A DNA stretch of 30,917 bases from NCBI RefSeq assembly GCF_003439125.1, contig NZ_QSUU01000017.1, positions 1 to 30,917 on the forward strand. Reading direction: 5' to 3'. This DNA comes from Collinsella sp. OM04-5. GTDB taxonomy: Bacteria; Actinomycetota; Coriobacteriia; Coriobacteriales; Coriobacteriaceae. Below are positions 1 to 30,917 of the stretch, piece after piece. Under the pieces are notes generated by a model. It did no database searches. It worked only from the letters and a program-made list of their open reading frames with translations, and was not told the origin of the DNA. Positions within the stretch are counted from its first letter, which is position 1; each line of letters starts with the position of its first letter. Both the position numbers and the translations under genes were made by a program.

Positions 1-69
1 GCCAGCCCGTGGGAGGCCAGGGCGCCGCTGACCGGTGGACGGCACCGAGCCGTACGCTTGGACTTAGAA
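1..69. other. Unassigned 3' end of an upstream transcript
   Basis: These bases precede an intrinsic terminator, so they should be the tail of an upstream gene cut by the window edge. One frame stops at a TGA at 29-31; the other two + frames run through the terminator, which is unlikely for a protein gene. The stretch has a short ACGGC/GCCGT dyad and could equally be the 3' part of a structured RNA. I do not recognise it. Confidence 0.2.
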
Positions 70-100
70 GGGGGAGGCCTCGCGGCCTCCCCCTTTTTTT
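70..100 (+). terminator. Intrinsic terminator upstream of acpS
   Basis: A perfect 10-bp stem (70-79 with 84-93) has a TCGC tetraloop and is followed by seven T. It ends the upstream transcript and insulates the acpS operon. Confidence 0.9.
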
Positions 101-150
101 GCGTTTACGGGCTTTTGTCTCACATAGTAGCTGTGTTTTATAACCCTCGT

Positions 151-180
151 TTGTCGCATCTTCTGTGAACGGGCTACAAT
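151..180 (+). promoter_or_regulatory. Sigma70-type promoter of the acpS operon
   Basis: TTGTCG (151-156) and TACAAT (175-180) are separated by 18 bp. The predicted transcript starts near 187, just ahead of the GGAGGTG ribosome binding site at 200-206. Confidence 0.6.
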
Positions 181-209
181 AGCTTAGTCTGTGCAATATG
201 GAGGTGAAC

Positions 210-749
210 ATGGCTGAAGCTGGTATCGGCGTTGATATCGTCGAGATTTCCCGCATGAAATCTATTCTTGAAAAGACGCCGTCGTTTGCTCGGCGTGTGT
301 TTACCGAAGAAGAGCGTGCGTATTGCGATGCATCATCGCGTCCCGCTGCTCACTATGCGAGCCGCTTTGCTTCGCGCGAGGCGGTGCTTAAAGCTCTCGG
401 CACGGGTTTTAGTCAAGGCGTGGGTCGCAAGGATGTTTCGGTAACGCGTGATAAACTCGGCAAACCGAAGGCGCTGCTTTCGGGCCGTGCTCTCGAGATC
501 GCTCAAGAACTGGGTGTTGTTGAGGTCGCTCTTTCCATTACGCTTACGGGAGACTTGGCCGTTGCGAATGCCATCGCGATTACCGAAGATGCTCGGCCTA
601 AGCCAAAAGAGGAAAAGGTGAGTACCAAGAAACGCGTTGCGCAGACATTTAAAGAGGCTCGTTCTGTATTAGATGAGCTCGAGCAGCTGCAGAATTCAGC
701 ATTGACGGAGCACCTGGGCGATGCTTCGCAAGATACGCTAGGAGCATAG
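210..749 (+). CDS. acpS: Holo-[acyl-carrier-protein] synthase with C-terminal extension
   Basis: AcpS transfers 4'-phosphopantetheine from CoA to the serine of apo-ACP and so activates fatty acid synthesis in the cytoplasm. The N-terminal GVDIVEISRM motif supplies the Mg-binding Asp (D9), and FASREAVLKALGTG supplies the catalytic Glu (E57). An upstream ATG at 198 is in frame, but GGAGGTG at 200-206 overlaps it and fits the ATG at 210, so 210 is taken as the start (179 aa). The enzyme core normally ends near residue 120-125. Here about 50 further residues follow, starting with a Lys/Pro/Glu-rich linker (ARPKPKEEK) and then a helical, charged stretch. The gene abuts nnr (TAG then ATG), so it is the first gene of the operon. 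The assignment is firm; the role of the tail is unknown. Confidence 0.93.
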   Translation: MAEAGIGVDIVEISRMKSILEKTPSFARRVFTEEERAYCDASSRPAAHYASRFASREAVLKALGTGFSQGVGRKDVSVTRDKLGKPKALLSGRALEIAQELGVVEVALSITLTGDLAVANAIAITEDARPKPKEEKVSTKKRVAQTFKEARSVLDELEQLQNSALTEHLGDASQDTLGA

Positions 750-2366
750 ATGAAACCGGTTTTGAGTACCGAAGAAGTCGTTCGTCTCGAGGATATCATC
801 GAACGCGAAGGGACTTCGAAGGCCGAGCTTATGGAGCTAGCGGGTGAGTTTGCCGCCAACGAGGTCTTGAAGCTCAATCCCGATCGGGTTCTCGTTCTGG
901 TCGGTTTTGGTAATAATGGCGGCGACGGTTGGGTTGCCGCCGATATCCTGAGCCACAAGGGTGTGGACGTGGATATCGTTTCTCCGGTTGAGCCGGATGA
1001 GATTCCTGCTGCTCTGGCACGTCATGTTGCTCGTCGAACTGCCGGCCGCGATGTGCACGTTTGCGTAGGTCCCTCGCGTGACGAACTCGAGGTTTTGATC
1101 GATAAGGCCGATGTTGTTGTCGATGCCATTTTTGGTACCGGTTTCCACGGGAATCTGCGTGCGCCGTTCTCCATTTGGATTCCTACGGTCAATGAATGCG
1201 CCGATTGTGTCGTATCCATTGATGTCCCCTCGGGCCTGAATGCCGAGACGGGCGTTGTTGATGACGACTGCATTCGTGCCGAGCGCACGGTGACGATGAT
1301 TGCGCCCAAGATTGGTCTGTATAGCGCTGATGGTCCTGAGTATGCTGGCGATTTGACCTGCGGCAATCTTTACGACCGTCTTGACGAGGTCATCGATGAT
1401 GTCGACCACGCCGCCGAGATTGTCGAGCCCGGTGACTTAGTTGATTACTTTGCTCCGCTACCATCGAATATTGATAAGTATTCCCGTGGCTCTGTGCTTA
1501 TTGTCGCCGGATCTGCGCAATATCCTGGTGCTGCCATTATGGCGGCCAAGTCTGCAGCTCGCGCGGGTGCTGGTTACGTGGCAGTCGCGGCTCCTGACGC
1601 CTGTGCCAATCTCATTCGCATGGCACTTCCTTCGATTCCCGTCTTTGCTATTCCGTCTGATTCCCGCGGCTCCTTTGGCGCCGCTGCGCGCATGACGGTG
1701 TGCGAGATCGCAAAGAAGTACAGCTGCGTGCTGTGCGGTCCCGGTATGACGACGTCTGCCGGCGCTATGCAGGTGGTTTCGGGCTTGCTCGAGCTTGATG
1801 TACCGCTAATTTTGGACGCCGATGCACTCAACTGCCTTGCTAAGATTGCCATTGACGGTATTGATAGTAACCCCGAGATGTATCGCCGCGAGCAGCCGTT
1901 GGTTATGACGCCGCACTATCGTGAGCTTTCGCGTCTGGTTGCCGGTGACGAGGTGAACGACCTTGGTACCGCGATTGCGGCCGCGCAGAAGGTTGTTTGG
2001 GCTGCAGGCTCCGACAATCTGGTGGTCATTGCCAAGGGGCCGACGACGGCTATCTGTGGTGTTGAGCGCGTGCTGCTGCCACTCTCGGGTCCGGCTTCTC
2101 TGGCAACTGCCGGTTCGGGTGATGTTCTGGCGGGTATTTTGGCCGGCACGCTTGCCACCATGCGCGACGAGATGGATCGTTGGGAGTTGCTGTATTCGTA
2201 CGCCGTCGCACTTCACAGCTACGCCGGTTTTGCCGCGGCGACGGAGTATGGTGAGAAGAGCGTTATCGCAACCGATCTTATCGACTTGATCGGTCCTGCC
2301 ATGGAGCTGGCGGCAAAGGATGCGCTCGAAGATCTGGGAATCATGGACGAAGGGTCGGATGACTAA
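750..2366 (+). CDS. nnr: Bifunctional NAD(P)H-hydrate epimerase / ADP-dependent dehydratase
   Basis: This enzyme repairs damaged nicotinamide cofactors. The N-terminal YjeF_N domain (about 1-215) epimerises R-NAD(P)HX to the S form; the C-terminal ribokinase-like domain (about 235-525) dehydrates S-NAD(P)HX using ADP. The N-domain shows VGFGNNGGDGWVAA, the usual GNNGGDG signature. The C-domain shows YSRGSVLIVAGS, LDADALNCL, MTPHYRELSRL, AKGPTT and TAGSGDVLAGILAG, the last being the nucleotide and catalytic-Asp motif. At 538 aa it has the usual length for the fused form. The start directly follows the acpS stop and has AGGAG at 740-744. Neighbours acpS and alr are common partners of this gene in Gram-positive bacteria. 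Confidence 0.95.
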   Translation: MKPVLSTEEVVRLEDIIEREGTSKAELMELAGEFAANEVLKLNPDRVLVLVGFGNNGGDGWVAADILSHKGVDVDIVSPVEPDEIPAALARHVARRTAGRDVHVCVGPSRDELEVLIDKADVVVDAIFGTGFHGNLRAPFSIWIPTVNECADCVVSIDVPSGLNAETGVVDDDCIRAERTVTMIAPKIGLYSADGPEYAGDLTCGNLYDRLDEVIDDVDHAAEIVEPGDLVDYFAPLPSNIDKYSRGSVLIVAGSAQYPGAAIMAAKSAARAGAGYVAVAAPDACANLIRMALPSIPVFAIPSDSRGSFGAAARMTVCEIAKKYSCVLCGPGMTTSAGAMQVVSGLLELDVPLILDADALNCLAKIAIDGIDSNPEMYRREQPLVMTPHYRELSRLVAGDEVNDLGTAIAAAQKVVWAAGSDNLVVIAKGPTTAICGVERVLLPLSGPASLATAGSGDVLAGILAGTLATMRDEMDRWELLYSYAVALHSYAGFAAATEYGEKSVIATDLIDLIGPAMELAAKDALEDLGIMDEGSDD

Positions 2367-2368
2367 TC

Positions 2369-3514
2369 ATGAATAAAGCCGATTTGACGCGCTGGTCCTG
2401 GGTCGAGATCGACCGCGGGGCGCTCCGTCGCAACACGAGGGCCTATAAGAACTTGTTGAATCCGCGTCAGCGCCTGTGCTGCGTGGTCAAGGCCGATGCT
2501 TATGGTCATGGAGCTGTTGAGTGCGCCAAGATCATGTATTCGGCCGGTGCCGACATGTTTGCCGTGGCGACGGTTAACGAGGGCGTTGAGCTCCGACAGG
2601 GCGGGATTACGAAACCCATCCTCATCCTAAGCGAGCCGCCTATCGAGGCCATTCCGACGTTGCTCGAGTTTGATATCATGCCCTCGGTCTATACGTCTGA
2701 CTTTGCTCTTGCGTATGGCGAATGTGCCGTCGCGGCGGGCAAGGTGGGCAAGTATCATCTCGCCATCGAGACGGGCATGAACCGCATTGGCGTACATTAC
2801 ACGCAGGTGCTCGACTTTGTCCGCGGTATTAATTTCCATCGCGGTATTCAGTGCGACGGCGTATTTACGCACTTCGCCACGGCCGATGAACCTTCGGGCT
2901 GGGACTACAAACTGCAGTGTCAGCGCTTTACCGAGGCCGTTCAGGCCATTAAGGATGCGGGCTTTGAGTGCGGTATCGTGCACTGCGCCAACACGCCGTC
3001 CTCGATGCTCGACCCCTCGATGCATTTTGATATGATTCGCGCCGGCGTCGGCTTGTATGGCATGCAGCCGTGCGAGCTGAGTGGCCGCGTGATGCAGCTT
3101 GATCCCGTTATGAGCGTCCATGCGCGCGTGACGCGCGTGGCACATCCTGCGATGGGCGAGGGCGTGGGCTACGGCTTTACCTACCGCGTACCGCGCACGC
3201 GCGTTCAGATCTGCACCCTTCCGATCGGTTATGCCGATGGCCTTTCGCGTACGCTTTCCAATCGTATGGACGTGCTGTATCGCGGCGAGCGTGTGCGTCA
3301 GGTGGGCAATATCTGCATGGACCAGTTTATGGTCGCCATTCAGTCCAACCCAGCACATGAGATTCCCGAGGCCGAGTATGGTGACGAGATGATCATTGTC
3401 GGCCGCGATGGAGATGCCGAGATTACCATGGACGAGATGGCGCGCCTACGCGGCACGATTAACTACGAGGTCGCTTGCGGCTTTGGTATGCGTCTCGACA
3501 AGGTCTACGTGTAG
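2369..3514 (+). CDS. alr: Alanine racemase
   Basis: This PLP enzyme interconverts L- and D-alanine and supplies D-Ala for peptidoglycan. The PLP lysine is K41 in VVKADAYGHG. The N-terminal barrel also shows HLAIETGMNRIGV and FTHFATADE. The second catalytic residue, a Tyr, lies in GVGYGFTYRV, followed by LPIGYADGLSR and VGNICMDQFM. At 381 aa it has the family's standard length and no key residue is missing. The ATG lies two bases after the nnr stop, so translation is probably coupled. It belongs to the same operon as acpS and nnr. Confidence 0.96.
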   Translation: MNKADLTRWSWVEIDRGALRRNTRAYKNLLNPRQRLCCVVKADAYGHGAVECAKIMYSAGADMFAVATVNEGVELRQGGITKPILILSEPPIEAIPTLLEFDIMPSVYTSDFALAYGECAVAAGKVGKYHLAIETGMNRIGVHYTQVLDFVRGINFHRGIQCDGVFTHFATADEPSGWDYKLQCQRFTEAVQAIKDAGFECGIVHCANTPSSMLDPSMHFDMIRAGVGLYGMQPCELSGRVMQLDPVMSVHARVTRVAHPAMGEGVGYGFTYRVPRTRVQICTLPIGYADGLSRTLSNRMDVLYRGERVRQVGNICMDQFMVAIQSNPAHEIPEAEYGDEMIIVGRDGDAEITMDEMARLRGTINYEVACGFGMRLDKVYV

Positions 3515-3522
3515 GAGTCGCT

Positions 3523-4143
3523 ATGGGCGTCATGCACATCCCCGGCCATAGCCATCAGGCGCCGCGTGAGGTCGCACTCGAGGAGATCGAGGCCGTTCTG
3601 GGCGATTGTCACCTTTGCCAGCTTTACCAGTCGCGCCATAACATCGTGTTTGGCGTGGGAAACCCCCACGCTCGCGTGATGTTTATTGGCGAGGCGCCGG
3701 GCCGCAATGAGGATTTGCAGGGCGAGCCCTTTGTGGGGGCGGCAGGCGAGGACCTCAACGGCATTTTGTCGCTGGCGGGGCTCAAACGCGAAGACGTCTA
3801 CATTGCCAACGTGCTTAAGTGCCGCCCGCCGGGAAACCGCAATCCGCGTCCCGAGGAAGTGCTGGCTTGCTCGCCATTTTTGCGTGAGCAGATTCGAAGC
3901 ATCTGGCCCGATATTATTGTGACGCTCGGCAACCCCGCGACGCACTTTGTGCTAAAGACCGAGATTGGCATTACTAAGCTGCGCGGCAGGTTCCACCAGA
4001 TGGGGCATTTTGTGGTAATGCCCACGTTCCATCCGGCAGCAGCGCTGCGCAATCCGGCGTGGCAGGAGCTGCTGGAGGAAGACTTTAAGATGCTGGGCGA
4101 CTATCTGGAGCGACATCCCGCGCCAGAGGACGCCTCGGAATAA
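3523..4143 (+). CDS. Uracil-DNA glycosylase, family 4 (iron-sulfur)
   Basis: This protein removes uracil from DNA as the first step of base-excision repair. It shows the family 4/5 motif A GEAPGRNEDLQGEPFVG and the C-terminal PTFHPAAALRNP motif. Four cysteines fit the 4Fe-4S ligands of family 4: C29 and C32 (CHLC), C100 (LKCRPPGNRNP) and C116. An upstream in-frame ATG at 3475 lies inside alr, but AGGAG at 3513-3517 with the ATG at 3523 is the likelier start, giving 206 aa. The ribosome binding site overlaps the alr stop, so it is part of the operon. Confidence 0.93.
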   Translation: MGVMHIPGHSHQAPREVALEEIEAVLGDCHLCQLYQSRHNIVFGVGNPHARVMFIGEAPGRNEDLQGEPFVGAAGEDLNGILSLAGLKREDVYIANVLKCRPPGNRNPRPEEVLACSPFLREQIRSIWPDIIVTLGNPATHFVLKTEIGITKLRGRFHQMGHFVVMPTFHPAAALRNPAWQELLEEDFKMLGDYLERHPAPEDASE

Positions 4144-4155
4144 TAAGGAGCATAT

Positions 4156-4662
4156 ATGTCCCTGGAGCGCCTGGGGGTAGGTACTTACAAAACGACTTGC
4201 GCTGCCGATACGGAGTACTTTGGCGAGCTAATTGCACCGTGCCTTGAGGATGGCGATGTGCTCATCCTGACCGGTGGCCTGGGAGTGGGCAAAACTCACT
4301 TTACCAAGGGCGTCTCGCGCGGGCTGGGCGATGGGCATATGGTTACGAGCCCTACGTTCGCCCTCATGGCCGTTCACGATCAAGGTCGTATTCCGCTGTT
4401 TCACTTTGATCTATACCGCCTGGAGCATGCCTACGAGCTCGAGGATACGGGCATTTTCGATGTGCTGGGCTATGAGGGTGCTTGCCTGCTGGAATGGGGC
4501 GAACAATTCCAGGACGAGCTGACGGATGAGTATCTTTCGGTGACGCTCAGGCGTGATGAGGGCGACAGCGATGTGCGAACGATAACGCTTGAGGCGCACG
4601 GTGACCGCGCAATGGAGCTTTCCCATTTGATTGATAAGGCTGTACAAGATGAGCTTGCATAA
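4156..4662 (+). CDS. tsaE: tRNA t6A biosynthesis ATPase TsaE
   Basis: TsaE is the ATPase that drives the TsaB-TsaD complex in making threonylcarbamoyl-adenosine at position 37 of ANN-decoding tRNAs. The Walker A motif is GGLGVGKTH (K46), followed by TSPTFALM and the family motif LFHFDLYRLE. The region LLEWGEQFQDEL matches the conserved WGE segment. It is 168 aa with an AGGAG site seven bases before the ATG. The end overlaps the start of the downstream fusion gene by 14 bp, which fits co-expression of all parts of one complex. Confidence 0.95.
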   Translation: MSLERLGVGTYKTTCAADTEYFGELIAPCLEDGDVLILTGGLGVGKTHFTKGVSRGLGDGHMVTSPTFALMAVHDQGRIPLFHFDLYRLEHAYELEDTGIFDVLGYEGACLLEWGEQFQDELTDEYLSVTLRRDEGDSDVRTITLEAHGDRAMELSHLIDKAVQDELA

Positions 4663-7033
4663 CGACAACGCGCTGGTGGTGGCGCTCGATACCTCGACCG
4701 ACATGCTTGCCTGCGCGGCAAGCTGGATTGATGGGCAGACGGGTGAGACGAAGCTCGTGAGTGGCGACCACATGTGTCGCCGTCACGCCAACGTTGAGCT
4801 CGTGAATACCGTTGATGGCGTGCTGGCTCAAGCCGGTCTGGATCGCAGCGATGTTGGTTGCTATGTGGTCGGCCGCGGCCCGGGGTCCTTTACGGGTGTG
4901 CGCATCGGCATCTCCACTGCCAAGGGCCTCGCGCGTGGTGCCAATGTTCCGCTGCTGGGCGTGTCGACGCTCGACGCTTGCGCTTGGACGGCGTGGAAGG
5001 CTGGCGTGCGCGGCAAGCTTGGTATCTTGGCCGATGCTATGCGCGGTGAGGTATATCCGGCGCTGTATATGCTGGTCGATGAGGGTCCCGAGCGTCAATT
5101 TGAGCGCGAACACGTGGTCAAGGCCGCCGTGGCGCTCGATGAGTGGCGCCAAGCAGCGGACTGGGGCCAGGTTCAGCTGACCGGTGACGGTCTCGTGCGC
5201 TATGGCAAGCTGCTGGGTGAGGACGAGGCCGCCCGCTGCGTGGAGCGCGACCTGTGGTGGCCTTCGGGCGAGGGCTTGCTGCTCGCGCACGCTGCGGGTG
5301 ACGGCGATCCGGCCCGCGTCCTGCCGATTTACACGCGCCTTTCGGATGCCGAGGAAAACGAGCGCAAGCGTCTTGGTCTTGCCGAGAGTGCGCAGAGCGA
5401 AATTACGGGTGTTGCCGATGAGCTCGCCGGTCGTCATCTGCAGTTCCGTCCCATGGGCGCGGCGGATGCCGAGGGCGCGAGCGCGCTGGAGGCTGCCTGC
5501 TTTGAAGGTGCCGGACACGAGGCATGGACGCCGGGCATGTTCCTGTCCGAACTGGGCGAGGACGTCGCTGCGCCGCGTAGTTGGTGGGTGGCACACGACG
5601 ACGGCAAGCTGCTGGGCCTTGCCGGCGGTATGGTCGTGGACGGTGATGTGCAGATTCTGGATGTCGCCGTCGACCCGGCACATCGCCGTGAGGGCATTGC
5701 CCGCAAGCTGCTGTCGCACGTGAGCTATGATGCCCAGATGCTCGGCTGCACCACGGCTTCGCTCGAGGTCGAGGACGGTAACGAGGGAGCGATCGCGCTT
5801 TATAACGCTCTGGGCTTTACCGAGGCTGGCCGTCGCCGCGGCTACTATGGTGCCGGCAAGGACGCCATCGTCATGACGGCTCCGCTGCCCCTGGTGCTTC
5901 CGGTCGACAATGCTTCGCCCGAGCCGACGGCGGCAGAGCAGCGCGTATGGCCGCTGCCTGCGCCTTGGCGCTCTGCCGAGGAACGTGTCGAGATTGAGCG
6001 TCGCCGCCTCGTACTCGCTATCGAGAGCTCCTGCGACGAGACGGCGGTGGCGATTATCGATGCGGATGGCAATATGCTGGCCAACCAGGTGTCGACGCAG
6101 ATTGATTTTCATGCACGCTTTGGCGGCGTGGTGCCCGAGATCGCCTCGCGCAAGCACGTCGAGGTGATTGTGAGTGTCGTGGATGCGGCACTCGAGGACG
6201 CCGCAGCGTCGCTGGGCCTTACGGGCGGAGCCATTACACCAAGTGAGCTTGCCGCCGTGGGCGTGACACAGGGTCCGGGCCTGGTTGGCGCCCTGGTGGT
6301 GGGCGTCGCCTTTGCCAAGGGCTTTGCGTATGCTGCCGGCAAGCCGCTCGTGTGCGTCAATCATCTGGAGGGCCACCTGTTTGCCAACCTGTTGGCGCAG
6401 CCCGACCTCAAGCCCCCGTTTATCTTTACGCTTGTCTCGGGCGGGCACACCATGCTCGTGCACGTGAAGGCATGGGGCGACTACGAGGTACTTGGTGAGA
6501 CACTCGACGATGCTGTGGGCGAGGCCTTCGACAAGGTAGCCAAGGCGTTGGGTCTGGGCTATCCCGGTGGCCCCATCATCTCCAAGCTGGCCGAGACGGG
6601 CAATCCCCGCGCGATCGATTTTCCTCGCGCGCTTAACAGCAGGGGGGACTATCGCTTCTCGCTTTCGGGCCTCAAGACGGCGGTGACGCTCTACATCGAG
6701 CAGGAGACCAAGGCTGGGCGCACGATTCACCTGCCCGATCTGGCGGCTTCGTTTGAGGCAGCCGTCTTTGACGTTCAGTACAAGAAGGCCAAGAACGCGC
6801 TGCATGCCACCGGATGCAAGGAATACTGCATCGGCGGCGGCGTCTCGGCTAATCCGCATCTGCGCGAGATGATGATCAAGAAGCTTGGGCGCCAGGGCAT
6901 CCGCGTGACGGTGCCGCCTCTCTCGGCATGCACCGACAACGCCGCCATGATCGCGGAGGTCGCCCGCCGTAAATTCGACCGAGGTGAAATCTCGCCGTTC
7001 GACGTCGACGCCGATCCAAACATGACGCTGTAG
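4649..7033 (+). CDS. tsaB-rimI-tsaD: TsaB-RimI-TsaD trifunctional fusion protein
   Basis: One 794-residue reading frame holds three proteins that are usually separate. Residues 1-230 are TsaB, with VVALDTSTDM and GRGPGSFTGVRIGIS. Residues about 264-412 are a GNAT acetyltransferase like RimI, with the acetyl-CoA loop VDPAHRREGIARKL and the closing LYNALGFTEAGRRRGYY. Residues about 454-794 are TsaD, with AIESSCDETAV, the metal ligands in NHLEGH (H572, H576), VSGGHT, SLSGLKTAV, GGGVSANPHLRE and CTDNAAMIA. TsaD transfers the threonylcarbamoyl group to A37 of tRNA, TsaB is its dimer partner, and RimI acetylates the N-terminal Ala of ribosomal protein S18. The ATG at 4649 is preferred over an in-frame TTG at 4631. 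No frame break occurs at either junction. Confidence 0.93.
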   Translation: MSLHNDNALVVALDTSTDMLACAASWIDGQTGETKLVSGDHMCRRHANVELVNTVDGVLAQAGLDRSDVGCYVVGRGPGSFTGVRIGISTAKGLARGANVPLLGVSTLDACAWTAWKAGVRGKLGILADAMRGEVYPALYMLVDEGPERQFEREHVVKAAVALDEWRQAADWGQVQLTGDGLVRYGKLLGEDEAARCVERDLWWPSGEGLLLAHAAGDGDPARVLPIYTRLSDAEENERKRLGLAESAQSEITGVADELAGRHLQFRPMGAADAEGASALEAACFEGAGHEAWTPGMFLSELGEDVAAPRSWWVAHDDGKLLGLAGGMVVDGDVQILDVAVDPAHRREGIARKLLSHVSYDAQMLGCTTASLEVEDGNEGAIALYNALGFTEAGRRRGYYGAGKDAIVMTAPLPLVLPVDNASPEPTAAEQRVWPLPAPWRSAEERVEIERRRLVLAIESSCDETAVAIIDADGNMLANQVSTQIDFHARFGGVVPEIASRKHVEVIVSVVDAALEDAAASLGLTGGAITPSELAAVGVTQGPGLVGALVVGVAFAKGFAYAAGKPLVCVNHLEGHLFANLLAQPDLKPPFIFTLVSGGHTMLVHVKAWGDYEVLGETLDDAVGEAFDKVAKALGLGYPGGPIISKLAETGNPRAIDFPRALNSRGDYRFSLSGLKTAVTLYIEQETKAGRTIHLPDLAASFEAAVFDVQYKKAKNALHATGCKEYCIGGGVSANPHLREMMIKKLGRQGIRVTVPPLSACTDNAAMIAEVARRKFDRGEISPFDVDADPNMTL

Positions 7034-7045
7034 TCGTACTTGTGC

Positions 7046-7074
7046 GGTCCCCGGGCGATGCCGGGGACCTTTCT
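7046..7074 (+). terminator. Terminator of the acpS-tsaD operon
   Basis: A perfect 9-bp stem, GGTCCCCGG (7046-7054) with CCGGGGACC (7061-7069), and a short T-rich tail end the operon 12 bases after the tsaD stop. The toxin gene converges from the other side. Confidence 0.75.
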
Positions 7075-7171
7075 GTCCCGATGCGGCTTGCAGGTTCGTT
7101 TGGCGTCGACAACGCTCGGCAAGGTCAACCTGCTAGAGTCGAATCTTCGGCGTTCTTTAGCTGAAAGAAAC

Positions 7172-7486
7172 CTACCTGATAATCGACTCAATATCTCGTC
7201 TCTTATATAGCAGTCGGCGGACTTCCATAACGTCGTCGATGACGACATAAAAAACCATGTAGTTGCCAACGCAGAAGCGGTAATACGGGTGCAACCGCCT
7301 TCTTGTCGAAGGGTATGTTGGTGACATGGTTGGATTCTTGAGATGTTCGAGTATGCCTGCTTCAACATTGTCGACAAGCCTATTTGCTGCAGCGGGGTTA
7401 TTGAGATCAAAGGCGATATATGACGCTGCTTGGCTGAGGTCCTCCCAAAATAGGGGAAGATAGCGGAGCTTATAGGGCCTGTTCAT
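7172..7486 (-). CDS. RelE/ParE-family toxin
   Basis: This small basic protein (104 aa) fits the RelE/ParE toxin fold. It starts MNRPYKLRYLPLFWEDL, and the C-terminal half RFCVGNYMVFYVVIDDVMEV then RLLYKRRDIESII has the strand pattern and final Arg-rich strand of ParE-like toxins (compare the family's GNYLIFYVV...RVLYGRRD). ParE members poison gyrase and RelE members cleave mRNA; the sequence alone does not decide between them. An earlier ATG exists but lies deep in the antitoxin gene; the start at 7486 overlaps the antitoxin end by 17 bp, the usual arrangement for such pairs. Convergent with tsaD. Confidence 0.85.
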   Translation of the reverse strand: MNRPYKLRYLPLFWEDLSQAASYIAFDLNNPAAANRLVDNVEAGILEHLKNPTMSPTYPSTRRRLHPYYRFCVGNYMVFYVVIDDVMEVRRLLYKRRDIESIIR

Positions 7487-7745
7487 CGAGACCGCCGTTG
7501 AGCATTTTTCTGACAGAGCCAAAGACATCGTCGTGTGTGTAGCGAAGTTGCATGCTGGCGGCCTGACGATCAGCGGCATCAAGGGCGCTCTCGATTGTAT
7601 TGCTCAGCGACTTGTACTGCTCAAAGCTCATGACGACCATAGAGCCCCGCCCGTTTTTAGTTAGAAAAACCGGACCCTCTTGTTCGACTTCGCGTTCAAC
7701 GTCCGGGTAGTGATTTCTAAGATCTGAGACTGGCCGAATATTCAC
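7470..7745 (-). CDS. Phd/YefM-family antitoxin
   Basis: This 91-aa protein starts VNIRPVSDLRNHYPDVEREV and continues GPVFLTKNGRGSMVVMSFEQY, the typical Phd/YefM DNA-binding half. The C-terminal half, rich in Ala, Asp and Gln, would wrap the toxin. The frame is open further upstream, but AGGAGGT at 7750-7756 (on the minus strand) lies four bases before a GTG at 7745, and the Phd fold begins there. Phd proteins neutralise the toxin and repress their own operon; the dyad at 7771-7788 is the likely operator. Confidence 0.87.
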   Translation of the reverse strand: MNIRPVSDLRNHYPDVEREVEQEGPVFLTKNGRGSMVVMSFEQYKSLSNTIESALDAADRQAASMQLRYTHDDVFGSVRKMLNGGLDEQAL

Positions 7746-7770
7746 GGCTACCTCCTGAGCTATCAGGATA

Positions 7771-7788
7771 TTATCGTAATTATGATAA
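7771..7788 (-). promoter_or_regulatory. Palindromic operator of the toxin-antitoxin operon
   Basis: TTATCGTAATTATGATAA is an 18-bp dyad with 16 of 18 positions symmetric. It lies about 25 bp upstream of the antitoxin GTG and overlaps an A+T-rich promoter-like stretch, where Phd/YefM proteins normally bind. Confidence 0.6.
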
Positions 7789-7811
7789 CAGAGTTTAGAT
7801 TTGGGATGGGA

Positions 7812-7971
7812 GCTCCTCGGGGGCGGGGCGGGCGCCTGCCGCCATATATGAACTTTATCGCGAGTTCCGCACGAACAGGAGGCCACTTAATGTGGCCTCC
7901 GTCGTGAGCAGGACTGTCCGAGCAGGAAAGTTCATATATGGCGGCAGGCGCCCGCCCCGCCCCCGAGGAGC
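7812..7971. repeat. Foldback element, copy 1 (45-bp perfect arms, 70-nt conserved core)
   Basis: Two perfectly complementary 45-nt arms (7812-7856 and 7927-7971) flank a 70-nt core (7857-7926). The core contains its own hairpin, GGAGGCCAC/GTGGCCTCC around TTAAT (7878-7900), and further pairing (CACGA with TCGTG), so nearly the whole 160 nt folds into one stem. The core recurs in reverse orientation at 12648-12716, with only a small indel/substitution, but the arms there are unrelated. It encodes no convincing protein. It fills most of the 424-bp gap between the antitoxin and the cstA leader. Confidence 0.9.
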
Positions 7972-8069
7972 GTCTCTCATGCAAAAACTGTCGTTGGGTA
8001 AAGTCCGAGGTTAGTGGCGTTTTATACCGAGAAATCCAAAAAAAGTTGAAAATTCATTACAAATTTGCG

Positions 8070-8098
8070 TTGACTTTAGGTAACTAAAGTTTCATACT
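8070..8098 (+). promoter_or_regulatory. Strong sigma70 promoter for cstA
   Basis: TTGACT (8070-8075) and CATACT (8093-8098) are 17 bp apart. An A+T-rich run just upstream (8036-8069) resembles an UP element. Confidence 0.75.
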
Positions 8099-8116
8099 CC
8101 TTTTCAACCACTGGGG

Positions 8117-8145
8117 GATGTGAACACGCACGGAACGTTCACATC
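8117..8145 (+). promoter_or_regulatory. Inverted repeat at the start of the cstA leader
   Basis: GATGTGAAC (8117-8125) and GTTCACATC (8137-8145) form a perfect 9-bp dyad with an 11-nt loop. It falls about 12-40 bases after the predicted transcription start, so it could be an operator or a 5' RNA hairpin. Confidence 0.5.
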
Positions 8146-8169
8146 ATGATCGAAGAGGATTTCTTAGAC

Positions 8170-8214
8170 ATGTTCACGCATCAGCTAAACATTATCAGCG
8201 TAGTAATTATCTGA
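8170..8214 (+). CDS. Putative Ile/Val-rich leader peptide of cstA
   Basis: A 14-codon frame reads MFTHQLNIISVVII. An AGAGGA-type ribosome binding site lies about ten bases upstream. Six of the last seven codons are Ile or Val, as in attenuation peptides of ilv operons. A hairpin begins three bases after its stop, and an intrinsic terminator follows before the cstA gene. The peptide is therefore likely a ribosome-stalling sensor rather than a functional protein. The reading is inferred from layout; no homologue is known to me in front of cstA. Confidence 0.5.
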   Translation: MFTHQLNIISVVII

Positions 8215-8216
8215 TG

Positions 8217-8304
8217 CGGGTTAGCACATACAGCTAGCCCGTACGATAACGGGCGGCTGATGAAGATGAGGGCCGTCGAGCGCAACCGACGGCCCTCATT
8301 TTTT
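8217..8304 (+). terminator. Leader hairpins and attenuator terminator before cstA
   Basis: Hairpin A pairs 8217-8225 with 8233-8241 (9 bp, one G-T). An alternative hairpin pairs 8237-8242 with 8249-8254 and shares bases with A, so the two exclude each other. A 13-bp terminator stem follows (8266-8278 with 8287-8299) with five T after it. This lies between the promoter and the gene, so some or most transcripts should end here unless antitermination occurs. How the second hairpin would open the terminator is not clear from pairing alone. Confidence 0.65.
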
Positions 8305-8339
8305 ATGTCTAGGAAGTTCTTTTTAGAGGAGGAAATGTA

Positions 8340-10229
8340 ATGAACGGAGTTTTGCTCATGGTTGTGGCCGCGGCGGTGCTCGCCTGCGGCTATCTGGGCT
8401 ACGGCCGCTGGCTGGCCAACAAGTGGGGCGTTGACAAAGAGGCCCTCACGCCGGCCAAGCGCATGAAGGACGGCAACAGCTTCTCGCCCGTCTCCGCCTT
8501 TACCGCGTTCTCGCACCAGTTCAGCTCGATCTGCGGTGCTGGCCCTGTTACGGGTACGATCGTCGCCATGGCATTCGGCTGGCTTCCCGTCGTGCTCTGG
8601 GTCCTCGTCGGCGGCATCTTCTTTGGCGCCGTCCACGACTTTGGCGCCCTGTACGCCTCGATGAAGAACAACGGCAAGTCCCTGGCTCAGCTCATCGAGA
8701 AGTACATCGGCAAGACCGGCCGTCGCCTGTTCCTGCTGTTCTGCTGGCTGTTCTGCATCATCGTCATCGCCGCCTTCACCGACATGGTCTGCAAGACGTT
8801 CATGTTCACCCCGGCCGTTGACGCTTCTGGTGCTGCTACCGGTGCCATCGACTTCACCAAGTCCTATGCCGCCGGCTGCGCTGGTACCATCTCCATCCTG
8901 TTCACCTTCGTCGCTATCGCCTTTGGTTGGGCCCAGAAGAAGTTCAACCTCACCGGTGCTACCGAGTTCGTCACCGGCGTGGTCCTCATGGTTCTCATGT
9001 TCGCCGTCGGTATGCAGTTCCCGGTCTACCTGGATAAGTTCCAGTGGTTCGCCGTCGTCATGGTCTACCTGGTCTTTGCTGGCGCCATGCCCATCCAGAT
9101 GCTCAAGACCCCTCGCGACTACCTCACTTCCATCATGATGATCGTCATGATCGCCTGCGCTGTCCTCGGTATCGTCGTCCTGGGTGTTAACGGCCAGGCC
9201 ACCATCACCGCTCCGGCCTTTACCGGCTTCTCCAGCGCTTCTGGCATGATGTTCCCGGTCCTGTTTGTTTCCGTTGCCTGCGGTGCCCTCTCCGGCTTTC
9301 ACAGCCTCGTTTCTTCTGGTACCTCCTCCAAGCAGGTCGAGAAGGAGCAGGACGCCGTCAAGGTCGGTTATGGCGCCATGATCGTCGAGTCCTTCGTCGG
9401 CATCCTTGCCATCATCGTCGCCGGCATCATGTTCTCCGATATGAACACCGCCGGCACTGGTGCCCTCAACGCCGGCGTCGCTTCCACCCCGTTCCAGATC
9501 TTCGCCGCTGGTATCTCCCGCGGTATGCAGGCCTTCGGTGTTGACGGCACGCTCGCTACCGTCTTCATGACCATGAACGTCTCCGCTCTGGCCCTGACCT
9601 CGCTCGATGCCGTCGCCCGCATCGCCCGCACCTCGTTCTCCGAGTTCTTTGCCCAGACCAACGACGCCCTGGCCATCGAGTCCAAGGCCGGCTACATGAA
9701 GGTTCTCGGCAACCCCTGGTTCGCCACGGTCGTCACCCTGCTTCCCGGTCTCGCCCTCGCCTTTGGCGGCTATGCCAACATCTGGCCGCTCTTTGGTGCT
9801 TCCAACCAGCTGCTCGGCGGCATGACCATGATCACCCTCGCCGTGTTCTGCAAGTGCACCGGCCGCAAGGGCTGGATGCTCTACGTGCCCGTCGCCTTCC
9901 TGCTCTGCTGCACCTTCACCTCGCTGGTCCAGAGCGCCATGGGCTGCATGACCGCTGTCCAGGCTTACGGCTTCTTCGGCACCATCCCGGCTACCGCCAC
10001 CACGGCCGCCGTCTCCGTCGCCGCCACCAAGGGCCTGCAGCTCGTTTTCGCCGTCCTGCTGATGGTCCTGGGCCTCATCGTTGCCGTCAACTGTCTCAAG
10101 GAGTTCTTCGGCAAGGAGGCCGGCTCCATGCCCGACGAGGAGCCCGAGTGGTCCGAGATGGGCAAGGCCGAGTACGGTCGCACCGCTGCCGCTGAGGCTC
10201 CTGCCGACGCCGAGGCCGCTAAGGCCTAG
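8340..10229 (+). CDS. cstA: CstA-family carbon-starvation / peptide-pyruvate transporter
   Basis: This 629-residue polytopic membrane protein belongs to the CstA family, whose members import peptides or pyruvate during starvation. It begins with a membrane helix (LLMVVAAAVLACGYLGYGRW) and has the family segments FSSICGAGPVTGTIVAM, FGAVHDFGALYASMK and, near the C-terminus, FGASNQLLGGMTM. The C-terminal 40 residues are hydrophilic and Ala/Glu-rich. AGAGGAGG at 8325-8332 fixes the ATG. Codons are strongly C-ending, unlike the flanking genes, which suggests high expression. The leader peptide and terminator upstream suggest control by amino-acid supply. The substrate cannot be told from the sequence. 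Confidence 0.93.
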   Translation: MNGVLLMVVAAAVLACGYLGYGRWLANKWGVDKEALTPAKRMKDGNSFSPVSAFTAFSHQFSSICGAGPVTGTIVAMAFGWLPVVLWVLVGGIFFGAVHDFGALYASMKNNGKSLAQLIEKYIGKTGRRLFLLFCWLFCIIVIAAFTDMVCKTFMFTPAVDASGAATGAIDFTKSYAAGCAGTISILFTFVAIAFGWAQKKFNLTGATEFVTGVVLMVLMFAVGMQFPVYLDKFQWFAVVMVYLVFAGAMPIQMLKTPRDYLTSIMMIVMIACAVLGIVVLGVNGQATITAPAFTGFSSASGMMFPVLFVSVACGALSGFHSLVSSGTSSKQVEKEQDAVKVGYGAMIVESFVGILAIIVAGIMFSDMNTAGTGALNAGVASTPFQIFAAGISRGMQAFGVDGTLATVFMTMNVSALALTSLDAVARIARTSFSEFFAQTNDALAIESKAGYMKVLGNPWFATVVTLLPGLALAFGGYANIWPLFGASNQLLGGMTMITLAVFCKCTGRKGWMLYVPVAFLLCCTFTSLVQSAMGCMTAVQAYGFFGTIPATATTAAVSVAATKGLQLVFAVLLMVLGLIVAVNCLKEFFGKEAGSMPDEEPEWSEMGKAEYGRTAAAEAPADAEAAKA

Positions 10230-10270
10230 TCGGTCGGACGGGTTGAATCTCCCATCTATTTGACTCGGAA

Positions 10271-10308
10271 AGACCGGGTCCGCAATCAAGCGGACCCGGT
10301 CTTTTTTC
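10271..10308 (+). terminator. Terminator of cstA
   Basis: A perfect 12-bp stem AGACCGGGTCCG (10271-10282) with its complement (10291-10302), extendable by flanking A-T pairs, is followed by a T run. Confidence 0.9.
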
Positions 10309-10348
10309 TTGTGATAACAGGTGGTGCAAGGGCGTTCTCGCAGATGTT

Positions 10349-10378
10349 TTGCGTGGATAGGCTCGTGCGTTGTACCAT
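10349..10378 (+). promoter_or_regulatory. Possible promoter of the JetD-like gene
   Basis: TTGCGT (10349-10354) and TACCAT (10373-10378) are 18 bp apart. The downstream leader has three closely spaced ATATG motifs. Confidence 0.35.
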
Positions 10379-10412
10379 ATGGACGTATATGTGTGCATAT
10401 GAAAGGGGCCCC

Positions 10413-12605
10413 GTGGCCAAGACGGTATATTCCGATAATCAAAACAATGTCGATGCTCTGGCTGAGCGTCTGAGCAGCCAGACGTCGCTTTCTGCCGAGC
10501 GCGCCAAGCTGGTTGCCTACGACCTGCTCTGCCGCAAGGCGCTCAAGATTAAGTCGAGCGCGCTGGCGCAGATTTTCCGCTCCGTCGATAAGGAATGCGA
10601 TACCAAGGCGATGCGCGATGAGCTTATCGCGGCAAATATCGTGACCAAGATCGAGGGCAGCGGCATTAACGGGCGCCCGGCGTTCTATACCATCAATGTC
10701 GAGATCCGCGATGCCCAGGAGCAGCCTGCCGAGTCCGTCGAAGATTTTGTCGTCGAGGATTCCGCTGACGTGCCTGCTGTGGAAGAAGTTGCTCCGCGTG
10801 AGCATGTTGATACCGATGAGTTGCTCGATGAGAACGTCGTGCGTGCCTTTACGGCCAAGGCAGGGCGCGGCGGTTTTGGCGGGGGTGGCAAGCGCGATGC
10901 GCAGCGTCGCGCCCAGCAGGAGCGCTTCCGTCGCGCCGTTGCTCGAAAGGGTGAGACGGATGCCGAGGCTGTTGAGAACGAGGTTGCTGCCGATTCGCAG
11001 AGGCCCGCGAAGGAGCAAAAGCCCGTGGAGGCCCAGGAGCCCCAGCGTCGCCGTGGTGCCCACTTTAAGGCTGCGCAGCAGGATGTCGCGCATGAGGTTG
11101 AAGAGCCTTCCGAGGCTGCAGACGATGTTGAGGAGTCTGCCAAGAAGGCTCCGGGTTCATGCCGTCCCGGGCGTGGTTTTGCGAGGCGCGCGTATCCCGT
11201 AAGGCGTCAGGAGAAGGGCGAGCCGGCTTCGACCGCTCAGGCCGAGAAGGCCGAACAAACCGAGAAAACCGTTGAGCCGGCGGCTCGCGAGCAGCAACCT
11301 TCCGAGTCGCAGCCTGCGGCTGACACTGAGGTCAAAGCTCAACAGACCGCTGATAAGCAGGCTGGGGAGAGCGCCTCAGGCAAGCCCCGCCGTCGTCGTC
11401 ACCGCGGCGGTCGTGGCTCAAATGCCGAGGCCGCGGCCGAGAAGACAGCGACACAAAACGGAGATGAGAAGGCCGAGACTCCGGTGGATCAGGTCAAGCG
11501 CCAGCCGGCGAAGGAGGCCAAGTCCGATCGTCCGCAAAAGCGCTCGTCTGCGCCCAAGCAGGAACGTAATACCCGGGCAGATTCCAAGCGTAAGCCTCAT
11601 GCACAGGCTGAGCCTGCCGCGGCTGATAGTGCTACCCAGCAGCCCGAGTCGGCCGTCCACGGCGAGGTATCGGCGTTTGCCCTTGCCCGCGTTTTGGGCA
11701 GGCAGCTGCTCAAAGTTGTCCCTACGCCTACGGCGCTCTCTAAGATCAAGGAGCAGCAGACTCAAATTGTTAAGGTCGAGGGCAAGGACGGCAAAAAGGC
11801 GCCGCAGCGCACTCAGCACAACGAGATGTCCAACCGCAAGATTGCCGAGGAAATCGCAATCATCCAGGCTTGGATCGAGCAAAACCGAGGTGCCGATACG
11901 CCGGTTGCCTCGCGCCGCCAGCGTGCCTACCAGATTTTTAACGATGAGAAGGCCTTTGACGGCAAGCACGGCGAGCGCCTAATTCGGCGTATGACCGAAA
12001 AGGGCATCAGCATGCAGGCGATTAAGGTCGCCCCCAACCGCCCCGTTCACTTTACGGGTTTCTTTACGCTGGGCGCCGATAAGCCGTTCATTATGGTCGA
12101 GAACCTGGACACCTACGACGAGATCGTCAGGCTGCTGCGTGGCCGCAAGCACGCCAAGCTCTTTGGCATCAAGGTGGGCGGCGTGATTTTTGGCGGCGGA
12201 TGCAAGGCGAGCGTCTCGCATGCCCTGGACGATTATCTGGCTGAGATCGGCTATCGCTTTAACTACGTCTACTACGTGGGCGATATCGACCGCGAGGGCG
12301 CGCGCATCGTCGAGCAGGCTCGCAATGCCAATGTGGTTGAGATTCGCCTGCATGCCGGCATGTACCGCGCCATGCTCGCCGAGCATAAGCGTCGCGTGAA
12401 GGCCGGCGGCGAGTGCGAGCCCGCGGCTGCCAACCAGGGCGTGCCGCAGAACTTGGCGGCGACGATCAAGGATCTGCCCATGGTCACGCGCGTGCAGTTC
12501 CGCAATGTGCTGCGCGAGGGCGGGCGCATTCCGCAGGAGATTCTGATGACCGCCGACTATCGGGATGGCGACTCGGGAAGCTTCGACCGCATGCTTAACA
12601 ACTAA
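10413..12605 (+). CDS. TOPRIM protein with JetD/DUF2220-like C-terminus and long disordered middle
   Basis: The protein (730 aa from the GTG at 10413, preceded by GAAAGGGG) has three parts. Residues 1-100 are a compact, helical, probably winged-helix domain ending in GRPAFYTIN. Residues about 110-450 are low-complexity, rich in Ala, Glu, Lys and Gln, with a basic patch RRRRHRGGRG. Residues about 470-730 form a folded domain with FIMVENLD (about 559) and YYVGDIDREGARIV (G623, D624, D626, E628 region). That pair of motifs matches the TOPRIM-like C-terminal domain of JetD, the nuclease subunit of Wadjet plasmid-defence systems, whose family signature is VEN...GDIDxxG. No JetA, JetB or JetC gene is nearby, so it is a stand-alone relative. 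An in-frame ATG at 10389 is an alternative start; the frame upstream of that runs back into a terminator. Function unknown; a DNA-processing role is inferred. Confidence 0.7.
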   Translation: MAKTVYSDNQNNVDALAERLSSQTSLSAERAKLVAYDLLCRKALKIKSSALAQIFRSVDKECDTKAMRDELIAANIVTKIEGSGINGRPAFYTINVEIRDAQEQPAESVEDFVVEDSADVPAVEEVAPREHVDTDELLDENVVRAFTAKAGRGGFGGGGKRDAQRRAQQERFRRAVARKGETDAEAVENEVAADSQRPAKEQKPVEAQEPQRRRGAHFKAAQQDVAHEVEEPSEAADDVEESAKKAPGSCRPGRGFARRAYPVRRQEKGEPASTAQAEKAEQTEKTVEPAAREQQPSESQPAADTEVKAQQTADKQAGESASGKPRRRRHRGGRGSNAEAAAEKTATQNGDEKAETPVDQVKRQPAKEAKSDRPQKRSSAPKQERNTRADSKRKPHAQAEPAAADSATQQPESAVHGEVSAFALARVLGRQLLKVVPTPTALSKIKEQQTQIVKVEGKDGKKAPQRTQHNEMSNRKIAEEIAIIQAWIEQNRGADTPVASRRQRAYQIFNDEKAFDGKHGERLIRRMTEKGISMQAIKVAPNRPVHFTGFFTLGADKPFIMVENLDTYDEIVRLLRGRKHAKLFGIKVGGVIFGGGCKASVSHALDDYLAEIGYRFNYVYYVGDIDREGARIVEQARNANVVEIRLHAGMYRAMLAEHKRRVKAGGECEPAAANQGVPQNLAATIKDLPMVTRVQFRNVLREGGRIPQEILMTADYRDGDSGSFDRMLNN

Positions 12606-12613
12606 ATTCCGCC

Positions 12614-12750
12614 GGCCCCGGGAGAGCGGGGACACCGGCTTAGGTTTCCTGCTCTACAGTCCTGCTCACGACGGAGGCCACATTAAGTGGCCTCCTGTTC
12701 GTGCGGAACTCGCGATAAACCTAAGCCGGTGTCCCCGCTCTCCCGGGGCC
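12614..12750. repeat. Foldback element, copy 2 (34-bp perfect arms, 69-nt conserved core)
   Basis: Perfectly complementary 34-nt arms (12614-12647 and 12717-12750) flank a 69-nt core (12648-12716). The core is the reverse complement of that in copy 1 with only a small difference; the apical hairpin is 12673-12695. The arms share only the innermost TTT/AAA with copy 1. It starts nine bases after the stop of the JetD-like gene and could also serve as its terminator. Confidence 0.9.
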
Positions 12751-12782
12751 TGTCGTGGCTTGGCCGTTGCATGCGGCTCGCT

Positions 12783-12815
12783 TTTCGGAACGGGGCTGAC
12801 GGACACGTTCCGAAA
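12783..12815. repeat. REP-like hairpin
   Basis: TTTCGGAACG (12783-12792) and CGTTCCGAAA (12806-12815) form a perfect 10-bp dyad in the repeat cluster between the JetD-like gene and tRNA-Gln. Confidence 0.6.
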
Positions 12816-12853
12816 TCTACCACCGTCGCTGTGCAGGGTGTCTATAAAGAGCC

Positions 12854-13083
12854 GTGGCCAAAAAACATCAAATATGAGTACTGATACTCTTTTAGTAGCA
12901 GTAATTTTGATCACATTTAAGGTGATTTGACGTGTCGATCGAGCAGATAAGCTGCCGTATCTCCTCAAGTGTTCATTAAAGGAAGACCTTGATGCGAATA
13001 AATCTCATTAAGATCTTCTTTTATTAACGAAAATAATGTAGCTACAACGGTAACAGTACTCATATTTGCCGTTTTTTGGCCAC
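12854..13083. mobile_element. MITE-like element with 30-bp terminal inverted repeats
   Basis: The ends GTGGCCAAAAAAC...GAGTACTG (12854-12883) and the matching complement (13054-13083) agree at 28 of 30 positions. About 170 bp of A+T-rich DNA lies between, unlike the G+C-rich flanks. Similarity of the two halves continues weakly inward, so it may be an old inverted duplication. No transposase is encoded. Short frames starting from either end (with GQKT and NMST in common) are probably by-products of the repeat. Confidence 0.6.
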
Positions 13084-13116
13084 AGTCCTTCGGAGGGTCC
13101 TCGAAAATAGTCCCGA

Positions 13117-13176
13117 GCCGGCACTTGGGGACGTTCCTATAATGCCGGCACTTAGGAGCGCCCCCAGGTGCCGGCA
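13117..13176. repeat. REP-like GCCGGCAC repeats
   Basis: GCCGGCACTT occurs at 13117 and 13144, and the complement GTGCCGGCA at 13168-13176. The last two form a 9-bp hairpin (13143-13151 with 13168-13176). The motif plus GGGGACGTTCC resembles the REP sequences handled by RAYT/IS200-like transposases, but no such gene is in the window. Confidence 0.5.
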
Positions 13177-13190
13177 CCGCGTCTGCCTGC

Positions 13191-13430
13191 GGCGGCCGCG
13201 CCCCGCTGCGTCGCTTCGCTCCCTTGCGGGTTCGAATCCCTCCGCTTGGCGGCGTTGGCTCGATTTGCTTGACGTGAGGGGCTCTTGGCTGGTGTGGGAC
13301 GGAGGGATTCCGCGTCCGCCTGGTCGGCGGCCGCGCCCCGCTGCGTCGCTTCGCTCCTTGCGTGCTGCGCTGGAAAACGCTTCGCGTTTCCTCAGCTCCG
13401 CACCCTTGCGGGCTCGAATTCCTCCGCTTG
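13191..13430. repeat. Duplicated block containing tRNA T-arm-like sequence
   Basis: A block at 13191-13249 recurs at 13326-13430. Both begin GGCGGCCGCGCCCCGCTGCG and end in a T-arm-like GCGGGTTCGAATCCCTCCG (13227-13245) or GCGGGCTCGAATTCCTCCG (13408-13426). The second copy has an insert of about 40 nt. The T-arm part matches the T arm of the neighbouring tRNA-Gln gene on the opposite strand. These may be relics of integration or recombination at the tRNA gene. With the elements above they fill the 876-bp gap from 12606 to 13481; I see no protein gene there. Confidence 0.6.
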
Positions 13431-13435
13431 CCCAC

Positions 13436-13472
13436 AAGAAAGCGCCCTGGGCCGTTATGGGCTTAGGGCGCT
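13436..13472 (-). terminator. Terminator of tRNA-Gln
   Basis: AGCGCCCT (13441-13448) and AGGGCGCT (13465-13472) pair, and on the minus strand a T-rich TTTCTTGT follows. It lies just downstream of the tRNA. Confidence 0.7.
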
Positions 13473-13481
13473 CAGTTTTAA

Positions 13482-13556
13482 TGGCTGGGACGGAGGGATT
13501 CGAACCCCCAACAGCCGGCACCAAAAACCGGAGTTCTACCGTTGAACTACGTCCCA
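13482..13556 (-). tRNA. tRNA-Gln (UUG)
   Basis: On the minus strand the gene folds as a full cloverleaf. The acceptor stem is U1-GGGACG with CGUCCC-A72, the usual U1-A72 pair of glutamine tRNAs. The D stem is GUUC/GAAC, the anticodon stem CCGGU/GCCGG with loop UUUUGGU (anticodon UUG), and the T loop UUCGAAU. The discriminator is G and CCA is encoded. Confidence 0.93.
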
Positions 13557-13594
13557 ATGTGTGGTGTTGCCCAAAAGCAACTCGTCTAGTTTAC

Positions 13595-14500
13595 CTAATC
13601 TGCGAGGGCATCGCAAACGCCATCGAGTAGGCGTACGGCGAGCGTCTGCGCGTCGCTGGCCGTGAAGGTGCCGTTGTAGCGCGTCATGCCCGTGAGCTCA
13701 ATGCGAATGCGAGCCGGCTTCTGCTGCACGGCGACATTGGCGGTGCGGATGCGCTGGGCCAGGTTGTGGCACTCGGCGAGGGCAATCGTGGCGCGTGGCG
13801 CGGCGTCGGCGGGCAGCTCGTCGCTTGCGATCTCGAGCACCAGGTCAACGTCGGTTGGGACCTCGGAGTCGCAGAGCATCATGCCGCTGTTGTCGGTCGT
13901 TGCCGTGGCGATGTTCCACATGCGCGAAGCAACGCTGCGTGCGATGGGGTCCTCACCGATAACGGCGATCTGGAAGCGCTCGAGCACGTTGGCGGCGCGA
14001 GCAAAACCGATGCGGGACTCGGCTTCGGTGACCGAGGGCTTGCCCTCCCACACATGGTGCAGGCGGTTGATGTAGGCGTAGGTGTCCTGGAAGGCCATGC
14101 CGTCGGCAAACAGGCCGACATTTTCCTGGAACTGCTGCAGGGCGGCCTCGGTATGCGGACCAAAGTAGCCGTCGTCTTCGCCACAGGCAAAGCCCAAAAC
14201 GTTGAGAGCGCGCTGCAGGGCCTGCACATCGGCGCCATGGAAATTGGGCATGCGCAGATACAGAGTGCGGTCGCCCAGCTTATACGAGGCGTCGACCAGG
14301 GCGCTCCAACAGGAGATATCGACGGCATGACCGGCAGCAAGGCCGCTGTCGAGCCTGAAGGTGCTGACGGCCTGCTCGGTGGTGGTGCCAAAGCGCTTGT
14401 CGACAACCTCGGCGCCATCGATTGTATAGCCGAGCTGCAGAAGGCGGGACTGGACGTCCTCGACGGCTGCTCCCTGCATGCCCGTGGTAATAGGTTCCAT
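13595..14500 (-). CDS. CwlM-like protein: two peptidoglycan-binding domains plus degenerate amidase-like domain
   Basis: Residues 1-75 and about 80-150 are two PG_binding_1 domains; the second (ADVQALQRALNVLGF, DDGYFGPHTEAALQQFQENVGL) closely follows CwlM of actinobacteria. In CwlM these are followed by an N-acetylmuramoyl-L-alanine amidase domain. Here residues about 165-301 sit in the same place but lack the zinc-binding HxxxD/E and His motifs I would expect, so the protein is probably not an active amidase. There is no signal peptide. The ATG at 14500 has GAAAGGGG about seven bases upstream. A regulatory role in cell-wall synthesis, as for cytoplasmic CwlM, is inference. Confidence 0.7.
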   Translation of the reverse strand: MEPITTGMQGAAVEDVQSRLLQLGYTIDGAEVVDKRFGTTTEQAVSTFRLDSGLAAGHAVDISCWSALVDASYKLGDRTLYLRMPNFHGADVQALQRALNVLGFACGEDDGYFGPHTEAALQQFQENVGLFADGMAFQDTYAYINRLHHVWEGKPSVTEAESRIGFARAANVLERFQIAVIGEDPIARSVASRMWNIATATTDNSGMMLCDSEVPTDVDLVLEIASDELPADAAPRATIALAECHNLAQRIRTANVAVQQKPARIRIELTGMTRYNGTFTASDAQTLAVRLLDGVCDALAD

Positions 14501-14639
14501 GAACGAACCCCTTTCGGCGTACCATTCGTACTATTTTGAGCGTGTGTCGGATAGACAACGCGAGACAATTTATAAACATGCACTCAATAGTGTAGCAACT
14601 TGTACCCAAACTCGCTGCCCACAGGTTTTATGACCCCCG

Positions 14640-15665
14640 CTAGTTAAGGCGCTCCACAAAGAAATCTGCCATTGAGAGGAAGAGCTCGCGCGCATGCGGG
14701 TCGAGCTCGACGCCTTCGATAGCGGCCTTGGCCTTGGCGGTCAGGTCGAGCGCATAGGTGTGGGCGTAATCGATGGAGCCGGTCTCTTGGAAGATCTCCA
14801 CGGCGCGTGCGAGCTGCGCAGGGTCCTCGGTGCCCGAGGAAAGGATTGCCTCGATCTCGTCGTGATAGCGCTCGTCTGACAGGGCATGCACGGCAACGAG
14901 GGTGCGCTTGCCCTCGGTGATATCGGTGCGGAAGTCCTTGTTGGCGGCCTCCTTGGTGCCGATCAAGTTGAGCAGGTCGTCTTGAATCTGGAAGGCAAGG
15001 CCCGTGTGCAGCCCAAAGGCGCGCAGTGCCTCAATCTGCTTTTCGCTGCCGCCGCCGATAATGGCTCCGGCGGCAAGCGGCGTCGCTCCGCTGTAGTACG
15101 CGGTCTTGTGCGTCGCCATGTCCAGATAATCGTCGACCGAAATGTCAAAGCGCTCGTCGCGGACCCAGCCCAGGTCGAGCGCTTGGCCCTCGATGGTACG
15201 GACGATCATCTCGGTAAGCTCGTGGAGCACGTGAAGCTTCACGTCTGCGTTGAGTGTGGGGTCGTCGAGAACCGTCTTGGTGACCATGGTGAGCGCCAGG
15301 TCACCGCAGTTGATGGCAAGACCGGTGCCCTCGGTAAGGTGCATGCAGGGCTTGCCGCGACGAATCTGCCCGTTGTCGGCGATGTCGTCGTGGATGAGTG
15401 CGCCCGACTGAAAGTGCTCGATGGCCGCCGCTGCGCTGCGGGCGCTCTCAAAGCTGCCGCCTACCGCAGTGGCGGCGAGCATGCAGATGAGCGGGCGGTG
15501 GCGCTTGCCAGCGTTTGCCGTAAATGCCGAGAGCGGGGTATACAGGTAGCGCTCGATATCGGCGGAAGTCGCCTGTCCGTCAAAGAACGTGGCCAGATAG
15601 TCGTTAATCTGGTCAAAGTGCTGGGCTAAAAAGCTGGTAAACGGACTGGACACGGGTTCTCGCAT
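14640..15665 (-). CDS. Polyprenyl (isoprenyl) diphosphate synthase
   Basis: This enzyme condenses isopentenyl diphosphate onto an allylic diphosphate to make a longer prenyl chain, probably for quinone or undecaprenyl-type lipids. The first Asp-rich motif is HDDIADNGQIRRGKP (D93, D94, D97 with the following Arg pair). The second is FQIQDDLLNLIG, where the usual last Asp is Asn. Also visible are GKRHRPLI near residue 53 and DFRTDITEGKRT. At 341 aa it has a normal length. Chain length cannot be read safely from the sequence. The ribosome binding site is weak (AAAG). Confidence 0.88.
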   Translation of the reverse strand: MREPVSSPFTSFLAQHFDQINDYLATFFDGQATSADIERYLYTPLSAFTANAGKRHRPLICMLAATAVGGSFESARSAAAAIEHFQSGALIHDDIADNGQIRRGKPCMHLTEGTGLAINCGDLALTMVTKTVLDDPTLNADVKLHVLHELTEMIVRTIEGQALDLGWVRDERFDISVDDYLDMATHKTAYYSGATPLAAGAIIGGGSEKQIEALRAFGLHTGLAFQIQDDLLNLIGTKEAANKDFRTDITEGKRTLVAVHALSDERYHDEIEAILSSGTEDPAQLARAVEIFQETGSIDYAHTYALDLTAKAKAAIEGVELDPHARELFLSMADFFVERLN

Positions 15666-15780
15666 TCTTTGATAGGTTGCATCGTTGCATTATGCAGACA
15701 ACATATTGCCACATTAGGGCGTCGAGCGCGGCGGTTGAAGACGATTGGTCCATGCGGCCGCAAGTGCGGTAGGGGCTTGG

Positions 15781-18231
15781 CTAGATAAGCCCAAAGTGTT
15801 CGAGCGCGGTGACGACGCCGTCGTGGTCGATGCTGTCGGTGACATAGTCGGCCTTTTCCTTGAGGAAGTCCGGCGCATTGCCCATGGCGATACCGACATC
15901 GACGGCGTTCATCAGCGAGACGTCATTGCTGGCGTCGCCGATGCCGTATACGGTTCCGTGGTGGGGATCGAGGGCGTCGAGTACGGACTGGATACCCTCG
16001 CGCTTGGTGCATTCGCGAGGCGAAATCTCGGTCACTTCGAGCTCGAGCTCGTTAAAGCAGAGCAGCGGCTCAAACGCTTGATCCTGAGCGATGCGGTTGG
16101 CAAGCGACGTGGACATTAAGATCTTGTAGGCGCTGTAATGTTGCAGCTGCGTAATTGCATCGCCCACGGTGCGGGCGTATCCCGGGGCGTCGGGCGCATC
16201 GGCACTCATGCGAACGACGCCATTGAGTCCCTCAAAACGAATCACTTCGTCCGATTGCTCAAGAATGGGAGCAAGGCGCTGCAGCATGCCGGGCGTCATC
16301 GCCAAATCGCGAATCACGTGTCCCTCAAGTTCGACATAGCCACCCGCGAGGCAGACGATGCCGGTCCAGGGCAGCTCGAGCAGCTTTGGATGGATGCAGC
16401 TCAGCGTGCGCCCTGTGCAGATAAACGCCATATTGCCCTTGGCGACAAAATCACGGATGGCTTGCGAGACCGCTTCATTGGGATAGGGGGAGAGGTCTCG
16501 CTCGCTCTCGGGAAGCTCTTGTGCCACTCGAGGGTCTTGCCAGGCGAGTGTTCCGTCGATATCGAAGAAGCAGATATCGCCGCGCTTATGGGCTGCGCTG
16601 GCGGCAGGGGAGGCCGAGGTGGTGGGCACAAATCCCGGCTCGAGGCCCATGATCTGGTCAAAATGCTCTTTAACGCGGGGAACGGAGATGCCAATAATCA
16701 CCTGGGCGGTCTTGCCCGTAATGATGAGGCCCTTGGCGCCCACCGCGACAAACGACGCATTATCTGCAACGATGGAAGGGTCTGCGACCTCGACGCGCAG
16801 GCGCGTGGCGCAGTTGGTTGCGCCCACGATATTGCCAACGCCACCTAAAAGCTGAATTACCCGCTCAGCGAGGACGTGATCTTGATCGGATTGAATACTG
16901 ACCTCGCCATTGGGAGATTGCTCTTTGGCAAAGCCGCTTCCCGTTAAACGATCGATTGCCGCGCGATTGGAGACATGATCCTCGCGGCCCGGCGTCTTAA
17001 GGTCATAGACCAAGATGAGTGCTCGAAAACTAACAAAAAAGATGAGGCTAAAGGCAAGACCGATACCGAGCGCCAAAAGGTAGGAGCCGGCATGCATTCG
17101 CATGAGTGGGATGAAGTTGAAGGCCGTCATTTCCATGAGACCGCCCGAGAAGATGCCGACGATACCGAAGAAGTTCATGGTCATGGCAAGGCAGGAGGAT
17201 AGGACGGCGTAGAGCAAAAAGAGTCCAGGATAGGTGAACATAAAGAGAAACTCGAGCGGCTCGGTGACACCACAGACCACCGAGGCGACGATGGCGGGCA
17301 AAAGGATGACCTTAAGGCCGGCGCGGCGTTCGGGTTTGGCGGTGAAATAGAATGCTGCCGCGATGGCGGGAAGGCCAAAGAGCTTGCCCCAGCCGGTGGC
17401 GGTAAAACCTGCCCAGGGCGCAAGTTCATTTAAAGGGCGCGTGCTATGGGAGAGAATGGGGAGTAGGTTGGTCCACGTGGCGTAAATACCGTCGTGAATG
17501 ACCAGATTGTCGTAATAGATGGGCATATAGAGCAGGTGGTGCAGCCCCATGGGCTCGAGTGCTCGCTCCAAAAACACAAAGATGCCCACGCCGAAGGGGC
17601 CGACGCCCGCAAGTGCGTGGCGCAGCGTTTCGGTCGCGGCGTATGCGAAGGGCACGATGGCGGCCGAGATGGCGGCAAGGGCAAACACGGCAAAAAAGCT
17701 GATGAGGTAGACCAGCGAGGAACCCGAGAAGGTGCCGAGCCAATCGGGAACCTTGGCATCGTAGAAGCGGTCATGGATGGCGACGACGGTTGCCGATACC
17801 GCCAGCGGGCCGATAATGCCGGTGTCGAGCGTCTTGATGCCGTCGATGACGGTGATACCGCTGGCGGGGGTCAAAGATGATGGGTACTTAAGCCCAAGGT
17901 TGTCTCCGCTCAGCTTAATGATCTCGCTCAAAAAGAAGCAATAGGCAAAATAGGCCACGAGTGCCTCGAGGCAGCAGCGTGCCGGTTGCTTTTGGGCAAG
18001 ACCGATAGGCAGCGCTACGGCAAAAAGGAGTGGAAGGCGCTTAAAGACCGTCCACGAGCCGCGCTGGATGATGGTCCAGAAAACGTACCAAGGGGTTCCG
18101 TATACGGCGAGGTCGCCGACGATGTCTACGGTCGTGGCGAGGGCGGAGATGCCGACCATGAGGCCTGATATAGAAAACAGCATGGCGGGCGCGAACATTG
18201 CCCCGCCAAAGCGTTGGATTTTTTGCAGCAT
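15781..18231 (-). CDS. PTS EIIC-EIIB (glucose/maltose family) fused to a HAD sugar-phosphate phosphatase
   Basis: The N-terminal part (1 to about 435) is an EIIC membrane domain of the glucose-glucoside family: MLQKIQRFGGAMFAPAMLFS start, many helices, and the CGVTEPLEFLFMF motif. A linker leads to an EIIB domain with the phosphorylated cysteine C474 in GATNCATRLRV. After an Ala-rich linker, residues about 550-816 form a Cof-type HAD phosphatase: FFDIDGTLAW (D557, D559), CTGRT, and GIGDASNDVSLMNAVDVGIAMGNA. The EIIC-EIIB order resembles MalX. The fusion would import a sugar, phosphorylate it at C6 and may then remove the phosphate. No EIIA is present, so another protein must supply it. The frame opens at 18249, but GAGAGG lies just before the ATG at 18231, so that start is preferred. 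Confidence 0.9.
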   Translation of the reverse strand: MLQKIQRFGGAMFAPAMLFSISGLMVGISALATTVDIVGDLAVYGTPWYVFWTIIQRGSWTVFKRLPLLFAVALPIGLAQKQPARCCLEALVAYFAYCFFLSEIIKLSGDNLGLKYPSSLTPASGITVIDGIKTLDTGIIGPLAVSATVVAIHDRFYDAKVPDWLGTFSGSSLVYLISFFAVFALAAISAAIVPFAYAATETLRHALAGVGPFGVGIFVFLERALEPMGLHHLLYMPIYYDNLVIHDGIYATWTNLLPILSHSTRPLNELAPWAGFTATGWGKLFGLPAIAAAFYFTAKPERRAGLKVILLPAIVASVVCGVTEPLEFLFMFTYPGLFLLYAVLSSCLAMTMNFFGIVGIFSGGLMEMTAFNFIPLMRMHAGSYLLALGIGLAFSLIFFVSFRALILVYDLKTPGREDHVSNRAAIDRLTGSGFAKEQSPNGEVSIQSDQDHVLAERVIQLLGGVGNIVGATNCATRLRVEVADPSIVADNASFVAVGAKGLIITGKTAQVIIGISVPRVKEHFDQIMGLEPGFVPTTSASPAASAAHKRGDICFFDIDGTLAWQDPRVAQELPESERDLSPYPNEAVSQAIRDFVAKGNMAFICTGRTLSCIHPKLLELPWTGIVCLAGGYVELEGHVIRDLAMTPGMLQRLAPILEQSDEVIRFEGLNGVVRMSADAPDAPGYARTVGDAITQLQHYSAYKILMSTSLANRIAQDQAFEPLLCFNELELEVTEISPRECTKREGIQSVLDALDPHHGTVYGIGDASNDVSLMNAVDVGIAMGNAPDFLKEKADYVTDSIDHDGVVTALEHFGLI

Positions 18232-18272
18232 ATTCTGCCTCTCGACCATAAGCCCGCCGTGTCTGCGGTGGA

Positions 18273-18284
18273 ACGTTTAAACAA
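18273..18284. promoter_or_regulatory. Putative regulon operator before the PTS gene
   Basis: The sequence matches TTGTTTAAACAA at 10 of 12 positions. It lies just downstream of a minus-strand TACAAT (18292-18297), about where transcription would start, so binding should block the PTS-HAD gene. Confidence 0.5.
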
Positions 18285-18394
18285 TGAGTTAATTGTAGGG
18301 GAGTGAGCGTTCGCCGCATTGTTGGTTTTGATTCGAATCGATTGGAGCATCACGGGCGCCGTTGACAGTTAATAATCGGTGCTTTGCCGATAGA

Positions 18395-18406
18395 CGGTTT
18401 AAACAA
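18395..18406. promoter_or_regulatory. Putative regulon operator before the GntR gene
   Basis: A 10 of 12 match to TTGTTTAAACAA lies about 50 bp before the regulator start, downstream of TTGACA at 18362-18367. It fits autoregulation. Confidence 0.45.
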
Positions 18407-18458
18407 CCCAAAGAAATGCTATCGTGCCTAGCCATACATATTCATTAGAGGTGAAATC

Positions 18459-19178
18459 ATGCCAAAAGCGATTTACGAAGGAATCTACCGCGAGATCCGT
18501 TCGCGCATCATCAACGGGACCTATGCGTTTCAGGAGATGCTGCCAACCGAAGCCGAGCTGACCGCGGAGTTTGGCTGCACGCGCAATACCGTTCGACGCG
18601 CCTTGAGCATGCTGGCCGACCAGATGTTTGTGCAGCCTATACACGGTAAGGGCGTGCGCGTTATTTGGCTTAAGGGCGAAACCGACATGCTGGGCGCACT
18701 CGAAGAGGTTGAGTCGTTTGGCGAGTTCGCAAAACGCAACAATGCCGTCGCATCGACCGAGGTCAAGTCTTTTGAACATTTGATTTGCACTGAGCAACTC
18801 TCTCGTCGCCTGGGCTTTAAGGTGGGCGAGGAGCTGATTCGCGTAGTGCGTGTCCGAAGCCTCAACGGCAGCGCGCGCCAAGTGGACCATGGCTACTTTT
18901 TGGCGTCGATCGCCAAGGGCCTGACCCCCGAGATCGCGGCGGATTCTATCTACGGCTATCTGGAGCACAAGCGCGGCGTCAAAGTGATGGCGAGCCGTCG
19001 TACGGTGAGTGTCGAGCTCGCCAACGATGAGGACTGCAGCTACTTGGACCTTGGCAAGTACAACTGCGTCGCCGTTATGGAGAGCCAGTCGTACACCTCG
19101 GACGGCATCTTGTTCGAGGTCACGCATGCCCGCACGCATCCCGAGATCTTCCACTACCGCGTCAACTCCAAGCGATAG
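18459..19178 (+). CDS. GntR/HutC-family transcriptional regulator
   Basis: Residues 1-70 are a GntR winged helix: IYREIRSRIINGTYAFQEMLPTEAELTAEFGCTRNTVRRALSMLADQ in segments, followed by the wing region VQPIHGKGVRVIW. Residues about 85-239 are a UTRA effector-binding domain like those that sense sugar phosphates in TreR-type proteins. At 239 aa it has the usual length. AGAGGTG lies before the ATG. It is divergent from the PTS-HAD gene and faces the ABC importer. A dyad motif repeated near the promoters of all local glucan genes suggests that this protein is their repressor; that is inference. Confidence 0.9.
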   Translation: MPKAIYEGIYREIRSRIINGTYAFQEMLPTEAELTAEFGCTRNTVRRALSMLADQMFVQPIHGKGVRVIWLKGETDMLGALEEVESFGEFAKRNNAVASTEVKSFEHLICTEQLSRRLGFKVGEELIRVVRVRSLNGSARQVDHGYFLASIAKGLTPEIAADSIYGYLEHKRGVKVMASRRTVSVELANDEDCSYLDLGKYNCVAVMESQSYTSDGILFEVTHARTHPEIFHYRVNSKR

Positions 19179-19218
19179 CCGGCTAGCTCGCAGCCTGACG
19201 AGACTCATGCCCTCAAAG

Positions 19219-19272
19219 CGAAAACGCCCGGTCAAACCGACGATGCATCGGCTTGATCGGGCGTTTTCTCTG
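19219..19272 (+). terminator. Terminator of the GntR gene
   Basis: GAAAACGCCCG and its complement CGGGCGTTTTC close a long hairpin with an inner GATGCATC dyad. The pattern could work on both strands. Confidence 0.75.
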
Positions 19273-19289
19273 CATTCGATAATAAATAA

Positions 19290-19301
19290 TTGTTTATACA
19301 A
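19290..19301. promoter_or_regulatory. Putative regulon operator, distal malE site
   Basis: TTGTTTATACAA matches the 12-bp consensus at 11 of 12 positions. It is 75 bp upstream of a second copy, which would allow looping or cooperative binding. Confidence 0.5.
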
Positions 19302-19364
19302 AACTTGTCAAGTATCAAGTTGAAATTACCGTTCACCGAAGTTTTTCTACCGCTCTAGTAATAC

Positions 19365-19376
19365 TTGTTCAAACAA
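19365..19376. promoter_or_regulatory. Putative regulon operator, proximal malE site
   Basis: TTGTTCAAACAA matches the consensus at 11 of 12 positions and lies about 20 bp upstream of a possible -10 box TATTGT (19391-19396). Confidence 0.55.
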
Positions 19377-19410
19377 CTAGCCAAATAGCGTATTGTACAA
19401 GTCAGCAAAA

Positions 19411-19461
19411 GGGGCAAAGTCCCCGAGCCAATCTCCGAAGGCGGCGGCAAAGGGTGCCGCC
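19411..19461 (+). promoter_or_regulatory. Structured 5' leader of the maltodextrin operon
   Basis: Two hairpins precede the gene: GGGG/CCCC around CAAAGT (19411-19424) and GGCGGCA/TGCCGCC around AAGGG (19443-19461). Both loops show GGCAAAG-type sequence. No riboswitch class was recognised. With the two operators it accounts for the 306-bp gap before malE. Confidence 0.4.
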
Positions 19462-19484
19462 ACGGTGTGAAAGGGTGGATTGTA

Positions 19485-20801
19485 ATGAAGAACGAAATGA
19501 GCAGAAGGCAGTTCCTGGGCTTTGCTGGTTCCGCGGCTGCGGTTCTTGGTCTGGGCCTCGTGGGCTGCGGTGGTTCTGCCGGCTCTGGCTCCTCTGCTTC
19601 CGGTGACGCTGCCGAGGTCTACTTCCTCCAGTTCAAGCCCGAGGTCGACAAGGAGTGGAAGGAGATCGCCAAGGCGTACAAGAAGGAGAAGGGCGTCGAG
19701 GTCAAGATCGTGACCGCCGCCTCCAACACCTACGAGGAGAAGCTCAAGTCCGAGATGTCCAAGAGCTCCGCTCCGACGCTGTTCCAGGTCAACGGCCCCA
19801 CCGGCCTTAAGAACTGGAAGGACTACTGCGCCGATCTTTCCGACACCAAGCTCCGCGGCGAGCTCATCGACGACTCCCTGGCGCTGCAGTCCGACGGCAA
19901 GGATCTGGGTATCGACTGGGTTCAGGAGAGCTACGGCATCATCTACAACAAGGAGCTCCTCGAGAAGGCCGGCTACAAGGCCGAGGACATCAACTCCTTC
20001 GACAAGCTGAAGGCTTGCGCCGATGACATCCAGGCCCGCAAGGACGAGCTCGGCGTTGACGGTGCCTTCACTTCCGCCGGTATGGATGACTCCTCCAGCT
20101 GGCGCTACACCACGCACCTCGCCAACCTCCCGCTCTACTACGAGTTCGAGAAGGAGCACAATCAGGAGGACGACGAGATCAAGGGCGAGTATCTCGACAA
20201 CTTTAAGCAGATCTTCGACCTGTATATCACCGACTCCACCTGCGATCCTTCGCAGCTCGCCTCCAAGACCGGTGACGACGCCACCAACGAGTTCGCAACC
20301 GGCAAGGCCGTCTTCTACCAGAACGGCTCTTGGGCCTACGCCGACCTCACCAAGGCCGGTATGACCGACGACCAGCTCGGCATGCTGCCGATCTACATCG
20401 GCGTCGATGGCGAGGAGAACCAGGGCCTGTGCTCCGGCGGCGAGAACTACTGGTGCGTCAGCTCCCAGGCTTCCGAGGATGCCCAGAAGGCCACCGAGGA
20501 CTTCATGTATTGGTGCGTCACTTCTGACACCGCCACCAGCATCATCGCTGACAAGATGGGTCTGACCGCCCCGTTCAAGAGCGCTAAGGAGACCACCAAC
20601 GTCTTCTCGCAGCAGGCCGTTGCTATGGCCAAGGACGGCAAGAAGACCGTCGCTTGGGACTTCGTTTACATCCCCTCCGAGGAGTGGAAGAAGAACCTCA
20701 AGCAGGCTCTCATCGCTTATGCTGCCGACAACACCAAGTGGGACGGCGTCAAGAACGCCTTCGTCGATGGCTGGAAGACCGAGAAGGCTGCTTCCGAGTA
20801 A
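19485..20801 (+). CDS. malE: Maltodextrin-type ABC transporter substrate-binding lipoprotein
   Basis: The N-terminus reads MSRRQFLGFAGSAAAVLGL then a lipobox LVGC, a twin-arginine plus lipoprotein signal; a Gly/Ser linker follows. The mature protein belongs to the family 1 solute-binding proteins (EIAKAYKKEKGVEVKIV, FATGKAVFYQNGSWA) and should capture maltose or maltodextrins outside the membrane. At 438 aa it has the expected length. AAGGGTGGA precedes the ATG at 19485; an upstream in-frame ATG at 19467 is less likely. Codons are strongly biased, which suits a protein made in excess of its permeases. The substrate is inferred from the neighbours malQ and glgP. Confidence 0.9.
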   Translation: MKNEMSRRQFLGFAGSAAAVLGLGLVGCGGSAGSGSSASGDAAEVYFLQFKPEVDKEWKEIAKAYKKEKGVEVKIVTAASNTYEEKLKSEMSKSSAPTLFQVNGPTGLKNWKDYCADLSDTKLRGELIDDSLALQSDGKDLGIDWVQESYGIIYNKELLEKAGYKAEDINSFDKLKACADDIQARKDELGVDGAFTSAGMDDSSSWRYTTHLANLPLYYEFEKEHNQEDDEIKGEYLDNFKQIFDLYITDSTCDPSQLASKTGDDATNEFATGKAVFYQNGSWAYADLTKAGMTDDQLGMLPIYIGVDGEENQGLCSGGENYWCVSSQASEDAQKATEDFMYWCVTSDTATSIIADKMGLTAPFKSAKETTNVFSQQAVAMAKDGKKTVAWDFVYIPSEEWKKNLKQALIAYAADNTKWDGVKNAFVDGWKTEKAASE

Positions 20802-20832
20802 GCAGTTGCTGCCCAAGCTATCTGATTAGCGA

Positions 20833-20868
20833 CAGGGGGCGGGCAGACGTAGGTTTGCCCGCCCCCTG
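20833..20868 (+). terminator. Intercistronic hairpin between malE and malF
   Basis: A perfect 13-bp G+C-rich stem (20833-20845 with 20856-20868) has no T run. It probably stabilises the malE part of the mRNA or reduces read-through, giving more binding protein than permease. Confidence 0.65.
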
Positions 20869-20888
20869 CATATTGAAAGGACCCTTCT

Positions 20889-21743
20889 ATGGGCAAAGCA
20901 CTCAAGCGCTGGTGGCCGCTCTTTATGCTGCCCACGTGCCTGGCGTTTATGATCGGGTTCGTGATTCCCTTTATCCAGGGTTTCTATCTCTCGTTCTGCC
21001 AGTTTATTACCATCAATAACGCGCACTTTGTCGGTATCGAGAACTACGTGCGCGCGCTGTCCGATCCGCAGTTCTCCACGTCGTTCTTCTTTACCGTGGC
21101 GTTTGCCTTCCTGTCGACGGTGCTCATCAACGTGATCGCGCTGGCCATTGCGCAGGCGCTCACTCGCAAGGCGCTCAAGGGCACCAACATCTTCCGTACG
21201 ATTTTCTTTATGCCTAACCTGATTGGCGGCATTGTACTGGGTTACATTTGGCAGATTCTGATCAACTGCCTGCTCTCCAACGTGGGTGCCCAGCTTATCG
21301 CCCTCAACTCCGCCGCTGGCTTCTGGGGCCTTATCATCCTGACCCTGTGGCAACAGGTCGGCTACATGATGATCATCTACATCGCCGGTCTGCAGTCCAT
21401 TCCGTCTGACTACATCGAGGCCGCCAAGGTCGATGGCGCTACGGCATGGCAGACGTTTTGGAAGGTTAAGATCCCCAACCTGATGCCGACCATCACCATC
21501 TGCCTGTTCCTGTCCATCACCAACGGCTTTAAGCTGTTCGACCAGAACCTCGCCCTTACCGGTGGCGCCCCGGCGCACTCCACCGAGATGCTCGCCCTGA
21601 ACATCTACAACACGTTCTATTCGCGTGCTGGCATCGCATGGCAGGGCATCGGTCAGGCCAAGGCAGTTATCTTCTGCATCCTGGTTGTCGCTATTTCTAT
21701 GATCCAGCTTAAGGCCACGAGGTCCAAGGAGGTGCAGCAGTAA
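20889..21743 (+). CDS. malF: ABC sugar permease, MalF type
   Basis: This 284-aa integral membrane protein starts MGKALKRWWPLFMLPTCLAF and has about six helices. The cytoplasmic EAA loop, which contacts the ATPase, reads YIEAAKVDGATAWQTFWKV then KIPNLMPT. It lacks the large extra loop of E. coli MalF and has the usual Gram-positive length. AAAGGA lies before the ATG. Its stop overlaps the next start by one base. Confidence 0.93.
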   Translation: MGKALKRWWPLFMLPTCLAFMIGFVIPFIQGFYLSFCQFITINNAHFVGIENYVRALSDPQFSTSFFFTVAFAFLSTVLINVIALAIAQALTRKALKGTNIFRTIFFMPNLIGGIVLGYIWQILINCLLSNVGAQLIALNSAAGFWGLIILTLWQQVGYMMIIYIAGLQSIPSDYIEAAKVDGATAWQTFWKVKIPNLMPTITICLFLSITNGFKLFDQNLALTGGAPAHSTEMLALNIYNTFYSRAGIAWQGIGQAKAVIFCILVVAISMIQLKATRSKEVQQ

Positions 21744-22582
21744 TGAAACGCGATAAGGCTATCAACCGCGCGCTCTCGATCTTCTTTACGATCCTGTCGC
21801 TCGCATGGATCTACCCCGTGTTCATGATTGCGCTCAATTCCTTTAAGAAAGCGACCGCAATCAGCACCACCACGGCGTTCGATCTGCTCACGCCCGAGAC
21901 GTTCAACGGCCTCGCAAACTACGTGCACGCTCTGAACGAGCAGGGCTTTGCCTCGGCGTTTATGTACTCGCTTATCATCACGGTCACGTCGGTCGTGCTG
22001 ATTCTGGTGTGCTGCTCCATGTGCGCTTGGTACGTGGTGCGCGTCAACAGCAAGATCTCGAACTTCTTCTATTACCTGTTCGTCTTCTCGATGGTCGTAC
22101 CGTTCCAGATGCTCATGTTCACGCTGTCCAACCTCGCGGACCGCATCGGCTTTAACACGCCGTTTAACATCTGCTTCATCTACCTTGGTTTTGGCGCGGG
22201 CCTCGCGGTCTTTATGTTCGCCGGCTTCGTCAAGAACATCCCGCTCGAGATTGAGGAAGCGGCCATGATCGACGGCTGCAACCCGGTCCAAGTGTTCTTT
22301 AAGATCGTCCTTCCCATTATGAAGCCCACCTATCTTTCGGTCGGCATCCTTGAGACCATGTGGGTCTGGAACGACTATCTGCTGCCCTACCTTACGCTCG
22401 ACTCCACCAAGTACAAGACCATTCCTATCTTGATCCAGTACTTCCGTGGCGGCTATGGCCACGTCGAGCTCGGTCCCATGATGGCGTGCATCATGATGGT
22501 CGTCATCCCCATCGTCATCATGTACATCTTCTGCCAGAAGTACATCATCGACGGTGTGGTGGCAGGTGCCGTCAAGGGCTGA
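21743..22582 (+). CDS. malG: ABC sugar permease, MalG type
   Basis: This 279-aa membrane protein begins with a basic segment and a helix (LSIFFTILSLAWIYPVFMIALNS in part). The EAA loop is IEEAAMIDGCNPVQVFFKI then VLPIMKPT. TAATG couples it to malF, with AGGAGGTG inside the malF end. Together the two permeases form the membrane channel of the importer. Confidence 0.93.
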   Translation: MKRDKAINRALSIFFTILSLAWIYPVFMIALNSFKKATAISTTTAFDLLTPETFNGLANYVHALNEQGFASAFMYSLIITVTSVVLILVCCSMCAWYVVRVNSKISNFFYYLFVFSMVVPFQMLMFTLSNLADRIGFNTPFNICFIYLGFGAGLAVFMFAGFVKNIPLEIEEAAMIDGCNPVQVFFKIVLPIMKPTYLSVGILETMWVWNDYLLPYLTLDSTKYKTIPILIQYFRGGYGHVELGPMMACIMMVVIPIVIMYIFCQKYIIDGVVAGAVKG

Positions 22583-22650
22583 TGCCGTAACTGTTTTGCA
22601 AGTTTTGGCGGCGCCTCTCAGCGCGGCGCCGCGTATCGAAAGGTAAAGAC

Positions 22651-23850
22651 ATGGCCGAGATCGTTCTCAAACATGTTCAGAAGGTGTATCCCAACAACGA
22701 GTCAAAAAAGAAGGGCTTCTTTGGCAAAAAGAAGAAGACCGAGGAGAAGAAGCACAACCTCAAGGTTACCGAGGACGGTGTGCTCGCTGTAGAGGACTTC
22801 AACCTCACCGTTCACGACCAGGAGTTCATCGTCCTCGTTGGCCCTTCTGGCTGCGGTAAGTCCACGACGATGCGCATGGTCGCCGGCCTGGAGGACATCA
22901 CCTCCGGCGATGTGTTCATCGATGGCAAGCGCGTCAACGACGTGGCGCCCAAGGACCGCGACATCGCCATGGTGTTCCAGAGTTATGCTCTGTACCCCAA
23001 TATGACGGTGTACGAGAACATGGCGTTTACGCTTGAGCTCAAGAAGGTCCCCAAGGACGAGATCGACCGCAAGGTTCGCTCCGCTGCCGAGATCCTGGGT
23101 ATTACCGAGTATCTTGACCGTAAGCCCAAGGCACTCTCCGGCGGCCAGCGTCAGCGTGTCGCCATCGGCCGCGCCATCGTACGTGACCCCAAGGTCTTTC
23201 TGATGGACGAGCCCCTGTCCAACCTGGATGCTAAGCTTCGTAACCAGATGCGCGCCGAGCTCATTAAGCTGCGTCATGAGATCAAGGGCACGTTCATTTA
23301 TGTTACTCACGACCAGACCGAGGCTATGACCCTCGGTGACCGTATCGTGGTCATGAAGGATGGCGTCGTCCAGCAGATCGCCACCCCGCAGGAGGTCTTC
23401 AACCATCCCGCGAACATCTTCGTCGCCGGCTTTATCGGCGTGCCGCAGATGAACTTCTTCGATGCCCAGCTGGTGCGCTCGGGCAACGGCTTTACCGTCA
23501 AGACCGAGGATATGAACGTGGCGCTCGCCCCCGAGACCTGCGCTCAGCTTGCTCTCAACTGGGACGGCGGCGACGTGAAGGAGATCACGGCCGGCGTGCG
23601 TCCCGAGCAGATTCTGCTTGCCGACAAGGGCGAGGAGGGTGCGCTCCAGGGCACCGTCGAGGTGACCGAGCTCATGGGCTCGACCGAGCATGTCCACGTG
23701 ACCGCTCCCGACGGCCAGTTTGTCCTGATTATCCCCGTCGTCGACCTCGAGGCCAAGGGCGCGCTCAAGGCTGGCGACCCCATCTGGTTCAAGTTTGAGA
23801 AGAACGCGACTCATCTCTTCGATAAGGTGTCTGGCAAGAACCTTATCTAG
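22651..23850 (+). CDS. malK: ABC sugar importer ATPase, MalK/MsmX/UgpC type
   Basis: This ATPase powers the sugar importer. It shows Walker A GPSGCGKST, the Q-loop FQSYALYPNMTVYENM, the signature LSGGQRQRVAIGRA, Walker B FLMDEPLSNLD and the H-loop THDQTEAMTL. The C-terminal 130 residues form an OB-type regulatory domain (GVRPEQILL, VTELMGSTEHV). At 399 aa it is a little longer than usual. The extra length is a Lys-rich insertion at about residues 12-38 (SKKKGFFGKKKKTEEKK), between the first two strands; similar inserts occur in some Clostridia relatives. As UgpC/MsmX proteins often do, it may serve more than one permease. Confidence 0.93.
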   Translation: MAEIVLKHVQKVYPNNESKKKGFFGKKKKTEEKKHNLKVTEDGVLAVEDFNLTVHDQEFIVLVGPSGCGKSTTMRMVAGLEDITSGDVFIDGKRVNDVAPKDRDIAMVFQSYALYPNMTVYENMAFTLELKKVPKDEIDRKVRSAAEILGITEYLDRKPKALSGGQRQRVAIGRAIVRDPKVFLMDEPLSNLDAKLRNQMRAELIKLRHEIKGTFIYVTHDQTEAMTLGDRIVVMKDGVVQQIATPQEVFNHPANIFVAGFIGVPQMNFFDAQLVRSGNGFTVKTEDMNVALAPETCAQLALNWDGGDVKEITAGVRPEQILLADKGEEGALQGTVEVTELMGSTEHVHVTAPDGQFVLIIPVVDLEAKGALKAGDPIWFKFEKNATHLFDKVSGKNLI

Positions 23851-23919
23851 GCCCGGTGCATCCAGGCCCTCCCTTTGGGCGACTGCGGCTTTGCCATCCT
23901 TTTGCCGCGGTCACATATA

Positions 23920-23962
23920 AGGCTCCCCTCCCGTCCACTGGGCGAGAGGGGAGCCTTTCTTT
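23920..23962 (+). terminator. Terminator of the malEFGK operon
   Basis: AGGCTCCCCTC (23920-23930) pairs perfectly with GAGGGGAGCCT (23946-23956), followed by TTCTTTG. Confidence 0.85.
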
Positions 23963-23991
23963 GTGTTGGGACTGTCTGACCGGTCGTTTGT

Positions 23992-24205
23992 CTCGATCTG
24001 TAACGGATAGGGCCGATTTCGGACGTTAGATGTTACAGATCGAGGCGGTTCCGCTGAGCTAACCATTTCATCTAAATCTGTAACACCAAAGGCGAATTTC
24101 ACCTGCTAGATGTTACAGATTGAGATAAACCCAAGGGGAGGGGCCGGTATGTCTCAATCTGTAACAGCTGGGACCGTTTTGGTTGAGTAGTTGTTATGGA
24201 TCGAG
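23992..24205. repeat. Array of six 13-nt alternately inverted repeats at 40-bp spacing
   Basis: The unit CTCGATCTGTAAC or a close variant starts at 23992, 24072 and 24153. Its reverse complement GTTACAGATCGAG or a variant starts at 24032, 24112 and 24193. Start-to-start steps are 40, 40, 40, 41 and 40. The 27-28-nt spacers differ in sequence. Each + then - pair can form a hairpin, and at least two of the enclosed spacers hold a small inner stem. No frame, T run or cas gene is associated. With the two flanking terminators the array fills the 455-bp gap between malK and glgP. Confidence 0.9.
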
Positions 24206-24245
24206 ATTGTTTGGCCGAGTCGGATCACAGGGTAACGTGCGGGCA

Positions 24246-24280
24246 CAAAAAACGGAGCCGCGTTGCCGTGGCTCCGTTTT
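24246..24280 (-). terminator. Terminator of malQ-glgP
   Basis: On the minus strand, AAAACGGAGCC pairs with GGCTCCGTTTT around a 10-nt loop and ends in a T run (24246-24252 on the opposite strand). It lies 25 bases past the glgP stop. Confidence 0.85.
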
Positions 24281-24305
24281 CAAGAGGATGGGCGATGAAA
24301 CCGAA

Positions 24306-26573
24306 TTAGCTCAGGTGCCAGATCTCGTCGTTGTACTGGGAGATCGTACGGTCGGACGAGAAGGTGCCGGCGTTGGCGATATTGATGAGCGCCTTGCGCA
24401 TCCAGGCGTCCTGGTCCTCGTAGTCGGCCAGCACGCGCTCCTTGGTCTGGATGTACTCCTCAATGTCGAGCAGGGCCATAAACCAGTCCTTGCCCTTAAT
24501 GTCGTCGTGCAGGCGCTGCAGGCGCTCGGCGTTGCCGGTTGCCATAAAGGCCGGGTTGGTGATGAAGTCCACCAGCAGTTTAATGCCGGGCTTGCGGTAG
24601 AGCGCACCGGCGTTGTAGGTGCCGTCGGCGTAGAGCTGCTCGACCTGTTTGGACGAGGCACCAAAGGTATAGATGTTCTCGTCGCCCACGAGCTCGGCAA
24701 TCTCCACGTTGGCACCGTCGAGCGTGCACAGGGTTAGGGCGCCGTTGAGCATGAACTTCATGTTGGAGGTGCCGCTCGCCTCCTTGGAGGCCAGGCTGAT
24801 CTGCTCGGAGATGTCAGCGGCGGGGATCACGCGCTCGGCGGCGGTGACGTTGTAGTTCTCGATCATGACAACCTGCAGGTAGGGAGCCACGTCGGGGTCG
24901 TTTGCAATCCACTGCGACAGCGTCAGGATCAGATGGATGATGTCCTGCGCGATAGTGTAGGCAGGCGCCGCCTTGCCGCCAAAGATGATGGTGACAGGGT
25001 GCTTAGGCCTGTTGCCGTTCTTGATATCGAAGTACTTCCAGATGATGTAGAGCGCGAGCATCTGCTGACGCTTGTACTCGTGGATGCGCTTGACCTGGAC
25101 GTCGATGATGGCGTTGGAGGGAATGGTCACGCCCTGCTCGAGCGCCATGAACTGGCGCATGATGGCCTTGGCCTCGACCTTGGTGGCGGCCAGGCGCTCA
25201 AGAACGTCCTTGTCGTCGGCGAACTTGGCGAGTTTGTTCAGATCGCCGGTGCTGCGCCAGTCGGTGCCGATTACATCGTCGAGCAGGCTGGCGAGCGCGG
25301 GGTTGGCCCCATGGATCCAGCGGCGGAAGGTGATGCCGTTGGTCTTGTTGGAGAACTTCTCGGGATAGATCTCGTAGAACGGATGAAGCTCGGTGTCCTC
25401 CAGAATCTTGGTGTGGAGGGCGGCTACACCGTTGATGGAGAAGCCAAAGTGGATGTCCATGTGGGCCATGTGGACGGTGTCGTATTCGTCGATGATGGCG
25501 ACGCGCGGGTCATCGTGCTCGGCTTTCGCGATCTCATCGAGCTTGACGATAATGTCGGCGATGGCAGGGGAGACCTTCTGCAGGCTAACGAGCGGCCACT
25601 TCTCGAGCGCCTCGGCAAGAATCGTGTGGTTAGTGTAGGCGACCAGGGAGCGTACGATGGTCACGGCCTCGTCAAACTCGATGCCATGCTCGGTGGTGAG
25701 CAAGCGAATGAGCTCGGGGATGACCATGGTGGGGTGCGTGTCGTTAATTTGGACCACGGCGTAGTCGGCCAGATCGTGCAGGTTGCTGCCGCGCTCGATG
25801 GCCTCGTCGATCAGGAGCTGGGCGGCGTTGCTCACCATGAAGTATTCCTGGTAGATGCGAAGCAGGCGGCCCTGCTCGTCGGAATCGTCGGGGTAGAGGA
25901 ACAAGGTGAGGTTCTTGGCGATCTCGGTCTTGTCGAAGTCGATGGAGCTGCCGGGGACCAGGCCGTCGTCGACGCTCGCCAGGTCGAACAGGCGCAGACG
26001 GTTCTTGGTGGGCTGGCCGTAACCGGGCACGTCGATGTTGACGAGCTTGGAGGTAACGGCAAAATCGCCGAACTCGACGGTGTAGGAGCGGTCGTCGTCG
26101 ACTAGGATGTCCTGCTCACCGAGCCACTCGTCGGGGACGGCCTTCTGCTGGTTGTCGACAAAGCGCTGACGGAACAGGCCGTAGTGATAGTTGAGGCCCA
26201 CGCCATCGCCGGTCAAGCCCAGCGTGGCGATGGAATCCAGGAAGCATGCGGCCAGACGGCCCAGGCCGCCGTTGCCGAGCGACGGTTCGACCTCGAACTC
26301 CTCGATCTTGTTGAGGTCGTGGCCCGCGGCGGTGAGCTGGTCCTTAACCTCGTCATAGATGCCAAGGTCGATCATATTGTTGATGAGCAGCTTGCCGATC
26401 AAAAACTCGGCAGAGATGTAGTAGAGCTTTTTCTTGCCGTTGTTGAGAGGACAGGCGGCAGAGCGCTCCTGCACGAGCTTGGCCAGCAGCTTATAAATAC
26501 GACGGTCATCGAGCTGCTCGAGCGAGGTGCCAAAGGACTGCTCGGCAAGATCCGCAAGATTGATACGGGGCAT
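24306..26573 (-). CDS. glgP: Glycogen/maltodextrin phosphorylase
   Basis: This PLP enzyme releases glucose 1-phosphate from alpha-1,4-glucans with phosphate. It shows LGNGGLGRLAACFLDS, the central NDTHPTMVIPELIRLL, RIHEYKRQQM and the PLP site EASGTSNMKFMLNGA (K606), followed by LCTLDGANVEI. At 755 aa it has the length of bacterial phosphorylases without a long regulatory N-terminus. AGGAGGAAAC precedes the ATG. It is downstream of malQ on the same strand, with a hairpin between them, so MalQ products and stored glycogen would feed it. Confidence 0.95.
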   Translation of the reverse strand: MPRINLADLAEQSFGTSLEQLDDRRIYKLLAKLVQERSAACPLNNGKKKLYYISAEFLIGKLLINNMIDLGIYDEVKDQLTAAGHDLNKIEEFEVEPSLGNGGLGRLAACFLDSIATLGLTGDGVGLNYHYGLFRQRFVDNQQKAVPDEWLGEQDILVDDDRSYTVEFGDFAVTSKLVNIDVPGYGQPTKNRLRLFDLASVDDGLVPGSSIDFDKTEIAKNLTLFLYPDDSDEQGRLLRIYQEYFMVSNAAQLLIDEAIERGSNLHDLADYAVVQINDTHPTMVIPELIRLLTTEHGIEFDEAVTIVRSLVAYTNHTILAEALEKWPLVSLQKVSPAIADIIVKLDEIAKAEHDDPRVAIIDEYDTVHMAHMDIHFGFSINGVAALHTKILEDTELHPFYEIYPEKFSNKTNGITFRRWIHGANPALASLLDDVIGTDWRSTGDLNKLAKFADDKDVLERLAATKVEAKAIMRQFMALEQGVTIPSNAIIDVQVKRIHEYKRQQMLALYIIWKYFDIKNGNRPKHPVTIIFGGKAAPAYTIAQDIIHLILTLSQWIANDPDVAPYLQVVMIENYNVTAAERVIPAADISEQISLASKEASGTSNMKFMLNGALTLCTLDGANVEIAELVGDENIYTFGASSKQVEQLYADGTYNAGALYRKPGIKLLVDFITNPAFMATGNAERLQRLHDDIKGKDWFMALLDIEEYIQTKERVLADYEDQDAWMRKALINIANAGTFSSDRTISQYNDEIWHLS

Positions 26574-26620
26574 GTTTCCTCCTGTGATGGGTTGATTACA
26601 TGTCAGAAATTCAAAAGAAG

Positions 26621-26653
26621 CCCGCGCGAGGGATTGGAGTGGCCTCGCGCGGG
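26621..26653 (-). terminator. Attenuating hairpin between malQ and glgP
   Basis: CCCGCGCGAGG (26621-26631) and its complement (26643-26653) form an 11-bp stem followed on the minus strand by CTTCTTTTG. It may end part of the malQ transcripts before glgP. Confidence 0.55.
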
Positions 26654-26701
26654 GAAAACGGACGCGTCCGCACGATGGGGTGGGGTCGGGCGCGGTGGCT
26701 C

Positions 26702-28207
26702 CTATTGGGGAAGCTCAATTTCGTCTTCCGACGGGATGCGGAAGTAGGTCTCGGTCCAGCCGGTGAGCTTGTGCTCGAGCTCGCGGGTGATGGCGCCATC
26801 GAGCATGCGCCAGGTCCAGTTGCCGCCCATGGTGGCGGGAGTGTTGATGCGCGCCTCGTTGCCCAGGTTGAGCAGGTCCTGCATGGTGTAGATGCAGGTA
26901 TCGCTTACGCTGGCGGCGATGGCGCGGTTGAGTGCATCGGCCATGGGCTCGCCTGCCTGCTGGTGGGTGTACAGGGCCGCCTGCTCGCGCTGACGCGGGG
27001 TGGCCGTTCCCTCAAACCAACCGCGCGCCGTCTCGTTGTCGTGTGTGCCCACATAGGCGACGGTGTTGGCAATGTAGTTGTGCGGCAGGTAGTACGAGTT
27101 GGTGCCCTCAAAGGCGAACTGCAAGATCTTCATGCCGGGGAAGCCCGAGTTGTCGCGCATGTCGATGACGCCGGGGGTGAGGAAGCCCAGGTCTTCGGCG
27201 ATGATGGGCAGCGTGCCGAGCTTTTCCTCGAGCGTCTTGAAGAACTTGAGGCCGGGGCCCTGCGTCCACGAACCGTAGGACGAATCGGGTGAGGAGAACG
27301 GCACCTCCCAATAGGCCTCGAAGCCGCGGAAGTGATCCAGGCGGATGACATCGTACATGTCGAGGGCGGCGCGGATACGGCCCTCCCACCAGGAGAAACC
27401 GTCGGCTTCCATGGCGTCCCAGTCGTAGATGGGATTGCCCCAGTACTGGCCGGTGGCCGAGAACTGGTCGGGCGGCGTGCCGGCGACACTCACAGGATTA
27501 CCGGCGGCGTCGATCTTAAAGAGCTCGGGCGTGGCCCACATCTCGACGGAGTCGCGCGAGACATAGATGGGCAGGTCGCCGATGATGAGGATATCGCGCT
27601 CGTTGGCATAGGCCTTGAGGCGGCTCCACTGACGATTGAAGAAGTACTGCGTCATCTGGTGGTAGAGCATGCGCGCGGGATGGGCGGCGCAGACCTTGGC
27701 AGAAGCCTCGCCGCGGGTACGGAGCTCTGCGGGCCACTCCCAAAAGGCCTTGAGACCGCACTCCTCCTTGACGGTCATGAACTCGCAGTAGGGGATGAGC
27801 CAGTCTTCGTTTGCTTGGACAAAGTCGTCGAAGTCGGCCGGCTTGTCGGCGGCAAAGCGCTCGGCGGCGCGGTCGAGAATCTGACGACGGCCACCAAAGA
27901 TGGCACCATAGTCGACATTGCTGGGGTCGGAGCCCAGGTACACGCCGTCGATATCGCACTGCTCCAGATAGCCGGCCTCGATAAGCTCGGCAAAGTCGAT
28001 GAAATTGGGGTTGCCCGCACGGGCCGAGAACGACTGATAGGGCGAGTCGCCATAGCTCGTTGTCGTAAGGGGGAGAATCTGCCAGTAATGTTGTTTGCAC
28101 GAGGCGAGGAAATCGACAAAGTCATAGGCGTTCCAGCCAAAGCCGCCGATACCGTAAGGTCCGGGCAATGACGAAACGGGCATCAGAACGCCGCTTGCAC
28201 GCTCCAT
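26702..28207 (-). CDS. malQ: 4-alpha-glucanotransferase (amylomaltase)
   Basis: MalQ transfers glucan chains between maltodextrins and releases glucose, making longer chains for the phosphorylase. The GH77 features are MPVSSLPGPYGIGGFG at the N-terminus, the nucleophile region VIRLDHFRGFEAYWEVP (D291), the acid/base region IIAEDLGFLTPGV, and YVGTHDNETARGWF. At 501 aa it has the family's length. The frame is open to 28279, but the conserved protein begins at the ATG at 28207, with a GGTGAG/AAGGA region upstream. First gene of the malQ-glgP unit. Confidence 0.94.
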   Translation of the reverse strand: MERASGVLMPVSSLPGPYGIGGFGWNAYDFVDFLASCKQHYWQILPLTTTSYGDSPYQSFSARAGNPNFIDFAELIEAGYLEQCDIDGVYLGSDPSNVDYGAIFGGRRQILDRAAERFAADKPADFDDFVQANEDWLIPYCEFMTVKEECGLKAFWEWPAELRTRGEASAKVCAAHPARMLYHQMTQYFFNRQWSRLKAYANERDILIIGDLPIYVSRDSVEMWATPELFKIDAAGNPVSVAGTPPDQFSATGQYWGNPIYDWDAMEADGFSWWEGRIRAALDMYDVIRLDHFRGFEAYWEVPFSSPDSSYGSWTQGPGLKFFKTLEEKLGTLPIIAEDLGFLTPGVIDMRDNSGFPGMKILQFAFEGTNSYYLPHNYIANTVAYVGTHDNETARGWFEGTATPRQREQAALYTHQQAGEPMADALNRAIAASVSDTCIYTMQDLLNLGNEARINTPATMGGNWTWRMLDGAITRELEHKLTGWTETYFRIPSEDEIELPQ

Positions 28208-28292
28208 GGATGCACTCACCGTCCTTTTGAATAAGGGGCTGCGCCGTAGATGGATAGACGGCTCGTCCCGAGTTTCCATTGCTATTGTCCCT

Positions 28293-28321
28293 ATTGTAGA
28301 ACATGTTGTTTAAACATGTAT
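28293..28321 (-). promoter_or_regulatory. Promoter of malQ-glgP with internal operator
   Basis: On the minus strand, TACAAT (28293-28298) is preceded by a TATACA-like -35 box. TTGTTTAAACAT (28306-28317), an 11 of 12 match to the local consensus, lies between the two boxes, a classic repressor position. Confidence 0.6.
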
Positions 28322-28510
28322 AGAGAGAATGAAAAAGTTGCCGACTTTCGGTGAATGGTAGTGCGCCATAGACGATATGAGTTGAACATTGGGAGCTCCT
28401 CCCCTTGCGGCTCTTTTGTGGGTCGGGCGACAATGGTCGTCGTCATTAAAGACCGGCTGCCAGCCAGGTTGCAACAATGCAAGAAGGGTTCACATTCAGT
28501 TGGCCGTTGA

Positions 28511-28788
28511 CACAAACAATCGCGCGAAGACCTCGTCTTCTTCGGTAAGTCCAGGCGCGGCAAGACGCGCATGGCAGTCGCCCTCACGATGCGCGCGGTC
28601 GCCGCGGACATGTCGGTCAGGTTCTGGCAGACCGCGCAGCTGGTTCTCGAGCTCGGCAACGCGAAGCGCAAGGGAACGCTGTCGAAACTGTTGAACGACG
28701 TGTCGCCCGCGAGGCTGCTCGTGCTCGACGAGTTCGTCTACGTCCCCTGCGACGTAGACGGTGCGAGGGTTCTCTACCAGGTCATTTC
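28511..28788 (+). pseudogene. IS21-family IstB ATPase fragment
   Basis: After a stop at 28508 the frame reads REDLVFFGKSRRGKT, MAVALTMRAVAADMSVRF, and SKLLNDVSPARLLVLDEFVY then VPCDVDGARVLYQVIS. This matches the P-loop and Walker B part of IstB (family form NLVFFGxxGTGKTHLA...LLIIDELGYVPFDxxGA). Walker A is altered (GKSRRGKT). The N-terminal third and the C-terminal third are missing; homology stops abruptly near 28788, where the IS110 fragment begins. Confidence 0.75.
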
Positions 28789-29165
28789 CGTCCATGTAGT
28801 GCTCGTAGGCCGCGGCGTCGTCGGGCTCGTCGAAGGAGAGGGACTCCGTCCAGTCCCAGTAGGCCCCCGTCCAGGCGCCCCTGCGCCTGCCGGCCGGCGT
28901 CGTCTCGTCGAAGACGAGGCCGTGGCGCAGCAGGAACTTCGACATCCGCTGCTTGGCGTGTTGCAGGTCGTCGCGCGCGTCCTCGAGGGCGCTCGTCGGG
29001 GACCCACACCTCGACGACGTTGCGGCGCGCCAGCATGCGTGCCAGCCACTCGGCGTCGCGGCGGTCGTTCTTGCGGCCGCGGTCGGCCGCGGGCCGGTGC
29101 ATCTTCGGGACCGCCCCGACGACGCAGCCGAGGCCGAGGGCCCGCAGCGCGCGGCCGCGGTTGAT
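28786..29165 (-). pseudogene. IS110-family transposase fragment, frameshifted
   Basis: One minus-strand frame reads GRKNDRRDAEWLARMLARRN then VVEVWVPDE, the RuvC-like N-domain of IS110 transposases. After a frameshift near 28990, another frame continues ALEDARDDLQHAKQRMSKFL, LRHGLVFDE and AWTGAYWDWTESLSFDEPDD, which is the following part of the same family. The start and the C-terminal domain are absent. Confidence 0.7.
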
Positions 29166-29491
29166 GGTACGACCATTGTCGCCCGACCCACGAGAGAGCT
29201 GCAAGGGGAGAGGCCCCAATGTTCAACTCATATCGTCTGTTGTGCCAGAGTCGCTCGGGAAAGCGCGACCGACGCAGCGCGCTGTTTTCCAGTCACATCC
29301 AGTTCGGGTTGATTTCAGCATGCGATAAGAAACTGGATTTGAATTTCGACTCGAAAGATGGGCAATGCTGATGAGAAACGCTTGGAGTTCGGGATTGCGC
29401 GGCGTGAAGCGACCCTCTTCTTATCGAGTTCGTTACAATGTAGGAAAAACAGTAAGTAAGAAGACCTCTGATTGCTTTAGGAGGAGCTGTG

Positions 29492-30028
29492 GTGAATAGC
29501 GCCCAGAAGATCGATAAGTCCATCCAGAAGATGATGACTCTCGGAAGAAGGCTTGGGATTCTGTTTACGGCGCTGTTTATAGCGGTGTGTTGCTGTTCGG
29601 TGGTGGTGGTTATTTCCATTGGGCTTATGGCTGCTCAAGGAAACCTATATGATCCATCAAAGACGGTTTCCGTAGTGGTTCCTTTGATGTATCTTCTGAT
29701 TTCCGGAGGGGCCACATGGACCCTGCGGGGAATCAGCATGGACATGGCTCATGGCGAATCGCCCTTTACCCTTTCGCATGCTCGAAGAATCTCGATTATC
29801 GGGTGGCTGTTTGTTGCAGCGGCAATAGGTGACCTCTTGTTTTCTCCGGGGTTTCTTTCGATAGTGATTGGCCCCTTCGACTTGCTGGGGAACGCCTATT
29901 CGATGTTTGAAAACCTGGCCCTGCCCATAGATATTGGTGCTGTGCTGGGGGCCGTTTGCTGCTTCTCGATTTCTGCGATATGGCGCTACGGAGCTCTGCT
30001 TCAAGACCAGACCGAGGATTTGGTGTGA
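29492..30028 (+). CDS. DUF2975-type membrane protein
   Basis: This 178-aa protein has four likely membrane helices: about 20-45 (LGILFTALFIAVCCCSVVVV), 58-78, 100-122 and 140-165. The central AHGESPFTLSHARRISIIGW fits the conserved GxSPF...R-IGW segment of DUF2975 proteins. Two GTG codons lie in a row; AGGAGG at 29479-29484 fits the second (29492) better. It overlaps nothing but is followed nine bases later by an XRE regulator, the usual partner of this family. The function of the family is not established. Confidence 0.75.
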   Translation: MNSAQKIDKSIQKMMTLGRRLGILFTALFIAVCCCSVVVVISIGLMAAQGNLYDPSKTVSVVVPLMYLLISGGATWTLRGISMDMAHGESPFTLSHARRISIIGWLFVAAAIGDLLFSPGFLSIVIGPFDLLGNAYSMFENLALPIDIGAVLGAVCCFSISAIWRYGALLQDQTEDLV

Positions 30029-30036
30029 GGGGCGGC

Positions 30037-30366
30037 ATGGACTATCTGATTATTGAGCTTGAAAGCTTATTGCTTCGACGCGGAAAGACGAGTACGGATA
30101 TCATTCGGGCGACCGGGCACACACCGGCAAGTATCTCAAAAATACGAAATGGCAAGGTGAAGGCAATTAGGTTAAAGACATTGCTGGATATTTGCGTAGA
30201 GCTTGATTGCCAGCCTGGCGATCTTATTAAGCGCGTCAACGAAAGAGAACTTGAGGAACTGGCGACGCGGCGCGCCCGCAACGCGCTGAGCAGGGCGACC
30301 GCGACGGGTGATGACCCGGTCCTGGAGTCAGATCATGTTTACGTGGTCGATCTTAGAGACGACTGA
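30037..30366 (+). CDS. XRE-family (YozG-like) transcriptional regulator
   Basis: A helix-turn-helix covers about residues 1-65: LLRRGKTSTDIIRATGHTPA, SISKIRNGKVKAIRLKTL and LDICVELDCQPGDLI. The CQPGDLI ending is typical of the small Cro-like regulators next to DUF2975 genes. The C-terminal 45 residues are charged and lack a known domain. The ATG at 30037 follows GAGGGG that overlaps the end of the DUF2975 gene; the frame upstream of it lies inside that gene and is not used. Total 109 aa. Confidence 0.85.
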   Translation: MDYLIIELESLLLRRGKTSTDIIRATGHTPASISKIRNGKVKAIRLKTLLDICVELDCQPGDLIKRVNERELEELATRRARNALSRATATGDDPVLESDHVYVVDLRDD

Positions 30367-30397
30367 GGCTGGAGAATAAAAAAGTATTGAGCAGGTG

Positions 30398-30435
30398 CAG
30401 CCCGTGAAAACAACGGTTTTCACGGGCTGTTCATT
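30398..30435 (+). terminator. Terminator of the DUF2975-XRE operon
   Basis: CAGCCCGTGAAAA (30398-30410) pairs perfectly with TTTTCACGGGCTG (30417-30429), 30 bases after the stop. Confidence 0.85.
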
Positions 30436-30549
30436 CAACGTCCTGCAGTGGCCTGTATTTCTCGCCGCGTCACTGGGGAACGAGAGAGTCATTTCCTGTG
30501 CTGGATGCAGGGGGGTGCTTACCTTGTGTAATATATAAATAAGCTTATA

Positions 30550-30578
30550 TTGAAATATGATACATATCGAATTAGAAT
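30550..30578 (+). promoter_or_regulatory. Promoter of the cysteine-rich peptide genes
   Basis: TTGAAA (30550-30555) and TAGAAT (30573-30578) are 17 bp apart in a strikingly A+T-rich stretch. The predicted leader is about 30 nt. It gives these small genes their own transcript after the terminator of the upstream operon. Confidence 0.65.
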
Positions 30579-30616
30579 AACATTATCAATTCGGTATGCA
30601 AGGAAAGGAGGGAGAG

Positions 30617-30736
30617 ATGGATTGGATTAACGAGCCGGAGGAAGGCGTTGCACCCGCGTGCGGCAACTGCTTCTTCTACGCGCACGGGGGATGCACGAAG
30701 AGGTGCCCCAATCAGTCCTGCACGTTCCGTTTCTAG
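30617..30736 (+). CDS. Small cysteine-rich peptide, copy 1 (39 aa)
   Basis: The frame encodes MDWINEPEEGVAPACGNC, FFYAHGGCTKRC and PNQSCTFRF. Five cysteines lie at 15, 18, 26, 30 and 35 (C-x2-C-x7-C-x3-C-x4-C). A strong ribosome binding site, AAAGGAGGGAG, precedes the ATG. A paralogue with all five cysteines at the same positions follows, so the frame is certainly selected. The acidic N-terminus (MxWIxEP) and Cys-rich C-terminus recall either a small zinc- or iron-binding protein or a RiPP precursor with leader and core. There is no signal peptide. No maturation enzyme is visible before the window ends. Confidence 0.8.
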   Translation: MDWINEPEEGVAPACGNCFFYAHGGCTKRCPNQSCTFRF

Positions 30737-30745
30737 GGGGCAGAG

Positions 30746-30781
30746 ATGAACTGGCTTTCTACCGCGAAAGGAGGGGAATGA
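30746..30781 (+). CDS. Possible 11-codon frame between the two peptides
   Basis: MNWLSTAKGGE begins like its neighbours (M-acidic/Asn-W-I/L) and ends two bases before the second peptide's ATG. The AAAGGAGGGG site for that gene lies inside it. It may be a truncated third copy or a coupling frame, or chance. Confidence 0.25.
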   Translation: MNWLSTAKGGE

Positions 30782-30782
30782 A

Positions 30783-30902
30783 ATGGAATGGATTACCGAG
30801 CCGTCAGCCGGGGCTGAGCCCATGTGCAGCAATTGCTTCTTTTACGCGCACGGCAGCTGCAGCACCAAGTGTTCTTCACAGGAGTGCACTATCCGCTTTT
30901 AG
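30783..30902 (+). CDS. Small cysteine-rich peptide, copy 2 (39 aa)
   Basis: The frame encodes MEWITEPSAGAEPMCSNC, FFYAHGSCSTKC and SSQECTIRF. It has the same length as copy 1 and the same cysteine positions. Identical elements are W3, I4, E6-P7, G10, P13, the block NCFFYAHG (17-24), the cysteines, Q33, T36 and R38-F39. Differences concentrate between the cysteines and in the leader. AAAGGAGGGG is seven bases from the ATG. A hairpin begins inside its last codons. Confidence 0.8.
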   Translation: MEWITEPSAGAEPMCSNCFFYAHGSCSTKCSSQECTIRF

Positions 30903-30914
30903 CGGATAGTGCAC
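30884..30914 (+). repeat. Hairpin spanning the stop codon of peptide copy 2
   Basis: GTGCACTATCCGCT (30884-30897) pairs perfectly with AGCGGATAGTGCAC (30901-30914) around TTT. It covers the last four sense codons and the TAG. It may be a terminator whose T run lies past the window edge. Confidence 0.7.
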
Positions 30915-30917
30915 GCC

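Follow-up and report, generated by a model that had tools for sequence, protein, structure and literature searches.

How can a repeat keep a nearly invariant centre when its two arms differ from copy to copy and yet match each other perfectly within a copy? The question is raised by a 30,917-nt contig of Collinsella sp. OM04-5 (hereafter the window), in which two such foldback elements lie in opposite orientations.

Two foldbacks with one core

Element 1, on the plus strand, consists of a 45-bp left arm (7812−7856), a 70-nt core (7857−7926) and a right arm (7927−7971) that pairs with the left one at 100%. Its core carries AGTTCCGC (7863−7870), an apical hairpin (7878−7900) and AGGACTG (7910−7916). 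Element 2 lies on the minus strand and has, in core orientation, a left arm (12717−12750), a 69-nt core (12648−12716) and a right arm (12614−12647), the arms being perfect over 34 bp. The two cores differ solely in the TGTCCGAG/TGTAGAG segment. When the window was scanned for inverted repeats (arms of at least 16 nt, spacing up to 300 nt), 20 were listed, of which only the arms of these elements, 70 and 69 nt apart, paired at 100%, and a perfect 45-bp inverted repeat inside 160 nt is in our judgement no chance event. A covariance model scored the elements at 108.3 bits (element 1, plus strand) and 107.5 bits (element 2, minus strand), and their predicted folds reach −144.0 and −120.4 kcal/mol, respectively. 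Scan and model together confirm the two foldbacks of the original prediction, with their opposite and near-identical cores.

Element 2 is antisense to an open reading frame of 781 amino acids (10260−12605, plus strand), whose stop codon (12603−12605) is 8 nt away; searches of this frame against Pfam and NCBIfam gave no match. A coreless palindrome, GGTCCCCGG-loop-CCGGGGACC (7046−7069, no strand assigned), followed by TTTCTG, stands behind an open reading frame with a tsaD domain, at a place where relatives have a complete element whose outer stem is similar.

A repeat common in gut Coriobacteriia

Of 43 Collinsella genomes, 36 had matches to the repeat, as had 128 of the 247 genomes sampled from the order. 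The predicted combination of a conserved core with copy-specific complementary arms indeed recurs at both levels. A Collinsella-group gut bacterium carries around twenty or more copies; genome G003, for example, has 28 exact motif matches, including two that are not elements (L034 and L039) and one that is half replaced (L047). In a separate pattern search of 396 genomes, the reversed control gave one match in each of 11, which puts single matches in that search at chance level. The repeat is very common in gut Coriobacteriia, where it favours gene ends, and we found no description of it in the literature searched, literal sequence included, most subscription journals lying outside that search. 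We rejected a phage or plasmid origin because exact pattern matches numbered zero in viral contigs, the phages searched had none, and the only matching plasmid record was an 899,693-base Collinsella record with 12 matching places, of the same size as contig 6 of genome G008.

One strand of the core and inner stem folds

The core is built of a conserved internal loop and a covarying apical hairpin cap, closed by an inner stem of about 8 bp. Covariation in the alignment supports a fold, in line with a structured noncoding RNA: 95.9% of cells are paired, as compared with 78.2% in shuffles, and the covariation score of 0.509 exceeds both the 0.176 of shuffles and the values obtained by sliding (at most 0.125). 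We tabulated stem mismatches using one element per site, giving 103 sites out of 174 elements with enough flank and 189 distinct elements. The inner 8 bp, read on the core strand, hold 55 G·U, 2 A·C and 14 other mismatches (binomial p 2e-14 for G·U versus A·C); some of these G·U pairs occupy fixed subfamily positions and hence are not independent. Since almost every inner-stem mismatch is thus a G·U pair when read on the core strand, it is this strand, the one with AGTTCCGC...AGGACTG, that folds.

The outer arms of the same 103 sites hold 27 G·U, 21 A·C and 14 other mismatches (binomial p 0.47). Inner and outer parts of the same stem therefore have unlike mismatch signatures. Limited to the first 55 arm pairs, mostly from Collinsella, the wobble table held 16 G·U, 12 A·C and 9 other mismatches. 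The earlier suggestion of a structured RNA with a variable stem suits the inner part, which behaves like a structured strand, better than the outer arms, which show no significant G·U excess.

The outer arms are copy-specific and change in step

Arms of at least 15 bp were present in 179 of the 189 distinct elements. An outer arm is 97.0% complementary to its own partner and 39.4% to the arm of another site (96 sites). The original prediction asked whether every copy has perfect arms of its own; 79 of the 179 are perfect, and since allowing gaps reveals an indel bulge at 54 of the 103 sites, pairing is often imperfect. Nor are arms unrelated except for an innermost TTT/AAA, as first described: when 34 copies that have a single core type are compared, their innermost 9−11 nt follow a loose pattern, about NATAARGTTT, then comes a G-rich block, and only the part beyond is copy-specific. 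Among 197 elements no inner arm of at least 18 nt was common to different sites, except in an inversion hybrid (L100 versus L092/L109), and we accordingly rejected donor arms at other sites. This independence of the arms breaks down in the distant genome G267, where 4 of 6 copies have common arms, so that there the arms travel with the core. The outer 5' arm is skewed towards G (63%, 60−66) and T (59%, 53−65), the direction proposed for intrastrand template switching (PMC8794818).

Within one site, the arms often vary more than the flanks or the core. Among pairs with flank identity of 93−97%, outer-arm identity fell below 0.7 in 11 of 26, at a median core identity of 1.00; the remaining flank-identity bins gave 2/8, 29/66, 29/61 and 13/23. 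As only part of the pairs in each bin fall this low, many alleles differ little. Recombination between strains could import alleles and mimic fast arm change. At several sites the alleles are, by eye, alignable arms altered in step, and one compensated indel was found (L077 versus L067/L069).

In the outer arms of close alleles (at most 5 differing positions, deduplicated), 28 changes were compensated, 15 of them transitions and 13 transversions; a further 41 were one-sided (13 G·U, 12 A·C, 16 other) and 3 mismatched in both. The flanks of close pairs have a transversion/transition ratio of 0.61−0.63, which predicts about 16 "other" changes among the 41, the number observed. In the one-per-site table, however, 14 of 62 outer mismatches are of this type, below the 29.8 or about 24 expected by the flank ratio used (about 24 by the cleaner one), so strand-blind selection on pairing, through a DNA cruciform or two-way termination, may act as well.

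A proposed mechanism of template switching

We lean towards a small, non-autonomous foldback repeat, inherited mostly vertically, with a structured core and outer arms rewritten by template switching between them. The core and inner stem would be the part under selection, the folded core presumably being recognised by a protein acting in trans, and the folded strand may act as RNA or as single-stranded DNA. Complementarity of the outer 10−40 bp would be maintained in the DNA itself: as it is replicated, the hairpin would let the polymerase jump between the arms, copying into the partner any substitution, indel or block change that one of them had acquired. To judge by the pattern of changes, the arms thus probably stay matched as one arm recopies the other, and because changes are copied across, the arms of each site would diverge fast from those of other sites and yet stay paired. 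Recombination through near-identical cores would yield hybrids with unpaired arms, and internal deletion would yield coreless remnants; both states are seen. The remnants at 7046−7069 and in genome G025 at site e31 are probably such deletions, the direction being our reading. The elements offer hundreds of natural replicates of two palindrome arms evolving in step, and allow mutational repair of hairpins to be set directly against selection on them.

Weighing the alternatives

It is also possible, although we consider it unlikely, that the element is a functional noncoding RNA or the hairpin of an mRNA 3' end, whose long basal stem is held by selection on pairing and compensatory point mutations. 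The conserved core with its covarying hairpin, the one-stranded G·U excess of the inner stem, the 28 compensated changes and the shortage of transversion-type outer mismatches all agree with this, as does position: among 73 clean intergenic sites (of the 103, we left out 26 that overlap open reading frames called by a crude gene finder based on hexamers, and 4 at edges), the element follows the stop codon of a gene antisense to it in 33 and that of a sense gene in 5. But the outer arms have no significant G·U excess on either strand, and in the 31 cases where both neighbouring genes are antisense they carry 12 G·U and 7 A·C mismatches in core orientation, the reverse of what would be predicted if selection acted on a hairpin in the gene's own mRNA. 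Moreover, compensated transversions nearly match transitions, blocks vary symmetrically between strains, and Rfam 15 at gathering score returned tRNA alone in the window, with no family for the elements (permissive searches gave microRNA families, all under their own gathering scores). A T-run follows the hairpin, by eye, at few of the 33 antisense sites, wobble type ignores gene strand, and site e62 has a separate terminator-like hairpin in both its empty and filled states; we therefore rejected the view that the outer arms serve mainly as terminators or mRNA 3'-end hairpins, although such a role may hold at single sites such as tsaD.

Site e62 also bears on how elements arrive. Three loci there (L045, L222, L258) lack the core and both arms, and three (L139, L191, L229) carry 31-bp arms; when empty, the site shows no palindrome of this kind where the element would insert. 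This argues against the idea, very improbable in our view, that palindromes already in place, for example terminators, received the core in their loop and kept their old stem as its outer arm; insertion into existing palindromes was one option of the original prediction. The coreless tsaD palindrome speaks for that idea, as does G025 at e31, where the outer 20 bp of one arm are kept without a core; the common arms of G267, and alleles differing over most of the arm at several sites, speak against it. As to the companion suggestion that insertion copies flanking DNA in inverted form, inverted copying fits our data, but e62 and G267 lend less support to copying at insertion itself. The empty e62 would suit repeated independent insertion by a structure-specific transposition system re-targeting the same places, the alleles of a site then being different elements. 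So would site e32, where G019 and G003 have 95 bp of identical right flank but neither the same arms nor the same core type, and G197, a genome of another family with a Collinsella-like copy bearing 31-bp perfect arms. We nevertheless judge this quite improbable: several alleles share outermost and innermost arm segments and are alignable between them (by eye), the L100 hybrid is the one exception to the lack of inner arms shared between sites, and target-site duplications show no clear excess. Most of 21 G003 sites, too, look occupied in three other genomes (among the matches listed, distances read by hand), a retention which also suggests, against our own reading, that the arms are useful. 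Compared with G003 among the matches listed, G025 spans e31 in one piece and e32, e41 and e43 with larger gaps; e37 was absent from those matches.

Comparison with known systems

Collinsella-1 RNA (RF01700; PMC2864571) shares its genus with the element. A search of five genomes placed a single match to it above threshold (G025:C1:3652-3848), and since none of six loci examined contains the element core, we rejected this identity.

Like REPs and REPINs, the element is short, high-copy, extragenic and hairpin-forming, and its near pairs favour one relative orientation ("-+" in 10 of 13, "+-" in 0, same in 3). REPs are 20−40 bp palindromes (PMC3733652); the stem sequence here, in contrast, is copy-specific. 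A GTAG/CGTC tag within 12 nt of the arm occurred on the left in 11/103 sites versus 7/103 in the control and on the right in 13 versus 9, a small excess and no shared tag of the REP/REPIN kind. In G003 no exact-motif element comes within 28 kb of the Y1 genes at 881179 and 760130, and two Y1 loci examined (L339, L340) hold no core. Y1 genes occur in 36 of 42 genomes, and their presence does not track element number, G018 having 17 core matches without Y1. On these grounds we rejected a link to the RAYT (TnpA-REP) transposases that accompany REPs and REPINs.

In being non-coding, interspersed foldbacks of about 100−170 bp, the elements resemble the MITE-like bcr1 of Bacillus cereus and the enterobacterial RU elements (PMC3446304 and PMC2759123, respectively). 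They have terminal inverted repeats, as MITEs do, but differ in that their inverted arms are not common to copies in the lineages studied closely and that no clear target-site duplication is seen: duplications of 3 bp were seen at 3 of the 103 sites (1.9 by shuffling), of 4 bp at 1 (0.4) and of 5 or 6 bp at none, arm ends being uncertain by a few bases. The 6 copies of G267 lie on four contigs, and a Pfam scan of 8 open reading frames from these revealed no transposase.

Template-switch or quasipalindrome correction predicts perfect stems, multi-base compensated changes and an excess of G-C/U-A (PMC8794818 and PMC7202029). It is known as a mutational mechanism, whereas in our reading an entire family of dispersed repeats would be shaped by it.

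Integron attC sites lie behind stop codons, their antisense strand is the folded, active one, and their conserved boxes are at the outer ends. The resemblance would be that our element, too, lies behind stop codons and folds on the antisense strand, but its conserved part is central. A rather improbable reading would be an inside-out attC-like, single-stranded-DNA element: the strand opposite the upstream gene would fold, the core would serve as a recombinase site for insertion directly behind stop codons, and the outer arms would form a self-templating, neutral, hypervariable palindrome. If this were true, the outer arms would be a natural record of template switching.

Two foldback elements and the fold of their core

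The two foldbacks in the window share a conserved core and lie at 7812-7971 (element 1: core of 70 nt on the + strand, arms of 45 bp) and 12614-12750 (element 2: core of 69 nt on the - strand, arms of 34 bp). All arm positions pair in both, and an inverted-repeat scan agrees with the original prediction on the full self-complementarity of the arms and on the core lengths. A covariance model built from relatives scores the two elements at 108.3 and 107.5 bits; three further matches in the window were listed: the two hairpins read on the mirror strand score 39.7 and 35.4 bits, and the third match 13 bits. Beside element 2 and tRNA-Gln, at 12847-13090, lies an inverted repeat with arms of 61 nt that are 77% complementary and 122 nt apart. 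Elsewhere, one stretch at 23986-24169 holds several copies of a GTTACAGATTGAGA-type motif in both orientations, which could be operators.

An alignment of 34 copies predicts 32 pairs, 18 of which have changed on both sides. For the named structure, 95.9% of cells pair, whereas shuffles reach 78.2% and slid versions 34-47%. We classified mismatches between arms as read on the core strand (AGTTCC...AGGACTG), taking one copy per site. The 8 bp adjoining the core have 55 G.U, 2 A.C and 14 other mismatches, although some of these G.U sit at fixed subfamily positions and are thus not independent events; these classes imply that the AGTTCC strand is the one that folds into the inner stem and core. 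In the outer arms (27 G.U, 21 A.C and 14 other) the preference of G.U over A.C is not significant, and a smaller count of mostly Collinsella arms gave 16 G.U, 12 A.C and 9 other overall.

Distribution of the family

BLAST finds the 70-nt core in 36 of the 43 genomes of the genus, with at least 19 to 23 core matches per genome in 23 of the 43. The exact motif GAGTTCCGCNCG occurs at 28 places in one complete genome (G003), where two of the places hold no element and a third is half replaced. Covariance-model matches extend to 128 of the 247 genomes sampled from the order, in 37 of 99 genera, and to 17 of 296 genomes in a sample of the phylum. Two of these 17 lie outside the order (G267 and G369), with the same core recognised by eye. 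The genomes named among the matches listed in a pattern scan belong to Collinsella, Enorma, Gordonibacter, Adlercreutzia, Slackia, Paraeggerthella, Ellagibacter, Tractidigestivibacter and others; outside Collinsella the core is often GAGTTCCGCAG, then a freely varying hairpin, then CGAGGACTG. This pattern matched in 22 of 396 genomes and a reversed control matched once each in 11, so that single matches outside the order (genomes G253, G276, G378 and G398) are no evidence. A Collinsella-like copy in G197, a genome of another family, suggests occasional transfer.

Gene context

An antisense gene ends within 35 nt to the right of the element at 33 of 73 clean intergenic sites (median 17 nt), as compared with a sense-gene stop on the left at 5 of the 73 (p = 4e-6), with genes called by a crude hexamer model. 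Element 2, antisense and 8 nt past the stop of a 781-aa ORF, obeys this rule; element 1 departs from it, sitting between Phd/ParE-type ORFs and cstA. The element overlaps an ORF called by the crude gene finder at 26 of the 103 sites, in many cases in loci outside Collinsella; these are either in-gene copies or miscalls. Close pairs have the order '-+' in 10 of 13 distinct cases and '+-' in none, an excess expected if each of two convergent genes carries one element.

Toxin-antitoxin ORFs of the ParE and Phd/YefM types occupy 7172-7886 (- strand), between the two element sites; the same DNA is found at that spot in one relative (L107, genome G022) and is absent in many others. In genomes G025, G002 and G019 there are dozens of matches to another dispersed repeat, around ACCAAAATAAACCTGTCC...TTTTTGGCAGGT (query 1350-1403).

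Outer arms are copy-specific and change in concert

Arms of at least 15 bp flank the core in 179 of 189 distinct elements (mismatch fraction 0.037). The original prediction asked for a check of whether every copy has perfect, copy-specific arms. The specificity is borne out, since across 96 sites outer arms are 97.0% complementary to their own partner versus 39.4% to the partner from another site; perfection is found in 79 of the 179, and with gaps allowed at least one indel bulge appears at 54 of 103 sites. The arms are not random sequence, because their innermost 9-11 nt follow a loose family pattern and the block beyond is G-rich.

Some 20 relatives of the window differ in their arm alleles at orthologous sites, where the flanks remain similar. 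Where flanks are 93-97% identical, outer arms fall below 70% identity in 11 of 26 pairs, with a median core identity of 1.00; the other flank bins give 2 of 8, 29 of 66, 29 of 61 and 13 of 23 pairs. Several alleles of one site have the outermost and innermost arm in common and differ symmetrically between, as in the compensated difference between GAGAGC/GCTCTC and GAGAGT/ACTCTC or the C/G inserted in both arms of locus L077. Hybrids combine left and right arms of different alleles, and both reciprocal combinations occur (loci L003 and L093), with further hybrid states at L245, L100 and L037.

Among deduplicated outer-arm differences between close alleles, 28 are compensated (15 transitions, 13 transversions), 41 are one-sided (13 G.U, 12 A.C, 16 other) and 3 positions are mismatched in both. 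Such type-blind compensation, with the symmetric blocks and indels, points to copying between arms over selection through G.U intermediates. Some strand-blind selection may act on the outer arms as well, since the table with one copy per site shows fewer transversion-type mismatches than neutral flanks predict, a deficit that is milder with a second, cleaner flank ratio. Enrichment in G (63%) and T (59%) is seen in the outer 5' arms, an asymmetry that Monttinen and Loytynoja derive from intrastrand template switching (PMC8794818); selection on composition would produce it too.

Gain, loss and remnants

Site e62 is occupied in three loci (L139, L191 and L229) with 31-bp arms, one mismatch being present in L191, and is empty in three others (L045, L222 and L258), whose flanks are 83-93% identical to the query and whose junction itself has diverged. 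The idea that an arm pre-exists at coreless sites finds no support at e62, where the empty loci have neither core nor arm; at site e31 in G025, 20 bp of one outer arm are kept in the absence of the core. Coreless remnants also occur in genome G001 at site 1 and in the window at 7046-7069, where the palindrome GGTCCCCGGGCGATGCCGGGGACC, then TTTCTG, lies directly behind a tsaD-domain ORF, of which it may be the terminator; relatives hold a full element there.

In G025 a transposase gene, IS256-like by eye, lies inside the hairpin at site e32, and in loci L303 and L304 of this genome two insertion sequences, which look IS30-like and IS256-like, are found at or beside the hairpins. At the element 2 site, three loci (L062, L071 and L072) have half of the element replaced by a different hairpin-tipped repeat with a CCGCCGTTCTACCGAACGGCGG end. 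In locus L050 the apical hairpin, GAAGGCCACTTAATGTGGCCTTC, also occurs once on its own, in the stretch that separates the elements of sites e37 and e38.

When 21 sites of G003 were sought in three genomes and read by hand, most appeared occupied among the matches listed, and turnover therefore seems slow. Arms are common to 4 of the 6 copies in G267, which suggests that they belong to the spreading unit and diverge later.

Our reading is that of a non-autonomous foldback repeat: its core is structured in a strand-specific way, and template switching would maintain the pairing of its outer arms. In life style the element is like REPINs and MITEs, yet it fails defining tests of these classes.
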